A stretch of DNA of 64,000 nt from an uncultured Spirochaetota bacterium (GTDB lineage Bacteria > Spirochaetota > Spirochaetia > JAFGXN01), in assembly GCA_944390005.1 (NCBI GenBank), contig CALXOJ010000008.1:1-64000 (forward strand). The letters run 5' to 3'. Positions 1-64,000 of this stretch are shown here, piece after piece. The number at the start of each line of letters is the position of its first letter. The stretch's first letter is position 1. The notes beneath the pieces were generated by a model, which searched no databases, was not told the DNA's origin, and worked only from the letters and a program-made list of their open reading frames with translations. Made by a program: the position numbers and the translations under genes.

Positions 1-120
1 TCACCAGGAACTTCTTCACCAGGAACTTCTTCACCAGGAACTTCTTCACCAGGAACTTCTTCACCAGGAACTTCTTCGCCCGGAACTTCTTCACCAGGAA
101 TTTCTTTGCCCGGAACTTCC
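1..120 (-). repeat. 15-bp coding minisatellite (EVPGE units)
   Basis: Eight tandem 15-base units fill this stretch and continue beyond the edge. The first five (1-75) are identical and units 6-8 carry a few substitutions. Each unit is five codons, so changes in copy number keep the reading frame and only alter protein length. Confidence 0.95.
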
Positions 121-245
121 TCACTGCCGGAGCTTCCGCCGATTTCAATCGCACCGAACCCCTCGCCGATACTTTTCCAATCGGGGCAAGCACTCAGCAT
201 TGCGATAGAAAAAAACGCAAAAAACAACAGCCTTAAACGGTTCAT
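1..245 (-). CDS. Repeat-bearing lipoprotein, partial (3' end off window)
   Basis: Not in a named family I recognise. The protein opens with a lipoprotein signal peptide ending in the lipobox LSAC (Cys about residue 20). It then has about 20 unique residues and a run of the pentapeptide EVPGE that continues past the left edge. The Cys predicts a lipidated protein, and the acidic proline/glycine repeat looks like a stalk or spacer. The start at 245 is chosen because it gives a clean signal peptide. A promoter (TTGACA, 18 bases, TATAAT) ends 7 bases before it, so the message may be leaderless. It follows pstS in the same direction but has its own promoter. C-terminal function cannot be judged. 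Confidence 0.8.
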   Translation of the reverse strand, partial: MNRLRLLFFAFFSIAMLSACPDWKSIGEGFGAIEIGGSSGSEEVPGKEIPGEEVPGEEVPGEEVPGEEVPGEEVPGEEVPG

Positions 246-252
246 ATGTTTA

Positions 253-282
253 ATTATAACCGCCGTTAAGGAAAACTGTCAA
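253..282 (-). promoter_or_regulatory. Promoter of the repeat lipoprotein, probably leaderless
   Basis: On the minus strand TTGACA (282-277) and TATAAT (258-253) are 18 bases apart. The ATG follows 7 bases after the -10 box, where transcription would be expected to begin. No Shine-Dalgarno sequence is present. Confidence 0.65.
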
Positions 283-289
283 TAATTTT

Positions 290-1288
290 TCAGCGGTCGG
301 AAGGAACAGAAAAAGCGGTCAGAATTTCCGTTTTCAAGGAGTCTGGAAGCGGCACATACTTCAAATAAAGCGCAGCGGTATCTCCTTTTTCAAATCCGTA
401 ACGGAAAAACTCCATGACGCGTGCCTGCACTTCCGGTTCGTTTTTGCGAATCAGGACAAACGAGGCGGCGGCTATCGGCCAAGCGTCCGCTGCCGGACTG
501 TCAGTCAAAGAGACCGCGTAAGCCGCATTTTTGTGCCAATCGACTGCGGCAACGGCAGCCGCAAAGGTTTGCGGGGTCGGAGAAACAACCTTTCCGGCTG
601 AATTGATCAGCGCCGTATAATTTAGTTTTGACTGTTCGGCATAAGTATACTCGGTAAAACCGACAGAGTTGCGCGTCTGCCGAACCATGTTGGCAACTCC
701 GTCGTTGCCTTTGGCGCCGATTCCGGTTTTCCAGTTGACAGATTTCCCGCTGCCGACGGCGGCCTTCCATTCCGGGGAAACCTTGCTTAAATATTCGGTG
801 AAAACAGCCGTTGTCCCGGAGCTGTCGGAGCGGCGGATAACGGTAATTTTCTCGTCAGGCAGCTTTAAATCGGGGTTGAGGGCGGCGATTTCGGGATCAT
901 TCCATCGCGTCACTTCTCCCAAAAAGATGGCAGCGAGCGTTTCTCCGTTCAGAACCAGATTGTTGTGGCGGTTGCCGTCAATGTTGACGACCACAACAAT
1001 ACCGCCGGTAATCGCGGGAAACTGCATCAAACCCGCTTGATCCAAATCGGCTTGCGAAAGAGGATCATCGCTGGCACCGAAGTCAACGGTACCGGCAGTA
1101 ATCTGTTTAACACCGCCGCCGCTGCCGATGGATTGATAATTGACGCGAACACCGCTCTCTTTTTCAAACGAATACGCCCACCCCGAGTAAACAGGATAGG
1201 GAAATGAGGCGCCCGCACCGTTGAGTGTCTCAGCGGCAAATGCCGGAGCCGTCAAAGCAATGACAAGTACCGTTAAAATCTTCTTCAT
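290..1288 (-). CDS. pstS: Phosphate ABC transporter substrate-binding protein PstS
   Basis: Periplasmic phosphate-binding protein that feeds PstCAB. The 332-residue product has a signal peptide (residues 1-18, cut after AFA) and no lipobox Cys. It then shows the PstS opening GAGASFPYPVY, the phosphate-loop motif QSIGSGGG and later RSDSSGTTAVFTEYL, all typical of the family. Length is normal. Its ATG overlaps the stop of phoR (ATGA), so it is translated last in the operon. In many bacteria pstS comes first and is the most strongly expressed, so the distal position is unusual. Extra internal expression cannot be judged from the sequence. Confidence 0.95.
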   Translation of the reverse strand: MKKILTVLVIALTAPAFAAETLNGAGASFPYPVYSGWAYSFEKESGVRVNYQSIGSGGGVKQITAGTVDFGASDDPLSQADLDQAGLMQFPAITGGIVVVVNIDGNRHNNLVLNGETLAAIFLGEVTRWNDPEIAALNPDLKLPDEKITVIRRSDSSGTTAVFTEYLSKVSPEWKAAVGSGKSVNWKTGIGAKGNDGVANMVRQTRNSVGFTEYTYAEQSKLNYTALINSAGKVVSPTPQTFAAAVAAVDWHKNAAYAVSLTDSPAADAWPIAAASFVLIRKNEPEVQARVMEFFRYGFEKGDTAALYLKYVPLPDSLKTEILTAFSVPSDR

Positions 1289-2979
1289 GTGATCTCCCTC
1301 TTTTTCTTCTCATGTAGAACGATGCGGAAGGTATTACCGCCCCGTTCGTTTTCAAAAACCGTCGCCTCCCCATCATAAAGACCGGCAATGTGTTTTACAA
1401 TGGAGAGTCCCAGTCCAAAGCCCGACTTCTGCCTCGATTTCGACACAGTGTAAAACCGTTCAAAAATCCGTTTTCGATCTTTTTCGGGAATGAGAGGTCC
1501 TCCATCGGCAACTTCGAGAATCAGCGCACCGTCCTGTTCTTCAATTTTCACATCGATTTCCTTTGCTGTCGAATACTTGACGGCATTGTTAATCAAATTG
1601 GAGAGAATCATTTCGGTATGAAACGCATCGATCAGAAACGCCCGCGTCGTCCGATTGTCATATCGAACAATTTTATCCGACGGACTCAGAACCGATTGTG
1701 CAATGACAGTCTCAATCGCAGTCGGTTCCTCAACACTTACACCGGTACTTTCCAGACGGTACAATTCGAGTGTTTGGTCAATAAAACGGTTTAAGCGGGC
1801 TGCAGAGCGATAGAGTTTTTCCAAAAATCGGCGCCGTGTCGATTCATCCATCTGCACATCGCCGAGAATGGTCTCAGCAGTCCCCATTATCACTGCCAAC
1901 GGAGTTTTCATTTCATGCGCTACATTGGCAGTCAGTTCGGTTTTAAACTCTTCGTATTCGGATTGAGCCGAAATATTGCGAAGGACAATCAATCGATTGT
2001 TTTCGATGCGCTTGGTATAAATTTCGTAGAGTAAATCTTTCAGCCTCAGACGAAAAGAATCGTTTTCATGGGCGCAAATTTCTTGAAAAAACGCAGCCGC
2101 TTCATAGTCGGAGGGATTCGCTTCAGGGGAAGTCCCCCGCTTCACAACATCGCCGAAAACCGAAACGGCGCGGCGGTTGCTTTCCAAAACAACGCCGTCT
2201 CCGCCGATTAAAACAACGCTTTCATCAATGTGATTGATGATGCTTTTTAAAAATCGAGCCTCTCGTTCGCGGCCGCGCTTCTCCTTTAAACGAATGCGAT
2301 TGATTCGATACATCAGCGACGCCGCTTCGTTTAATACCGGATCGGAAATTTTAGGCATCGTAAAACCGTCCGAACCGCGGGCAACGGCTCTGCGCACAGC
2401 CGCCAACCGCACCGCCGGCTTCACGGAAAGCCAGGCAATGATCAACGAAACAGCCGTCAGTATGACAAAAAAGACAGCTGCCAGCGTTGAGGCGTTGAGG
2501 CGGGCCCGCTGATAAGCCTCCGAGTAAAACCGGCCGTCGGTTTCGATCCGCAAAACGGCGCTTTTCCCGAGAATCGCGGCATAAACTGCCGAAAACGACG
2601 AACCGTTTTTTTTGACAGAATGATAATTTTCCCCTCTGAGGGCAAAGCGCAACTCTTCTCGGAATTTCTGTTCTGCATTCGAATTTTTTGAAGAGTCAAA
2701 TAAAACCCGTCCATTGAAGTCGATTAAGGTGACGCGCACGCCTTCCTTCTCATCCTGTCGGCGAAATTCATCAGCAGTCAAACCGACGGTTCCGGTTAAG
2801 AGAAATGAGGAAAAAGCGTCAGAGTCGGCAGCGAATTTCCAATACGTCTCCGTTAAACGGCGCGCCGCCGTTTCCGCCGCACGAACCTCCATCTTAAAAC
2901 CGGCAAAAACAAGCAAGCCCAAAATAACTGCAAACGGGATAAAAACCGTTAAAAACGCCCGATTAAAATACCTAATCAT
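1285..2979 (-). CDS. phoR: Phosphate-regulon sensor histidine kinase PhoR
   Basis: Membrane sensor kinase of 564 residues. One membrane helix lies at about 8-28 and a second at about 165-187, flanking an extracytoplasmic segment of about 135 residues. A PAS-like region (about 245-340) follows, then the phosphoacceptor motif NVAHEMKTPLA (His near 356) and the ATPase boxes NLINNAVKYS and GFGLGLSIVK. It overlaps phoB by 8 bases and pstS by 4, so the kinase is translationally coupled to regulator and transporter genes. The identification as PhoR rather than a generic kinase rests on this context. Confidence 0.92.
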   Translation of the reverse strand: MIRYFNRAFLTVFIPFAVILGLLVFAGFKMEVRAAETAARRLTETYWKFAADSDAFSSFLLTGTVGLTADEFRRQDEKEGVRVTLIDFNGRVLFDSSKNSNAEQKFREELRFALRGENYHSVKKNGSSFSAVYAAILGKSAVLRIETDGRFYSEAYQRARLNASTLAAVFFVILTAVSLIIAWLSVKPAVRLAAVRRAVARGSDGFTMPKISDPVLNEAASLMYRINRIRLKEKRGREREARFLKSIINHIDESVVLIGGDGVVLESNRRAVSVFGDVVKRGTSPEANPSDYEAAAFFQEICAHENDSFRLRLKDLLYEIYTKRIENNRLIVLRNISAQSEYEEFKTELTANVAHEMKTPLAVIMGTAETILGDVQMDESTRRRFLEKLYRSAARLNRFIDQTLELYRLESTGVSVEEPTAIETVIAQSVLSPSDKIVRYDNRTTRAFLIDAFHTEMILSNLINNAVKYSTAKEIDVKIEEQDGALILEVADGGPLIPEKDRKRIFERFYTVSKSRQKSGFGLGLSIVKHIAGLYDGEATVFENERGGNTFRIVLHEKKKREIT

Positions 2980-3649
2980 CGATTCCGTACCCCGTTTTTG
3001 GCACCGACTTGATAATGCTTCCTGCCGCCCCTAATTTTTTTCTCAAAGTAGAAACGTGTGCGTCGATGGTTCGCGTCAAAAAGTCGCTGCTGTAGCCCCA
3101 CAACGAGTTTAAAAGCACCTCTCGCGGGTAAATTTTATGCGGATGAGTGACAAACAGTTTCAAAAGCTCGTATTCGCGATGAGTCAATGTCACCTCTTTG
3201 CCGTTAACAAAGACCTTTCGGATATTGTTATCGATTTTAATTGAGCCGTATTCGAAAACCGACCGTTCGCCGGTTTCGCCGCTGCTTCTCCGCAGCAGTG
3301 CGTTGAGTTTTGTGACCAGCATCTCCATCGAAAACGGCTTTGGCAGGTAATCATCGGCGCCTTTGTTAATGCCGGCAATAATCTCCGATTCGGCATTCAG
3401 CGCAGAGATGATGATAATCGGTAAAGCGGCAAACCGTTCCTGTCCGCGAAGAATCGTAAGGAAATCCAATCCTTTCAATCCCGGCAGCATCAAATCCAAC
3501 AAAAGCGCATCAAACGTCATACGCTCCAGCAAAATCAACGCATCGTTGGCGTTGGTCACGTGATGCGGTTCGAAAGCGGATTTATGCAAATGATAGGTTA
3601 TCAATTCGCCGATGTCCGGATCATCCTCGATCAGCAATATCCTCTTCAT
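2972..3649 (-). CDS. phoB: Phosphate-regulon response regulator PhoB
   Basis: OmpR/PhoB-type transcription factor of 225 residues. The receiver domain starts MKRILLIEDDPDIGE with the phosphorylated Asp in LLLDLMLPG, and a winged-helix DNA-binding domain follows (TLTHREYELLKLF, then SSDFLTRTIDAHVSTLRKKL). The start at 3649 is chosen over a longer upstream frame because receiver domains begin here. It overlaps the 3' end of phoU by 29 bases. Expected target: Pho-box-like repeats upstream of pstC. Confidence 0.93.
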   Translation of the reverse strand: MKRILLIEDDPDIGELITYHLHKSAFEPHHVTNANDALILLERMTFDALLLDLMLPGLKGLDFLTILRGQERFAALPIIIISALNAESEIIAGINKGADDYLPKPFSMEMLVTKLNALLRRSSGETGERSVFEYGSIKIDNNIRKVFVNGKEVTLTHREYELLKLFVTHPHKIYPREVLLNSLWGYSSDFLTRTIDAHVSTLRKKLGAAGSIIKSVPKTGYGIDD

Positions 3650-4298
3650 TGTCGATTTCCTTATTGTCGAATTTTCCCGAAACAGTAAACAGTACCGCTT
3701 CGGCAATGTGTTTGGCGTGATCGGCCATCCGTTCAAGACGGCGAGCGGCATTCACCATGTGGACCCCTATGTTCAGATCGTATCCGGAGCCGCTGATTGT
3801 CTGAATAATATCTTTTACAGCGTCGTTTTTCAGCAGATCGATTTCAATATCGTTTTTGATGATTTCCATCGCCCGTTTACAATCCATCGCGTAATAAGCG
3901 GTAACAGCGTCGCTAACGGAATCGGCTACGCGCTCGGTTAAAAGCCGTAACGCATCGGAGCTGAAAAAGACAGGACTGGAGACTTTCAGCATACGGCGGC
4001 AGACGTGTTTGCAGTGATCGCCGATGCGTTCAAAGTCGGCAGAGGTCTTGATAGCTGAAAGGATGTAACGCATATCGCTGCCGCGCGGCCAATACAATGC
4101 AATGATTTTTCCGCACAGTTCGTCGCTTTTCAAACTATAATCATTGAGTTCTTCATCTTGAGAGATAACGATCTCAGCCGCTTTTTCGTTTTTGTTCAGC
4201 AGAGCCTCTTTCATCCCTGCTGTCATCTCACGGCAAACGGTGCAGATTCGTGCCGACAGCTGCTTCAATTCTTTATACTCGGGACTGTTATGATACAT
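3621..4298 (-). CDS. phoU: Phosphate-signalling protein PhoU
   Basis: Helical PhoU of 225 residues with two PhoU-type repeats. Family landmarks are SDELCGKIIALYWPRGSDMR and SADFERIGDHCKHVCRRM in the first repeat and NAARRLERMADHAKHIAEA in the second; the E/DxxxD metal-ligand pattern is present in both. PhoU links transporter activity to PhoR and prevents toxic phosphate uptake. It lies 11 bases after pstB and overlaps phoB. Confidence 0.93.
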   Translation of the reverse strand: MYHNSPEYKELKQLSARICTVCREMTAGMKEALLNKNEKAAEIVISQDEELNDYSLKSDELCGKIIALYWPRGSDMRYILSAIKTSADFERIGDHCKHVCRRMLKVSSPVFFSSDALRLLTERVADSVSDAVTAYYAMDCKRAMEIIKNDIEIDLLKNDAVKDIIQTISGSGYDLNIGVHMVNAARRLERMADHAKHIAEAVLFTVSGKFDNKEIDNEEDIADRG

Positions 4299-4309
4299 TC
4301 TGACTCCTT

Positions 4310-5080
4310 TTAACCGAATTGTCCGGTAATATACTCTTCGGTCATTTTCACCGACGGCGCTGTAAAAATTTTGTCGGTTTTATCGGTTTCAATCAACTCT
4401 CCCATGTACATAAACACGGTCCAATCTGAAATACGCGCGGCCTGCTGCATATTGTGAGTAACAATGATCATCGTCATCTGTCCGCGCAGCTCTCTCATTA
4501 AATCTTCTATTTTGGCTGTGGAAATGGGATCGAGAGCGCTGGTCGGCTCATCAAAGAGAACGACGTCCGGTTCGGGCGCCAATGTACGGGCAATTGAGAG
4601 ACGCTGCTGCTGTCCGCCGGAGAGCCCCATCGCCGGACCGTTGAGCCGCGTTTCCACCTCCTCCCACAGAGCCGCCTTTTTCAACGCCGCCTCAACGCGG
4701 TCGGCCAACTCCTGCTTGTTCTGGATTCCTTTCAAACGCAATCCGTAAGCGACATTGTCGAAAACGGACATCGGAAACGGCGTCGGTTTTTGAAACACCA
4801 TGCCGATTTGACCGCGCAATGCGGCCAAATCGGTTCCCTTCTCCAATATGTTTTTGCCTTTGAATAAAATACGTCCTTCGTAGCGGTTGCCTTTATACAA
4901 ATCGTGCATACGGTTAAAACAGCGCAAAAATGTAGTCTTTCCACAGCCGGAAGGACCGATCAATGCGGTAATTTTGTTTTTTTCGACATTCAAAGAGACA
5001 TCCTTCAGCGCCTGTTTGTTTCCGTAATAAAAATTCAAATGTTCGGACGCAAGATCCGACTCAAACGGTCCGTGCTTCAT
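4310..5080 (-). CDS. pstB: Phosphate ABC transporter ATPase PstB
   Basis: Cytoplasmic ATPase of the Pst importer, 256 residues. It has Walker [10 protein letters not shown] (about 37-45), the signature [16 protein letters not shown], Walker [14 protein letters not shown] and the switch His in [10 protein letters not shown]. The start at 5080 overlaps the pstA stop (ATGA) and has a CGGAGG ribosome site inside the end of pstA. A longer upstream frame is only the shadow of pstA. Confidence 0.96.
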
Positions 5081-5979
5081 GAAAACTTCCTCCGTTTCAT
5101 CATCCGCTTCAAAATCACATTCAGCAGCAGAATAAAAACCGTCATCACCAACGCCGAAGCCCACGCCGAAAGCACCCACTTTTCATAAGGCGAACCTGCA
5201 TATTGAAAGACAGTGACCGTCAGCGACGGCATCGGCGCACTCATATCCGCCGAAAGGTAGTTGTTATTAAATGAGGTGAACAATAACGGCGCCGTCTCTC
5301 CCGCGATGCGGGAAACAGCCAACGAAACGCCGGTAAAAACGGCGGAAAAGGCACTCTTAAGAACAACATCTTTGATCACTTTGTAATACGGCGCCCCCAA
5401 CGCAAAAGCGGCTTCCCTCATCGTCCACGGAATGAGCCGTAAAGCGTCTTCGGTCGTCCTCATAACCAGCGGAAGAATGATAATTGCCAACGCAATCGCT
5501 CCCGCCCAACCGTTAAAACCGCCGAACGGCTGAACCAAAAATGAATAAACAAAGGTACCGACAATAATGGTGGGAACGCTGACACTGACATCTGCCAAAC
5601 CGCTGACGATTTTTCCGAAACGGGAACGGTTGCCGTATTCTGCCAAGTAAACGCCTCCCAAAACGCCGACAGGAATGCCGATGAGCGAACCGACTCCGGT
5701 AAGAATCAGCTGACCGATAAACGCGTGACGCATACCGCCTTCGTTTTCGAGCCACGGCGGAGCGGCGTCATCGGTAAAGAGAGCCAAACTCATTCCCGCT
5801 AAACCGGTTTTAATAAGACTGTATAAAATCGAAAAAAGACAGGTAACCCCGACAAAAGCCGCCAAAAACGAGAGAAAGAACATCAAACGGCCTTTAATTT
5901 TTCTGCGCATTCGGTAATTGTTCTTTCCGGCAAAACCGGAGAAGAGCTCCTTGATTTTTTCGTATAACCGACCGTTCAT
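5077..5979 (-). CDS. pstA: Phosphate ABC transporter permease PstA
   Basis: Inner-membrane permease of 300 residues with about six hydrophobic segments. The binding-protein-dependent permease signature is visible ([21 protein letters not shown]), as is the PstA-typical GGVYLAEYG. The start at 5979 lies 1 base after the pstC stop; extending upstream would run into pstC. It forms the channel with PstC. Confidence 0.95.
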
Positions 5980-5980
5980 T

Positions 5981-6907
5981 TCACTTCTCCCTGAGAATGT
6001 AGAGTTTGGCGAGCGCCAGCGTTGAAAAGTTGAGAACGAAGAGCAGCAGCGCCAGCAAAAACAGCGATGACATCTGAAGTCCCGACGCTTCATTGAATTC
6101 GTTGACCAGAACGCTAGTCACCGTGACGTAGGGATCAAAAACCGAAGTGAGGGAAATGTTCATATTTCCGATGATGTAAGCGATTGCCATCGTTTCACCG
6201 AGCGCCCGCCCCGCCGCAATGACAACTCCGCCGTTAATCGACCGTCTGACATAAGGAAGCGAAACGTCGCGCACCACCTCCCATCGTTCGGCACTCAAAC
6301 CGTAACCGGCTTCCTTCAATTCTTTCGGAACGCACGCCAACGCCTCGCGGGCAACCCCGGTGATAAACGGCAGAACCATAATGCTCAGCGTCAGCCCCGC
6401 AGTGAAAAGTCCAATGCCGCCGGCATAATGAACCTGAAAAACCGATCCGATCAACGGCAGCTCTCCCAACGAAGTGGCCGCCGCCTTTTGAACGGTTTTT
6501 TCCAAAAACGGTGCAAAGACAAAAAGTCCCCACATTCCGTAAATGATACTGGGAACGGCAGCCAAAAGTTCGACAGCGGTCGAAAAAAAACCGCGCAAAA
6601 ACGAAGGACACAACTCTGTCAAAAAAACGGCGATCCCAATGCCCATGGGAGCGGCGATTCCGACAGCAATCACCGACGTTAAAATCGACCCCAAAAGCGG
6701 CCGAGCCGCACCGAACACCGATTCTCCATAGTTCCAATCCGCTGTAAAAATAAATCGAAAAAAACCGAACTCTTTCAACGCCGCGCGCGATTCCCACAGC
6801 AAACTGAAAAAAATACCGAGACAGATGAAAAGCACGGAAACAGCGGAAATCAGCGAAAGCGCGTAAAACAGATTGTCTTTGGTGATCTTTTTTTGAATCG
6901 ACGGCAC
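5981..6907 (-). CDS. pstC: Phosphate ABC transporter permease PstC
   Basis: Inner-membrane permease of 308 residues and the first gene of the operon. It has an N-terminal membrane segment (about 18-38) and the family motif VPSIIYGMWGLFVFAP. The EAA loop is ACVPKELKEAGYGLSAERWEV, followed by GRALGETMAIAYIIGN. Its upstream region holds a direct repeat resembling a Pho box. Confidence 0.95.
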   Translation of the reverse strand: MPSIQKKITKDNLFYALSLISAVSVLFICLGIFFSLLWESRAALKEFGFFRFIFTADWNYGESVFGAARPLLGSILTSVIAVGIAAPMGIGIAVFLTELCPSFLRGFFSTAVELLAAVPSIIYGMWGLFVFAPFLEKTVQKAAATSLGELPLIGSVFQVHYAGGIGLFTAGLTLSIMVLPFITGVAREALACVPKELKEAGYGLSAERWEVVRDVSLPYVRRSINGGVVIAAGRALGETMAIAYIIGNMNISLTSVFDPYVTVTSVLVNEFNEASGLQMSSLFLLALLLFVLNFSTLALAKLYILREK

Positions 6908-6961
6908 ATTCTTCTCCGCTTTCTTTATAATCCGAAAACACCGAAAAAGGCGTTATCGCAG

Positions 6962-6978
6962 CGTAAAATAAACGTAAA
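6962..6978 (-). promoter_or_regulatory. Candidate PhoB-binding direct repeat
   Basis: On the minus strand TTTACG occurs twice, 11 bases apart, in an AT-rich setting about 55 bases upstream of pstC. PhoB sites in other bacteria are 11-base direct repeats, so the period fits although the sequence is not the enteric consensus. A TATAAA-like -10 lies further downstream, with a longer gap than usual, which weakens the call. Confidence 0.4.
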
Positions 6979-6990
6979 TTGACGCCTATT

Positions 6991-7015
6991 AAAAAGGGCT
7001 TGCCGAAGCAAGCCC
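6991..7015 (-). terminator. Rho-independent terminator of the fucosidase-lipoprotein operon
   Basis: An 8-bp perfect stem (GGGCTTGC with GCAAGCCC) with a 4-base loop and five Ts on the minus strand. It lies about 20 bases after the stop of the last lipoprotein gene. Confidence 0.85.
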
Positions 7016-7034
7016 CCGCAGCGGTTTTTACCGA

Positions 7035-8567
7035 CTACTCCGCTTCGGATGACGAAACGGCAGAGGTAAGAACACGCGATTTGAAAAAAGCCAAATCTTT
7101 AACAGTCATAACGATATCGTTAAAATTGAAAGTCAATCCGGCGTAGTCACTGAATTTTTTAGCACCATTCCATTCAAATTCAAGCGGTTCAAAATCGATA
7201 AAACCCGTCATCAATCCGCTTTCGGCATCCTGATACACACCGGCATTCAACGGTATGCCGGCGGACACGGACACCGCAATCGTCCGATCATCTTCCCCGC
7301 CGTTCCATGCTCCAGTCTCTCCGTCGAAAATAAACGCTTTGCCGCCTTTATAAAATGAGAATCCATGCGGAGGCTCATTTCCTTCATACATAAAAAAATT
7401 CGGACTCCCCGACTCCCACTCCACGGTCAGGTGAACGGTATCCCAATCTTCACCACTCAGTTTATCCAGAACATTTGAAATCTTGCCGTCATCGCCGCCA
7501 ACCAACCCCGTACCGGGGGTAAAAACGAGGTTAGTCGTCACGGTCATTTTCCCATCCGTTGCAGAAGAAGCAAAATCCGCATCATACTCTTCCTGCGTCA
7601 TTTGCGAAAACGGCCAACCGATAACACGTTCAAAAACCAGCCTCTCTCCGCGAACGTCGGCAATAAATCGGGTAAGGATATTCTCCTGCGCAAAGTTTTC
7701 AGAGTAAGAAACCATCGACTCAACAAAGGCGGAACCTGTGCTGACCGTCACACCGAAAACGGTCATCGGAAAAAGTTTGTCGAGAGAGACCTCTTTCAGC
7801 GACATTTCACGAACCAAAGTGTCGCCGTTGAAGAGAACAATGCGCTCAGAGGTAACCAACAATCCCGCCGTTGTCCACTGCGAAGCCGCCGTTTCAATCG
7901 GAACGGTCACAGTTCCCACTTCGGGATCATACGACGTCAGGGAAAATGCCGCCGCACCGTCGCCGATTGTATAAATATTGACAGCAAAAAAACCGAAAGA
8001 AACCGCTGTCGGCAATGCCGCAGAGACGGAACCTCCTTTCGGAACGAAGCCGATCGAATTTTCTGTCAACGCTGCGCCGTCCGCAAACGTCCACTGCGTC
8101 GACGGCAAAGATTGAAGGGAAACCGCTTCAAACGACAGATCGTCAACCGCAACCGTTTTTGATTCCGGCCATTCAAGAGAAGAGTTGGGAACCGTATCGG
8201 TTTGCCGCGCCGTGACGCCGAAGTAAAAACCGGTGCCTTTTGCGGATGTGATGCGGACATTAGCCTGATGAATCCCCGACTTTGTCTGCGGAATGTTGGA
8301 AACGGTAACCGTCAGCTTATCTCCGTCGCCTGCCGCCTTGACGGAGAAGTACTCCGAAGCGCAAGTCACTGTCGCCTTTTTGGCGTTCACTACATTGATC
8401 TCAAACGACTGCGAGCGGGGCGAAGCGTATTCGACATCGCCGAAGTCATACAGATACGTTCCCGATTCGTAAGTTTTGCCGTCGGCAACCAACAGAATCG
8501 GCTCTTCTTCGCCGCAGGCAAACAGCAGCAGCGCGGCGGTCAATATTGTCATTAAACCTTTTTTCAT
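7035..8567 (-). CDS. Large lipoprotein, unknown function (beta-sandwich-like)
   Basis: No named family recognised. The 510-residue protein has a lipoprotein signal with lipobox LFAC (Cys 18). Residues about 35-115 look like an immunoglobulin-like beta domain (YDFGDVEYASPRSQSFEINV). Two further Gly/Thr/Trp-rich beta regions follow. The last region (PNFFMYEG, HGFSFYKGGKAFIFDG, ending VKDLAFFK) resembles the end of the neighbouring lipoprotein (PNFYVGDG, YGFEFSKDGQAAFLLNG, ending IEKITFYK), so the two are probably paralogous there. It is third and last in the operon headed by the fucosidase. Surface glycan binding is a reasonable guess from context only. Confidence 0.8.
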   Translation of the reverse strand: MKKGLMTILTAALLLFACGEEEPILLVADGKTYESGTYLYDFGDVEYASPRSQSFEINVVNAKKATVTCASEYFSVKAAGDGDKLTVTVSNIPQTKSGIHQANVRITSAKGTGFYFGVTARQTDTVPNSSLEWPESKTVAVDDLSFEAVSLQSLPSTQWTFADGAALTENSIGFVPKGGSVSAALPTAVSFGFFAVNIYTIGDGAAAFSLTSYDPEVGTVTVPIETAASQWTTAGLLVTSERIVLFNGDTLVREMSLKEVSLDKLFPMTVFGVTVSTGSAFVESMVSYSENFAQENILTRFIADVRGERLVFERVIGWPFSQMTQEEYDADFASSATDGKMTVTTNLVFTPGTGLVGGDDGKISNVLDKLSGEDWDTVHLTVEWESGSPNFFMYEGNEPPHGFSFYKGGKAFIFDGETGAWNGGEDDRTIAVSVSAGIPLNAGVYQDAESGLMTGFIDFEPLEFEWNGAKKFSDYAGLTFNFNDIVMTVKDLAFFKSRVLTSAVSSSEAE

Positions 8568-8584
8568 AAAACTCTCCTTATTGA

Positions 8585-9814
8585 TTACTCGCCTTCCGCA
8601 GCGGAAACGATCGCTTTGTAGAAAGTGATTTTTTCGATGGAAACACTGCCCACACTGTTGTCAGTGTGCAATCCGAAGGTCAAACTCTTGGCGTCGGTCA
8701 GCAACGTATCGGTGCTGTCGGGAACACCGGAAACGTTCTTCAATGTATTGCCCAAAACGCTGAACCAGGCAGCGTTTTGACCGCCCTTCTCCCAGAATCC
8801 GATCGTATTCGATTCGCCCTGTTTCAATCCGACAGAACCTCTGCCATTACGACTGTTCCAACCGTTCAAAAGAAAAGCCGCTTGGCCATCTTTAGAAAAT
8901 TCAAATCCGTACTGTCCGTCTCCCACATAAAAATTCGGTTTATAGTTCTCTCTCGGCGTAAAGGTCAGGGCAATCGCATCGTAAGTTCCCGCCTCGGGCA
9001 ATGCGGCACCCGCCACTATCATCTTAGAGTCGGCATGATCGGCATTAAGAAGTAAACCAAGGTCGTCCGTCGTAGACCAAGACAAATCTCCTTCAGAAAA
9101 AGTGATTCCATCAATTCCGCTACTGCTCACTCCGGCAAAATCGATGACCTTGACAGGTTCAAAATATTGACCATTGATTCCAACATAATTCGGATCGGCA
9201 AACGTCACGGGGTGGCTGTAGCTTGCCGTGCGGCCGACATTATCGGCAATAGTAAAAATTCGATTGAGAACGTCGCCGTGTTTGGCTGCAGCGACAGCCG
9301 CTTCGTCTTCCCAATAACCGCTGCGCGTCTCCAAATTCAATCCGCTGCCTTCGTCACTCATCGCATTATCAGGAATGCTGTCAATAAAATTCTCCGCTTC
9401 TCCGATATTACACGAATCGCTTGTGTTGACAAAACCGATAACGGGGTCGCTGACATCAACGCCGACTGCCAACTGCGCATACTGAGAGCGGCCGAAAACG
9501 TCGGTCGCCGTGAACAAAATATCGTAAACGCCCGTCTCGTTCGGCAGCGTGTACCCTTCCTGGACGGTGATCTCCTCACCGCCGTTCAGAGAGACGGTGT
9601 ACGAGAGGTTTTCGCCCGTCCCCTTCCAGCTCAGCACAGGCGGCTCTTTGAACCACGCCACGCCGTCTTTATCAACGTAATCCGGGGCGCCGGAAACCGC
9701 CACATCGCTCAGTTCAACGGCAGTCTCCGCCGCTTTTTGATCCAATTGTTTTTCGGTATCGCAGGCGAACAGCGCCAGCGCCGCCGCTGCGATGAAAATT
9801 GCTTTTTTGTTCAT
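8585..9814 (-). CDS. Lipoprotein paralogue, unknown function
   Basis: A 409-residue lipoprotein: lipobox LFAC (Cys 18), then an Ig/cadherin-like region (about 25-120) with GVYDILFTATDVFGRSQYA, a pattern seen in Big-type adhesion domains. The C-terminal half is a beta-rich domain shared with the downstream lipoprotein. The start at 9814 is set by the ribosome site AAGGAG and the clean signal peptide; the frame continues upstream without a better start. It lies between the fucosidase gene (16-base gap) and its paralogue (17-base gap). Role unknown; sugar or mucin binding is inferred from the neighbour. Confidence 0.8.
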   Translation of the reverse strand: MNKKAIFIAAAALALFACDTEKQLDQKAAETAVELSDVAVSGAPDYVDKDGVAWFKEPPVLSWKGTGENLSYTVSLNGGEEITVQEGYTLPNETGVYDILFTATDVFGRSQYAQLAVGVDVSDPVIGFVNTSDSCNIGEAENFIDSIPDNAMSDEGSGLNLETRSGYWEDEAAVAAAKHGDVLNRIFTIADNVGRTASYSHPVTFADPNYVGINGQYFEPVKVIDFAGVSSSGIDGITFSEGDLSWSTTDDLGLLLNADHADSKMIVAGAALPEAGTYDAIALTFTPRENYKPNFYVGDGQYGFEFSKDGQAAFLLNGWNSRNGRGSVGLKQGESNTIGFWEKGGQNAAWFSVLGNTLKNVSGVPDSTDTLLTDAKSLTFGLHTDNSVGSVSIEKITFYKAIVSAAEGE

Positions 9815-9830
9815 AAATCTGCTCCTTCGA

Positions 9831-11771
9831 TTATTCATCAAGTGAACCTTCATAACTCTTGTATAAACCCAACTCGGAAATCAGGAACGGAACCGGCTCT
9901 CGCGATTCGTTGATGGTCAGACGGAACGCCTTTGCGGTTGTTTCGGCAGTGCGGAGAATCCGTTTATATCCGATAGTCGTTGTCTCATCCGGATTGCTAT
10001 TATCACCAGAAATATTATACGGCATATTCGGCAGTTCAACCGATTTCCAAGCGCCCGACTCGTCTTGCGCCTCAACGGTAAACGATTTGACACGCTGACC
10101 GAGGGCGATGTACTCCTGCAGCACAATGCGGTCAAAGGTGATCGGATTTTTAAATGTGAATGTCACGGAACCGGAGGTCACCTCATTGTTGACCGTCCAG
10201 TAGGTATCAAAATCATCGTCAATCAGGTTGTACGGACCGAAGGTCTCCTGACCGCCGCGGATGTTGGACGCCTCAACCGACGCAACGTTCTCTTTCGTCA
10301 GCAAATCGGTTTTAAAATCTTCGGTGATTTGTTTCCACATCTTACGAGCCTCTTCCAAACTGTCGGCAGGGATCAATCCGTCTCTTCCGGGAGAGAAGTT
10401 GAGCAGCAGCGTTGCGTTGCGGCCGACGGAGCGGTACCAGAACTCAACCAGTTCTTTATACGGGCGGGTAGAGTTACTATTTGTGCTATGAAACCAACCG
10501 CTTCTGGTTTTCATGTCACATTCGGCAGGAAACCACGTTTGACCGTCTTCGCTACCGTATTCTTCAAAACCCATAGACCAGCAGGTGCGACCCGCCCAGC
10601 CTTGCTCGTTGCCGACCCACCGGATACCGCGACCGCTGTTGTCGCCAAAAACAACGGCATCAGGTTGGTTTTTGCGGATAATTTCGATCGCAGCTGCTTT
10701 CATTTCTGCCAAATAAGTATCTTTATTGACGGTCGGACCTCCAGGCGTCAACTCTCCGGAAGTACGTGTAAACATTGCGGTCGGATTATTATTTTTCAAC
10801 GTTTGAAACCACACATACGGATTGTCTTGAACTTGAGATTTTATCGAGTTGTAATCACCTCCGCCGTACCAACCTTGAGTCTCATTAGCGCCGTCAAACC
10901 ACACTTCAAAGATGTCTCCAAAAAGCGTTGTAATCTCTTCAGTCTGCTTTGTAAAAATATCGACGTATTCGGGGTGAAGGTATGCCCAATTGTTCCTATC
11001 CCACGGAGAAAGGTAGAGTCCCAGTTTCATTCCGTGAGCCTGCAGTTTTGGCGCCAAAGAGCCGGTAATGTTGCCATTGTACATTCCCTCTTTACTGACA
11101 GAATAATCCGTCGCTTCAGTGTCCCAAAGACAGAAACCATCATGGTGTTTAACCGTGAGAATCAAAGCCTTCATGCCGCGAGCATGAAGTTCATCCGCCC
11201 ATTGTGTCGTTATTGTTTCGACGTCGGAAGTCGGTTGAAACGCCTGCCCTTCGGTCGGTTTTCCTTCGCCCCACTCCGCATTGCGGAATGTATTCGGACC
11301 GAAGTGAATAAACGCATACTGCTCTAACTTCTGCCACTTCAGCTGAGATTCGGTCGGAATCGGCAGCAGCGGATCGGGAGCTTCGGTATTTCCGGACTCT
11401 TCAATAAACGGCATATCGGTCGAATAGGTTAAATAGAAGCTGACCGATGAGTCTTTTAAATCTTTACCGTTGCCGATTGCTTTAAGCGCCACATTCATCG
11501 AGCCGCCTCCTTTCAAAGAAGGAAGCGTAAACGAAGTGACCGACGCATCCAATACCTTGCGCTCATCTCCGTAATAGACGATGTAGCCGGCCGCTCCCGC
11601 TACGGAATCCCAAGTCAAAACACCGTCCTCGATTTTTATATTATCGGGAGACGGCAGCGACGGCACAATGTCAGGTAAAAGCTCTTTTACATCTTCATTG
11701 TTCCAATCAATTTCTCCGCATCCGATCAAAAAAAACAATACGGATAAAACAATAAAAGTTATTTTTCTCAT
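9831..11771 (-). CDS. GH29 alpha-L-fucosidase lipoprotein with FN3-like and discoidin-like domains
   Basis: A secreted, lipid-anchored fucosidase of 646 residues. Order: lipobox LIGC (Cys 18); a fibronectin-III-like domain (about 42-115, LTWDSVAGAAGYIVYYG); a GH29 catalytic domain (about 150-490) with LTVKHHDGFCLWDT, GLYLSPWDRN and the nucleophile Asp near 293 in EVWFDG; then an F5/8-type (discoidin) carbohydrate-binding domain (about 510-635). It would release alpha-L-fucose from host-type glycans at the cell surface. The ribosome site is AGGAG. A 13-G tract lies just upstream of a TAAAAT box, so expression may be phase-variable. First gene of a three-gene operon. Confidence 0.93.
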   Translation of the reverse strand: MRKITFIVLSVLFFLIGCGEIDWNNEDVKELLPDIVPSLPSPDNIKIEDGVLTWDSVAGAAGYIVYYGDERKVLDASVTSFTLPSLKGGGSMNVALKAIGNGKDLKDSSVSFYLTYSTDMPFIEESGNTEAPDPLLPIPTESQLKWQKLEQYAFIHFGPNTFRNAEWGEGKPTEGQAFQPTSDVETITTQWADELHARGMKALILTVKHHDGFCLWDTEATDYSVSKEGMYNGNITGSLAPKLQAHGMKLGLYLSPWDRNNWAYLHPEYVDIFTKQTEEITTLFGDIFEVWFDGANETQGWYGGGDYNSIKSQVQDNPYVWFQTLKNNNPTAMFTRTSGELTPGGPTVNKDTYLAEMKAAAIEIIRKNQPDAVVFGDNSGRGIRWVGNEQGWAGRTCWSMGFEEYGSEDGQTWFPAECDMKTRSGWFHSTNSNSTRPYKELVEFWYRSVGRNATLLLNFSPGRDGLIPADSLEEARKMWKQITEDFKTDLLTKENVASVEASNIRGGQETFGPYNLIDDDFDTYWTVNNEVTSGSVTFTFKNPITFDRIVLQEYIALGQRVKSFTVEAQDESGAWKSVELPNMPYNISGDNSNPDETTTIGYKRILRTAETTAKAFRLTINESREPVPFLISELGLYKSYEGSLDE

Positions 11772-11792
11772 AACATTTTTCTCCTATATTCA

Positions 11793-11825
11793 CATTTTAC
11801 CCCCCCCCCCCCAATATTTCCTGAA
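11793..11825 (-). promoter_or_regulatory. Poly-G tract at the fucosidase operon promoter
   Basis: Positions 11800-11812 are 13 consecutive Cs, that is 13 Gs on the coding strand, about 28 bases upstream of the start codon. A TAAAAT hexamer directly follows the tract on the minus strand, so the tract fills most of the expected -35/-10 spacer. Slippage there would change promoter spacing. In Treponema pallidum poly-G tracts upstream of tpr genes are known to tune transcription. The promoter boxes here are inferred. Confidence 0.7.
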
Positions 11826-11867
11826 AAAACAAAAAGTTATTTTTTCGGCTCTGTTTTTCGGATTTTC

Positions 11868-11896
11868 TTGACATCTTCCGTGTTTTTTTTTAAAAC
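11868..11896 (+). promoter_or_regulatory. Promoter of rarA, probably leaderless
   Basis: Perfect -35 TTGACA (11868-11873), a 17-base spacer that is mostly T, and -10 TAAAAC (11891-11896). The ATG of rarA is 7 bases later, at the expected transcription start. The -35 itself contains an in-frame TTG that mimics an earlier start codon. Confidence 0.7.
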
Positions 11897-11903
11897 AAAA
11901 GAC

Positions 11904-14093
11904 ATGGATCTCTTCGACATACCCGGACAACAGCCGCTGGCGGCGCGGATGCGGCCGCGGAATTTGGATGAATACATCGGTCAGTCCGAAATTCTCGGCG
12001 AAGGACGGCTTCTACGGCGGGTGATTCAGGCTGACCGCCTCGGTTCACTCATCTTCTACGGACCTCCCGGAACGGGAAAAACGACGCTGGCGCAGGTCAT
12101 CGCCAACACGACGCAAAGCGCGTTTGCTTCCCTCAACGCCGTCCTTTCGGGAATCAAAGAGCTGCGCGAAGAGATTGAAAAGGCGAAGGAGCGCAAAACC
12201 CTCTACAACCGCCGCACGATTCTTTTTGTCGATGAAGTCCACCGCTGGAACAAGGCGCAGCAGGACGCGCTTCTGCCGTGGGTGGAAAACGGAACGGTCA
12301 TTCTCATCGGCGCGACAACGGAAAACCCCTACTTCGAGGTCAATAAAGCGCTGGTCAGCCGCAGCCGCATTTTTCGACTGACGTCGCTGAGCGAAGAAGA
12401 GCTGCGCCGCGTTGCCCTGCAGGCTGTCGGCGACCGCGAACGGGGCTACGGGAAATTCAACGTCGTTTTCGAAGAAGGCGCGCTCGAACATTTGATTCAA
12501 ACGGCGGAAGGCGACGCCCGCAACCTGCTGAACGCGCTGGAGCTGGCTGTCGAAACCACTCCCGAACGCTTCCCTCCGAAAGAAGGAAGCGAAATCCGTA
12601 TTTCGCTGGCAACTGCCGAGGAGAGCATTCAGCAAAAAGCGGTTCTGTACGACAAGGAAGGCGACTACCACTACGACATTATCAGCGCATTCATTAAATC
12701 ACTGCGGGGTTCCGATCCCGATGCGGCGCTGTACTGGATGGCCCGCATGACGGAAGCGGGCGAAAATCCGCGGTTTTTGTTCAGGCGAATGCTGATTTTA
12801 GCGTGTGAAGACGTCGGCTTGGCCGATCCGAATGCCATTCGAACCGTAGAAGCGTGCGCCGCCGCCTTTGACCGCATCGGTATGCCGGAAGGAAATTTTA
12901 TGCTTTCTCTGGCGGCGCTTTACCTCTCCACCTGCCCCAAAAGCAATTCGACACTGGCTTTTTTCGATGCCGTCGAAGCCGTGCGCAAAGAACGCAACGG
13001 CGAAGTTCCCGACCATTTGAAAGACCCGAGCCGCGACGGCGACGATTTCGGCCACGGAAAGGGCTACCTCTATCCGCACGCCTACCGCGACCACTGGACG
13101 GCGCAGCAGTACCTGCCGAAATCGCTTCAGGGACGGATCTTTTATCAGCCCGGCAAGCTCGGTTACGAGGCGCAAATCGCCGATGATGTCAGACGGCGGC
13201 GGGAAATTCAACTCTCCCAAACAGCGGAAAACGATGAAACTGACGTGCTGACATTTGCTTTCGATAAAGAAGAATCGAAGTGGCTTCTGCGAATGAACCG
13301 CGACCCGAAAGCTGACGGCGAACTGCGCGACGATGTTTTGAATCGGCTGCCGTGGAAGCGCCACTTCAATGTCTTGGACGTCAACGCCGGCGGCGGTTTC
13401 TTTGTGTGGGAAGCGCTGCGCCGTTCAACCGAAGGGTCGGTGTATGCGTTGACAGCAACCGACAGCGAAAAAGAGATCATCGATTTTCATGCCTCCGAAT
13501 TGGATGAGGTGCGCCGCCCGATTGTCATCTCCGATGCCTCGTTTGAAAATCGCATGAAACGTCTTCCCGAAAAAATTCGATTTGAAATTATCTTGGCGCG
13601 CGAGCTCTTTTTGAAAAGCTGCCGCACTCCGGAAACAGCCGCCCTTCTGCGGACAAAAGCGGCCGAAAACGGACGATTGCTGGTGCTCCAAACGCTGCCC
13701 CGTTTTTCGACGCGGCTGTCGCAGCTGCTCCCGCCGCTGCCTTCCCTTTCAAAACCGACGGAACAAATGCGTGCTGCCGAAGAAAAAATTTACAGCGACC
13801 GCACCAACCCTCTGCTGACAATCGACAGCGACAGCCTGACAAACCTTCTCGAAGCCGCCGGCTGGGAGACCGTCAGCCGGGAAGAAAAAGAGATCGACGG
13901 CTTCCGTTCAATTCCGAAAGAACGGATTGAAAGCTGGTTCTCCCCCGACGGTCTTTACGGCCGCCGCCTGGAAAAGGAGACGGCCGCCGCGTTAAAGACG
14001 CTTTGCTTCGACCGGATCGCCGGGCGGAACCATCCGTGGCGAAAACGGATTTTCATTGCGGTTTTCAAAGCGGTGCAGCCGACTTTACCGTAA
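11904..14093 (+). CDS. rarA: RarA-type AAA+ ATPase fused to a methyltransferase-like domain
   Basis: 729 residues against about 430 for plain RarA/MgsA. The N-terminal part is RarA, a replication-fork maintenance ATPase of the clamp-loader clade: Walker [10 protein letters not shown], Walker [12 protein letters not shown], sensor-1 [11 protein letters not shown], then HLKD and GYLYPH in the C-terminal region. From about residue 440 a second domain follows with the SAM-binding-like motif [11 protein letters not shown] and a Rossmann-like pattern. Fusions of RarA to an extra domain are known in cyanobacteria and some other phyla. The start at 11904 is preferred to the TTG at 11868, which lies in the -35 box. 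It runs divergently from the fucosidase operon. Confidence 0.9.
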
Positions 14094-14116
14094 AACACGA
14101 TAACGAATTTCTTTTT

Positions 14117-14218
14117 GGGCGCGTGCGCGCCGGACAGCGCGCACCGCGTCGACGGCGGGCGCGGTCTGCCTGACGGCAGACGGCCTTCGGCCCCCGCCGT
14201 GCCGCTCGCGCCTTCGCA
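14117..14218 (+). repeat. GC-rich structured intergenic element, copy 1
   Basis: Starts 24 bases after the rarA stop. It begins with a 16-base block (GGGCGCGTGCGCGCCG) and ends with CTCGCGCCTTCGCA; both are shared with a second element at 34023-34173. Inside, GTGCGCGC pairs with GCGCGCAC (14123-14144). ACGGCGGG pairs with CCCGCCGT around two smaller hairpins, one with a 7-bp stem (GTCTGCC/GGCAGAC) and one with GGCC/GGCC, giving a branched fold. Far more GC-rich than its neighbours. No open frame here looks like a gene. Confidence 0.75.
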
Positions 14219-14255
14219 TGCAAAAACCGAAAACCGCAGCATGAAACTCATTCTT

Positions 14256-14286
14256 AAAAACAACTCGAAACGGTTGAGTTTTTTTC
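14256..14286 (+). terminator. Terminator between rarA and serS
   Basis: AACTC pairs with GAGTT around a 9-base loop, and flanking A and T runs extend the stem with one mismatch; seven Ts follow. The 3' arm overlaps the -35 box of the serS promoter. Confidence 0.55.
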
Positions 14287-14302
14287 CTTGCTGCGGTAAA
14301 AT
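14274..14302 (+). promoter_or_regulatory. Promoter of serS, probably leaderless
   Basis: TTGAGT (14274-14279), 17 bases, TAAAAT (14297-14302). The ATG starts 5 bases after the -10 box and no Shine-Dalgarno sequence precedes it. Confidence 0.6.
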
Positions 14303-14307
14303 GAGCC

Positions 14308-15594
14308 ATGATTGATTTGAAAGATTTGAAGACGCGGAAGGCTGAAATCGAAGCCAATATCCGCAACCGTTTCATGAATGTTGATCTTGACGCTGTTATC
14401 GCATTGCAGGAACAAAAAAACGCCCTGCAGACCAAAATCGAAGCGCTGCGTTCTCAGCGCAACCGAAACGCCGCCAAAATGAAAAGTCCGATTACTCCCG
14501 AAGAACGGACAGCGTTAATCGAAGAAGGCAAAACGCTGAAAGAAGCGATTGCCGACGAAGAAAAAAAGCTGAGTGAATGCGAACAACAATTCAGAATCGA
14601 ATCCCATAAAATTCCAAATTATGCCCACCCGGACGCCCCTGTCGGAAAAGAAGATAAAGACAGTCTGGAAATCGAACGGTGCGGAACCATTCCCCATTTT
14701 TCATTTCAACCGAAAGATCATGTTCAAATCGGAGAAGATTTGGATTTAATTGATTTCGAAACGGCAACAAAGGTGACTGGCCCCAAATTCTACTACCTAA
14801 AAAACGAAGCTGTGATTTTAGAGCTGGCGCTGACCCGCTACGCCATCGACATTCTGATGAAAAAAGGATTTACACCCGTCATTACGCCCGACATTGCCAA
14901 AGAAGAAATTCTCGAAGGAATCGGCTTCAATCCGCGCGGCAACGAAAGCAATATTTATGCATTAGAAGAAACCGGCACCTGTTTGGTCGGAACAGCTGAA
15001 ATTACACTTGGCGGTTCGCTCGCTTCAACCGTCATTGAAGAAGAAAAACTGCCGCTGATGCTGGCCGGATTATCCCACTGCTTCCGCCGGGAAGCCGGCG
15101 CCGCCGGTCAGTATTCGAAAGGACTTTACCGTGTGCATCAGTTTTCAAAGGTGGAAATGTTTGTTTTCTGCAAACCGGAAGACTCCGATACTTTTCACAA
15201 AAAACTGCTTGAGACCGAAAAGGAAATTTTCTCCGGCTTGGAAATTCCTTTCCGCGTAGTCGATACCTGCACCGGAGACTTGGGCGCTCCCGCTTATCGG
15301 AAATTCGATTTGGAAGCGTGGATGCCCGGTCGCGGCGAAAACGGCGATTTTGGGGAGATTACTTCGACATCCAATTGCACCGATTATCAGTCCCGCCGCT
15401 TGAATATCAAATACAAAACTGCCGACGGAAAAAAAGAGTATGTGCACATGCTTAACGGAACGGCTGTCGCTGTTTCCCGCGCCATGATTGCTCTGCTGGA
15501 AAACTTCCAGCAAGCCGACGGTTCCGTTTTAATTCCGGAAAAGTTACGGCCGTACACCGGCTTCGATCGTATTTCGGCAAAATGCCGCAAATAA
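14308..15594 (+). CDS. serS: Seryl-tRNA synthetase
   Basis: Charges tRNA-Ser; class II synthetase of 428 residues, normal length. The N-terminal coiled-coil arm (about 1-110) reaches the long variable arm of tRNA-Ser. Motif 2 is SHCFRREAGAAGQYSKGLYR, followed by HQFSKVEMF, and motif 3 contains EITSTSNCTDYQSRRLN. Downstream spsE starts inside its last codons (13-base overlap), so the two are one operon. Confidence 0.97.
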   Translation: MIDLKDLKTRKAEIEANIRNRFMNVDLDAVIALQEQKNALQTKIEALRSQRNRNAAKMKSPITPEERTALIEEGKTLKEAIADEEKKLSECEQQFRIESHKIPNYAHPDAPVGKEDKDSLEIERCGTIPHFSFQPKDHVQIGEDLDLIDFETATKVTGPKFYYLKNEAVILELALTRYAIDILMKKGFTPVITPDIAKEEILEGIGFNPRGNESNIYALEETGTCLVGTAEITLGGSLASTVIEEEKLPLMLAGLSHCFRREAGAAGQYSKGLYRVHQFSKVEMFVFCKPEDSDTFHKKLLETEKEIFSGLEIPFRVVDTCTGDLGAPAYRKFDLEAWMPGRGENGDFGEITSTSNCTDYQSRRLNIKYKTADGKKEYVHMLNGTAVAVSRAMIALLENFQQADGSVLIPEKLRPYTGFDRISAKCRK

Positions 15595-16691
15595 AAGTCG
15601 CCGATCGGATCATCGGCGGCAGCGCGCCGATTTTCATTATCGCCGAAGCGGGGACGGCTCACAACGGCTCGATTCAAAAAGCGTTTGAATTGATTGATGC
15701 CGCCCGCGAAGCGGGCGCCGACTGCGTTAAATTTCAGTATGTCATTGCCGACGAAATCGTTCACCCGAAAGCCGGCGCATTTCCGCTGCTCGGAAAATCG
15801 GTCGATATCTACCGACGCTTCCGCGCTTTAGAGCAGCCGTTTGCGTTTTACGAAGAACTGAACGATTACTGCCGCCGCACAGGCATTCTTTTTCTTTGTT
15901 CTCCGTTCGGACCGCAAAGCGCTCGGCAGCTCTTATCTTTGAAACCGGCAGCCGTCAAAATCGCTTCTCCCGAGCTCAATCACTATCCAATGCTCGCCTG
16001 TTTCCGCGGAAGCGGTGTTCCTCTTTTTGTTTCAACAGGGGTTTCAACCCTCTCAGACATCCGTGACGCACTGGCGTTTATTGACTCTCCGGTCGCCTTA
16101 CTCCACTGCGTGACCACTTATCCAATGCCGCCCGAAGAGGCTGGTCTCGGAGCGATTGCGCAACTCGCCCGCCGCTTTCGATGCGTTGCAGGTTTTTCCG
16201 ATCACAGCGAAGATCCGCTGCTTGTGCCGATGACGGCGGCCGCTTGCGGTGCCTCGATTATCGAAAAGCACTTCACACTCAGCCACAGCGGTGACGGTCT
16301 CGACGATCCGTTCGCCCTGGAACCGATGCAGCTGTCACGAATGGTAAAAGCGCTGCGCCGCCTCGATCCTTTAAAACAGGACGAACGGCTGCAGATCGTC
16401 CGAGAAGAATTCGGAGCGCAGCGGATCGATCAAATTCGAGGAAAGAAGAAGAAAAAGCTGACTCCGGAAGAAAAAACGATTTATAAAACCACCAATCGCT
16501 CTCTGTTGGCAATTACCGATATTCTTCCGGGAGAAGCACTCTCCGAAAAAAACTGCGCCCTCCTCCGCAGCGAACACAATCTCCGCCCCGGACTGCCGCC
16601 GAAACAATACGCTGCGGCAATGAAAAAAAAAGCTGCCGTTCCCATTGCGAACGGCAGCGCTATTCTCATGAATATGTTGAAAAAACGGTGA
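15582..16691 (+). CDS. spsE: SpsE/NeuB-family sialic-acid-type synthase
   Basis: Condenses phosphoenolpyruvate with an N-acyl hexosamine to give a nonulosonic acid (sialic, legionaminic or pseudaminic type). The 369 residues show the NeuB barrel (FIIAEAGTAHNGS near the start, ADCVKFQ, VKIASPELN, LLHCVTTYPMP, GFSDHS, IIEKHFTLS) and a C-terminal SAF (antifreeze-like) domain from about 300. Substrate cannot be fixed by eye. It starts inside serS and ends exactly where cheY ends on the other strand. A terminator for the opposing operon lies within its 3' coding sequence. Its natural partners (cytidylyltransferase, PseG-like protein) are in that opposing operon. Confidence 0.9.
   Translation: MPQIKVADRIIGGSAPIFIIAEAGTAHNGSIQKAFELIDAAREAGADCVKFQYVIADEIVHPKAGAFPLLGKSVDIYRRFRALEQPFAFYEELNDYCRRTGILFLCSPFGPQSARQLLSLKPAAVKIASPELNHYPMLACFRGSGVPLFVSTGVSTLSDIRDALAFIDSPVALLHCVTTYPMPPEEAGLGAIAQLARRFRCVAGFSDHSEDPLLVPMTAAACGASIIEKHFTLSHSGDGLDDPFALEPMQLSRMVKALRRLDPLKQDERLQIVREEFGAQRIDQIRGKKKKKLTPEEKTIYKTTNRSLLAITDILPGEALSEKNCALLRSEHNLRPGLPPKQYAAAMKKKAAVPIANGSAILMNMLKKR
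16623..16658 (-). terminator. Terminator of the flaA-che operon, inside spsE
   Basis: A perfect 9-bp stem (GCTGCCGTT with AACGGCAGC) with a 9-base loop, followed on the minus strand by nine Ts. It lies about 35 bases beyond the cheY stop and wholly within the spsE coding sequence on the plus strand. Read from the plus side it has no T tail, so it is one-directional. Confidence 0.88.
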
Positions 16692-17129
16692 TTATTTCAG
16701 AACGGATGAAATTCTTTCGAGAACTTTGACCCGATCCAACGGCTTAACGATATAGTTTTTAGCGCCCAACAACAGGGATTTCTTAACCAAATCTTGTTTT
16801 CCCAACGCCGAAACCATAATCACCTTCGCATTTTTATCAAATTCCATAATTTTTTCCAACGCCGTCACACCGTCCATATTCGGCATTGTGATGTCCATTG
16901 TCACCAAATCGATATCAGGATACAGCTCTTTGTATTTATCCAATCCTTCTTTGCCGTCAGCCGCCGTCGCCGCCACAACAAATCCTTCGGAACTTAAAAT
17001 CTGCGTAATTTGCTTCGTCACGAACATTGAATCGTCGACAATCAAAACACGAATCGGCTCTCCCGTCGGCTTGATACCGCTGGCCTTTCTTGAAACATTG
17101 ATTCCCGTTAAATCACCTTTCGCAATCAC
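16692..17129 (-). CDS. cheY: Chemotaxis response regulator CheY
   Basis: Single receiver domain of 145 residues with about 25 extra residues before IRVLIVDDSMFV. The phospho-acceptor Asp is in LVTMDITMPNMDG, the conserved Ser in IMVSALG and the Lys in NYIVKPLD. Phosphorylated by CheA, it controls flagellar motor switching, and CheX two genes away would dephosphorylate it. Last gene of the run; its stop abuts the spsE stop with no gap. Confidence 0.95.
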   Translation of the reverse strand: MIAKGDLTGINVSRKASGIKPTGEPIRVLIVDDSMFVTKQITQILSSEGFVVAATAADGKEGLDKYKELYPDIDLVTMDITMPNMDGVTALEKIMEFDKNAKVIMVSALGKQDLVKKSLLLGAKNYIVKPLDRVKVLERISSVLK

Positions 17130-17145
17130 TTTTCCTCTCCCTTAA

Positions 17146-17610
17146 TTAGATTCGTTCTCTTATTGCCACATTAATTTCCAGACGACCTTGCGGCAGATCA
17201 ACCGGAACAATTAACGCTTCAACTCCGGAATTTGCTAATTCCATATTTTCGCCGGAAAACAATACGGGCGGCGTCAAATCAAACGAAAATCCCAAATCCT
17301 GCAGCCGTGTCACGGCTGTCGCCGTAATCATATTCCCCAGCTCCATAATGGTTGCTTTAACCAATTCATCCATTTCCGTTAAAGTTTCGCCGTTCATATG
17401 GGAGGCAATTTTTAATGCGGTCTCTTTTTCCATATCAAAAATCACGCGGCCCTCGACGTCGCCGGCCAAACCGACCAAAACAGCGACTCCCAAAACCGGC
17501 TGCGAAGTATCTTTTAAATACAATTTTCCACGCACAAGATCGACACCCAACACTGTTTTAATCGTGTTGAACGCCGCTTCAACAAACGGATTGACATACT
17601 CAATTCTCAT
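17146..17610 (-). CDS. cheX: CheY-P phosphatase CheX
   Basis: 154 residues starting MRIEYVNPFVEAA, the usual CheX opening. The ExxN phosphatase signature is at about 90-93 (ELGNMITATAV). Spirochaetes use CheX in place of CheZ to dephosphorylate CheY-P. Gaps of 16 bases on either side place it between cheW and cheY in one operon. Confidence 0.93.
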   Translation of the reverse strand: MRIEYVNPFVEAAFNTIKTVLGVDLVRGKLYLKDTSQPVLGVAVLVGLAGDVEGRVIFDMEKETALKIASHMNGETLTEMDELVKATIMELGNMITATAVTRLQDLGFSFDLTPPVLFSGENMELANSGVEALIVPVDLPQGRLEINVAIRERI

Positions 17611-17626
17611 AACTTTCTCCTTTTTT

Positions 17627-19042
17627 TTATATTCGTCGGAAAATCCGCATCGATCCGGAATAAATCAAACGAAAATCCGATTCGGGAAGAGATTCGTAAT
17701 CGGCGACCATGATATAACCTCCGTTGTCCAATTTTGAACACAACTCGAAAATCACTTTTCCCGCTTTTTCCTTATTATAGTATGAAGTTCTGCCTTTTGC
17801 AACAATAAATTTCATTTTTGGAAATTGATTTCCGTTCTCAACACTATGATACTCGAAAAGCAGCTTTTCCGCAAGATTTTTTTTGAACTTGAAACCGTTT
17901 TTTGTCTCTTCCGCATAATCGATCAGAGGAGAGGACGGATCAATGTTCTGAATCATCAGATTCGGTCCCATTGAAATTTTCAAAAGATCGTCGTCTGTAG
18001 CCCAGACCCGCAGCGGCAAATCGCTCTTCTTTGAAAGCAGTGCGGCAGCCAAGGAATAGGCACTGTGACCGTATCCGCACCAAGAAACCCATACGTTAAA
18101 ATTTTTATCGGAAGTATCGAATGACAGAGATTTAATCGCATCAAAATATTCGTTCGACCAAATATCTTCCTCTTCTTCCTTCGTTAAAAACGGCAGTAAC
18201 TGCGCATATTCTGAAAGAGTGTGAAAGTTGGGAGCGCTTCCGTTTTTTTTCAAATAATCAGAAAAAGCATCATAAACAGCACGATAACTCCATTCATTGA
18301 CATAAAATCCGCAAATGGATTCCAAGCCAGCCGTAAACTGTTCAAACAATGCTTGATCATCTTCCGTTTTTGCAGACTCCGCCGCAACAGAAGAAGGTGA
18401 AACTTCGTGCAAATCGCCTTCGTGTTCCTCTTTGACAGGAGGTTCCTCATCGATCCTTTTTACGAATGTTTTTTGAATTTTATCAGCAGCAGGCGTCATT
18501 TGCTCGAGAGAAATCGATACGGCTTCCGAACCGAATCCTCCCGCTGACTCTCCGTCTGCCAGCAAATTAACGTTCAGTAAAATATAGAGGCGGTTGTCAT
18601 GGTGAACCAAACCGTTTATATATTTAATACTGATGTCGGAAAAGAGAGGATGCGCAGACTGGACGTCGGCATAGCGAACAGAACATACCTTATCCACTTT
18701 ATCAACAACAACGCCTAAGTAATAATCTCCAAATTGCAAGACAATCAAATTTTCAACATCTTCTTCCGATTCCGCAAGTTCTTTTTCCGGAAGCGGCAGA
18801 TGGAACAGAAGGCGCAAATCGATAACACTGATGATCTCTCCCCGCAAATTATAAACACCTCGGACATAAAACGGAGCATTCGGGATATAGGTAAATTCCA
18901 TCATCCGTGAAATCTCTTTAACTTGCATAATATCAATGCCGTATTCTTTTCCGGCTAAAGTAAAAGTAATAATTTTTAATTCGGAAACTTCAACCGTCTC
19001 TTCGACGTCAGACGGATTGCTCATGTGCTTATTTTCGTTCAT
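17627..19042 (-). CDS. cheW: CheW coupling protein fused to CheR-like domain
   Basis: 471 residues, three times a plain CheW. Residues about 20-165 are CheW (ITFTLAGKEYGIDIMQVKEI, GVYNLRGEIISVIDLR, GVVVDKV), which couples CheA to receptors. A Glu/Ser-rich linker (about 170-230) follows. Residues about 235-471 resemble a CheR-type methyltransferase fold (VWVSWCGYGHSAYSLAAALL at the SAM-site position, then LRVWATDDD). The usual CheR glycine-rich motif is altered, so catalysis is uncertain. Borrelia CheW3 has the same fused layout. The start overlaps the cheA stop by 1 base (TAATG). Confidence 0.9.
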   Translation of the reverse strand: MNENKHMSNPSDVEETVEVSELKIITFTLAGKEYGIDIMQVKEISRMMEFTYIPNAPFYVRGVYNLRGEIISVIDLRLLFHLPLPEKELAESEEDVENLIVLQFGDYYLGVVVDKVDKVCSVRYADVQSAHPLFSDISIKYINGLVHHDNRLYILLNVNLLADGESAGGFGSEAVSISLEQMTPAADKIQKTFVKRIDEEPPVKEEHEGDLHEVSPSSVAAESAKTEDDQALFEQFTAGLESICGFYVNEWSYRAVYDAFSDYLKKNGSAPNFHTLSEYAQLLPFLTKEEEEDIWSNEYFDAIKSLSFDTSDKNFNVWVSWCGYGHSAYSLAAALLSKKSDLPLRVWATDDDLLKISMGPNLMIQNIDPSSPLIDYAEETKNGFKFKKNLAEKLLFEYHSVENGNQFPKMKFIVAKGRTSYYNKEKAGKVIFELCSKLDNGGYIMVADYESLPESDFRLIYSGSMRIFRRI

Positions 19043-21417
19043 TACGCATCCTCCGCCGCGGCAACAACATCGGCTTCTCCGGAAAGAGCGTGGACTTGAT
19101 CCAATAACTGCTGCACATCGATAATCAGAGAAACACTTCCATCTCCCAAAATAGTCGCTCCGGCCATTCCGAATGTTTTGGAGTATTTATCTTTTAACGG
19201 CTTAATAACAACATCTTCCTCGCCCAAAAGCGAATCCACAATCAGCCCCATTTTCCGCTCTTCATTACCGACAATGACCATATATTCGTAAGAATTGCCT
19301 TTTTTTTCTGCTGACGGCAATCCGAAAATACGGTTCAAGCGCAAAATGTAAATCAGCTCTTCACGAATCTTAAGGACTTCCCGACCTTCAATCAGTTTAA
19401 TCTCCTCTTTCAGAATTCGATGGCTGTCAATAACGGAGTTGATCGGAATCACAAATTTGGAACCGACGCTGCGAATCAAAAGACCTTGAATAATGGCCAG
19501 CGTCAACGGCAATCGGATGACAAACGACGTTCCGACGCCTTTTCGCGAATTGACCTGAATGGTTCCTTTCAGTTTTTCAATTTGCGTGCGAACAACGTCC
19601 AGTCCGACACCGCGTCCGGAAATTGAAGAGACCGTATCCGAGGTCGAAAAACCGGGCATAAAAATCAAATTGTGAACTTCCTGTTCGTTTAAAACGGCGT
19701 CAGGAGCAATCAGACCTTTTTCAATCGCTTTCTGCCGAACCTTTTCGGCGTCAATTCCGGCGCCATCATCGCTGACTTCGATGACAATCATACTGCCTTC
19801 ATTTCCGGCGCGCATGATTACGGTTCCCGTTTCCGGTTTACCGGCGGCAGCGCGTTTCTCGGCGCTCTCCAACCCGTGATCCAAGGAATTGCGGACACAG
19901 TGAATCAACGGATCCAATAGATCTTCGACAATAGATTTGTCCAGTTCTGTGTCCTCTCCCTCAAGAATCAGATCTGTTTTTTTGTTCAAAGAATGAGACA
20001 AATCGCGGACAAGCCGTGGAAATCGGGCAAAAAGCGTCGAAATCGGCACCATCCGGATTTGCATGATCCCTTCCTGTAAACTGCTTGTATTTAAAGCCAA
20101 CTTTTGTGTTGAATTTTTTAAATCGTCGGCATTTTTTTTAAACTTATCTTCAAAATGACTGTATGTGTCAAATAATTCCAAACAACGGTCCCGAAAACCT
20201 TGTACCCGTTCGGTTACATTTTCTCCCGAGTTGTTTTCGTCATCCGTATTCAAAGAATAGTCTTCTAATACATCGAAAAGAGAAAAAACCTCTGTTTCCA
20301 GTTTGGAATTTAATGAGCGAAACTCGCCGATCAGTTGGTGGTAAACGTCGCTTACTTGATTGATAGCAGACTTATTAATGACCGATTCACTGATCATGTT
20401 CAGCAGACTGTCGATCTTTTTGGAATCGACTCTTAAAATCGACGACTGATTCTGCTTTTTATTCTTTTTATCTGCATCGGTCTCGGTTTTTGCTTTTTGC
20501 TTTGATTCGGCAGCAATAGCATTCGCCGACTCGTCGGAAACAGTATGCGTTTCGGGTTCTTCTTTTTGAACGGGTGCCGATGCAGGCGTTTCTGCGGGTG
20601 CAGGATGGAAATGCTCAAACGAATTTTCGTTTAATTCCGAAATTTGAGAGCCGGTTGTGACGTCTGTGATAGTCACCAAATCTTGAATGACATCCCGATC
20701 AGCGGAACTGGCAACAAAATAAAAAACGTCGGGATAAAACACGTCCTCATTCAGCGCTTCGAAGTCGGGAGTGGTCTTTAAAATTGTTCCTTCATTTTTA
20801 AGCGCCGCATAAACCTGAATTCCGCCGATGGTATTCATCAATGCGGATTCATCAAAGAAAACGCGTACCTGATAGAGTTTTTGATCTCCTTCCAAAAGTT
20901 CCAACAACTCTTCAAGTTCATTTTCATCCAATGCAGGATCGCACTCTTCCGAAGGAATCGGTTGCTGTGAATTGACAGCAGCTGCTGAATCGACGGGAGC
21001 CGCAGCCGAATCGTCTGTTTCTCCCGTCAACCTGTGCAGCCTGGCTTTTAATTCTTCAATACCTTGATCTTCATAAACACTCCCTTCCATGCGGCAGTCA
21101 ACCATCGACTTAATCACATCGACAGCCACCAATAACGCATCTACAACGGAGTGAGTCACGCTTTGACGACCTTCCCGGATTCCATCCAGAACGTCCTCAA
21201 GCACATGGGTCAAGTCCGCTAATTCGGTGATGGCGACTGTTGCGGCCGCTCCCTTTAATGTGTGAGCGGCGCGAAACAGTTCATCAATGCAGTCCTTATC
21301 GGTCGCATCGTTTTCCAAAACCAAAATATTTTGCTCCAACTGCTCGATTTGAATTCTTGCCTCTTCAAAAAAGTCGTTCAGCAGTTCCTCGTTATTCGGA
21401 TCAAGGTAATCACTCAT
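19042..21417 (-). CDS. cheA: Chemotaxis histidine kinase CheA
   Basis: Cytoplasmic kinase of 791 residues with the full layout: Hpt domain with phospho-His 52 in RAAHTLKGAA; a CheY-binding-like P2 region (about 185-285); a Glu/Lys/Ala-rich linker (about 290-350); the dimerisation domain; the ATPase boxes LIHCVRNSLDHGLE, VSDDGAGID and GRGVGLDVV; and a C-terminal CheW-like domain with LIRSVGSKFVIPINSV. It follows flaA by 21 bases. No receptor gene is present in the window. Confidence 0.96.
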   Translation of the reverse strand: MSDYLDPNNEELLNDFFEEARIQIEQLEQNILVLENDATDKDCIDELFRAAHTLKGAAATVAITELADLTHVLEDVLDGIREGRQSVTHSVVDALLVAVDVIKSMVDCRMEGSVYEDQGIEELKARLHRLTGETDDSAAAPVDSAAAVNSQQPIPSEECDPALDENELEELLELLEGDQKLYQVRVFFDESALMNTIGGIQVYAALKNEGTILKTTPDFEALNEDVFYPDVFYFVASSADRDVIQDLVTITDVTTGSQISELNENSFEHFHPAPAETPASAPVQKEEPETHTVSDESANAIAAESKQKAKTETDADKKNKKQNQSSILRVDSKKIDSLLNMISESVINKSAINQVSDVYHQLIGEFRSLNSKLETEVFSLFDVLEDYSLNTDDENNSGENVTERVQGFRDRCLELFDTYSHFEDKFKKNADDLKNSTQKLALNTSSLQEGIMQIRMVPISTLFARFPRLVRDLSHSLNKKTDLILEGEDTELDKSIVEDLLDPLIHCVRNSLDHGLESAEKRAAAGKPETGTVIMRAGNEGSMIVIEVSDDGAGIDAEKVRQKAIEKGLIAPDAVLNEQEVHNLIFMPGFSTSDTVSSISGRGVGLDVVRTQIEKLKGTIQVNSRKGVGTSFVIRLPLTLAIIQGLLIRSVGSKFVIPINSVIDSHRILKEEIKLIEGREVLKIREELIYILRLNRIFGLPSAEKKGNSYEYMVIVGNEERKMGLIVDSLLGEEDVVIKPLKDKYSKTFGMAGATILGDGSVSLIIDVQQLLDQVHALSGEADVVAAAEDA

Positions 21418-21438
21418 TTTTTAACCCGTTGAGTACAC

Positions 21439-22578
21439 TCAGTTCTGGTTCATTCTCTGCTTTTCAATGTATTCGAGCGTCAACTGTTCACCGAGACGGG
21501 AGAAGTTGTAATCGCTCATAAAATCATTGTAATCGGAAACAATGTTCCAGTAAGCATCGTCGTCAATATCCAGATTGTTTTCAATGACGTCTTTATCATA
21601 CTCAATATCAATTTGTTTGATATATCCGATGAAATCGCCGCCCTCATGCTGAATGTCTTTCACAATTCTCAAAGCAATGACTTTCCAGCCGCGGTTCAGC
21701 ATCGGATAAGTCGGAGCCGTCTTCAAATCGCGATCTTTGATGTTTGCAATGTAATTGGGGTTCTCCCACTCCAATCTCTGCCAACCGGTAAAATTGAAGT
21801 CTCCGATTGTATAAACTTTCTCGTTGTAATTGGAGTCGCGCAAAACAACCTGTAATTTGTGAGGATAATTACGTCCGCAAACAACGGCAGAAATCTTTTT
21901 AATGTTTTTTACATTGTCAATAGCGCCGCGTCCGTTCTGAAACATAAATTCATCGGTTCCCGGTTTTTTGTAGTAAACGGGAATTTCAAACGGAGGAACG
22001 ATATCGGCATATGCATACCGGCTTCCCTGCGGGAAATTCGCGCGCACGCCCAAAACTTTTCCGGGATTCTCAACGCCCAATTTCTCGTTTCCGAAAACCG
22101 TTTCCGCGTCTGTCACTTCCACTTCTTTCACCATTGATTTGGCCATGGTATCGGGGAAAGCGGCAGAGGAATTCAATTTAACCCTCCACTGCTCAATCGC
22201 CAGAGAAACGTCAAATTCAGCTCTCTCCTCTTCCGACAAAGCATAGGTAGAGTAATCAGCCAATTCGATAATCGTATCGGGATTTTGACCGTCTTCTTCC
22301 TCTCCCGCTGTCAAAAGCGAAAAGTCCAGCAAAGTCGCTTTGTGCGCTTCGCCTTCGGCACCTTCTTCAGCTTCAGCTGTTTCGGCATCAGTTTCAGCCG
22401 TTTCAGCTTCGGCAACGGCAGCGTCAGCTTCAGCCGTTTCAGCTTCAGCGGCGGTCTGGGCGACAGGCTGTTCCGCTGTTGTTTCTTCCGTCGCAGTCTC
22501 GACCGGCGCCTCCTGCGCGAATGTCAATGAGCCCGACAAAAAGAAAACGAGAATAAAAAGAAAGAATTTGTTTTTCAT
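21439..22578 (-). CDS. flaA: Flagellar filament outer-layer (sheath) protein FlaA
   Basis: Periplasmic sheath protein of the spirochaete flagellum. The 379 residues have a Sec signal peptide (about 1-21). A low-complexity Ala/Glu/Thr segment (about 22-78, repeats such as AETAEADA) follows, then the FlaA body (LGVRANFPQGSRYAYADIVPPFE, GRNYPHKLQVVLRDSN, GWKVIALRIVKDIQHEGGDF). The low-complexity insert sits at the new N terminus of the mature protein. The gene lies between gerMN (9-base gap) and cheA. Confidence 0.9.
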   Translation of the reverse strand: MKNKFFLFILVFFLSGSLTFAQEAPVETATEETTAEQPVAQTAAEAETAEADAAVAEAETAETDAETAEAEEGAEGEAHKATLLDFSLLTAGEEEDGQNPDTIIELADYSTYALSEEERAEFDVSLAIEQWRVKLNSSAAFPDTMAKSMVKEVEVTDAETVFGNEKLGVENPGKVLGVRANFPQGSRYAYADIVPPFEIPVYYKKPGTDEFMFQNGRGAIDNVKNIKKISAVVCGRNYPHKLQVVLRDSNYNEKVYTIGDFNFTGWQRLEWENPNYIANIKDRDLKTAPTYPMLNRGWKVIALRIVKDIQHEGGDFIGYIKQIDIEYDKDVIENNLDIDDDAYWNIVSDYNDFMSDYNFSRLGEQLTLEYIEKQRMNQN

Positions 22579-22587
22579 AAAAACCTC

Positions 22588-23112
22588 CTAATGTTCCGAA
22601 TCTTTCTCTTCCAATAATTTATTAACAACAACAGGATCATTCCCGTTGACAGTTACCGTTACTGAATCATATCCGGAAAAATTATCCGAAATGTTCTTTT
22701 TTACCAATTCCATTGCCGATTCAATCGGCAGTTTCGTTTCGGCAGCTTCCGAAGAGAGGTCAATCAAAATACCGTCCTCCGTAACTGCTACCTGATTTAC
22801 CCGCGTTGTGTACGGAAAAATCGGGTACGGATCCAACAATACAGAGCCTTGAATCAGTTGATTGACCAGCTCTTCAACACGATCCCGAGGCGAATCAAAA
22901 CGGGGCGCTAACCGGACTTCCCGGTAAAATTCACTTCCGTCCCGATTCGGAAAAGTTAAGATAAACTCCTGCCTCGTAACGGTTCGCACAATAAACGGAA
23001 CGGCCGAAATCGCAAACAGAAGCACCGTTGCGGCTGAAACCGCAATCAGGAACCATTTCGAATAAAGGAACTCTTTTCGAAAAAAGTTTCGCCTCCGTTT
23101 TATCCCGTCCAT
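22588..23112 (-). CDS. GerMN-domain membrane-anchored protein
   Basis: 174 residues: a basic cytoplasmic N terminus (KRRRNFFRKEF), one membrane helix (about 21-43), then a GerMN-type extracytoplasmic domain (about 60-165; VEELVNQLIQGS and VAVTEDGILIDLSSE are typical). GerMN proteins commonly act beside cell-wall amidases. Here the amidase gene is 6 bases upstream, which supports a peptidoglycan role near the flagella. Confidence 0.82.
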   Translation of the reverse strand: MDGIKRRRNFFRKEFLYSKWFLIAVSAATVLLFAISAVPFIVRTVTRQEFILTFPNRDGSEFYREVRLAPRFDSPRDRVEELVNQLIQGSVLLDPYPIFPYTTRVNQVAVTEDGILIDLSSEAAETKLPIESAMELVKKNISDNFSGYDSVTVTVNGNDPVVVNKLLEEKDSEH

Positions 23113-23118
23113 TCCTTT

Positions 23119-24159
23119 TTATTCCTCAACAGCAGCGAAGCCAACCATGAAATCTTTCACTCCGGTAAAGACCCCTTCCGCTATTTTATCACAATATTCG
23201 CCGTCGGCAAGCATTTTCATTTCATTTTCATTAGAAATGAACCCGACTTCCACCAAAACCGCCGGCATTTTGGCATACTTGACGACAAACCACTCCTCTT
23301 CTTTTATACCGCGATTTCGCGAAACGTCGCCAATGGTTTGCTCCATCCCGTCGCAAATCAGCTTGGAAAGCAGCCGGCTCTCCATCGTGATTTCATGGTC
23401 AAACAAATCCGTTATGACCGGCAAAACGGAGTCGTCAACGCCCTGTTTCACCTCTTCCGGCACAACGTCTCGTTTGACGTCCTGAGAGAGGAACCAAACC
23501 TCAAAGCCGGAGGCAGATTTGTTGATCGACGAATTGACGTGAATCGAAACAAACAACACCAAGTCGTCTTTCCCGCCCGCGACCCGATTGGCAATTTCGG
23601 TTCGCTCTTTCAAATCGGGATAAATATCCGTTGTTCTCGTCATCACGATCGGAATATCGGGAAACTCCCGGCGGATTTTATCCTCCAATCGCAATGCCAC
23701 ATCCAACGTGACTTCTTTTTCCGTCAGCGGTCCGCTGCGCCCCGGCAGTGTCTTGCCGGCAATCGCCCCCGGATCTTTTCCTCCATGTCCGGCGTCGATG
23801 ATAATCGCTTTTACACGCACCGGAGTCCGTTCACTGCGGCTGTTCTCGAGAAACTGCCGCACTTCTTTTTCGGCCGACGGTCCGAATAAAAATCCCTTCC
23901 CCTCTTTCTTGATATAATCAATCGTCTTCTTTTGATTATAGTCAATTATCAAAAAATCGCAATCCGGAGAAAAGACGATTTTTTTTCCTTCTGCGGAGAA
24001 AATCATTCCAATTTGACGACGCTCATCCCACAGCAAGTCTGCTTGAAACTCTTTCGTAAAATCGGAAAAAAACGCGTCGCCGAAAAGCGGAAACACTCCG
24101 CCTTTAATCAGCAGCAGAATCGCCCAAACAATTCCCGCGCCACTTCTCCAACACTTCAT
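23119..24159 (-). CDS. N-acetylmuramoyl-L-alanine amidase (Amidase_3)
   Basis: Zinc amidase that cuts the bond between muramic acid and the peptide stem. 346 residues with a hydrophobic N-terminal segment (about 7-28), a poorly conserved region, then the catalytic domain from about 115: DAGHGGKDPGA (zinc His near 125), the Glu in TEKEVTLDVA, FVSIHVNSS and the catalytic Glu in LVEVGFISNENE. The start overlaps the upstream ATP-grasp gene by 56 bases; a later start would lose the hydrophobic segment. It may remodel the wall for cell separation or flagellar insertion. Confidence 0.92.
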   Translation of the reverse strand: MKCWRSGAGIVWAILLLIKGGVFPLFGDAFFSDFTKEFQADLLWDERRQIGMIFSAEGKKIVFSPDCDFLIIDYNQKKTIDYIKKEGKGFLFGPSAEKEVRQFLENSRSERTPVRVKAIIIDAGHGGKDPGAIAGKTLPGRSGPLTEKEVTLDVALRLEDKIRREFPDIPIVMTRTTDIYPDLKERTEIANRVAGGKDDLVLFVSIHVNSSINKSASGFEVWFLSQDVKRDVVPEEVKQGVDDSVLPVITDLFDHEITMESRLLSKLICDGMEQTIGDVSRNRGIKEEEWFVVKYAKMPAVLVEVGFISNENEMKMLADGEYCDKIAEGVFTGVKDFMVGFAAVEE

Positions 24160-25765
24160 CCAATATCCCCAGTTTAAAAAAATGTCTGACGGTATCCGCC
24201 AGCCAAACGGCTCCCTGCACGCCGCCGCGCAAATAAACGCGGTAAAACAGTTCCCCTAGAATCAGGTTTGCCTTTTTCTCCCCCGCAAAAATGCGCATCC
24301 GTTTCAGACGTTTCAATCCGCCGCGGAATGCCGCATCATCCTTTTCTTCTATGAATAACGGCTCTTGACTGAATGAAATCAAGAGGTCGGAAAAATTTTC
24401 TTCTCTTTTTTTGTAAAAAAATTGATATGCAGGAGCTTTGCGGAGAGTAAAACGCGGCGCAAAAACGCCTTTTCCGTAAATCAGATACGCTTCCGTTTCG
24501 GGGTCGCCCGGTTTGAGTCGAACAAAAATCGTTTCAGCGGCTTTTTCGGCGGCGCACACCGCTTTGCGGCGGCTGCGGGAAACGGAAATAACGTTGCCGC
24601 ACTTTTCGACATTATTCCGAGGAAACCGAACGCGGCCGCCTGATTTGACGCGTAAAAACACGTGCCTGACACCGCGAATTTTCATCGCATCGCAAAGCCC
24701 CTCCACGCAAACAACTTCACCGGGAACCGATAAAAACGCCCGCTCGGCGGAGACTCGCCGTTTTTCGGTGCGCGGCAACGCAGCAGGCAATCCGACAGCC
24801 ACCCGCAGCGCCGCAGCGGTAACGTTGATTCCCGATGCATAAGGGTAGGTCCATCCCGACATAAAACCACCCGAAAGCCGCGCCGCCACCTCTCCGACGA
24901 CAGCTTTTTTCCGCGACGGAGAGTATTTAATGTCTCCTTTGGCTGCGCCGTCGCGAATACCCAGAGCAGCAACCGCTTTTTCGAATTCAGCAATCACGGC
25001 GGAGCGAATTTCGGCAGAGGCAGCTGTCGGCATGGTGTGTCCGGTTTCGATAAAATACGGCGGAAAGCAAATGATTCGATCGGCGAACCCGGTAACGGTC
25101 AGTTTTCCGTTTTGCACGATTCCGTCTAAGCTGAATTCGGGACCGTCGATAAACTCTTCAATAACAGCGGTTTTTGTTCGAGAAAATTTCAGTGCTTCTT
25201 CGACCGCCGCCGACAGATCTTCATAACGATCGATGCGGACGGTTCCGCGGCCGCCCATGTTGTCAACCGGCTTGACAACCAGCGGCAACGGCAGCTTCCG
25301 CGCTTCACAACTTTGTGCGGGAGAAGCCGCCGTCACAAATGCCGGCGAAGAGACTCCGTTTTGCAGAAAACATTCGCGCATGGCATCTTTGTGGGAAGCG
25401 CGAAAAGCAACTGTCGGAGGAAGTCCCGGCAGACCGAGTCGTTCAGCAGTAACGGCAACGCTGTACGAAAAATCAGTACCAGCAGTGAAAACTCCGTCGA
25501 TCGGCAGCCGTTCGGCAATGGTCTGAGCGGCGGAAACAACCGCTTCGGTATCGCTGATGTCGACCGTTTCGAATTGATCACAGAGAGAGGCCGCTTCAGC
25601 ATTCGGATTGCCGTCAAAGCCGACGACTGTCCAACCGAATGCGGCGGCGGTTTCAATCGCCGGGCGCTGCAAAAGACCGCAGCCGAGAATCAATACGGTT
25701 TTCTTTTCGGACGGAACCCGTATCCGCTCTTCCGCAAGAGGGAAAATATCACTTTTTCTGCGCAT
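24104..25765 (-). CDS. ATP-grasp ligase, substrate unknown
   Basis: 553 residues of the PurK/carbamoyl-phosphate-synthase-like ATP-grasp group: an N-terminal nucleotide-binding fold (VLILGCGLLQRPAIETAAAFGW), then the ATP-grasp core (LPLVVKPVDNMGGRG, AVIEEFIDGPEFSLDG, and VGEVAARLSGGFMSGWTY in the metal-binding position). An extra C-terminal region of about 130 residues (from about 420) has no motif I know. These enzymes join a carboxylate to an amine or thiol. The context of sugar-nucleotide genes suggests a step that decorates a glycan, such as adding an amino acid, but this is inference. ATG 25765 is preferred to a TTG 9 bases upstream. Confidence 0.8.
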   Translation of the reverse strand: MRRKSDIFPLAEERIRVPSEKKTVLILGCGLLQRPAIETAAAFGWTVVGFDGNPNAEAASLCDQFETVDISDTEAVVSAAQTIAERLPIDGVFTAGTDFSYSVAVTAERLGLPGLPPTVAFRASHKDAMRECFLQNGVSSPAFVTAASPAQSCEARKLPLPLVVKPVDNMGGRGTVRIDRYEDLSAAVEEALKFSRTKTAVIEEFIDGPEFSLDGIVQNGKLTVTGFADRIICFPPYFIETGHTMPTAASAEIRSAVIAEFEKAVAALGIRDGAAKGDIKYSPSRKKAVVGEVAARLSGGFMSGWTYPYASGINVTAAALRVAVGLPAALPRTEKRRVSAERAFLSVPGEVVCVEGLCDAMKIRGVRHVFLRVKSGGRVRFPRNNVEKCGNVISVSRSRRKAVCAAEKAAETIFVRLKPGDPETEAYLIYGKGVFAPRFTLRKAPAYQFFYKKREENFSDLLISFSQEPLFIEEKDDAAFRGGLKRLKRMRIFAGEKKANLILGELFYRVYLRGGVQGAVWLADTVRHFFKLGILDEVLEKWRGNCLGDSAAD

Positions 25766-27452
25766 ACACTTCAAATGTATCCCCCCATCTCAAAATCCGA
25801 AAAACGGTGCACAGAATTCGGTAAATCGGAGTCGGGAAAGAATCCGCACCTCGATCGGAATAAATCCGTTCGGGATGAATACCGGTCATCCGAATTTTCC
25901 GGACGCGGTACCCGTAACGTCTTAAAATTTTCCGCACGCCGCGCGGCGTCAGAATCGTGTAATGGTCTTCGGGACTGCGTTCCAGAAATTTTTTAAGCGA
26001 TTTTCGCCGCGACCATCCGCTGCCGTTCGGTGTCGAAAACGCAAACACTCCGTTCGAAGCCGAAATACGCGAAACCTTTTTCAGAATTTCATCCAACTTC
26101 TCAAAATGCTCGATAACGAACCACATGACAACAGCGTCAAATTTCAGTCCCGACTCGGGGTAATCTTCAAAAGAGACGGAACGCACCGGCAGCCGCAGAT
26201 TTTTTTCGACATAGCCGGCCGCTTCGCCGCAAACCTCGCAGCCGCACACATCCCACCCTTTTTCGGCAGCCGCCTGCAAAAAAGGTCCGTAAGCACAGCC
26301 GACATCAAGAAGCCGTCGTTTGACTTCGAATTTCGGCGGCATCAGCCGTTCGATTTCCTTCAGCCGCAAAAAACCGTTCTCTTTAATCGAATCAAAATCT
26401 TCCAAATACGTTTTTCCGTAAGATTGGCTGTACTCTTGAAAAAAATAGTCTTTATCGTACCGTTTCTCCGGTTTTTTCCATAACAACTCGTAAAAAAGAG
26501 AACACCGACGGCAGTGATAAACGGTTTTCGTCGAAGAGCGAAAAACAGTCTTTCCTCTTTTCCCGCACACGGGACATGTCGGAGAGCCGGAAAATTCCCT
26601 GGCAGCAAAAAAACCGCTCAATGTGACGGAACCCGATTGTGTCAGCTCCGAAAGAGGCGCTGGAATCGCTTCGGGATGAGAAAGCCATTCATTCAGAAGA
26701 GCTTCATCGGGACGACAGAGCCCCGCTTCCGGCAGTCCTGCTTTCCGAGTCAGCCGGCGATGGTAACGAGTCGGATTGATCAGTAAAACCGAAACGTTTT
26801 GAAACAACGCCTCAAAGGCAGTCAGACCGAAATGGGTCAAAACCAAATCCCAGTCGGTGATGCAGCTTGCCAAATCTTTGACGCGAGGAAGAATGCTCAT
26901 TGTCGGATAATGATCCGGGTTCAATCGAGGAGAGAGAACAGTGATGGAATAACGGCGATCCCATCCGGCAGAAATCAGGAACTCTGCGGTTTTTCTTGTC
27001 AATTCTGCCGCATCTTCGCCTCCGAAAGAGACTAAAATCGAACGCACGGTTTTTCGCCGCCGTTTTTTGAAATCCTCTCGATTTAAAAGCGCCAAAGATT
27101 CGTAATTGGGTTTTTCTCCGCCGCGAACGGAAGGCAGAATATCGATGAGGTAATCAAAACGCGAACGAAAGCGGCCGCCTTCATCGATACCGATGCGGAT
27201 CGTTTCGGACGGAAGCGTCTTCAGCTGCTTCGCAACGGTTCGAAAGGAATCAAAAACCGCAGCTGCGGTTTCGGACGGCACTTTTCCGACGGTCACATCC
27301 GCTCGGCAGTCGTCGAAAAACGGAAACCAAACCGGGTTGTCATTGCGTTCGAGATAAATTGAAGAATCCGGCAGACGGCGATGGAGCCGCAGCATTCGTT
27401 TCAGGTGACCGCTGCCGCGCCCTTTTTTTAAGGTTGGAACCAGCAAAATCAT
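25749..27452 (-). CDS. PseG-like glycosyl hydrolase/transferase fused to methyltransferase
   Basis: 567 residues in three parts. About 1-290 resembles PseG, the UDP-sugar hydrolase of pseudaminic-acid synthesis (GSGHLKRMLRLHRRL at the start, IRIGIDEGG, ILVSFGGEDA, LTHFGLTAFEALFQNVSVLLI). About 300-325 is a zinc-ribbon-like CPVCG...CRRC. About 370-567 is a class I SAM methyltransferase (LLDVGCAYGPFLQAA, WFVIEHFEKLDEIL). One chain could therefore process and methylate a nonulosonate-like sugar. It overlaps spsF by 4 bases (ATGA). Confidence 0.8.
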   Translation of the reverse strand: MILLVPTLKKGRGSGHLKRMLRLHRRLPDSSIYLERNDNPVWFPFFDDCRADVTVGKVPSETAAAVFDSFRTVAKQLKTLPSETIRIGIDEGGRFRSRFDYLIDILPSVRGGEKPNYESLALLNREDFKKRRRKTVRSILVSFGGEDAAELTRKTAEFLISAGWDRRYSITVLSPRLNPDHYPTMSILPRVKDLASCITDWDLVLTHFGLTAFEALFQNVSVLLINPTRYHRRLTRKAGLPEAGLCRPDEALLNEWLSHPEAIPAPLSELTQSGSVTLSGFFAAREFSGSPTCPVCGKRGKTVFRSSTKTVYHCRRCSLFYELLWKKPEKRYDKDYFFQEYSQSYGKTYLEDFDSIKENGFLRLKEIERLMPPKFEVKRRLLDVGCAYGPFLQAAAEKGWDVCGCEVCGEAAGYVEKNLRLPVRSVSFEDYPESGLKFDAVVMWFVIEHFEKLDEILKKVSRISASNGVFAFSTPNGSGWSRRKSLKKFLERSPEDHYTILTPRGVRKILRRYGYRVRKIRMTGIHPERIYSDRGADSFPTPIYRILCTVFRILRWGDTFEVYAQKK

Positions 27453-28120
27453 TCTTCACCGTCCGCAGCGGAGTTTGATTTGACTAATTCTAAAAGCGAA
27501 AATGTTTCAGGGGTCCGGTTTGCCGCCCACGCCGAAACGCGGCGGAAGTCGTCTTCGGTATCGACGGTCACCGATAAAGGCGACCGATAGCCGGAAGGGG
27601 CCTCGCCGCTGACAACACGAAAGATTTCGGGGTGGCGGTAAAGGTACGGGGTAACGTGTTCGTGTTCGTAGGCGTCCTCCGCCCGGACAGCCGCTTTCAG
27701 CAGCGCTTCGGCAGCAACCGCTTCAACCGAAGAGCCGACAGGAATGTTTTTCAGGACGGCGTAATCGGCACGGGCGGAAACAGCGAGACGAATCGTTTCG
27801 TTTGCCAAAAACGGAGATACAAACGGATTGTCTCCCGTCGCTCTGAGAATCAGATCGGGCTTGAAGTAAAGCGCTGCCGACGCAAAACGATTCAGTACAT
27901 CGTCCTCAGAGCCGGTAAAAAGCGTAAAACCGCAGCGCAGCGCTGAAGGACGCAGCTGTTCAGCGTCACGCTCGCACGTCAGAAGGACAAATTCCTGCAC
28001 ATCTGCCGCTTTTAACCTCCGCATGCACCACTCGACCAGCGGAATTTTTTCAAGGAGCATGAGCGCTTTTCCCGGAAGGCGGCTCGAATTCAAGCGGACC
28101 TGAAGAAAAACAGCGTTCAT
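27449..28120 (-). CDS. spsF: SpsF-type cytidylyltransferase
   Basis: Activates a nonulosonic acid or related sugar with CTP. 223 residues with the family opening VFLQVRLNSSRLPGKAL, FTGSEDDVLNRF, RATGDNPFVSP and HEHVTPYLYRHPE. The start at 28120 overlaps the preceding stop (ATGA). It is the expected partner of spsE, which lies on the other strand at the far end of this operon. Confidence 0.88.
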   Translation of the reverse strand: MNAVFLQVRLNSSRLPGKALMLLEKIPLVEWCMRRLKAADVQEFVLLTCERDAEQLRPSALRCGFTLFTGSEDDVLNRFASAALYFKPDLILRATGDNPFVSPFLANETIRLAVSARADYAVLKNIPVGSSVEAVAAEALLKAAVRAEDAYEHEHVTPYLYRHPEIFRVVSGEAPSGYRSPLSVTVDTEDDFRRVSAWAANRTPETFSLLELVKSNSAADGEE

Positions 28121-29076
28121 TTCGGAACGCTCCCCCACGCCGCGACTCCTTCAGCCAATGTCATTTTATACATCGATTGATACTCTTCAACCATCTTAAG
28201 TGCGCAGCGGCATTCGGTGATGATTTGTCCCCAATCGCGCCCCGATGAACGCACAAAGTAGCGGATAATTGAAAAGTACGGAATGTAAAAACGATCTTTC
28301 TTTTTTTTGACAAATTGATTTTTCAAGACAAAAAGCAAATAATCGGAGTCGAAACATTCGCGGTGCGGTTCGATTTCCGTATCATAGTGAACTAAAAAAT
28401 AAGGATTAAGGCGGATGGTTTTTCCGAACATCAGCAGCCTCGCCCCAAAGTCGAGCAGCTGCCAAAATGGATTTTTAAACGAATTGTCAAAACCTCCCAC
28501 CTCCAGGAACGATTCTCGATGGTAACATCCGGTAAAATCAAACGGATAAAACGTGCGGCCGCCGCTTTCGCTGTTGCCGTATGCATTGACTTTCAGCTTT
28601 CGACGGGAGATATTCGGGACCATCATCGTCGGAATCGGCGACTGCTCCCTTAAATCTTTCAGAAACGGAACGCAGATGACAGGATCATCGCCTTCCGGAA
28701 CGGAAGCGGGCGGGGTCATTTCTTTATCGAGAATTTGATCGTTCCAAAGAACATAAAACCAATCTTCTGTCAGAAGCTCGGCTGCCAAATCGATCTGCTC
28801 GCCGGGCGTCAGCTCTCGCTGCGGAATGAGAAAACGAAATCGGTCGGAGTTCTTCATCAATTCGTAAATTTCCGGCGAACTCCCCGGCGGTTCGACGGAA
28901 ATCACCGAATCGAAATGCTGAAAAAATCGGCGCGATAAAAGAGCGGCTTTATCCAACCGTACGCCGCGGTTAAGGAGAATGAGAGAAACGTTTTTCTCTT
29001 TTACCGAGCGGGAATTTCCCCAAACGGTGTAATCGGCGGAAAGCGGTTTGTCAGAAATTGAATGTATAGTACTCAT
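28117..29076 (-). CDS. Glycosyltransferase-like protein
   Basis: 319 residues, cytoplasmic (no signal or membrane helix). VSLILLNRGVRLDKA and later FDFTGCYHRESFLEVGGFDNSFKNPFW are reminiscent of the acceptor half of GT2-type glycosyltransferases, and a WND motif occurs mid-protein where a DxD-like metal site may lie. The match is weak enough that donor and acceptor are unknown. The start at 29076 has a good GGAGG ribosome site. Neighbours suggest it transfers the sugar activated by SpsF. Confidence 0.65.
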   Translation of the reverse strand: MSTIHSISDKPLSADYTVWGNSRSVKEKNVSLILLNRGVRLDKAALLSRRFFQHFDSVISVEPPGSSPEIYELMKNSDRFRFLIPQRELTPGEQIDLAAELLTEDWFYVLWNDQILDKEMTPPASVPEGDDPVICVPFLKDLREQSPIPTMMVPNISRRKLKVNAYGNSESGGRTFYPFDFTGCYHRESFLEVGGFDNSFKNPFWQLLDFGARLLMFGKTIRLNPYFLVHYDTEIEPHRECFDSDYLLFVLKNQFVKKKKDRFYIPYFSIIRYFVRSSGRDWGQIITECRCALKMVEEYQSMYKMTLAEGVAAWGSVPK

Positions 29077-30544
29077 CGCACCCTCCGCAAATTCCGTTGT
29101 ATTTGCCGTCAACCTGCTCTTCGTATTGCCGGAGGACAGAGGCGAACAGCGTCTGCCAATCGTCTGTCAGCGCATTGCCGCGCAGAACGGTGCGGTTGAG
29201 GTCTTCCGAACACATCGGCACCGTTCCGTCGAAAAGAATCGGCAGTTCACGTTTGAGGTGATGACACGGGAAACGTTTCAGCGGAGACAGGTCGACAGCC
29301 TTCATTTCAGGCACCAGCCCGCAAAACGAGTCGTGTTTTTGGATAATCAGGCGGTCGGTTTTCGGCTTCCAAACGCGGTAAAAGGCGTCCGCTGCCGATT
29401 CGTACCCCTTCAATCGGTGTGCCTGAACGTAAACCGATTTGGGAAAAGCGACTGTCATGCGCGCAGCAAAAGCGCTTGCTTCCGCAAAACCTTCGCCGCG
29501 CAGTTTTCGGTAATCCTCTTCGGTTCCTGCATCGAGAAGGACTATCCAAATCAACCGACCGGCAGCGGCTGCCGTCAGCGCCTCGGCTCTTTCCGCATCC
29601 CAGCGAAGCCCTGCCGTTTCAATCAAAACCGCAGACGCTTTTGACTCCAACGCCGCCTGCGCCGCTTCAAAAAACCGACTGTGACAGACGGGATCGCAGT
29701 TCATCGATAGGGAAACGACAAATGAACCGCTCACCTCTTCGGCGCGGCGCAGCAACAGACGGAGCGACTCAACGCTCATTTCCGCTCCGCTTCCGGCTTC
29801 AGCTGACAACGCCTGCGGTACGTATATCGGCGTCTGCACGCGGGCGTCGACAATCTGTATGGGGTAAAAAGCCGGCGGCACCAGCAGGAGTTTTTCGTTT
29901 TCAGCGATAAAAGAAGGCGTCACAGCGCCGTTTGAGGCCGCTGCCAAACGGGTTAAAAGCGTCAGCCGTCGGAACGAATCGGCAAACAGCGACAGCCGCA
30001 GCCGACGGCTGTCCTGCGGCGCAATGACAACGGCAATATCGTAATCGTTAATTTGTTTTTCGAAATACGGAAAAAGCGAACGATGCGGTAGCGGCGCATT
30101 CCGATTGAGCTCCGCCAAAATCGGCAACAGATCGGTTTCGATCGCTTCGGGGCACAATCCGAGGGGAAAACCTTCGCCGTAAGTGAAGTCGGCGGCGGTT
30201 TCGGTGTGTTCTTTGATGGTTCCGAGTATCAGATCAGGGTTAATAAACGGCGCATCACCGCAAATACGAAGCGCAACATCGTACCCTTCGGTGATCTTTG
30301 TCAACGCCTCAAAATAACCGCCGGCATCTGTTGCCGAAACGGCCACCGTCCGAATTCCGTCGGCACCGGCCGCTTCCGGGGCTGCCGCCAGGCGAACGAC
30401 GCTGCCGTCAATTTTCCCCAAACGGAGAGCCGACACAACTGCATCCGCACACAGCCGCTCGGCTGAATGTCCGCCGAACAGCGGTTCCCGCGAGAATCGA
30501 TTATTCTTCAAACAGTCAATGACGGCAATTGTCTTCATACTCAT
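29051..30544 (-). CDS. Spiro-SPASM-type protein (cytidylyltransferase-like N-terminus, SPASM C-terminus)
   Basis: 497 residues. The N-terminal 220 residues look like a nucleotidyltransferase related to the SpsF group (RICGDAPFINPDLIL). A barrel-like middle has no radical-SAM CxxxCxxC. The end carries cysteines in a SPASM-like arrangement (FCGL, PCHHL, MCSED, GICGGC) that could bind an iron-sulfur cluster. I recall this as a spirochaete-restricted family called spiro-SPASM; reaction unknown. First gene of the 12-gene run. A TATTCT box ends 5 bases before ATG 30544; ATG 30538 is an equally possible start. Confidence 0.75.
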   Translation of the reverse strand: MSMKTIAVIDCLKNNRFSREPLFGGHSAERLCADAVVSALRLGKIDGSVVRLAAAPEAAGADGIRTVAVSATDAGGYFEALTKITEGYDVALRICGDAPFINPDLILGTIKEHTETAADFTYGEGFPLGLCPEAIETDLLPILAELNRNAPLPHRSLFPYFEKQINDYDIAVVIAPQDSRRLRLSLFADSFRRLTLLTRLAAASNGAVTPSFIAENEKLLLVPPAFYPIQIVDARVQTPIYVPQALSAEAGSGAEMSVESLRLLLRRAEEVSGSFVVSLSMNCDPVCHSRFFEAAQAALESKASAVLIETAGLRWDAERAEALTAAAAGRLIWIVLLDAGTEEDYRKLRGEGFAEASAFAARMTVAFPKSVYVQAHRLKGYESAADAFYRVWKPKTDRLIIQKHDSFCGLVPEMKAVDLSPLKRFPCHHLKRELPILFDGTVPMCSEDLNRTVLRGNALTDDWQTLFASVLRQYEEQVDGKYNGICGGCDEYYTFNF

Positions 30545-30904
30545 TTTAAAGAATACCAGAAAATGAAGAAAAAAGGAACTCTTTTTACCGAAAGAATTTC
30601 CTAACCGCAATCGACAATTTCCGCACCGAAGAAATTCGGACACCGGATAAAAACCGCCCGCCCCGACAAGCGGCAGAATAAATCCAGCGTCCGAAAACAT
30701 ATCGCGGAATACGCGAAGGAATCCGATTTATCAAAACAGGAACTTCGGTATTCACGCAAAACCAAAAGAAACGCTTCCCGAATTCAGGAATATTTATTGA
30801 AAAAACTCTCCGTCCAGCAGATCATCCAAGATCCGGTTCAAAGCAACAACGGTGGAACCGAATAAATACCGACGTTTTCCTTTCTTTATCCGTGTGTCTC
30901 CCGA
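30545..30904. other. Intergenic region, possible gene remnant
   Basis: No intact gene. Two overlapping plus-strand frames carry protein-like, charged sequence without a start codon: one ending at a TAA near 30681, another ending at a TAA near 30864 (its end reads SVQQIIQDPVQSNNGGTE). Together they look like a frameshifted remnant of a small helical protein. The upstream end holds the presumed promoter of the spiro-SPASM gene (minus). Confidence 0.35.
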
Positions 30905-30933
30905 TTGAATTTCCCCTTCCGTTTCGTTATAAT
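30905..30933 (+). promoter_or_regulatory. Promoter of xseA, probably leaderless
   Basis: TTGAAT (30905-30910), 17 bases, perfect TATAAT (30928-30933). ATG 30940 follows after 6 bases. No Shine-Dalgarno sequence. Confidence 0.75.
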
Positions 30934-30939
30934 AAGCGA

Positions 30940-32166
30940 ATGGAAGGCGGATTGTTTTCTCAAGAAGAGACAATTTTTTCGGTTGGGGAGATTTCGGCGC
31001 GCATCAAGTCGCTGTTGGAAGGCAACATCGGCCGAGTGACTGTAGAGGGAGAAGTATCGTCGTTCTCCGAATCTTCGGCGCGTCACTGGTACTTTTCCCT
31101 GAAAGACAGCCGGACGCCGGCGCTGCTTTCGACGGTCTGTTTTTCGTACCGCCGTTCGCCGTTGATAAAAAAACCGGTTGTCGGCGACACGATCCGCGTT
31201 GAAGGCCGCCTTTCCGCCTATGACGCCAAAAGTTCCTATCAGCTGATTGCTGAATCGATCCGCCCCGCCGGCCGCGGCGACCTTTTTCGGCAAATGGAAG
31301 AGCTCAAACAGCGGCTGTATGCCGAAGGTCTGTTCGACGCAGGCCGCAAACGCCCGCTTCCGCCGTTTCCGCAAACGGTTGGAGTTGTGACCTCGGCTGA
31401 GGGAAAGGTGTTTCGGGACATCTGTTCGCGGATTCGAATGCACGGTGCACCGCTGCGTGTGATTTTGCTGCCGGCCGCTGTTCAGGGAGCGGAGGCGGCT
31501 GATTCGTTGATTGCCCGCATCCGCCAGGCCAACGCCATGCGGCTTTGCGATGTTCTGATTGTCGGTCGGGGCGGCGGTTCGCCGGAAGATTTGCTTCCAT
31601 TCTCCGATGAAGGAGTTGTGCGCGCTGTTGCCGAATCGGAAATTCCGGTCATTTCGGCTGTCGGTCACGAACCCGATACGCCGTTGTGCGACTTTGCCGC
31701 CGATCACCGCAGCGCCACGCCGACGGCCGCCGCCGACGACATTTGCATCGGATACGACCGCTGCCGAAAAGCGATACCCGAAGTCCGAATGCGTATTTCC
31801 GCCGCTCTGCGCGTCGGCACCGAACGCAAACGGGCAATTTTTTCCCGCTGCGACAGAGGCCGCTTAACGGAGCTGCTGGAACGGCGACTGCAAGGCGAAG
31901 CGCAGCGGCTGGACTTCAACCGAGCGCGGCTGCCGATGCTTGTCCGCGCTGTTGCCGAAAACGCCCGCCGCCGACTGGAAATCAATCGGCTGAGGCTGGA
32001 AAAAGAGTCGCCGACGGTGATTTTGTCAAAAGGCTACGCGTTGGTTTTTGATGAAAACGGCCGTCCCGTCACCCGAGCTGCCGCACTGCCGCCGGAAAGC
32101 CGAGTAACGCTGCAATTCACCGACGGACGGCGCAGCGCCCGCATTACAGAGGAGACAATTCCGTGA
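30940..32166 (+). CDS. xseA: Exodeoxyribonuclease VII large subunit
   Basis: Catalytic subunit of exonuclease VII, which degrades single-stranded DNA in repair. 408 residues: N-terminal OB domain (GRVTVEGEVSSFSESSARHWYFSLKD), then the nuclease core with VGVVTSAEGKVFRDI, DVLIVGRGGGSPEDLLPF, VISAVGHEPDTPLCDFAADHRSATPTAAA, and a C-terminal coiled region. Start 30940 is chosen from the promoter and the family N terminus; the frame stays open further upstream. It overlaps xseB by 4 bases (GTGA). Confidence 0.95.
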   Translation: MEGGLFSQEETIFSVGEISARIKSLLEGNIGRVTVEGEVSSFSESSARHWYFSLKDSRTPALLSTVCFSYRRSPLIKKPVVGDTIRVEGRLSAYDAKSSYQLIAESIRPAGRGDLFRQMEELKQRLYAEGLFDAGRKRPLPPFPQTVGVVTSAEGKVFRDICSRIRMHGAPLRVILLPAAVQGAEAADSLIARIRQANAMRLCDVLIVGRGGGSPEDLLPFSDEGVVRAVAESEIPVISAVGHEPDTPLCDFAADHRSATPTAAADDICIGYDRCRKAIPEVRMRISAALRVGTERKRAIFSRCDRGRLTELLERRLQGEAQRLDFNRARLPMLVRAVAENARRRLEINRLRLEKESPTVILSKGYALVFDENGRPVTRAAALPPESRVTLQFTDGRRSARITEETIP

Positions 32167-32423
32167 AAAGAGATTTTGAAAGTAAAATGAAGGAACTGGA
32201 AGAGATCAACGACGCATTGGCATCAGGCGACATTGCCCTCGAGGACGCCGTTGAAAAATACCGAAAAGGGATGAAGCTGGCCGATGAACTGGAAGCGACG
32301 CTCGCTGCCGCAGAAACCGAAATCGCCGTTCTGCTCAACCGTCCGGAAGAAGAGAATCAAACGCCGTCTTTCACCGCATGGCAGGACGACGGACAAAATC
32401 CGAACGGAGAGTCAATAGAATAA
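32163..32423 (+). CDS. xseB: Exodeoxyribonuclease VII small subunit
   Basis: 86 residues with GTG start overlapping the xseA stop. The core FESKMKELEEINDALASGDIALEDAVEKYRKGMKL is the usual XseB helical hairpin; the acidic tail (about 60-86) is variable. It stabilises the XseA catalytic subunit. Confidence 0.93.
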   Translation: MKRDFESKMKELEEINDALASGDIALEDAVEKYRKGMKLADELEATLAAAETEIAVLLNRPEEENQTPSFTAWQDDGQNPNGESIE

Positions 32424-32439
32424 ACAGAGAGGAAAAACT

Positions 32440-34014
32440 ATGATCAAATTCAACAATCTTGACAAAGCACCGTCTTACGCCGCCTTAAAAGCCGCCGAGC
32501 CGGCCGATTTACGCAAAGAACTGACCGTCGAACGCATCCAAAAAAGCTCTATTCCCATCGGAGGAGGACTGACATTCAACTTCGCCTGCCGTTCCTTTAC
32601 CGAAACGACGCTGACTCTTTTGCAAAAGCTCGCCGATGAACAGCAGCTCATCGAAAAGTACAAAATGCTGCTCTCGGGAGAAGTGATGAACACCGGAGAG
32701 AAGCGGCTGGTAATGCACCAACTGACGCGGGGCGAATGCCTCGGTCCCGTTGAAGCCGACGGGCGCGACCTCGGTCGTTTCTACCGCGAACAACTTGAAC
32801 GCATCGCCGCTTTTGCCGACAAAGTTCATAAAGGAGAAATCACCGGCTCCACCGGCAAACCGTTTGAAAAGGTTGTCCAAATCGGTATCGGCGGCTCCGA
32901 CCTCGGACCGCGGGCACTCTGCTTGGCTCTCGAAACAGCGGCGGCCGCTGACGGAACGCTGAAACTGAAAACCGGCTTCATCTCCAACGTCGACCCCGAT
33001 GATGCAGCCGCCGTCTTAAACGACCTCAATTTTGAAACGACGCTGTTCATCCTCGTTTCCAAAAGCGGCACCACGCAGGAAACATTGGCGAACCGCGCTC
33101 TCGTTCTCAAACGCATGGCCGACGCCGCAATTCCCGGACTGAATCCCTCAAAACACATGGTCGCCGTCACCTCGGCAACTTCACCGCTGGCGCAGTCTGA
33201 CGAATACCTCGACTCGTTCTATATTGATGATTACATCGGCGGCCGTTATTCTTCGACATCGGCGGTCGGCGCCGTCATCCTGACGCTCGCTTTCGGATCC
33301 AAAACTTTCAACGAACTCCTTGCCGGCGCACACGAAGCCGACCTTTCCGCCCTCACCCCCGAAATCGCCAACAACGCCGCCCTTGCCGACGCCCTTCTCG
33401 GCGTCTTCGAACGCATGCACGGTTTTTCATCCACCGCCGTATTGCCGTACAGCCAGGCGCTTGTTCGATTTCCCGCTCATCTCCAGCAGCTGGACATGGA
33501 AAGCAACGGCAAAAGCGTCAACCGTTTCGGCGAACCGGTCTCATACCCGACAGGTCCCGTCCTTTTCGGGGAACCGGGCACCAACGGTCAGCACTCATTC
33601 TACCAACTCCTCCACCAAGGCACCGATACCGTACCGCTGCAGTTCATCGGTTTCACGGAGAACCAAGGCGGACTTGATTTATCAATCGACGGCAGCACCA
33701 ATCAACGAAAACTCAACGCCAACCTCGCCGCGCAAATCACCGCTTTCGCTCTCGGAAAAGACGACGACAATCCCAACAAACGGTTTGCCGGGAACCGCTA
33801 CTCGAGCCTCATTTACGGCCGCCGGCTGACACCGCGCGCCCTCGGCGCCCTGCTCGCCCACTTTGAAAACAAAGTTATGTTCCAAGGTTTCCTGTGGAAT
33901 CTCAACTCTTTTGATCAGGAAGGCGTACAGCTCGGCAAAGTACTGACCAAAAAAGTCCTCGGCAACGACATGAGCCCCGAATTGGCAGCTTTTGACGCTT
34001 TGCTCAACGGCTGA
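32440..34014 (+). CDS. pgi: Glucose-6-phosphate isomerase
   Basis: Interconverts glucose-6-phosphate and fructose-6-phosphate in glycolysis. 524 residues with QIGIGGSDLGPRA, VSKSGTTQETLANR (phosphate-binding), IGGRYSSTSAVG and the late GVQLGKVL signature. Ribosome site GAGAGG and a 16-base gap to xseB suggest one operon. A GC-rich repeat element follows 9 bases after the stop. Confidence 0.97.
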   Translation: MIKFNNLDKAPSYAALKAAEPADLRKELTVERIQKSSIPIGGGLTFNFACRSFTETTLTLLQKLADEQQLIEKYKMLLSGEVMNTGEKRLVMHQLTRGECLGPVEADGRDLGRFYREQLERIAAFADKVHKGEITGSTGKPFEKVVQIGIGGSDLGPRALCLALETAAAADGTLKLKTGFISNVDPDDAAAVLNDLNFETTLFILVSKSGTTQETLANRALVLKRMADAAIPGLNPSKHMVAVTSATSPLAQSDEYLDSFYIDDYIGGRYSSTSAVGAVILTLAFGSKTFNELLAGAHEADLSALTPEIANNAALADALLGVFERMHGFSSTAVLPYSQALVRFPAHLQQLDMESNGKSVNRFGEPVSYPTGPVLFGEPGTNGQHSFYQLLHQGTDTVPLQFIGFTENQGGLDLSIDGSTNQRKLNANLAAQITAFALGKDDDNPNKRFAGNRYSSLIYGRRLTPRALGALLAHFENKVMFQGFLWNLNSFDQEGVQLGKVLTKKVLGNDMSPELAAFDALLNG

Positions 34015-34022
34015 TTCTGTTC

Positions 34023-34173
34023 GGGCGCGTGCGCGCCGATTACGGCGCGCACCGGGCTTTCCGCTGCAATTCACGGCGTCCCTTTGCCTGCATCTGAGGC
34101 AAAGCTGCCGCTTTGCCCTGCGCCTCCTTCCCGTCCGCCGTTCATTTCCGCTTCAATCCCTCGCGCCTTCGCA
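34023..34173 (+). repeat. GC-rich structured intergenic element, copy 2
   Basis: Shares the opening GGGCGCGTGCGCGCCG and the closing CTCGCGCCTTCGCA with the element at 14117-14218 but has a longer, different middle. The opening hairpin is a perfect 10-bp stem (34029-34038 with 34043-34052). A further hairpin TTTGCC/GGCAAA lies near 34083-34103. Like copy 1, it follows closely after the stop of a plus-strand gene. Confidence 0.75.
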
Positions 34174-34269
34174 GGCAGCGAAGCGCAGCGGCGGAGAGCG
34201 GCTGAGAGAAATCAAAGAAGCATTCCCGAATGCTTTCCGGTATTTCGATGATTTTATAGGAGGATTAAA

Positions 34270-34506
34270 ATGATAAAGGTACTTCCCGAGTTTTGGGATC
34301 AATTTGGCGACATCGGGTACTTAGAGCCGAGCGGTGGTATTGTTTACGCACCGAACAAAATAAAGGGAACATACCACTTCCCCGAACACATGAGCGAAGC
34401 GGAAATCGAAGAACTGATGGAGCGTTCCGTTAAAGAAAATAAAGACCTTATCATCGACTTGGTGAAAAATAACCGCGTCGTTTACAAGCCCGGCTGTTTA
34501 TACTAA
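34270..34506 (+). CDS. Small acidic protein, unknown function
   Basis: 78 residues, not recognised. A strong ribosome site (AGGAGG, 7 bases upstream) and a terminator shortly after the stop argue that it is a real single gene. The protein is soluble, opens with aromatic residues (LPEFWDQFGDIGYLEP) and has a central helix rich in Glu (MSEAEIEELMERSVKENKD). Confidence 0.65.
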   Translation: MIKVLPEFWDQFGDIGYLEPSGGIVYAPNKIKGTYHFPEHMSEAEIEELMERSVKENKDLIIDLVKNNRVVYKPGCLY

Positions 34507-34544
34507 TTTCACACCCGCTCCCCGTCCCTACAATCGCTTGAGAG

Positions 34545-34577
34545 GCGTTGAATCGCGTTAATTCAACGCTTTTTTTA
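34545..34577 (+). terminator. Strong terminator after the 78-residue gene
   Basis: A perfect 9-bp stem (GCGTTGAAT with ATTCAACGC), 7-base loop and eight Ts. Confidence 0.9.
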
Positions 34578-34626
34578 TTGTTCCCGCAAAACTAATCATT
34601 TTTTGCCGAAAGCGCGCTTTTTCTTT

Positions 34627-34783
34627 GTGCCGGCAACTCCCTATTCGAGTCAGACTGCACCCGTTTTTTGTGTATGAGGCGCTCACCTTTTTAAAACAGG
34701 GAGGTTATAACCGCGAATTTTCGCCACCCTCCCCTTGCGTAGTTGCCGTTACCTCCACTTGCCCCCGAAAGGGGGCTTTTTTT
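34627..34783 (+). ncRNA. Candidate structured RNA with own terminator
   Basis: An 11-base segment at 34627-34637 pairs with 34742-34752 at 10 of 11 positions, closing about 125 bases. Inside, GGGAGG (34699) pairs with CCTCCC (34728) around a smaller GCGA/TCGC hairpin. A separate terminator stem follows. No matching promoter is obvious, and the sequence does not match the core motifs of tmRNA, 4.5S RNA or RNase P RNA as I know them. Confidence 0.3.
34761..34783 (+). terminator. GC-rich terminator
   Basis: GCCCCC and GGGGGC around a GAAA loop, then seven Ts. It stands about 180 bases after the previous terminator, with no credible gene between, so it should end a separate transcript. Confidence 0.88.
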
Positions 34784-34784
34784 A

Positions 34785-34813
34785 TTGACATTGTTTTTGT
34801 CCCGTGATACAAC
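34785..34813 (+). promoter_or_regulatory. Promoter of the exported 128-residue protein
   Basis: TTGACA (34785-34790), 17 bases, TACAAC (34808-34813). It begins right after the T run of the preceding terminator. The leader is about 12 bases and contains GGAGGGCAGG. Confidence 0.7.
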
Positions 34814-34831
34814 AGGCACGGAGGGCAGGTT

Positions 34832-35218
34832 ATGCGAAAGGCGTTGATTTTTTTGTTTGTTTTTGTCGGGATTGCGGGATTTGCGCAGGTCGAATATAAA
34901 TATCAAAACGACGAGGTAAAAGCAATCTGGGAGGAATGGGAAGAGGAGCGCGAAGAAGCAAAAGCTGCTGCGCTTCTTTTTTTACACTCATTGCCTCTTA
35001 ATGTTATACTAGAAGAGCCAGAAGAGCTTGATATTTTTTTGGGGTTATTGATTGACGAAGTTTCGTTGTTTAATGATTATTTACTTTACGAAAATGAAAT
35101 ACTTTCTTTAGGTATTGTTATAAGAAAAATGTACGAAGCTGTATCACAGTTACCACTAACAGACGAAGAAAAACTACACGCACTTAAAAAAATTTCGTTT
35201 ATGAAAGAAATTATATAA
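34832..35218 (+). CDS. Small exported protein, unknown function
   Basis: 128 residues with a Sec signal peptide (about 1-18, cut after GFA). A very acidic helical segment follows (WEEWEEEREEAKAAA), then Leu/Ile-rich helices. No family recognised. From about 34970 the gene is clearly more AT-rich, with TTA/AAA-type codons, than its neighbours, which suggests recent acquisition or relaxed selection. It has its own promoter, ribosome site and terminator, so it is a complete single-gene unit. Confidence 0.7.
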   Translation: MRKALIFLFVFVGIAGFAQVEYKYQNDEVKAIWEEWEEEREEAKAAALLFLHSLPLNVILEEPEELDIFLGLLIDEVSLFNDYLLYENEILSLGIVIRKMYEAVSQLPLTDEEKLHALKKISFMKEII

Positions 35219-35243
35219 TAAAAATTTTTTTTTGAAAAAAAAC

Positions 35244-35278
35244 AACCTTCACTGCGCTATAAGTAGTGGAGGTTTTTT
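35244..35278 (+). terminator. Terminator after the exported protein
   Basis: A 10-bp stem (AACCTTCACT with AGTGGAGGTT, one wobble), 11-base loop and a T run. The 3' arm carries GGAGG directly before an ATG at 35279. Confidence 0.75.
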
Positions 35279-35353
35279 ATGAGAGTTTTAATTCACGCAC
35301 CCGTAAAGGGTGCGGTCTAACTCAACCCGCTGCCTTAAAAACAGCTGACTCTC
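35279..35353 (+). other. Possible 13-codon leader frame and hairpins
   Basis: ATG 35279, preceded by GGAGG at good spacing, opens a 13-codon frame (MRVLIHAPVKGAV) whose end lies in a GCACCC/GGGTGC hairpin. GAGAGT (35281) can also pair with ACTCTC (35348). It could be a leader or chance; the next gene has its own promoter downstream. Confidence 0.2.
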
Positions 35354-35387
35354 AAAATATAAAATGCTCAGCACTCAAAAAATAGGA

Positions 35388-35416
35388 TTGTCTTTTTTTC
35401 ATGCGTGTCGTAATAT
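35388..35416 (+). promoter_or_regulatory. Promoter of the DUF975-type gene
   Basis: TTGTCT (35388-35393), 17 bases, TAATAT (35411-35416). The leader of about 17 bases contains AAAGGAG. Confidence 0.55.
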
Positions 35417-35439
35417 ATACAAAAAACAAAGGAGCTTTT

Positions 35440-36150
35440 ATGCGTGCACAAGAAATTCGAAAAGAGGCGCTGTCCAAACTGGAGGGAAACTGGATTCCGA
35501 TGATCGGCGTCTGTCTGCTGACGGTAATTGCCGTTGCCGCCCTGAACTGGCTGTCGGTACTGCTGATACCGCTGCTGATTCCGGGATTGTGCGCGTTTAC
35601 GCTGAAACTGATCCGCGGCGCAAAGCCGGAAATTACGGATTTGGTTTCGACGTACAAAAATTATCTGAACGCGTTGGTGGCCTACGTTCTGTTTGCGGTC
35701 ATTATCGCGGTCTGGACGTTTTTGATTGTCGTCCCGTGTGTGTTTTTTATCCATCTGCTTTTTGCCGAAATTTTTCTTGAAATCTTTATTTCTCCTGTGC
35801 TGACAGCGTATGCGCTCCTTATGACTGTCTGCTCTCTTTTACTTGTCATTCCGGCGGTTATTTTTTACTATATGTTTTCCCAGATTTTTTACCTCCTTGC
35901 CGACAATCCGCAGATTGGGGCGGTTGAGGTTCTGAAAAAAAGCGCGGAAATGATGAAAGGATACAAATGGAAGCTTTTTTGCCTCCATCTGAGTTTTATC
36001 GGCTGGATTCTGCTCGGCGTTATCACATTCGGAATCGCATTCATTTGGGTCGGACCGTACATCAAGACAGCAAACACGATTTTTTACGAAAATTTGAAAT
36101 CGTTAACCGATAAAAACACCATTGAGGTTGATCCGCTCGAAGTGAAGTGA
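35440..36150 (+). CDS. DUF975-family integral membrane protein
   Basis: 236 residues with four to five membrane segments (about 22-48, 72-98, 105-150, 185-210). The pattern MKGYKWKLFCLHLSFIGWILLG followed by YIKTANTIFYENL is characteristic of DUF975 proteins, common in Firmicutes; function unknown. Start 35440 is chosen for its AAAGGAG site and for MRAQEIRKEALSKL, a usual family opening. It precedes the tRNA cluster. Confidence 0.82.
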   Translation: MRAQEIRKEALSKLEGNWIPMIGVCLLTVIAVAALNWLSVLLIPLLIPGLCAFTLKLIRGAKPEITDLVSTYKNYLNALVAYVLFAVIIAVWTFLIVVPCVFFIHLLFAEIFLEIFISPVLTAYALLMTVCSLLLVIPAVIFYYMFSQIFYLLADNPQIGAVEVLKKSAEMMKGYKWKLFCLHLSFIGWILLGVITFGIAFIWVGPYIKTANTIFYENLKSLTDKNTIEVDPLEVK

Positions 36151-36173
36151 ATAAGAAATAATCGGAAAAACTC

Positions 36174-36202
36174 TTGACAAAAAGCACGTTTTTCCGCATA
36201 GT
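36174..36202 (+). promoter_or_regulatory. Promoter of the tRNA-His/Arg/Lys/Leu cluster
   Basis: TTGACA (36174-36179), 17 bases, CATAGT (36197-36202); a 19-base spacing gives TAGTAT instead. The first tRNA begins about 24 bases later. Confidence 0.6.
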
Positions 36203-36225
36203 ATACGTGACTTTAATTGTCACAC

Positions 36226-36298
36226 GGTGGGAGTAGTTCAATGGCAGAGCGTCAGATTGTGGTTCTGATTGTTGCGGGTTCGAGCCCCGTCCCCCACC
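36226..36298 (+). tRNA. tRNA-His (GTG)
   Basis: Anticodon loop TTGTGGT reads His. The extra 5' G needed by histidyl-tRNA synthetase is encoded at 36226 opposite C at 36298. GTTCGAGC in the T arm. No CCA is encoded. The acceptor stem has one A-C mismatch. Confidence 0.92.
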
Positions 36299-36306
36299 CT
36301 TGCCTT

Positions 36307-36380
<74 letters not shown>

Positions 36381-36386
36381 AAAACC

Positions 36387-36459
36387 GGGCCGTTAGCTCA
36401 GCTGGTAGAGCAACAGACTCTTAATCTGTGGGTCAAAGGTTCGATCCCTTTACGGCTCA
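36387..36459 (+). tRNA. tRNA-Lys (CTT)
   Basis: Anticodon CTT in the loop CTCTTAA. Acceptor GGGCCGT pairs with ACGGCTC, discriminator A. No CCA encoded. Confidence 0.94.
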
Positions 36460-36462
36460 TCC

Positions 36463-36544
36463 GCGGGAATGGTGAAATCGGCAGACACGCCGGATTTAGG
36501 ATCCGGTACCGCGAGGTGTAAGGGTTCAAGTCCCTTTTCCCGCA
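36463..36544 (+). tRNA. tRNA-Leu (TAG)
   Basis: 82 bases with the long variable arm of class II tRNAs (TACCGCGAGGTGT). Anticodon TAG in TTTAGGA. Acceptor GCGGGAA pairs with TTCCCGC, discriminator A. No CCA encoded. Confidence 0.94.
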
Positions 36545-36545
36545 C

Positions 36546-36574
36546 TTTGCCGGAGTACACCCGGAAAATTTTTT
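36546..36574 (+). terminator. Weak terminator after tRNA-Leu
   Basis: CCGG pairs with CCGG around a 7-base loop with flanking A/T pairing, followed by six Ts. The short stem makes this uncertain. Confidence 0.4.
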
Positions 36575-36585
36575 ATACGACATAG

Positions 36586-36614
36586 TTGACAAAAAAACTG
36601 AAATGTTGTACAAA
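36586..36614 (+). promoter_or_regulatory. Promoter of tRNA-Gly
   Basis: TTGACA (36586-36591), 17 bases, TACAAA (36609-36614); the tRNA begins 11 bases later. Confidence 0.7.
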
Positions 36615-36625
36615 AAAAGAGCAAT

Positions 36626-36697
36626 GCGAAAGTAGCTCAGCGGTAGAGCTCCACCTTGCCAAGGTGGATGTCGCGGGTTCAAGTCCCGTCTTTCGCT
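36626..36697 (+). tRNA. tRNA-Gly (GCC)
   Basis: Anticodon GCC in TTGCCAA. Acceptor GCGAAAG pairs with CTTTCGC, discriminator T. No CCA encoded. It has its own promoter and terminator. Confidence 0.94.
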
Positions 36698-36704
36698 TAT
36701 CCGA

Positions 36705-36733
36705 AGCGGCTCGTCGGCGAGTCGCTTTTTTTT
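36705..36733 (+). terminator. Terminator after tRNA-Gly
   Basis: A 9-bp stem (AGCGGCTCG with CGAGTCGCT, one wobble), TCGG loop and eight Ts, 20 bases before the tig start. Transcription of tig needs partial read-through or an unseen promoter. Confidence 0.85.
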
Positions 36734-36753
36734 AACACAAAAGAGAGGTTTAA

Positions 36754-38109
36754 ATGAAAATCATCGACAAAAAAACCGAGAAACTGGAAAATTCCGCCGA
36801 AAAACTGACGGTGACGCTTGATAAAGACGATCTGCAGAAAGCTTATGACGAGCTATTGCAGCACTATGCAAAAGAAGCTGTCGTAAAAGGTTTCCGGAAG
36901 GGCAAAACGCCTGTATCGGTGATTGAAAGCCGTTTCGGTGACGCCGTTAAAAGTGAAACGGTGATGAAGGCCATCGATGAAACGTGGAAGGAGCTGCTGG
37001 ACGCTAAAGAAATTACGCCGCTCCCCTACGCTGAACCGAAATTGGCAGATGAAGAAAACTTAAAACCGGATTGGAGCGAAAATTTTACCTTCTCTATCGC
37101 CTACGATGTCGAACCGAAAATTACCCTTCCCGATTACAAAAACGTTGAAGTCGAACTGCCTTCCGTTGTCGTCGAGGAAGCTGACATCCAAAAAGAATTG
37201 ACTCAAATTCAAGATCAAAACGCCGTCGTCGTCGTAAAAAAATCGGGCGGAGTCGAGAAAAACGATATTGTGACCATTGACTACTCTCTGCTGGATGAAA
37301 ACGGAGATGTGATGCCGAAATCCGAGCGGGAGGATTTTGTTTTCACTGTCGGAAGCGGCTACAACCTTTACAAATTGGACGACGACATCATCGGCATGAA
37401 TAAAGGTGATGAAAAGATCGTCAAAAAGAGTTTCGGCGAAGAAGAGAATGCTCCATCTCTGAAAGGACAGAATTTTACTGTGAAAGTCAAGATAAAAGAG
37501 ATCAAAGTCAAAGAGCTGCCTGCCATCGACGACGAATTAGCTCAAGATGTCAGCGAAAAATTCAAAACTTTGGATGATTTGAAGACCGATATTAAAGAGC
37601 GCCTGCAAAAAGCTGTCGACACGAAGCTGAAAGCGTCAAAAGTTGAAACGGTTTTAAATAAAATTGCCGAGACGACGGTTTTCGAGCTGCCGCAGTCGAT
37701 GATTGCCGCCGAACAGGATCAAGCGTGGCAAAATTTCCTATCGCAGAATAACCTGCAGGAAGCACAGGCGGTTCAAATTCTGAAATATCAGGGAAAAACC
37801 AAAGAAGACGTTATCAATGATTTCAAGGAAGCAGCCGTTAAGAACGCAAAAGACAGACTGATTCTGAAAGCGGTTATCGAAGCGGAAAAGCTGGAAGTCA
37901 ACGACGCCGACTATGAGCTTCGTTTCGAAGAGATTGCAAAGGCTTCCGGAAAAACTGCTGAAGAAATCAAAAAAGTTTACGACAATCCTTCCTTCAAAAC
38001 CTACATGGCGGAAGAAATTCTTACCGGTAAGGCCATTGACTTTTTGGCCGACGCGGCAAAGATCAAGGAAGGAAAGAAAACAAGCGCCGGCGACTTTCTT
38101 TCAATGTAA
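36754..38109 (+). CDS. tig: Trigger factor
   Basis: Ribosome-bound chaperone and prolyl isomerase, 451 residues. The N-terminal ribosome-binding domain contains [20 protein letters not shown]. The FKBP-like domain (about 165-250) includes [10 protein letters not shown] and [25 protein letters not shown]. The C-terminal part is helical. Ribosome site AGAGAGG. It leads the tig-clpP-clpX group, a common order. Confidence 0.96.
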
Positions 38110-38126
38110 ACCGGCAGGAGCAACGA

Positions 38127-38726
38127 GTGAACGAACAGGGCAATACGCTGGTTCCGATTGTAGTGGAACGCACGGGCGCAGGAGAACGCTCTTATGATAT
38201 TTTTTCACGGCTGCTGAAAGACCGCGTCATTTTCATTGACGGACGCATTGACGATGCAACAGCAGACTTAGCCGTGGCGCAAATGCTGTTTTTGGAATCG
38301 GAAGACAGCGAACGGGACATCAGTCTCTACATCAACTCTCCCGGCGGTTCGGTTACAGCCGGACTGGCTATTTACGACACCATTCGCTACTTAAAATCCG
38401 ATGTCAGAACCATCTGTATCGGTCAAGCGTGTTCGATGGCGGCTGTTTTGCTGGCAGCGGGCACAAAAGGCAAACGATATTCACTGCCCTCTTCCCGTAT
38501 CATGATTCACCAACCGTGGGGCGGAGCCGAAGGTCAAGCCACCGACATCGGTATTCAAGCAAAAGAAATCGTCCGACTAAAAAAGATGCTGACCGATTAT
38601 TTGGCAGCCGACTGCGGACAAAAACGGAAGAAGCTGGAAGCCGATTTGGAGCGCGATTTTTATTTGACCGCCGCAGAAGCGTTGGAGTACGGTCTCATCG
38701 ATAAAATTTTAGCGAAAGATCAATGA
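38127..38726 (+). CDS. clpP: ATP-dependent Clp protease proteolytic subunit
   Basis: Serine protease of 199 residues. Catalytic Ser in [14 protein letters not shown], His in [12 protein letters not shown], and the conserved [17 protein letters not shown]. The GTG start is preceded by AGGAG. Its last codon overlaps the clpX ATG (ATGA). Confidence 0.96.
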
Positions 38727-39976
38727 GCGAAAACACGACCGGAAACGAAAGAAGATGTATTCTCTGCGGCGAAAAAATCCCCGACTGGATGATTTCGTTT
38801 GAAGGCATACGTCCGGGAATTTACGTCTGCGAAAACTGTATTGCAACGGCATTCGACGTATTAAAAGAGCAGGAGACCGACTCATCTAAACAGGAAAAGC
38901 GGGACCGTGAAGAGGAGCCGCAAGACATTCCGACGCCGTCCGAGCTGAAAGCCTACCTTGATCGTTACGTCATCGGACAGGAACGGGCCAAACGAATTCT
39001 GAGTGTTTCAGTCTACAACCACTACAAACGAATTTTCAGAAAAAATGCTGTCGACCCGCACGTCGAAATCGATAAATCCAACATTCTGCTGTTGGGACCG
39101 TCCGGATCCGGAAAAACGCTGCTGGCACGAACTTTGGCAAAAAAACTGAACGTTCCGTTTGCGATTGCCGATGCGACGACGGTGACCGAAGCCGGTTACG
39201 TCGGCGACGATGTGGAAAACATTCTGTTGAGACTCATTCAAAACGCCAACGGCGATATACAACGCGCCCAGAAAGGCATTATTTTTATTGACGAAATCGA
39301 TAAAATTGCCCGCAAATCGGAGAACCGCTCCATTACGCGGGATGTCTCCGGAGAAGGCGTTCAGCAGGCGCTGTTGAAAATTATCGAGGGGACGATTTCC
39401 GACGTACCTCCCGGCGGAGGCCGTAAACATCCGTATCAGGAGATGCTGAAAATCGACACAACAGACATCCTTTTTATCTGCGGCGGCGCGTTTGTCGGAT
39501 TGGACAAGCTGATTGCCGAACGAACCTCACGCAGAACCATCGGATTTGGCGAAGTTTCCGATGGAAAAAAACCGTCGCTGTCGGAACTTTACGATCAAAT
39601 TCACCCCGACGACTTGGTTAAATTCGGATTAATTCCCGAACTCATCGGACGGCTGCCGATTACGGTTGGATTGGATGAATTGGACAAAGAAACACTCGTC
39701 AAAATCATAACGGAGCCGGACAACTCGATTTTGAAACAGTTCACCGAAATGTTAAAGCTTGACGACGCCGAACTGCAGTTTACCCCCGAAGCCATCGAAG
39801 CGGCCGCCGGCATAGCGTTGAAACAGAAAACCGGCGCACGCGGCATCCGTTCCATTTTTGAGAAATTGATGAATGACGTTATGTTTGAGCTTCCCGACAT
39901 CTCCGGGGAAAAAACGGTTGTCGTAACAAAAGAGTGTCTGACCGACGGTAAAAAACCGGAAATCCGCAAGAAGTAA
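38723..39976 (+). CDS. clpX: Clp protease ATPase subunit ClpX
   Basis: AAA+ unfoldase that feeds substrates to ClpP. 417 residues: N-terminal zinc-binding domain with Cys pairs CILC and CENC, Walker [27 protein letters not shown], Walker [13 protein letters not shown], and the ClpP-contact loop variant [15 protein letters not shown]. Length normal. Confidence 0.96.
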
Positions 39977-39979
39977 GCG

Positions 39980-40008
39980 TTGACATTTTTACGGCAATCA
40001 TTCATAAT
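39980..40008 (+). promoter_or_regulatory. Promoter of argF
   Basis: TTGACA (39980-39985), 17 bases, CATAAT (40003-40008), just after the clpX stop. The leader of about 15 bases contains ATAGGA. I see no arginine-box candidate I would defend. Confidence 0.65.
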
Positions 40009-40029
40009 ATTTTTCCGATAGGAATAAAA

Positions 40030-40971
40030 ATGAAAATCAGATTAACCGACCGTTCTTTTTTAAAATTGCTTGATTTTTCGCCGGAAGAAATTCGCTATCT
40101 GCTCGATTTAGCACACTGCCTAAAAGAAGAAAAACGGCAGGGTAAAACTAAAAATCGATTCAAAGGAAAATCGTTGGCAATGATTTTCGAAAAACGCTCG
40201 ACACGCACGCGCTGCGCATTTGAGACGGCGTTTGCCGAAGAGGGAGGTCATCCCGTTTTTCTGTCTACCGATGACATTCAGCTGGGAGCAAAAGAGTCGG
40301 TAGAAGATACTGCCCGCGTTTTGGGACGCATGTTTGACGCTATTCAGTTTCGCGGTTTTCGACAAGACCATGTCGAATTGTTGGCTTCCGCATCCGGAGT
40401 GCCTGTCTACAACGGTTTAACAGACGAATTCCATCCGACACAAATTCTTGCCGACTTCATGACAATGGAAGAGGTTTTTGGACGGCTGAAAGGGTTAAAA
40501 GTCGTTTTTGTCGGCGATACGCGCAACAACGTCGCCAAATCAATGATGATTGGCTGCTCGAAAATGGGAGTCGATTTTACGGCGCTGGGACCGCAAGAAC
40601 TGGCTCCGGATTCAGAAATAGTCGAACTTTGCCGAAAAGAGGCTGAAAAAAACGGCTGCCGCATTTGCGTCACAGACAACATAGACGAAGCGCTCAACGG
40701 CGCTGATGTTGTTTACACCGATGTTTGGGCATCGATGGGAGAAGAGTCCGAAAGCGCTGCACGGGAAAAATTATTGTCGCCGTTTCAGGTAAACGACGAG
40801 CTGATGGAAAAGACCGGCAAAACCGAATCGATTTTTCTTCATTGTTTGCCGGCCGTTAAGGGAAAAGAAGTTACCGAATCGGTAATCGAGGGTCCTCGCA
40901 GTTACGTTTGGGACGAAGCTGAAAACCGTAAACATACCATTAAAGCGGTAATGGTGGCCACACTGACATAA
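40030..40971 (+). CDS. argF: Ornithine carbamoyltransferase
   Basis: Exchanges carbamoyl between carbamoyl phosphate and ornithine/citrulline. 313 residues with the carbamoyl-phosphate motif FEKRSTRTRCAFE, FHPTQILADFMT and FLHCLPAVKG. No other arginine gene is nearby, so biosynthetic (argF) or catabolic (arcB) direction is undecided; the symbol reflects the family only. Own promoter; the next gene starts 6 bases after the stop. Confidence 0.92.
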   Translation: MKIRLTDRSFLKLLDFSPEEIRYLLDLAHCLKEEKRQGKTKNRFKGKSLAMIFEKRSTRTRCAFETAFAEEGGHPVFLSTDDIQLGAKESVEDTARVLGRMFDAIQFRGFRQDHVELLASASGVPVYNGLTDEFHPTQILADFMTMEEVFGRLKGLKVVFVGDTRNNVAKSMMIGCSKMGVDFTALGPQELAPDSEIVELCRKEAEKNGCRICVTDNIDEALNGADVVYTDVWASMGEESESAAREKLLSPFQVNDELMEKTGKTESIFLHCLPAVKGKEVTESVIEGPRSYVWDEAENRKHTIKAVMVATLT

Positions 40972-40977
40972 AAATCG

Positions 40978-41970
40978 ATGAAAACTGATACAATCGAAGC
41001 CATCCTGAAAGTTTTAACCGACTCCGAAAATTTTTTGATCGCCGGGCATTTTCAACCCGACCCCGACTGCCTTTGTTCGCAATGGAGTCTTGCCGAATTC
41101 TTGAAAAGAAAAGGGAAAAAAGTCACGTTGGCAAACGCCGGACCGATGACTCGTGACGACTTTGAACCGTTTCGGCCGCTTTTTTACGAATCTCTCGAGT
41201 CGATTTTACCGCAAATTCAATCGGAAAAACCGGTTTTAATTGTCGTCGACTGCTCAAGCGGAGATCGTATCGGTTCGCTGCAAAAATCAACCGAAAACCT
41301 CTGTACTGTCGTTATCGATCATCATGCCAACGGTGACGAAAACTTCGGCGACATCCGCTACATTGATCCAACCTCCCCTTCAACAACGCTTTTAATCAAA
41401 CGGATCCTCTGCGCCTGGGATCAGTCATTGCTGACGGCTGTCGCCGATAATCTGTTTTGGGGATTCTGTACTGACAGCGGTTTTTTCCGTTTTCTGCAGA
41501 AAGGCTGCGCACCGTGGCTGCGCGACGTTGCCGATTTGGTGGAAGCCGGAGCCGTTCCGAGCCGAACTTATGCCAAAATGATGTTCGGCAAATCGCTGCT
41601 TTCACGCCGCTTCACAGCTGAAATGGTTCGAAAAATGAAAGTGCTTGAAAACGGCCGCTTTTTTTTGGCAACGGTGACAAAAGCAATCGAAAAGAGATAC
41701 GGCGACGAAAAAGACACTTCTTTGTTTTATGACGCCGTAATGGCCGTTAAAGGATGCGAAATCATCGCTTTGATTAAATATGAAGGCCGGCGACATTATG
41801 CTGTCAGTCTGCGTTCTGTTCGAATCGATGTCGGAAAAACAGCTCTCTCGTACGGCGGCGGAGGCCATAAATTGGCAGCCGGCTTCCGTTTTAAAGGAAG
41901 CCTGTTTGCGCTGAAAAGACAATTGAAACAAGACATTGCCTGTCTGCTGAAAAAAGAAACGTCACTCTGA
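40978..41970 (+). CDS. DHH-family phosphoesterase (NrnA-like)
   Basis: 330 residues with the DHH/DHHA1 layout: first metal motif GHFQPDPDCLCSQWSL, VVDCSS, the DHH triad in VVIDHHANGDE, and the DHHA1 signature GGGGHKLAAGFRFKG. Relatives (NrnA) degrade short RNA or dephosphorylate pAp; some cleave cyclic dinucleotides. Which substrate applies here is not visible. Probably cotranscribed with argF. Converges on the GH3 gene with a 29-base gap and no clear terminator. Confidence 0.85.
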   Translation: MKTDTIEAILKVLTDSENFLIAGHFQPDPDCLCSQWSLAEFLKRKGKKVTLANAGPMTRDDFEPFRPLFYESLESILPQIQSEKPVLIVVDCSSGDRIGSLQKSTENLCTVVIDHHANGDENFGDIRYIDPTSPSTTLLIKRILCAWDQSLLTAVADNLFWGFCTDSGFFRFLQKGCAPWLRDVADLVEAGAVPSRTYAKMMFGKSLLSRRFTAEMVRKMKVLENGRFFLATVTKAIEKRYGDEKDTSLFYDAVMAVKGCEIIALIKYEGRRHYAVSLRSVRIDVGKTALSYGGGGHKLAAGFRFKGSLFALKRQLKQDIACLLKKETSL

Positions 41971-41999
41971 AAGGAATTGCTCCAAAGTAAGCGTTCGTT

Positions 42000-44138
42000 T
42001 TAACCGAGATATTCGAAACTGACAGAAGCCGCCGTAGAAACGGAACTGTTGCCGACAAATGCGGTAAAATTCCCCGGCTCGGCACACCATCCGCGATTTG
42101 ACGAATGATAAAACCTCAGCGACTCTTCAGTGATGGACAGACACACAGTTTTCGATTCGCCCGGATTCAAAAAGACCTTTTCAAATCCTTTCAACTCTTT
42201 CGCAGGTCGGGGAAGAGAGGCTTCTTCATCCGCAAGATAAAGCTGCACCGTTTCGGCGCCGGCGCGGGTTCCCGTATTGGTCACTGTCGCCGAGATTTCC
42301 AGAGTCTCTCCTTTCTCCATTTTTACAGAGGAAATTTTTACATCGGTGATGGTAAATGTCGTATAGGAAAGACCGTGTCCGAAAGCGAAGGCGGGTTCGA
42401 TCCCAACTGTCTCAAAGTGCCGATAACCGACAAAAATTCCCTCTTCATAGACGAACGGTTTTTTCAGTCGTCGAAGGAAACGCCTCCCGGCGGGACCGAG
42501 CACGCGCAGCAATCCGAATTTTTCCGGAACTTTGACGTAATTCTCAACCGAAGAGTAATCGCTCCATTTTTTTGCAAACGTAAAAGGAAGTTTACCAGAC
42601 GGATTGACGTTGCCGAGCAAAACGTCGGCAACGACACGTCCCGATGCATCCCCCGGAAAAAACGCGTCAACAATCGCTGCCGTTTTGGAACTCCACTCTT
42701 CGGTTTCAACGGCTCCGCCGCTATTCAATACGACGACAGTCTGCGGATTGTGCGCCGCCGCCTTCAAAATCAGTTTTCGGTCTTTTTTCGGAAGCCTCCA
42801 CGGTCGATCGTGGAATTCGCCTTCAATTCCGTAAGAAAAACCGGTGCACACAACGACAGCGTCAGCCTTTTTAAAAGCAGCTGCTGTCGGCGAAGAGCTG
42901 TAAACAATTTTTCCGCGGTCTCCGACCTGTTCCCGCAGAGCGTCAATCGGCGACACTTTTTGATGCGAAGTAACACGGGAAGAACCGCCGCCGCCTGTTT
43001 CAAAATTCTTTGCACGGCTCCCTGTTATCAGAACAGTCATCGGCTGCTGCGAAAAATCCAACGGCAGGGTGTTGTTTTCGTTTTTCAAAAGAACGACGCC
43101 TTCCGCTGCGGTTTCGCATGCAATCTGCAGATGTTCCGGACCGTTTTCTTTGGCAGCGGAGTCGACAGCCGAGCGTTCGTAGGCGCCTACCGCAAAAAAC
43201 GACGACAGTATGCGGGTGACTTTATCGTCCAAATCGGTCTCTGTAATCCGTCCTTTTTCTAATAAGCGGGTCAGATTTTTTTTGTTCATATACATTGCAT
43301 TCGGCATTTCCAAATCCAAACCGGCATTGAACGGTTTTTCCGCATCGTAACAGGAAAGCCAATCAGAAACAACAAAGCCTTCAAAACCCCATTCATTCTT
43401 TAAAATATCGGTCAGCAAACGGCGGTTTTCAGAGGCAGAAACCCCGTTAATTGGATTGTAAGAACTCATCACGGAAAGAACTCCCGCTTTTTTAACAGCC
43501 GCTTCAAACACAGGCAGATAAATTTCCCGCAGCGTTCTTTCATCCAAGTCGGATCCCACCTTGTTCCGATCATATTCGGAGTTGTTTACAGCATAATGCT
43601 TAACAGTTGCAACGATACCGTTCTTTTGCAGACCGTCAATGTATGCGCACGCTCCTTCGGCAGCCAAATAAGGATCTTCTCCCATGTATTCAAAATTGCG
43701 TCCGCATGTCGGAACGCGGGCGATGTTGACACCGGGGCCCAACAGGCAGGAAATTCCCTTCGCCCGACACTCTTCCGCCAAAACCGCCGCTGCTTTGTGA
43801 ATGAGCTCGCGGTTCCAAGTTGCCGTCATGGAGACCATACACGGAAAAACCGTCGATTGTCCGACACCGCGCACGCCGGAAGAAGCATCAGCCATCCACA
43901 TGGCATTCAATCCCAGTCGAGGAATCGGACGGACAGCAAACCATTGAAAACCGCCGATTAATGACATCTTCTCTTCTTGAGTCATCAAATTACAGATCTT
44001 TTGAGCTTTTTGTAAAGGAGAATCTTCCTTATCGATAAAACGATACAGATCCTCGCCTTCCGAAAATGACGGACGCGGTGAAACAATTTCCCGAAAAATA
44101 ATTTTTTGCCACACTTTAAAGAAGATTTCTTTGATCAT
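42000..44138 (-). CDS. GH3 beta-glucosidase-type glycoside hydrolase
   Basis: 712 residues in the three-domain GH3 layout: barrel with GPGVNIARVPTCGRNFEYMGEDP and ATVKHYAVNN, nucleophile Asp near 262 in GFVVSDW, second domain with GVVLLKNENNTLPL and VLNSGGAVE, and a C-terminal FN3-like domain (FGHGLSYTTF, LPRPAKELKGFEKVFLNPGE). No signal peptide, so probably cytoplasmic. It lies 4 bases after the GH29-like gene, so the two form one operon. Exact sugar specificity (beta-glucose, xylose or GlcNAc) is open. Confidence 0.92.
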   Translation of the reverse strand: MIKEIFFKVWQKIIFREIVSPRPSFSEGEDLYRFIDKEDSPLQKAQKICNLMTQEEKMSLIGGFQWFAVRPIPRLGLNAMWMADASSGVRGVGQSTVFPCMVSMTATWNRELIHKAAAVLAEECRAKGISCLLGPGVNIARVPTCGRNFEYMGEDPYLAAEGACAYIDGLQKNGIVATVKHYAVNNSEYDRNKVGSDLDERTLREIYLPVFEAAVKKAGVLSVMSSYNPINGVSASENRRLLTDILKNEWGFEGFVVSDWLSCYDAEKPFNAGLDLEMPNAMYMNKKNLTRLLEKGRITETDLDDKVTRILSSFFAVGAYERSAVDSAAKENGPEHLQIACETAAEGVVLLKNENNTLPLDFSQQPMTVLITGSRAKNFETGGGGSSRVTSHQKVSPIDALREQVGDRGKIVYSSSPTAAAFKKADAVVVCTGFSYGIEGEFHDRPWRLPKKDRKLILKAAAHNPQTVVVLNSGGAVETEEWSSKTAAIVDAFFPGDASGRVVADVLLGNVNPSGKLPFTFAKKWSDYSSVENYVKVPEKFGLLRVLGPAGRRFLRRLKKPFVYEEGIFVGYRHFETVGIEPAFAFGHGLSYTTFTITDVKISSVKMEKGETLEISATVTNTGTRAGAETVQLYLADEEASLPRPAKELKGFEKVFLNPGESKTVCLSITEESLRFYHSSNRGWCAEPGNFTAFVGNSSVSTAASVSFEYLG

Positions 44139-44142
44139 TAGC

Positions 44143-45480
44143 TCACTTTTCTCCCGTCACAAAACCGTAAATCGGTAAAAATAAATTTTCGTATTCTTCG
44201 CGGTACTTCGGAGGAACTTCCAACCGCAGTAAACGTCCTTTTTTATCCGAGACAACCGTAATCGGTATGCGTCCTTCTTTTGTTAACAAAAAAGCCTCCT
44301 TAACCGCGGTTGTCATCAATTGTTTCGGCACGGGTAAGCGCAGCGATTGATTTCCGTTTGAAGGAAAACTCCGTCTCATCTGAAGACAGTAGATCGTCTC
44401 TTCTTTAACAAAAAGAATTTCTTTTGAAAAGCGCCTTTTCGGTGCGACAACATCGGCATCAAACACTGCTTCCCGATTAATTTTCAACCATTGCCCGGCA
44501 GTTTTTAGGATTTTGAGAGACGAAGGGGATACAAAAGCCTCAGCGGTCACATCGAGTCCGATCAAAAAACCGCCTCCGCGGCTCCAAACGTCTGCCGCCG
44601 TTTTTATCAGTGTTTTGCCGTCTCGATACAATATTTCGTTTGTAATTTGATCGACTCCGGTGAAGGTTTTCATCAAGTAAATCCACGGGCGATCGCGTTT
44701 GCGCAACTTAAAATCCGAAGGAAAATGCGTGTAGAGGTCAACATCCTCCAACGCCGGCAAGCGATCGATTCGAACCCGTCCGCCGATTTTTAAATTCGGA
44801 TTAATCTCCTTCAGCTGCCGTAAAACCGATTCGGCGTCATCTCTCGTCCACCAAGGCGCCCACCCTCCGTCAAACCAAATCAAATCAGCTTTGTAGTCAA
44901 CCGTCAGCTCTTTCAGTTGGGTTGTCATATAGTCGAGATATTCGTCTTTCATGCCGTCATTAATGACGGTATTCATTTTAACCGGAAACCGACGTCCGTC
45001 CTTTCGATACTGAATTTGAGACGGATGATGCCAATCTATCACAGAATAGGAAAAGCCGACCCGCAGTCCGACATTTCGGCATGCTTGAGAAACGGCGGAT
45101 AACCAATCACTCTTTGTCTCAGTGTAATCTTTAATATTATAATCACAGACATCCGAATCAAAGAAACAGAACCCGTCATAGTTTTTAGCCGGCAAAATCA
45201 CATAAGAGACCCCCACTGCCTTTAAATTTTCCGCAATTCGGGTCAATTTCTCGGAATCAACGGACAAACGCAGAGAAGAGATCGCCTTTTCATAAATTTC
45301 CGGCTGCATTGCAGTCACATAAAGAAAAAGCGCATTTTCATCGGAAAAAAATCCTTCAAAATCACGAACGAATACCGCATGAGCTCCCGCTTCAACCTTC
45401 ACTCCAAGACGAAATTCATGCGACGCAAAGACTGTGATTCCGCACACGCAAAGAATCAGACAGAAAATCGACTTACGCAT
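44143..45480 (-). CDS. GH29 fucosidase-like exported protein, atypical active site
   Basis: 446 residues with a signal peptide (about 1-19, cut after FAS). The GH29 scaffold is clear: GVSYVILPAKNYDGFCFFDSD, GLRVGFSYSVIDWHHP and the nucleophile Asp near 203 in DLIWFDGGW. The motif that is KHHDGF in standard fucosidases reads KNYDGF here, losing two substrate-binding His, so specificity or activity may have changed. Start 45480 is chosen over the in-frame ATG at 45486, from the promoter position (-10 box 8 bases before 45480) and the signal peptide. Heads an operon with the GH3 gene. Confidence 0.85.
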   Translation of the reverse strand: MRKSIFCLILCVCGITVFASHEFRLGVKVEAGAHAVFVRDFEGFFSDENALFLYVTAMQPEIYEKAISSLRLSVDSEKLTRIAENLKAVGVSYVILPAKNYDGFCFFDSDVCDYNIKDYTETKSDWLSAVSQACRNVGLRVGFSYSVIDWHHPSQIQYRKDGRRFPVKMNTVINDGMKDEYLDYMTTQLKELTVDYKADLIWFDGGWAPWWTRDDAESVLRQLKEINPNLKIGGRVRIDRLPALEDVDLYTHFPSDFKLRKRDRPWIYLMKTFTGVDQITNEILYRDGKTLIKTAADVWSRGGGFLIGLDVTAEAFVSPSSLKILKTAGQWLKINREAVFDADVVAPKRRFSKEILFVKEETIYCLQMRRSFPSNGNQSLRLPVPKQLMTTAVKEAFLLTKEGRIPITVVSDKKGRLLRLEVPPKYREEYENLFLPIYGFVTGEK

Positions 45481-45488
45481 ACTCATTC

Positions 45489-45517
45489 ATTGTATCGGAG
45501 TCTCCGCCGAAAGTCAA
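45489..45517 (-). promoter_or_regulatory. Promoter of the GH29-GH3 operon, probably leaderless
   Basis: On the minus strand TTGACT (45517-45512), 17 bases, TACAAT (45494-45489). The ATG at 45480 follows after 8 bases; no Shine-Dalgarno sequence. Confidence 0.65.
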
Positions 45518-45617
45518 GTCAAAGAAATCCTCCGGGCAAAAAGAAACAGAGATAAAGCCGCTTTCGATTGCATTTGAACTTCGGGAAAAAGTCAGCCATC
45601 TTTTCGATTGTTTCTTC

Positions 45618-47972
45618 TTACCAATATCGCGCATCCGACGACAGCGGTATCATGGCGGAAACAGTGAATTCCGGATCCATCATCATTGATTCGGTAAGAC
45701 GCACTCCGATTCGTTCGGGCTGCAAGAGAGCGAACAAAGGCTGCTGCTGAGAAAGATCGCAGGCGGGATAACCGGGACTGAAACGCACCCGATTGCGTTT
45801 TTCCGTTCCTGTTTCACTCAAAATGCGTCGATGAATCGTTTCGATAACCGCTTCAGCTGCCTCAGCCAAAAATCCGTAGAGGTAAAACGATTCGGTCAGT
45901 TCGCCTTTTTGTCTCAGCAATGACAGCTCTTCGTCCCAACCGCCGCCGAGAGTGGCGACTACCGCCGCAAAAATATCACCGCCGTCTGCATCCGTATTGT
46001 AAAAGTCGCTGAGCGCGATCTTTTCCGTACGGCCGATTCGGGGAAAGGTAAAGGTTTGCGGCGGCTCGGTTCGGACAACCAAACGGTTCCCGTCGGCAGC
46101 GCACGGAAAAAAGCCGTAAACGCCGCCGGCGCCGAGACGGTCCCCGTAACGCCGGCAAAGGCGGCGGTAAACTTTTTCGGCCTCTTCGTCGGCGCCTGTC
46201 AGTTTCCATCGCGAACCGTAGAGAGCGCGGCGGGCGAGAGCCGGTTCCCATTCTTCAAAAGAAATCGATTCTATTATGCGGCTGCCGATAAACGGAACTG
46301 TCGGTTTCGGATGAGCGGAGAAAAGACGGCGCCCCTCTGCGGTTTGAGACTCTTTTGGAACGGAACGGGTCAACACCGACTTGCCGATCAACCGCGGAAG
46401 CGAACCGCTTTCCCTCCACTCCGCTGCGGCTTTCAGCGTCGCAAAGGCGTCAGCGCAATAAATCACCGGAGCGTCGTAAAGCGGCGCGCACTCGTTTCCG
46501 ACGAAACTTTCGGTCAGAGCCGCCCCTCCGAGAAGAACGGGTGTCTTCATTTTGTTTTCTTGAAAAAAGGTTAAATCTTCTTTCATAATCAGGGCCGACT
46601 TAACCAGCAAACCGCTGAGTCCGATAAGATCGGCGCCGCATTCGGAAGCCTTCTCCGCAATCAATTCGGCAGACGCTTTGACTCCGATATCGCAGACAGT
46701 AAAGCCGTTGTTTTCCAAAATCATTCCGACGAGATTTTTCCCGATATCGTGCACATCGCCTGCCACGGTTGCCAGCAAAACGGTGCACGGCCGTTCTGTT
46801 TTCCCGGCGCCGGCACTCAAATGCGGTTTCAGCAAATCAACGCCGCGGCGCAGCGTTTCAGCCGACTGCAAAACAAAAGGCAGCAGCATCTCGCCTTTTC
46901 CAAAAAGATCACCGACCTCCTTCATTGCTTCAAGCAGCAGATCATTGAGAATTGTCTCTGCCGGCATTTGAGGCAACAGATCTTCCACGGCTTGTTCCAA
47001 AGCGGTCTTGTCGCCATCAATAACGGCGCGGCGCAGCCGCTCTTCTCCGGAGAGGTTATCGGTTCTTTCTTCATTGACGGATACGGCGGCGTTAAAAAGT
47101 CCTGTCAGCCGCTGCAGCGCATCAAAACGGCGATTTTCGATCAGGTCAAGCGCGGCATTGCGGAGTTCGGGATCGATTTTCCCGAGAGGAATCACTTTTG
47201 ACGGATCGATGATAGCCGCATCCAATCCCCGTTTGACCGCTTCCGCCAAAAAAACGGAATTGAGAACGCGCCTCGCCTGCGGAGGCAAACCGAAACTGAC
47301 ATTACTGACACCGAGAACAGTCCGCGCCTGCGGGAACCGTTTCTTAATCAGTTCAATCGCATTCAGCGTCTCCATACCGCTGTTTGCGTAAGAGACATCA
47401 CCCGAAGCGAGGGTAAATGTCAGAGGATCGAAAAACAGATCCTTTTCTCTTAAACCGCAGGCAAAAGCCTCGGCGGCAATGCGTTCGGCAACAGCCGCTT
47501 TGCGTTCGGCAGTCAGAGCCATTCCCTCTTCATCAATGGTCAGCGCTACGGCAGCGGCGCCGTAACGGGCTATGAGGCGGCAGTTTTCACGGAGAGCTTC
47601 AATTCCTTTTTCGAGATTGACGGAGTTAACGATCGGACGCCCCGGGTAATTTTTCAGCGCCGCTTCAATGACGGCGGGCTGTGTGGAATCAATCATCAAC
47701 GGAACGGAGAGCTGCAGAGCTGCTTTTTTAATCAGACGCACCATATCTTCCGTTTCGTTTCGGCCGGCGTAAGCGACTGACAGATCAAGGATGTCGGCTC
47801 CGCCTCGTTCCTGTTCTTTTAAAACTGCCAGACAGCCGTCGTCATCGCCGGCAAGCAGACGATCGCGGAATTTCTTCGATCCGGTGGAATTGGCTCGTTC
47901 TCCGATTAAAAGCGGCGGAATTTCTTTATCAAGGGCGAGCGCTTGGTAAAGAGAAGCAAGAGCGGGTTTCAC
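45618..47972 (-). CDS. metH: Methionine synthase, folate/B12/reactivation part (split MetH)
   Basis: 784 residues holding the last three MetH modules. The methyltetrahydrofolate-binding barrel (about 15-285) has LIGERANSTGSKKF, DILDLSVAYAGR and MIDSTQPAVIEAAL. The cobalamin modules (about 320-525) have the base-off His in GDVHDIGKNLVGMIL. The SAM-dependent reactivation domain (about 545-784) has RVRFSPGYPACDLSQQQPLF. The homocysteine module is a separate gene just upstream, overlapping by GTGA. Both ends are clean, so this is a domain split rather than a frameshift. Confidence 0.92.
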   Translation of the reverse strand: MKPALASLYQALALDKEIPPLLIGERANSTGSKKFRDRLLAGDDDGCLAVLKEQERGGADILDLSVAYAGRNETEDMVRLIKKAALQLSVPLMIDSTQPAVIEAALKNYPGRPIVNSVNLEKGIEALRENCRLIARYGAAAVALTIDEEGMALTAERKAAVAERIAAEAFACGLREKDLFFDPLTFTLASGDVSYANSGMETLNAIELIKKRFPQARTVLGVSNVSFGLPPQARRVLNSVFLAEAVKRGLDAAIIDPSKVIPLGKIDPELRNAALDLIENRRFDALQRLTGLFNAAVSVNEERTDNLSGEERLRRAVIDGDKTALEQAVEDLLPQMPAETILNDLLLEAMKEVGDLFGKGEMLLPFVLQSAETLRRGVDLLKPHLSAGAGKTERPCTVLLATVAGDVHDIGKNLVGMILENNGFTVCDIGVKASAELIAEKASECGADLIGLSGLLVKSALIMKEDLTFFQENKMKTPVLLGGAALTESFVGNECAPLYDAPVIYCADAFATLKAAAEWRESGSLPRLIGKSVLTRSVPKESQTAEGRRLFSAHPKPTVPFIGSRIIESISFEEWEPALARRALYGSRWKLTGADEEAEKVYRRLCRRYGDRLGAGGVYGFFPCAADGNRLVVRTEPPQTFTFPRIGRTEKIALSDFYNTDADGGDIFAAVVATLGGGWDEELSLLRQKGELTESFYLYGFLAEAAEAVIETIHRRILSETGTEKRNRVRFSPGYPACDLSQQQPLFALLQPERIGVRLTESMMMDPEFTVSAMIPLSSDARYW

Positions 47973-48859
47973 GGCAGCAGCCCCCTTTGACGCAGGATCG
48001 CCGTTAACGCGGCTATGTGCTCCGGTCGAGTTCCGCAGCAGCCTCCGACAACGGATAAACCGTACTGTTCCGTCAACCTTTCCATCTGTTGTGCAAACGA
48101 TTCCGGAGTCAGCGGATAATGAGCCTTTCCGTTTTCAATTTGCGGCAATCCTTGATTCGGCATACAACTGATTTTAAACGGCGATTCTCTTTGCAGTGTT
48201 TTGAGCGCCGGCTCCATTTTGTCCGGTCCGGTAGCGCAGTTTAAGCCGAGAGAATAAAGCGGATACGGCTCCAACGCAGCAATAACGGCTTCAATTGATG
48301 AACCGACCAGCAGCGCACCGTTTTCTTCAACGGTGACGGACACCATCACCGGAATCTGAAAACCTTCCTCTTCTTCCCGCTCCCGAATCACCGAAAGAAC
48401 GGTTTTAATTTGAAGCAAATCCTGGCACGTTTCGATCAGCAAAAAATCGGGACGAGCCCGAAACAAAGCGGTCAACTGGCAACGGTAAGCGTCGGCGCAT
48501 TCGTCAACAGAAATCCCTCCAAGCGACGGCAGCTTAGACCCGGGGCCGATCGATGCAGCCACCCGAGCCCCCGGAAAATCGGCTGCCGCTTCTTTTGCGA
48601 TTTGAACAGCCGCTTCGTTGATTTCCGCTGTTAAATCGGCTAACCCGTACTCGGAGAGCACAATCGGATTGGCTCCGAAAGTGTTGGTTTCAACGACGGT
48701 CGAACCGGCGCTCAAAAAAGCACGGTGAACAGCCTTTACATCATCGGGACGAATCAAATTCCGATACTCGTTGCAAGAGAGTCGAATATCGGATTCTTCT
48801 TTCTCAAAATCCGGCAGCATGGTGCCCATACCGCCGTCAAAAATCCATTCGATACCCAT
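47969..48859 (-). CDS. metH: Methionine synthase, homocysteine-binding part (split MetH)
   Basis: 296 residues matching the N-terminal homocysteine S-methyltransferase module: FDGGMGTML, VETNTFGAN, ASIGPGSKLPSLGG, and the zinc Cys in LGLNCATGP and VVGGCCGTRPEHI. It must work with the downstream 784-residue protein. ATG 48859 overlaps the upstream ceramidase stop (TGATG); a TTG one codon earlier is less likely. Confidence 0.92.
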   Translation of the reverse strand: MGIEWIFDGGMGTMLPDFEKEESDIRLSCNEYRNLIRPDDVKAVHRAFLSAGSTVVETNTFGANPIVLSEYGLADLTAEINEAAVQIAKEAAADFPGARVAASIGPGSKLPSLGGISVDECADAYRCQLTALFRARPDFLLIETCQDLLQIKTVLSVIREREEEEGFQIPVMVSVTVEENGALLVGSSIEAVIAALEPYPLYSLGLNCATGPDKMEPALKTLQRESPFKISCMPNQGLPQIENGKAHYPLTPESFAQQMERLTEQYGLSVVGGCCGTRPEHIAALTAILRQRGLLP

Positions 48860-51582
48860 CAATCCTCGTTGGGAAAGACGATTTCGTAATAATTGTCAAT
48901 CTTTAAAATCTTCCCTTTTTCAACATACACTTTCTCGGGCGGTTGGGGAAGAGCTCTGTCGTAAAAAACGATTTCAGCCGGATCGGGCAATGCATTTCCG
49001 TCCAAATTCGACACATCAACCTGAACAGCAACGGAGCGAATTTCCCTTTCGGGGAAGGATATTTCGGAAGCCTCTCCCGCCGGACTCAGAGATCGCAGCG
49101 GATACGCCGTTCCGTCGTCAAAAATGATTTTTCCTTTCAAGATCGATCCGATGTAATCTTCTTTCATGCGAATCGCCAGCGTGGTCGCCCGAATCGGCGT
49201 TTCGCTCTGCCAGACAACCGTTGGGCGCCCCGTCTGCGTCAACGCAGAAAAATCCGTAATCCGCAAAACCGGCTCTTCGGCTGAAGCAGTTATTTCAAAC
49301 TCGGGAGAATATGCGTAAACCGGACGAACCGTTTTCCCTTTCTGCATGATACACTGAACCACATAGCGATAAACACCGGGAACGGCTGTCGACGGAATTT
49401 TCCACATGGTATCGATTTTAGCGTAAGATTTCGATCCGCGGCTTTGAAACCACGTCGAAAGACTTGAATCGTCGGCAACGGTCACCCATTTTTCAAGAGC
49501 CGGCAAATAACGTTGAATGTAAAAATAACTGCGGTTGAGCATTTCGGGACGATTCAGACCGGCGATGCGGAACGAAAGCTCCAAATCGTTTCCGGCTTGA
49601 ACCGAAACAGGCATTTTTCCGATCAGCTGACCGAAGTGAGTTCCCGCCAATGTGTACGAATTCGGCGATTGAATCCGCTTGCGAAGAATGTCGTCTGAAT
49701 CGATGATTTGCGGGCGATCCCTCACCCACTCGGGGTCGCCATCCTGCCGTCCCGATGTCTGTTTTTGAATCAGCGAAACCAACCTCTCCGTTTCCTGCAT
49801 AACGGCTCCCAACTGATTGATTCCGAAAAGTGTAAAACCGCCTTCGTAATGCTGTTTTTCGTACTCTTCCGGAGAGGTCATGTAACTCGCATAGGCGTTC
49901 GTGTTGCCGTTGTAAACGACTGTCTGAAAAGAGGCGCCGGCTGCTGTCAACGCCCGCTCCAAATCCTTGCGGATACGGCGGCCGCTGACGGTGGTTGTCT
50001 CAAACGGCGCTGCAGCCAAATAAAACCCGCCGATTTTGTAAAGTTGAACCGGCAAAACCTGCGGTACCCACGACGGTGTCGCCCGCGACGGCACCATCAG
50101 AACGCGTTTGGGTTTTTGGAGCTCTTTCAATTCGTCGGGCGCGTATAAAATTCTGGCAAAGTCGTAAACGGTATCGGTATCCTTTAACGGCTTCAGCAAA
50201 CCTTGTGCGAAATTAATCAGGCAGGAAGGCGGCGTATCGACCGTCATTCCCTCCTCCAACGGCAGTCCCGTCTGATGGACTTCAGAGCCGATGCCGGCCG
50301 CATAGCCGACCGCTGCCGGCGCCGTCCGAGGCGCATAAACATCCGGTTTGTATCGATACCGATCATCCAAAACGACGTGGGTAAAATCGATGTAGTTGAC
50401 CGCCGCATTTACACCGTCATTTTTTATAACAGTCCCCTCTTCGGCATACAGTTCCAACGTTCGAGCCGCCAAGAAATTCGCCGTCAGCATTACGTTTTGG
50501 TACTCTTCTTCCGTTGTATATCCGAAGAGATTTTTCTTATATTGAACACGAATTTCGCCAACGTCTCCTAAATTGGTCTGCGGCTGAGCGCAGACAAAGT
50601 CATCATCCGACTCCTGTTCGCCGTTCATGAAATTCTCAACCAACAGAGACGCCCTGCCTTTGGTGTCTCCCGAAACAAGGTGGTTGGATGCGCTGATTCC
50701 GCAAGGGTGAACCCCAAACCAAGCAATACAGCCGAGTTCCCGCCCGTCAGCCGCTGTTATTTTCAGAACCGTCATCTCTTTGTCGGTGTAAGCGGCCTTA
50801 AACTTTTCGGCAAACTGTTCGTAATCATCCATCGCTTCCCACTCGGTCAAAGTTAAATCAGAGCGTTTATCGGTTTCGTTGTTTAAGTGGGCTCCCATCG
50901 AACGGTTGTGGGAAACGTTGTAATTTCCAGACAGATCGCCTTTGACAAACGAAAGCACAGCGCTCTCCCGATTTTCATAAGCCAGCGCGACAGAATGGAC
51001 GATTCCTTCAACAAAAAGATCAAAAACACGGCTGTTTTTGCCGCCTGCGGAGATGTTGTACATCGTATGATCGTCAAATCCGGCAAATCCGGCGTGAGTG
51101 TGCGTCGCTGCAATCATCACATTGGCCTGATTAAAGACCGAAACGCCGTTTCTTCCTTTAAATACAACAACGCGGCCGTCGTTCATCCGGTAACTGCCGC
51201 GCTGCAGCTCAGCGATTACCGCTTCCCTCACAGCCAACGAAACCGACCAGTTGTCGACCGAAATGTAAACCAAACCGTTTCCCGTCTTCGGATCTTCAAA
51301 ATAAAATGCTCTCGAATACAAACGATCCAAAACACCTTTGGTGACCTGCTTTGAGACGGCGTAACCGCCCATCGTTTGATCGCGTAAATCGCCGGTGATA
51401 TCATATTTTCCCGCTCCAACCGTAAACAACTCTGCGGAACTCTGAGTTTCTCGGAGAGCCGGCTTGCTGTTCATTTTAAATGTATCGTCTCCGGTATAAA
51501 ATCCTTCGCGTGCGGCTGTTGTACAGCCGGCGAGAAAGAGCAAGCTCACCGTTAAACACTTTTTCCAAAAATCGAAATTCAT
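48859..51582 (-). CDS. Neutral ceramidase-family lipoprotein
   Basis: Likely splits the N-acyl bond of ceramide to give sphingosine and fatty acid at the cell surface. 907 residues with lipobox LAGC (Cys 20). The ceramidase core (about 52-680) has GAGKYDITGDLRDQTMGGYA, zinc-site AATHTHAGFAG, NYNVSHNRSMGAHLNN (catalytic Ser region), TDKEMTVLKI, WFGVHPCGISASNHLVSGD and CAQPQTNLGDV. An extra C-terminal beta-rich tail of about 200 residues is not part of the standard fold. The gene heads an operon with the split metH. Start 51582 follows an AGGAG site. Confidence 0.88.
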   Translation of the reverse strand: MNFDFWKKCLTVSLLFLAGCTTAAREGFYTGDDTFKMNSKPALRETQSSAELFTVGAGKYDITGDLRDQTMGGYAVSKQVTKGVLDRLYSRAFYFEDPKTGNGLVYISVDNWSVSLAVREAVIAELQRGSYRMNDGRVVVFKGRNGVSVFNQANVMIAATHTHAGFAGFDDHTMYNISAGGKNSRVFDLFVEGIVHSVALAYENRESAVLSFVKGDLSGNYNVSHNRSMGAHLNNETDKRSDLTLTEWEAMDDYEQFAEKFKAAYTDKEMTVLKITAADGRELGCIAWFGVHPCGISASNHLVSGDTKGRASLLVENFMNGEQESDDDFVCAQPQTNLGDVGEIRVQYKKNLFGYTTEEEYQNVMLTANFLAARTLELYAEEGTVIKNDGVNAAVNYIDFTHVVLDDRYRYKPDVYAPRTAPAAVGYAAGIGSEVHQTGLPLEEGMTVDTPPSCLINFAQGLLKPLKDTDTVYDFARILYAPDELKELQKPKRVLMVPSRATPSWVPQVLPVQLYKIGGFYLAAAPFETTTVSGRRIRKDLERALTAAGASFQTVVYNGNTNAYASYMTSPEEYEKQHYEGGFTLFGINQLGAVMQETERLVSLIQKQTSGRQDGDPEWVRDRPQIIDSDDILRKRIQSPNSYTLAGTHFGQLIGKMPVSVQAGNDLELSFRIAGLNRPEMLNRSYFYIQRYLPALEKWVTVADDSSLSTWFQSRGSKSYAKIDTMWKIPSTAVPGVYRYVVQCIMQKGKTVRPVYAYSPEFEITASAEEPVLRITDFSALTQTGRPTVVWQSETPIRATTLAIRMKEDYIGSILKGKIIFDDGTAYPLRSLSPAGEASEISFPEREIRSVAVQVDVSNLDGNALPDPAEIVFYDRALPQPPEKVYVEKGKILKIDNYYEIVFPNED

Positions 51583-51608
51583 AATCAATTTCTCCTAATC
51601 TCTCTCAA

Positions 51609-51637
51609 ATTATACTTTTTTACCAAAAAAAAAGCAA
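51609..51637 (-). promoter_or_regulatory. Promoter of the ceramidase-metH operon
   Basis: On the minus strand TTGCTT (51637-51632), 17 bases, TATAAT (51614-51609), with a leader of about 20 bases containing AGGAG. A 6-bp inverted repeat (GCTGCC/GGCAGC, 51647-51663) lies 9 bases upstream of the -35 and could be an operator. No cobalamin or SAM riboswitch is seen. Confidence 0.6.
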
Positions 51638-51670
51638 ACCGTTTTTGCTGCCGATATGGCAGCCGCTCAC

Positions 51671-51700
51671 TTGAAATGAACCCATTCTCACGCCTATTCC
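51671..51700 (+). promoter_or_regulatory. Candidate promoter of the sigma-like gene
   Basis: TTGAAA (51671-51676), 18 bases, TATTCC (51695-51700). A leader of about 80 bases would hold a short ACGCC/GGCGT hairpin (51720-51736) and a strong GGGAGGGAAGGAG ribosome site. Confidence 0.4.
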
Positions 51701-51787
51701 GAACAATATCAGTAAAAATACGCCGTTTCAGGGCGTTTAAGCGGGAATGAAAATTGCTTAAAGCCGTCGGGAGGGAAGGAGTTATTT

Positions 51788-52627
51788 ATGACACTAAATG
51801 AAAAAATCGAACAGTACCAAAACGGTCGGTTTCCCCTCACGCCTCTGCGGGACGACATCGCCATCACCGCCTACCGCTACCTCCGTTCGAGCCGCTACGC
51901 TTTCTCAGACGACGAAATTGGAGAGTGCCTCTGTTCTCTGTTGGAAAAAATTCCGAAAATATTGAACCGGTATCGGGTAACGGAAGCGCCATTCGAAGCG
52001 TATCTGTTCAAAACGTGCAAACTGTCGATTTTTAACCGGAGACGGGAATCCCGCCTCAAATGCATTCCGGTGAACTCAAAAGAAATTTTCTCTCCCGAAG
52101 AAAATTACGGAACTGTCGGAGAAGAAGCCGTCGAATACGGAGATGCCGAAATTCGCTTTATTGCATTCTTACGAAAAACGATGGATTCCGTGATGAAAAA
52201 ACACGACGCAGGAGGATATTTTTACCGCCTTTCGCTGCTGATTATTTTGCTGAAAAGCGGATATTATTTAAGTGAAGGCGAAAAAGAAAAAATTTATGAA
52301 TGGGGACAATTCGACCGAAAAACCGTCGAACGCTGGCTGTCGCATCTTCACGATTCAACCGAACGGGCACGAAACTCCTTCAATCTCTGCGAAATTCGGC
52401 GGAACCGTTACGCCGCCCTGCTCTGCAGCCCCAATCCCGCACGCCGCAACCTCAACATCAATATCGTGACGGAGCGTCTGCATCGGTGGAACAATAAACT
52501 TTCGTCGATCAAAAGAGCGCCGAAGAATATCAAAATCGCCGAACTGCTGAACATCGAATGCACTTACATCGACAAACTTTTCGCTAAAGTCAAACGGATT
52601 CGCAAAAGAACCGGAACCGATCGTTGA
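51788..52627 (+). CDS. Sigma-factor-like protein, unknown
   Basis: 279 residues, soluble and basic. Residues about 20-90 (DDEIGECLCSLLEKIPKILNRY, then APFEAYLFKTCKLSIFNRRR) resemble sigma-70 region 2, the part that binds core polymerase and the -10 box. The C terminus (NIKIAELLNIECTYIDKLFAKVKRIRKR) could be a helix-turn-helix. The middle is unlike standard sigma factors. Divergent sigma factor or phage-type regulator are both possible. It stands alone, divergent from the ceramidase operon, and ends just before the rdgB promoter. Confidence 0.6.
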   Translation: MTLNEKIEQYQNGRFPLTPLRDDIAITAYRYLRSSRYAFSDDEIGECLCSLLEKIPKILNRYRVTEAPFEAYLFKTCKLSIFNRRRESRLKCIPVNSKEIFSPEENYGTVGEEAVEYGDAEIRFIAFLRKTMDSVMKKHDAGGYFYRLSLLIILLKSGYYLSEGEKEKIYEWGQFDRKTVERWLSHLHDSTERARNSFNLCEIRRNRYAALLCSPNPARRNLNINIVTERLHRWNNKLSSIKRAPKNIKIAELLNIECTYIDKLFAKVKRIRKRTGTDR

Positions 52628-52652
52628 ATTTCCGTCGGATTTTTGCTATTCT
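52624..52652 (+). promoter_or_regulatory. Promoter of rdgB, probably leaderless
   Basis: TTGAAT (52624-52629), 17 bases, TATTCT (52647-52652); ATG 52659 follows after 6 bases. The -35 overlaps the stop codon of the preceding gene. Confidence 0.68.
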
Positions 52653-52658
52653 GTTTCC

Positions 52659-53243
52659 ATGAAAATTTATTTGGCAACAGGCAACCGCCACAAACTCGAT
52701 GAACTGGCGCCGATGTTCCCTGAGCATCAAATTGTTTTGCCGTCAGACGAGGGAATCCCGTTTGCATTCGAAGAAAACGGCACCACCTATTTCGAAAACT
52801 GTTTTGGAAAAGCGCAGACACTGTTTGACGCCGTCCGCGCGCCGGTACTGGCCGACGATTCGGGTCTATCGGTTTTTTGTCTCGGCGGCGCCCCCGGAAT
52901 TTACTCTGCCCGATACGGAAAAGAAGACGGCTGCCAAACAAGCGGCGATCAAATCGACCGTCTTTTGAAAGCTATGGAAAGTGAAGACGACCGCCGCGCC
53001 GCGTTTGTCTGCTGCCTGACAATGATTTTCGCTCCGTACCGTTTTGTTACGCTCCAAGAAACAGTCGAAGGCGTTATCGGCAGAATAAAAAGCGGCAGCG
53101 GCGGCTTCGGATACGATCCGATTTTTTATCCGATCGGCAGCCGCCGTTCGTTTGCCGAACTTTTACCCGAAGAAAAAGCCGCCGTCTCCCACCGCGGCAA
53201 AGCGGCCGCCGCGCTGCGCCGCCTCCTCCCCGAAATGCATTGA
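52659..53243 (+). CDS. rdgB: XTP/dITP diphosphatase (RdgB/HAM1)
   Basis: House-cleaning enzyme that hydrolyses non-canonical purine triphosphates. 194 residues with the opening IYLATGNRHKLDEL, the catalytic PVLADDSGLSVFCLGGAPGIYSARY, and the late GGFGYDPIFYPIGSRRSFAEL and SHRGKAAAALRRL. pepF starts 16 bases after the stop. Confidence 0.95.
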   Translation: MKIYLATGNRHKLDELAPMFPEHQIVLPSDEGIPFAFEENGTTYFENCFGKAQTLFDAVRAPVLADDSGLSVFCLGGAPGIYSARYGKEDGCQTSGDQIDRLLKAMESEDDRRAAFVCCLTMIFAPYRFVTLQETVEGVIGRIKSGSGGFGYDPIFYPIGSRRSFAELLPEEKAAVSHRGKAAAALRRLLPEMH

Positions 53244-53259
53244 TCTTAAGGAGATTTTT

Positions 53260-55056
53260 ATGGAAACAAAAACCATTCCCCTGCGCCAAGACGTTAATCC
53301 TGCCGACTGTTGGAATTTATCGAAATTGTACAAATCGTTCGAAGAGTGGAACAACGCGTTTGAAATATGGAAAACCAAACTCCCCGAACTGACGGCGTTT
53401 GAAGGCCGGCTGGGAGAGAGCGCCGCAGTCCTGGCTGACTTTCTCGAAGCCGAATCCGCGTGGAGCATGGAGGAAGAGCGTTTGGCCTCTTACTGCATGC
53501 TGCGTATCAGTGAAAATTTGGAAAACAGCGAAGCGCAGGAGTGCCGTTTCAGGCTGGCGGCTTTCGCGGCAGAAGCGGGCGCCCGTCTGAGTTTCGTCCG
53601 CGATGAGATTTTGGCCGTTCCCGAGACTCAGTGGCCGCAGCTGCTGGCGGAGAAGCGGCTGCAGCCGTTCGCCATTGTTCTCAATAAAATTCTGCGCACC
53701 CGTCCGCACGCACCGACCAAAGCCGAAGAACGCATTCTGTCGCTTTCATCGCAATCGGGACAAACGGCGCACGATGCGTTTGAAGCGCTGACCGACGGCG
53801 ACTTTTCGTTCGGTACGCTGCCGCTTGAGGGCAAAGAAACGGAACTGAGCCAGTCGACGCTCTCTCTCTTTCTGAACGACAAAAACCGCTCCGTTCGGGA
53901 GGCCGCTTACCGCCGCTTTTATGCCGAATTTGAAAAGCATAAAAACACGCTGGCGGCGCTTTACGCCGGCTCCGTCTCCAAAGACATTTTCCGCGCCCGC
54001 GCCCGCCGTTTTTCCGGGTCGCTGGAGGCTGCGCTTTTCGAAAAAGACGTACCGACCTCCGTTTACAGCAATCTTGTCGAAGAAGTCAGCCGCGGACTGC
54101 CGGTTCTCCATCGTTACTACCGCCTGCGGAAAAAACTGCTGAACATAGATGAACTGCGCCACTTCGATGTTTACGTTCCATTAATCGGAGAGGTTAAAAT
54201 GCACCACACCTTCAACGAGGCGGTTGATTTGGTTTGCCGTGCGCTGCAGCCGCTCGGCGACGAATATGTTTCCGTCCTTCGCGGCGGACTGCTCGGCGGA
54301 TGGGTCGACAAATACGAAAACCGAGGAAAACGATCGGGCGCTTTTTCTGCCGGAACCTACACCTCCGATCCGTATATTTTAATGAACTACAAAGAAACCG
54401 AATTGCGCGACGTTTTCACATTGATCCATGAAAGCGGACACTCAATGCATTCGTATTACTGCACGCACAGCAATCCGTTCCAACATTACGACTACACCAT
54501 CTTTGAAGCCGAAGTCGCCTCAACCTTCAACGAACAGCTCCTGGCAGAATACTTAAAAAAAGAAGAAAAAGATCCAAAAGTCAGGGCGTTCGTCATCGGC
54601 AAACAGATCGACGACATCATTGCGACACTGTTTCGGCAGACAATGTTCGCCGAATTCGAACTGATCTGTCACGAAACAGCCGAATCCGGAGGAGCTCTGA
54701 CGCTCGACTTTTTCCGAACGACTTACCGACGTCTGCTTGAAAAGTACTTCGGACCCGAAATGCGTTTCGAAGAGGTCAGCGATCTGGAAGGTCTGCGGAT
54801 TCCGCACTTCTACAGAGCATTTTACGTCTTTCAGTATGCAACCGGAATTTCGGCGGCAATCGCATTGGCGCAAGGCGTTCTCTCCGGAGACAAACAAAAA
54901 CGGGATGATTACTTCACATTCCTCAAAACCGGCGGATCGCTTTTCCCGATCGAATCGCTCAAACGCGGCGGAGTTGATATGTCTCAGCCGGAACCGATCA
55001 GGCAGGCCGTCGCTTATTTTGAAAAATTACTGAACGAGTTCGAAGAATTTTTTTGA
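53260..55056 (+). CDS. pepF: Oligoendopeptidase F (M3B)
   Basis: Cytoplasmic zinc peptidase of 598 residues that degrades short peptides. The zinc site HESGHSMHSYY is near residue 390 and EAEVASTFNEQLL supplies the third ligand. The long helical N-terminal half is typical. Start 53260 has an AAGGAG site; the frame is open upstream only because it shadows rdgB. It shares the rdgB operon. Confidence 0.95.
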   Translation: METKTIPLRQDVNPADCWNLSKLYKSFEEWNNAFEIWKTKLPELTAFEGRLGESAAVLADFLEAESAWSMEEERLASYCMLRISENLENSEAQECRFRLAAFAAEAGARLSFVRDEILAVPETQWPQLLAEKRLQPFAIVLNKILRTRPHAPTKAEERILSLSSQSGQTAHDAFEALTDGDFSFGTLPLEGKETELSQSTLSLFLNDKNRSVREAAYRRFYAEFEKHKNTLAALYAGSVSKDIFRARARRFSGSLEAALFEKDVPTSVYSNLVEEVSRGLPVLHRYYRLRKKLLNIDELRHFDVYVPLIGEVKMHHTFNEAVDLVCRALQPLGDEYVSVLRGGLLGGWVDKYENRGKRSGAFSAGTYTSDPYILMNYKETELRDVFTLIHESGHSMHSYYCTHSNPFQHYDYTIFEAEVASTFNEQLLAEYLKKEEKDPKVRAFVIGKQIDDIIATLFRQTMFAEFELICHETAESGGALTLDFFRTTYRRLLEKYFGPEMRFEEVSDLEGLRIPHFYRAFYVFQYATGISAAIALAQGVLSGDKQKRDDYFTFLKTGGSLFPIESLKRGGVDMSQPEPIRQAVAYFEKLLNEFEEFF

Positions 55057-55107
55057 TTGCTGATTTTGTATTTCGATACAAAATCATTCAAATTTGGAAG
55101 AAAAACG

Positions 55108-55653
55108 ATGGAAATTCTGAAAATGGGAAATTCAAACGGAAGCAAGCCGATAAAAACACTCTGCGCAGCATTTCTGCTGCGAATTCTCGGTTTTGCATTG
55201 GCAGCCGCTTCAAAAGTCGACAAAGAGATTCGCGGGGAAATCGCATTGCTGCCGGATGGGTGTCTGATCGGAATGACAGTCTTTCCATTCGATCGTCCCG
55301 GATTCAAAATGCCGGCGATGTTCGTGCAAAAAACCTCCGAAAACCGTTTCCGGTACATCGGCTCCCGTACCGATAACCGGAATTTTGACTTTTTAATCAC
55401 ATTCACAAGTCTTGAAGCAGCTTTGAGAGTTTTAACGTTCCGAGAATCGACGCTTAAAGCCCATGCGCGCAATCGTTTTACAATCAAAGGAGCTTTAATC
55501 ACAGCCGCTCCTTTTTCCCGTATTCTGAACAAAACCGAAATTCTGCTGCTGCCGAAAATCATTGCCGCTCGCGCCGTCCGTCGCTATGACAAACCGAAAA
55601 AAAAGCATCGCAAACGAATCTGTCTTTACGCACGCATTTTCACAGGAATTTGA
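55108..55653 (+). CDS. SCP2-like (sterol-carrier-type) protein
   Basis: 181 residues, no firm family. The stretch FDFLITFTSLEAALRVL...ARNRFTIKGALITAAPFSRILNKTEILLLP follows the SCP2-fold pattern seen in lipid-binding proteins. A hydrophobic segment (about 14-32) and a very basic tail (KPKKKHRKR) could favour membrane contact. It lies 9 bases before the inactive-looking dehydrogenase gene and with it and the active dehydrogenase forms a three-gene unit. Start 55108 has a GGAAGA site. Confidence 0.6.
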   Translation: MEILKMGNSNGSKPIKTLCAAFLLRILGFALAAASKVDKEIRGEIALLPDGCLIGMTVFPFDRPGFKMPAMFVQKTSENRFRYIGSRTDNRNFDFLITFTSLEAALRVLTFRESTLKAHARNRFTIKGALITAAPFSRILNKTEILLLPKIIAARAVRRYDKPKKKHRKRICLYARIFTGI

Positions 55654-55662
55654 GGAATTGAT

Positions 55663-56769
55663 ATGGATATCCGTCCTTTTTATTCGGGAAGCAAAATCAT
55701 CTCCGGCAGCGGTGCTTTGGATGCGCTGAGCTTTGAATTAGCAAGCGTCAATGCTGAAAAACCGCTTTTGATTGCCTCAGATATCGAAAGAACTGCTGAA
55801 AAAACGGTTGCAAAAGCCTTAAAGGCAACCGCCGCCGTTATCGGAGGAATCTGCCGTCTGCAAAGCGGTGAAAAAAACTCGGCGAAAACCATCGCGGAAA
55901 CGTTTAATCGTTTTGGATGCGATTCATTGCTGGCAATCGGAGATGCGGATTTAATCAATGCGGTCAAAGCGGCCCGCGTCGAACTGAGCTTCGGGAAAGC
56001 GCCGGCAGAAATCGATTTTACACAGCCGGCCCCCCCTCGCCGCAGCGTTCCGTTTGTTTCGGTCGCTGTTCTGACGCCGGAAATCGGTCCCCTTCCCAAT
56101 GAGCTGATTCTCGACTCGGGCGCCTGCATTACGTCGCCGCTTTTTTATCCCGATACGGTTTTTATCGATCCGCGGGTAACCGGAAAGTCGGCGGCTGTTT
56201 CCAAACGCAGCGAAATTGCTGCCGCAGCGTCCATCTTCGCGGTTTTTGCCCTCTCCGACACGCAGGCGCATCCGGCGGTTCGCGCCTGCGCGCACTCCGC
56301 TTTACAGCAGGTTTGCGAGGCCATCGAAACCCGTTCGCGTGCTGAACAAACACGGCTGATCGCCAACGCCCGTTTTCTCTCACAAATCGCATTGACCGGA
56401 GTCCGCTTCGTGCCGGAAATTGCGCTGCTCCCGTTTCTGACCGACGGCCGCAATCCGACGGAGACCCTCAAAACGCTTTTTGAAGCCGCTTTACCGACAC
56501 TTTCGTTTGCAAAAGACGATTTGAGTCAAATCGTGATAAAACTCGTTCCGAACAATAATGCCGGCAGCGGCAAACAGACGCTGCGCAGCGAGTTTGAGAC
56601 AGCGCTCCTTCGGCTGACGCAACGGCTGGTGCCGAATTCGGCCGCTCCAAAACCGTCTCGCAGCGAACTCTTCAAAGCGTTTGAAGCTGTCAAAGAATCG
56701 GCACTGACCGCGGAACAAAAAAACGAATGTCTCAAAATACTTCAAATTCAAATGGAAGGCACCGAATGA
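55663..56769 (+). CDS. Iron-type alcohol dehydrogenase paralogue, probably inactive
   Basis: 368 residues in the fold of iron-containing alcohol dehydrogenases (FYSGSKIISGSGALDAL at the start, DTVFIDPRVTGKSAAVSKRSEI in the middle). Key sites are lost: where the next gene has GGGSVIDTAKG this one has AIGDADLINAVKA, and where it has GMDALTHACEAF (metal Asp and His) this one has EIAAAASIFAVF. Both nucleotide and metal binding should be impaired. It overlaps the intact paralogue by 4 bases (ATGA), which suggests the two chains assemble together. Confidence 0.8.
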   Translation: MDIRPFYSGSKIISGSGALDALSFELASVNAEKPLLIASDIERTAEKTVAKALKATAAVIGGICRLQSGEKNSAKTIAETFNRFGCDSLLAIGDADLINAVKAARVELSFGKAPAEIDFTQPAPPRRSVPFVSVAVLTPEIGPLPNELILDSGACITSPLFYPDTVFIDPRVTGKSAAVSKRSEIAAAASIFAVFALSDTQAHPAVRACAHSALQQVCEAIETRSRAEQTRLIANARFLSQIALTGVRFVPEIALLPFLTDGRNPTETLKTLFEAALPTLSFAKDDLSQIVIKLVPNNNAGSGKQTLRSEFETALLRLTQRLVPNSAAPKPSRSELFKAFEAVKESALTAEQKNECLKILQIQMEGTE

Positions 56770-57998
56770 AAACTCCTCCCTATTTTGAATTTCAATCAAA
56801 AGTTCAAATCTTTGCCGGCAGCAACTCTCTCGAAAAAATCGGCAAAGATATGGAAATTCGGGGAGTCTCTCGGCCGATGATTCTTTCAAGTCAGACCGTC
56901 GCCCGCAGCGGACTTCTCAATTTTATCGAAAAGGGGTATCGTCCCGGAATGGAAACGGGCGTTATCGATACCGATATTCCCGCCGACTCGGATTTGGAAA
57001 CCGTCCGGCGATTAGCGGCACTTTTTACCGAAAAGGCGTGCGACTGCTTGATTGCCGTTGGCGGCGGCTCGGTCATCGATACGGCAAAAGGAGTCAATAT
57101 CGCCGTCTCTCTCAGCTGCAGCAACTATGACATCACTCCTTATGCCGGCGCCGGCATGGTTAGAGAGAAGCTGAAACCGCTGACGGTCGTCCCTACAACA
57201 TCCGGTTCAGGCTCCGAAGCCACGATTGTCGCCGTCATCGCCGATACGGCGCAATCCAAAAAACTGCTTTTTACATCGCCTTACCTTCTGCCGAATACAG
57301 CCGTTCTCGATCCGCGAGTAACGCTTTCCCTTCCTCCGCTTCTGACGGCACAAACCGGCATGGATGCTTTAACTCACGCCTGTGAAGCGTTTTTCTGCCT
57401 TGCCCACAATCCCATCAGCGATGCGTTTGCGTTGGAGGCGATTCGCACAATCGTCCGTTATCTGCCGACGGCTGTTGCCGAACCGTCAAACGAAGAAGCG
57501 CGCCTCCAAATGGCAATCGCCTCTAACCTTGCAGGAACGGCATTCTCCAACTCAATGGTCGGAATGGTTCACTCCATCGGCCACACAGTCGGCGCAATCG
57601 CCCATGTGCCCCACGGCGCCTGCATGGCAATTTTGCTGCCGTATGCGATGGAGTACAACGCGCGGAAAGCCGGAGAACGCATCGGCGCGCTTTTAACCGC
57701 TTTGGGAAACGAAAAAACTTTTTTGTCAACTCCGAAAGAAAAACGAACGCAGGCGGCTGCTTCCTCCGTCCGACGCTTGAACGAAAAATTGAAAACGCTG
57801 ACAAACGGCGCCCACGCTCTCTGTTTCAAGGAGTACCGCAGTAAAAACGGAGAGGCGCCGGTCACACAGGAACTGCTGCCGCGTATCGCAAACGAGGCGA
57901 TCAACGACGGTTCGATTTTTTATAATCCCGAAGAACTGTCAAAAGCCGATGCTTTGCGGGTATTGGAAGCCGCCTACGAAGGCGTTCCTCTCAACTGA
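56766..57998 (+). CDS. Iron-containing alcohol dehydrogenase
   Basis: 410 residues with intact motifs: VGGGSVIDTAKGVN (NAD binding), VPTTSGSGSEAT, and metal ligands in GMDALTHACEAF, HSIGHTVGAIAHVPHGACMAILLP. Substrate (ethanol, butanol, propanediol or other) is not readable. Start 56766 overlaps the stop of the inactive-looking paralogue. Its 3' end overlaps the convergent HAD gene by 8 bases. Confidence 0.92.
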   Translation: MKTPPYFEFQSKVQIFAGSNSLEKIGKDMEIRGVSRPMILSSQTVARSGLLNFIEKGYRPGMETGVIDTDIPADSDLETVRRLAALFTEKACDCLIAVGGGSVIDTAKGVNIAVSLSCSNYDITPYAGAGMVREKLKPLTVVPTTSGSGSEATIVAVIADTAQSKKLLFTSPYLLPNTAVLDPRVTLSLPPLLTAQTGMDALTHACEAFFCLAHNPISDAFALEAIRTIVRYLPTAVAEPSNEEARLQMAIASNLAGTAFSNSMVGMVHSIGHTVGAIAHVPHGACMAILLPYAMEYNARKAGERIGALLTALGNEKTFLSTPKEKRTQAAASSVRRLNEKLKTLTNGAHALCFKEYRSKNGEAPVTQELLPRIANEAINDGSIFYNPEELSKADALRVLEAAYEGVPLN

Positions 57999-58632
57999 AA
58001 TCAAGTAGCTGCCGCATATCCGAAACGGTCCAATCGGCAGCTGCCGCACCAACGTCAACCGGACTCCAAAGCGTAAAACAGGTGGCGGTTCCGGCGGCTC
58101 TCCCCGCTTCAATATCGAAAAGAGCGTCTCCGACAAAAAGCGTCTCCTGCGGCTGCGCACCAAGCTGCTTTAAAGCCTCTTTTACGGGTTCAGGATCCGG
58201 TTTATGCCTTTTCGTGTGATCCGGAGTCACAATGACGGGAAAAAACGACATCAAACCGAAATGTTCCAAAAACGGCTGTCCCGACTCCAACGTCCGCGAG
58301 GTGACGATTCCCAATTTTTTACCCAACTTCGCCAAATCACCGATCGTTTCTTGAACTCCCGGACAAAGCGATAGTGCTGTTTTAAAAACCGAAAGCTGGT
58401 GCTTCATATGTTCGCGGCGAATTTCCGCATACAACCGATCGTCAACCGTTCCAAAAAATCGATTGATCTGCTCTCGATACGGAATTCCGATTAAATTGTT
58501 GATTTCATCATCCGTCACATCGACTGGTCCGCCGAATTTTTCGAACGTATCCCGGAAACAGGCGATAATCATTCGTCGAGTATCAATCAACGTCCCGTCT
58601 AAATCAAAGAGATATGCGGAATACTCCTTCAT
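57991..58632 (-). CDS. HAD-family phosphatase (phosphoglycolate phosphatase/PpaX-like)
   Basis: 213 residues with all HAD motifs: FDLDGTLIDT (nucleophile Asp 10), IVTSRT, KPDPEPVKEAL (motif III Lys) and LFVGDALFDIEAG. A helical cap lies at about 17-85. Substrate is uncertain; phosphoglycolate or pyrophosphate are usual for this subgroup. Its start directly follows the stop of the metalloprotease-like gene. Confidence 0.9.
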   Translation of the reverse strand: MKEYSAYLFDLDGTLIDTRRMIIACFRDTFEKFGGPVDVTDDEINNLIGIPYREQINRFFGTVDDRLYAEIRREHMKHQLSVFKTALSLCPGVQETIGDLAKLGKKLGIVTSRTLESGQPFLEHFGLMSFFPVIVTPDHTKRHKPDPEPVKEALKQLGAQPQETLFVGDALFDIEAGRAAGTATCFTLWSPVDVGAAAADWTVSDMRQLLDFS

Positions 58633-59427
58633 TTATTGCTCCAAACGACGGTTGACCTCCGCAAGCCGCTTTTCCAAATTACGGATTGTCCTTTCCAACC
58701 TTTTTTTCTCTTCCAAAAGACGCTCTTCTTCTGTTTGCTCTTTCCGTTTCGGTTTTGTCAGAAATTCTTCTTTGACATAATCGCCCGATTTTCCTTCGAG
58801 GAACGCTTCGTTTGCTTTCCGCAGTTCCTGTTCGTCACGGATTCTCGATAGTGTCTTCAGATTCTCCCAACCGATCGACGGATCGCCTCCAACGGCGGAA
58901 ACGCGCATCAGTGTCCGAGCCTCCGCGCGGCGAAGTCCGAGACAACGATCCGTAAAATCTTCAAAACGAACGCCTTTTTGAACACACAGCGTAAACGCCT
59001 GCGCCAACTCTCTCCCAAATTCCGTCATCAGCACCGCGTTGTCTTTCAGGTACCGCTCGCGCAGACGCGACGCCAACGCTTTCAGCTCAGGATCCGTCCG
59101 GTACAACGGCGCATAGATCCCCTTCTCCTCAGCCTCATCCAGCAGCGAATGAAAAAGAGACCAAAAGGCTTGTGTATGGCAGCGGGCGCCGGCGGAAGCC
59201 GTTTCGGGCCGATCGCAAATCAATAAATGATGAGCATATTCGTGAATCGCCGTATAAATCAAATCCGTGTCGTCTTTAAAATTTTTATTATGGAGATAAA
59301 TCGTCCGCTCTTCGTAACGGTAAAACCCGTTCACCCGCTTGCTTGATTTTCCCGTCATGAGCACGGAAAAATCCTCAGTCGGCGCTCTCAAACGCAAAAG
59401 AGCGGCTTTAACGGCATCTTGATTCAT
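58633..59427 (-). CDS. Metalloprotease-like protein with HEYAHH motif
   Basis: 264 residues. The motif TAIHEYAHHLLI (about 61-72) is an HExxH zinc site as in small SprT/WLM-type or M48-like peptidases. About 60 residues later CHTQAFWSLF may give a third ligand. The end (about 215-264) is a charged coiled coil (EEERLLEEKKRLERTIRNLEKRL). No signal peptide. It overlaps the CheX-like gene by 4 bases (ATGA), so their roles may be linked. Exact family not assigned. Confidence 0.7.
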   Translation of the reverse strand: MNQDAVKAALLRLRAPTEDFSVLMTGKSSKRVNGFYRYEERTIYLHNKNFKDDTDLIYTAIHEYAHHLLICDRPETASAGARCHTQAFWSLFHSLLDEAEEKGIYAPLYRTDPELKALASRLRERYLKDNAVLMTEFGRELAQAFTLCVQKGVRFEDFTDRCLGLRRAEARTLMRVSAVGGDPSIGWENLKTLSRIRDEQELRKANEAFLEGKSGDYVKEEFLTKPKRKEQTEEERLLEEKKRLERTIRNLEKRLAEVNRRLEQ

Positions 59428-59900
59428 AACGCCTGCGGATTTTCGACAATTCCGGTCAGCACCAAAAACGGTCCAAATGAGCTGATATACGGAATAGCGA
59501 TAACGGGAATCGTCGGCAGCTTCAAAATATGATCTTTTCCCTGCGATATAAACGGCAGCGACACGGTCGCATTGGCCGACTCCAACTCTGTCAAGAAGTT
59601 GCCGGTAATGACATTGAGTACTTCTTTCAGCATATCGACAGCCAAAGTGTCCTTTTCATTTTCATCAAAAAACGACAACCCTGTCTTTTCTATCAGTTTT
59701 TTTGTTAAGACCTTTGACATGCGCAAAGCGGCAAATCCGTTCAAAGATCCCTGAATAATGATTCCCCCGGAAATTTCCCACCGATGAGAGACTTCCGGCG
59801 CATAAAGATAATATTTCCCCGGTTCGGGATTAAGATCAAACATCGAGGTCATAATATTCCAAGTCGCCTTAATGAACGGATTAATATACTCTGCCTTCAT
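59424..59900 (-). CDS. Second CheX-like phosphatase
   Basis: 158 residues. The opening MKAEYINPFIKATWNIM parallels cheX (MRIEYVNPFVEAAFNTI), and the ExxN signature occurs at about 93-96 (KEVLNVITGNFLTELE). It probably dephosphorylates a CheY-like receiver. It is not in the main chemotaxis run but leads a three-gene operon with the metalloprotease-like and HAD genes. Start 59900 is set by similarity to cheX; the frame is open further upstream. Promoter TTGTTA, 17 bases, TATAAT lies just before it. Confidence 0.85.
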   Translation of the reverse strand: MKAEYINPFIKATWNIMTSMFDLNPEPGKYYLYAPEVSHRWEISGGIIIQGSLNGFAALRMSKVLTKKLIEKTGLSFFDENEKDTLAVDMLKEVLNVITGNFLTELESANATVSLPFISQGKDHILKLPTIPVIAIPYISSFGPFLVLTGIVENPQAL

Positions 59901-59913
59901 GGGAACCTTATCA

Positions 59914-59942
59914 AGTATTATAGCAAGAAATATTGAAGATAA
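59914..59942 (-). promoter_or_regulatory. Promoter of the CheX-like operon
   Basis: On the minus strand TTGTTA, 17 bases, TATAAT, with the ATG about 13 bases after the -10 box. Divergent from the promoter of the next plus-strand gene. Confidence 0.6.
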
Positions 59943-59952
59943 CAATAATTTT

Positions 59953-59980
59953 TTGAAGTAAAACAACCGATTATTATAAT
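59953..59980 (+). promoter_or_regulatory. Promoter of the 657-residue unknown gene
   Basis: TTGAAG (59953-59958), 16 bases, TATAAT (59975-59980). The ATG is only 3 bases later, so either the message starts at the ATG or transcription begins unusually close to the -10 box. Confidence 0.5.
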
Positions 59981-59983
59981 ATT

Positions 59984-61957
59984 ATGATTTTTAATTCTTC
60001 GGCCAAAGGCTCCTCTTTCGAGGTTATTTTTGAAAAAGCGAAAAAGAATCCCGATGTTAATTGGTTTTTATGGCGATTAAATGCACAAAACGATAAAGAT
60101 ATCGCCGATCTGACGCAATTTGCTTCTTTAGTGAAAAAGCAAGCGAATGGAGAAATTCCTCTGCCGATACTGACGGAATGGGGAATCACTCCGCACCGCT
60201 CCCGAATAATTGCCGCTTTATTGAAAGAAAAATTGGCCGCAACAAGCGATAAAGAAATCGGTTTTTGGTTTCCCCGCATCGATAAAGAAAACATTATCGA
60301 ATTTGAATCAAAACTCGGAAATTATTACCACTCGTTAATGCAAGCCAACAGAATCGACGCATTGCATTTTCCGTCATCTTATTTTTATTTAATTGACGAA
60401 GAGATTTGTATCAGTGTCTCTGTTCAAGATCTTGGATGGAAAAATTTTAACTCTCCCGCCTTTGAACACAAACTGATTGAAATCACATTTCCGCGATTTC
60501 ATATTCCCCCCGTTTTGACGGTTTCCGCTGTCCTCGATGATTTGATTGCAGCGGCGAGAGGAAAGATCATTAATAAATTGGCGCATACAGCGGCGGAAAA
60601 CAACGAATTTTTCTCGCGTTACATTAAATTTGACGGATTTTCAATCAAAAACCGCTTCCCCGCCTTATTCGAATCCGACTTATTCCCGATAAAAAACAGA
60701 AAAGGACAGGATTATCAATTCAGTTACACTCAGATTTTTCTTGAAAAGATTTTTGCTAAAACCGAAACGGCAGCGGAATATATGGAAGCGATTAATTTCG
60801 AAGCGTATTCGGATTTAGATATTCTTTTTTCACCCTCCAAACGGGAAAATTATGATTTTATTCAATCATTCCTGATATACAAAGAATTGGCATTGCCGCA
60901 ATCTCAAACAAATAAAAAAACATTGGAAAAAATCAATAACAAACTGCTCGGAAGCCTGCGTTTTTATATGACAGAAGAGGAGATCAAAGAGCAGATTAAG
61001 AGTGAAATCCCCGATGAAAATGAGGAGTTTTGCGAGAAAATTTTTTCAGAATTCCGGCAATCCATTATCGAAAAAGAGAAACAGAAAAGTGAATTGACAG
61101 TTCTTTTCTTTACTGTCGATTTTTACGGAAACCGGGAAACAATTTACATTCATGCAGCGAATTTCAACCGTTACATAAACAAAATTTTAGGCGACGCCGC
61201 GGACCCGATTGAAAAGCAAATTCGTATCGACTGGAAAAAAAAATTATCGAAATATCATTTCGATCCGGAAATGTTCTCCGTTAATCGATTTAATGCCCTC
61301 CTTTTTGAACTCATTCGAAGGCGCGATTCCGTTTTCGGTCAAATTCTATGCCAAAAAAAATGTATTTTTTACCTCAACGGATTAAAAAAACTGAATCAAT
61401 TTGCCGCTAAATTGGTTTTATTTGGAATTGAGAATATGGCCGAAACTCTCAAACTGGATCCTCACAAAATCTATTCACAGACGGTTGAGGAAATCAAAAA
61501 GGAGAAGTCTTTTTTCGGTCGTCTGATTTTCAAATTTTTTAATTGGTACTACCTGCGGGCGTATCAGAATATGAAGGAACAGCCTACCATAGGAGAAGAC
61601 GCTCTGACGAAATCCGAAATCGGCCAGGCGCCTATTTTGACGACTGTCGGCGTTTCCTCGGTTTCTCAAATTGACGAACAATGCAATCGAATTTGGGGTG
61701 AATTGGGCGCTGATCAAATTCCGCGGCACTCGTTGGAAAGCAACATTAAAACCGATTTGTTGGAATATTTCAAAAACCGCGACCGCATTGCTCCATCGGG
61801 ATTGGAAATTATTTTTGAGAGAAACGCAAACCGCATTATTAAAAAAGCTCCTCATCTGGCCGTTTACCGAGAAAAGCTGTTTGAATTTATAAAACTGTAT
61901 GCTTACAAAATCATCGCTCTGACGCCGTCGCTGAGGGCGAAATTCCAGAGCGGTTAA
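59984..61957 (+). CDS. Large soluble protein, unknown function
   Basis: 657 residues, not recognised. No signal peptide and no firm membrane helix, although FFGRLIFKFFNWYYL (about 506-520) could touch a membrane. Rich in Lys, Phe and Ile, with long helical stretches. Codon use is more AT-rich than in the flanking genes. It is divergent from the CheX-like operon and its 3' end overlaps hydE antisense by 47 bases. Probably a lineage-specific regulator or structural protein; nothing firmer can be said. Confidence 0.7.
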   Translation: MIFNSSAKGSSFEVIFEKAKKNPDVNWFLWRLNAQNDKDIADLTQFASLVKKQANGEIPLPILTEWGITPHRSRIIAALLKEKLAATSDKEIGFWFPRIDKENIIEFESKLGNYYHSLMQANRIDALHFPSSYFYLIDEEICISVSVQDLGWKNFNSPAFEHKLIEITFPRFHIPPVLTVSAVLDDLIAAARGKIINKLAHTAAENNEFFSRYIKFDGFSIKNRFPALFESDLFPIKNRKGQDYQFSYTQIFLEKIFAKTETAAEYMEAINFEAYSDLDILFSPSKRENYDFIQSFLIYKELALPQSQTNKKTLEKINNKLLGSLRFYMTEEEIKEQIKSEIPDENEEFCEKIFSEFRQSIIEKEKQKSELTVLFFTVDFYGNRETIYIHAANFNRYINKILGDAADPIEKQIRIDWKKKLSKYHFDPEMFSVNRFNALLFELIRRRDSVFGQILCQKKCIFYLNGLKKLNQFAAKLVLFGIENMAETLKLDPHKIYSQTVEEIKKEKSFFGRLIFKFFNWYYLRAYQNMKEQPTIGEDALTKSEIGQAPILTTVGVSSVSQIDEQCNRIWGELGADQIPRHSLESNIKTDLLEYFKNRDRIAPSGLEIIFERNANRIIKKAPHLAVYREKLFEFIKLYAYKIIALTPSLRAKFQSG

Positions 61958-62930
61958 TCTTTTCAATGTCTTCGTTCATCATCGGCGAAGTTCCGATCTC
62001 GTTCCAAAGCGGCCGACGACCGAAACCGCTCATCTCCTTCTCCAAAATCTGCGGCCAACCGGAAAAAGCATCGACAGAACTTTTTTTTTCATACAATCGG
62101 TATCGTTTACGAAAATCGGCCGGCGTTAAATTCGGCATATAAACATTGGCGCCGGCACGCAGAGCCTTGTAACGCCCCTGCGCAGCCAGAGAATCGAGAG
62201 CGGTCACCGACGCCAAATTGACCTTCGGCAATGCCAAGCGAATGCGGCTGTACGCCTGCAAAACTTTTTCAAACGAACCGGGAGGAAAGGCGGCCGCCGG
62301 CGTTTGCGGGGCCGGCACAAAAGGACCCAAACCGACCATGTGAGGGCGAAACGCAATCAGCGTTTCCAGGTTGAGTTCAAAATCATCCGGTTCTTCGTGA
62401 GGAATACCGATCAAAAATCCGGTTCCGGTCTCATAACCGATCTCTTTCAGCGTATGGAGCGCCTCAAAACGGCTTTCGAGGGAACGTCCGGGGTGATTTA
62501 AAGCGTAAACGCGGGGATTGGCCGTCTCAAAACGCATCAGAAAACGGTCGGCTCCGGCGTCAAAAAAACGGCGGTACTCACTGCGGCTGCGTTCCCCGAC
62601 AGAGAGCGTTAGCGCAATTTCGTTGCTGCACTGACGATGGACGGCTTCGATGATTCGGCAAAAGCTGTCAACCGTGTAAACAGGCGCCTCCCCCGACTGT
62701 AAAACAAAACTGCGAACGCCTGCTTCATATCCGGAGCGAACAGCCGATAAAATCTCCTCACGGTTCATCGTGTAACGACTGACACCTCGATTGCTTTTCC
62801 GAATACCGCAATAAAGACAATCGCAGCCGCAGACGTTGGAAAATTCCACAATCCCGCGAATGAAAACTCCGTTTCCGAAGTTTTGCAGACAAAGCTGTTC
62901 GGCCGCAGCCGTCAACCCGACCTCCGTCAC
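61911..62930 (-). CDS. hydE: [FeFe]-hydrogenase maturase HydE
   Basis: Radical-SAM enzyme of the HydE type that helps build the H-cluster dithiolate ligand. 339 residues: FSNVCGCDCLYCGIR carries the CxxxCxxC cluster (Cys 34, 38, 41), followed by YTMNREEILSAV, FVLQSGEAP and GIPHEEPDDFELNL. GTG start overlapping hydG by 4 bases. Its last 16 codons overlap the convergent unknown gene. Confidence 0.93.
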   Translation of the reverse strand: MTEVGLTAAAEQLCLQNFGNGVFIRGIVEFSNVCGCDCLYCGIRKSNRGVSRYTMNREEILSAVRSGYEAGVRSFVLQSGEAPVYTVDSFCRIIEAVHRQCSNEIALTLSVGERSRSEYRRFFDAGADRFLMRFETANPRVYALNHPGRSLESRFEALHTLKEIGYETGTGFLIGIPHEEPDDFELNLETLIAFRPHMVGLGPFVPAPQTPAAAFPPGSFEKVLQAYSRIRLALPKVNLASVTALDSLAAQGRYKALRAGANVYMPNLTPADFRKRYRLYEKKSSVDAFSGWPQILEKEMSGFGRRPLWNEIGTSPMMNEDIEKINRSGISPSATASER

Positions 62931-64000
62931 ACCTTCAAATCCCGTTCGCCGTTTTCCAAACGTTGTAAATATTCGGAAACCACCGGTTTAAAAACCGGAT
63001 CCAGTTTTTCGTATTCGCTTTGAATCAGTTTTTCGCCGATTCTTTTTGTCTCATCCGAACCGTAATCGAGAAGATACTCCTTAAACGTCAGAATCGCGTT
63101 TGGCATACAGAAGTGGCTGATTTTGCTGTCTTTCGCAAACCCCATAAAATGCGATCCGGTGCGGCAGCTGCGGTAACAGGCGGTGCAAAAACCGGAGATG
63201 TAACCGAGTTTCGCCATATCGCGGATAGCCTGATCAAGAGTGCGGGTGTCCCCTAACTCAAACTGCTGCTGTTTTAAGTTCTGATCGGCGTTAGAGTTTT
63301 CAGCGGTATAAGCGCCGATTCCGATACGGGAATCGGCGTCAATCTGCGTACAGCCGACCTGAACCACCTCGTCACGCACGGCAGCCGGTTCCCGCGCCGT
63401 TACAATCATGCCAGTGTACGGAACCGAAAGCCGCAGCACCGCCACCAACCGCTTGAAATCGCGGTCTCCGACAGAATAGCGGGAGTTCTCCGCCATACCG
63501 GTGCCGTCGGCTGCCCGCAGGCGGGGAAAACTGATGGTATGGGGGCCGACGCCGTCAAAACGGGCTTCCAGTTCGCGGGCGTGAGCCAACAGTCCCATCA
63601 CGTCGAACTTCCAGTGATAAAGCCCGAAAAGCGCTCCGATGCCCATATCGTCAATTCCCGCCTCCATGGCGCGGTGCATAACGTACAGCCTCCAGCGGAA
63701 GTCGGACTTCAATCCCGAAGGATGCATTTTTGCGTAGGTCTGTCTGTGATACGTCTCCTGAAAAACCTGAAGCGTTCCGATTCCGACTTCCTTGAGCTGC
63801 TTTAAATCGGCAACGCACATCGGCGCACAGTTGACATTGACGCGGCGGATCTCCCCGTTGCCGTTTTTAACGCCGTAAATCGTCTTTAACGTTTTAACAA
63901 GATAATCAACGCCTGAACACGGATGTTCGCCGACGGAGAGCACTAACCGTTTGTGCCCGACTGCGGTCAATCGTTTCACCTCTTCGATTAATTGCTCATC
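62927..64000 (-). CDS. hydG: [FeFe]-hydrogenase maturase HydG, partial (5' end off window)
   Basis: Tyrosine lyase that makes the CO and CN ligands of the H-cluster. About 357 C-terminal residues are present; the radical-SAM CxxxCxxC lies beyond the edge. Visible landmarks are LKQLKEVGIGTLQVFQETYH, GIGALFGLYHWKFDV, GPHTISFPRL and the C-terminal cluster site CTACYRSCRTG with a third Cys 22 residues later (CX2CX22C). A second Cys in the RSC position, where relatives usually have Gly, is unusual. Translationally coupled to hydE. No hydF or hydrogenase subunit is in the window. Confidence 0.93.
   Translation of the reverse strand, partial: DEQLIEEVKRLTAVGHKRLVLSVGEHPCSGVDYLVKTLKTIYGVKNGNGEIRRVNVNCAPMCVADLKQLKEVGIGTLQVFQETYHRQTYAKMHPSGLKSDFRWRLYVMHRAMEAGIDDMGIGALFGLYHWKFDVMGLLAHARELEARFDGVGPHTISFPRLRAADGTGMAENSRYSVGDRDFKRLVAVLRLSVPYTGMIVTAREPAAVRDEVVQVGCTQIDADSRIGIGAYTAENSNADQNLKQQQFELGDTRTLDQAIRDMAKLGYISGFCTACYRSCRTGSHFMGFAKDSKISHFCMPNAILTFKEYLLDYGSDETKRIGEKLIQSEYEKLDPVFKPVVSEYLQRLENGERDLKV

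Follow-up and report, generated by a model that had tools for sequence, protein, structure and literature searches.

A promoter poly-G tract as a probable phase-variation element of a fucosidase lipoprotein operon in an uncultured spirochaete

What is known of poly-G tracts in the promoters of surface-protein genes? In Treponema pallidum, the tract of tp0126—which encodes an OmpW homologue—lies between the -35 and -10 elements, and expression is best at a 17-nt spacing; tprL is active in a reporter with 8 but not with 10 G's, and tprE, tprG, and tprJ require 8 or fewer (PMC7864442). In Neisseria meningitidis, a poly-G tract forms the promoter spacer of porA and a poly-C tract covers the -35 of opc, both of which tune transcription (PMC7864442). 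The mucosal commensal Gardnerella carries many G/C tracts, most of them upstream of ORFs; a fucosidase differs between its colony variants in proteomics, a difference that the cited passage does not ascribe to tract control (PMC11287997).

How does a poly-G tract in an uncultured spirochaete compare with these systems? The genome comprises 1,954,369 bases (1.95 Mb) on 19 contigs, and the window—the whole 64,000-nt stretch of DNA analyzed—contains a run that reads C13 on the plus strand and G13 on the strand of a three-gene operon (sequence and run scan of the window). A preliminary description had placed this thirteen-G tract in promoter position as the longest homopolymer of the window, followed directly by TAAAAT and, about 28 bases on, by the start codon of an operon for a fucosidase and two lipoproteins. 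All of this holds: The tract ends exactly 28 bases before the fucosidase ATG at 11771; other G/C runs in the window reach at most 7 and A/T runs at most 9; and three lipoprotein genes lie downstream on the minus strand, the first of them matching GH29 fucosidases in Pfam. On that strand, an A/T-rich stretch is followed by CAGGAAATATT, G13, TAAAAT, GTGAATAT, AGGAG, and the ATG. The features of the locus are as follows.

6991–7015, minus strand: hairpin resembling an intrinsic terminator (GGGCTTGC-TTCG-GCAAGCCC, then T5), which ends the operon; read from the sequence and missing from the automatic scan's list
7035–8567, minus strand: third lipoprotein gene, 510 aa (ORF)
8585–9814, minus strand: second lipoprotein gene, start placed at MNKKAIFIAAAALALFAC (ORF)
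9831–11771, minus strand: putative GH29 alpha-L-fucosidase lipoprotein gene, 646 aa, with an F5/8 type C domain (Pfam; PDB 5k9h, 5.9e-78; lipobox LIGC by eye)
11781–11785, minus strand: AGGAG, Shine-Dalgarno-like (sequence)
11794–11799, minus strand: TAAAAT, putative -10-like box abutting the 3' end of the tract; top -10 score of the region
11800–11812, minus strand: G13 homopolymer, proposed slippage element
11822–11827, minus strand: TTTTCA, weak but best -35 candidate by hexamer score; with the tract at G13, a 22-bp spacer separates it from the -10
11830–11846, minus strand: A/T-rich stretch GAAAAAATAACTTTTTG, possible UP element (by eye in an upstream alignment)
6894–11882, no strand assigned: cassette comprising the operon with its promoter and tract, which the sister species lacks (BLASTN and junction reading)
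11904–14093, plus strand: divergent rarA/mgsA-type AAA ATPase gene (Pfam MgsA_C, 5.5e-60)

The operon genes are separated by short gaps. The first matches the Pfam families Alpha_L_fucos (PF01120; 9e-26) and F5_F8_type_C (6.7e-11), and its alignment to 5k9h covers IFEVWFDGAN, spanning the WFDG motif region expected of a GH29 enzyme; together, the lipoprotein signal and the GH29 domain suggest a product exposed at the cell surface. The second and third lipoproteins had no match in Pfam or NCBIfam, the cassette DNA had none among plasmids and phages, and the fucosidase, used as a query against genome contigs, found no relative.

Does the length of the tract set promoter spacing, as had been proposed? 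The idea is plausible, but no good -35 lies at 16–18 bp, and the best candidate, TTTTCA, stands at 22 bp with G13 (scored with E. coli-type hexamers). The tract is a homopolymer of at least 8 beside putative -10 and -35 elements. Because the spacer equals 9 bp plus the tract length, a 17-bp spacing would correspond to eight G's if consensus hexamers apply, and the weak -35 with its 22-bp spacer predicts low or no expression in the assembled G13 state. A/T-rich stretches upstream of two other promoter tracts in the genome (L064 and L070 below) resemble the one in the window by eye in an alignment, so a role as an UP element is possible.

Like tp0126, the locus combines a poly-G promoter with a probable surface-protein gene, but it belongs to another spirochaete family, serves a glycosidase operon rather than a single porin-like gene, and has a weak -35. 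The tprL and tprE/G/J genes likewise have poly-G in or near surface-protein promoters, with fewer G's permissive in T. pallidum; however, no tpr gene is present at the window operon, and the products are of other classes. The opc promoter, whose -35 lies within the tract, resembles the weak -35 seen here and is perhaps the nearest analogue, although N. meningitidis belongs to another phylum and its genes encode a porin and an adhesin, not glycosidases. Gardnerella shares the abundance of G/C tracts upstream of ORFs but is also from another phylum. The tpr analogy of the preliminary description stands as one of mechanism and fails as one of descent: The genome falls outside Treponemataceae in a RarA tree, the gene is that of a GH29 fucosidase lipoprotein and not of a Tpr or other outer membrane protein, and, among the further members of the class included in the search, most had no G run of at least 11. 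A genome of the same family (G002) has no G/C run of at least 11. The RarA matches, from a search of genome contigs that gives placement at class level only, assign the genome to the class Spirochaetia; a 16S model search of this assembly gave no match.

Is the window tract a solitary case? A whole-genome pattern search found one G8, no G/C runs of 9 or 10, and twelve of 11–17, whereas Markov models predict 0.29 (order 1), 0.04 (order 3), or 0.008 (order 5) runs of at least 11 genome-wide. Thus, the set did not arise by chance. The sequence around every long G/C run was retrieved and read individually, with the following result outside the window (spacings here and in the window are deduced from consensus hexamers).

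L061: promoter G8; small lipoprotein; TTGACA, 18 bp, TAAAAT
L062 and L068: promoter tracts in near-identical promoters; GH29 plus F5/8 type C lipoproteins; at L068, TTAAAT, 17 bp, TATAAT
L063: promoter tract; sulfatase lipoprotein; TTGACA, 19 bp, AATAAT
L064 and L070: promoter tracts; Big_2 lipoproteins; at L070, TTGACT, 18 bp, TATCCT
L065: promoter tract (C13); start of a truncated gene, GtrA-like by eye
L066: tract inside an ORF; C-terminal end of a GGDEF protein
L067: tract inside an ORF; Big_2 lipoprotein, immediately past the lipobox
L069: tract inside an ORF (ATGCATCAG-C13); GT2 glycosyltransferase
L071: tract just 5' of the start codon; lipoprotein
L072: promoter tract; 825-aa lipoprotein; TTGACA, 18 bp, TATATT

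A lipoprotein start lies no more than 45 nt downstream of eight of the twelve long tracts; the same filter applied to 240 run-orientations of length 5–8 made five calls, none of which looked by eye like a true lipoprotein start. At six loci (the window, L062, L064, L068, L070, and L072), the tract ends 28–30 nt before the ATG. The promoter tracts are followed within 0–6 nt by -10-like boxes whose summed best-hexamer score was reached by none of 20,000 shuffles, and again by none of 20,000 when the L068 duplicate was omitted. The tract makes up most of the spacer after TTGACA or TTGACT at L061, L063, L070, and L072. MutS is present in the genome, so nothing points to a general mutator state, and loss of MutS as the driver of the tracts was rejected. 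The G13 of L066 (5795–7381; tract 5812–5824) occupies the extreme 3' end of its ORF, which encodes a GGDEF diguanylate cyclase; slippage there would alter only the last residues or the stop.

The genome-wide pattern greatly strengthens the case for phase variation, which had been put forward earlier as the likely role of the tract. We consider it likely that the window G13 is a slipped-strand phase-variation element in the promoter of the three-gene lipoprotein operon, one of about 12 such switches, and that it would act in the manner of tp0126 and tprL in T. pallidum. Slipped-strand mispairing would add or remove G's, the altered length would shift the distance from the TAAAAT box to the upstream elements (the weak -35 and the A/T-rich stretch), and transcription of the whole operon would flip randomly between high and low. 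Across the genome, the ~12 G/C tracts of at least 11 would independently switch three fucosidases, a sulfatase, Ig-like lipoproteins, and surface-sugar enzymes. As one of twelve runs located mostly at surface-lipoprotein or surface-sugar genes, the tract probably represents an established class of random on/off switches, applied here to new targets.

Could the tract instead be a fixed part of the promoter that confers constitutively low or regulated expression with no switching, acting as a rigid spacer rich in G or as a site to which a protein binds? The -10-like box and the upstream A/T-rich stretch would fit such a component, but promoter tract lengths within this genome range from 8 to 17, and G and C orientations are both found in the equivalent position (L072 and L065). 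In addition, similar tracts lie at the N-termini encoded by the L067 lipoprotein and L069 glycosyltransferase genes, where their location inside ORFs excludes a promoter role; the N-terminus of an ORF is the other classic position for such tracts. We therefore regard a fixed component as improbable and retain the slippage-driven switch.

Are the tracts shared with close relatives? The sister species (G001), whose RarA protein is 98% identical, was the one relative used for the comparison of loci, and it lacks the whole window cassette together with its tract: The counterparts of window positions 6893 and 11883 are separated there by ~116 bp of unrelated sequence (BLASTN and junction reading), which leaves the window tract with no orthologous tract in G001. 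In contrast to the C13 of this genome, the colinear L065 tract reads C8TC7 in G001, within flanks that are 98.5% identical between these two close species. The L066 tract also occurs in G001, where two contigs end at it, and further G001 tracts precede lipoprotein starts at L075, L076, and L083. Because many contig ends of G001 carry messy poly-G, its tract lengths were not used as evidence where contigs end.

The two species also differ in gene content and order. The GtrA-like gene behind the C13 promoter (L065, 7606–7760) is truncated ~150 bp past the tract, whereas G001 reads onward. Positions corresponding to the tracts at L071 (7173–7183) and L061 (7133–7140) hold insertions of 1.3–1.4-kb lipoprotein-like genes in G001 (L222, 2008–3327, and L223, 1418–2854, respectively), unless this genome has lost them. 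The lipoprotein gene of L072 (7408–10099; G001:C6:56894–59600) occupies a different chromosomal place in each species, with the C tract marking the precise start of the homologous unit and a dispersed repeat marking its end. This GC-rich intergenic repeat of ~100–160 bp has ~30 copies in G001; copies here include window 14113–14217 and 34011–34172, L063 9610–9760, L070 7389–7534 and 12048–12202, and L072 9955–10106. Gene order between the two genomes breaks at the repeat edge at window 14217.

Might the tracts, besides acting through promoter slippage, double as shared joints for the insertion, loss, or movement of lipoprotein cassettes, so that the surface repertoire is both switched and renewed? 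We think this unlikely, and we assign a still lower probability to the broader proposal that they are recombination joints for cassette gain, loss, or movement, whether besides or instead of slippage. Gene order does break at the tract or within ~40 bp of it at L061, L071, and L072; the break lies ~70 bp away in the case of the window tract and 150–180 bp away at L065 and L067. However, the turnover that lipoprotein genes undergo in any case would be expected to leave breaks close to their promoters; breaks also coincide with dispersed repeats (window 14217 and L072), L066 retains both of its flanks in G001, and the comparison is one of two genomes. Slipped-strand switching of promoters remains our preferred reading of the tracts.

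A promoter directed at rarA (TTCACA, 18 bp, AATATT; plus strand, 11789–11818), in which the C tract would be the spacer and its length would vary rarA expression, has 9 of 12 consensus matches in a scan; yet six such sites occur in the region compared with 4.6 (SD 2.2) in shuffles, and the nearer promoter-like TTGACA of rarA itself (11868–11873) is retained upstream of rarA in G001, which has no tract there. We rejected this candidate as being at chance level and find it extremely unlikely that the tract acts through it. That the long homopolymer is an artefact of assembly or base calling, as the messy contig ends of G001 might suggest, deserves next to no credence, given that the tracts of this genome are mostly contig-internal, of a clean 11–13 length, and set in a recurring promoter architecture.

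The mechanism proposed for the fucosidase operon is already known, and a poly-G phasome in this lineage would be a further case of it. A limited literature search found neither a homopolymer-switched fucosidase operon nor a poly-G phasome in a non-Treponema spirochaete. If the reading is correct, a spirochaete family distant from Treponema would have a poly-G phasome of its own, the targets of which are not porins but lipoprotein glycosidases, Ig-like proteins, and a sulfatase. Two closely related spirochaete species would then allow a comparison of promoter switching by poly-G and of the turnover of cassettes, and access to host or dietary glycans would be bet-hedged cell by cell.
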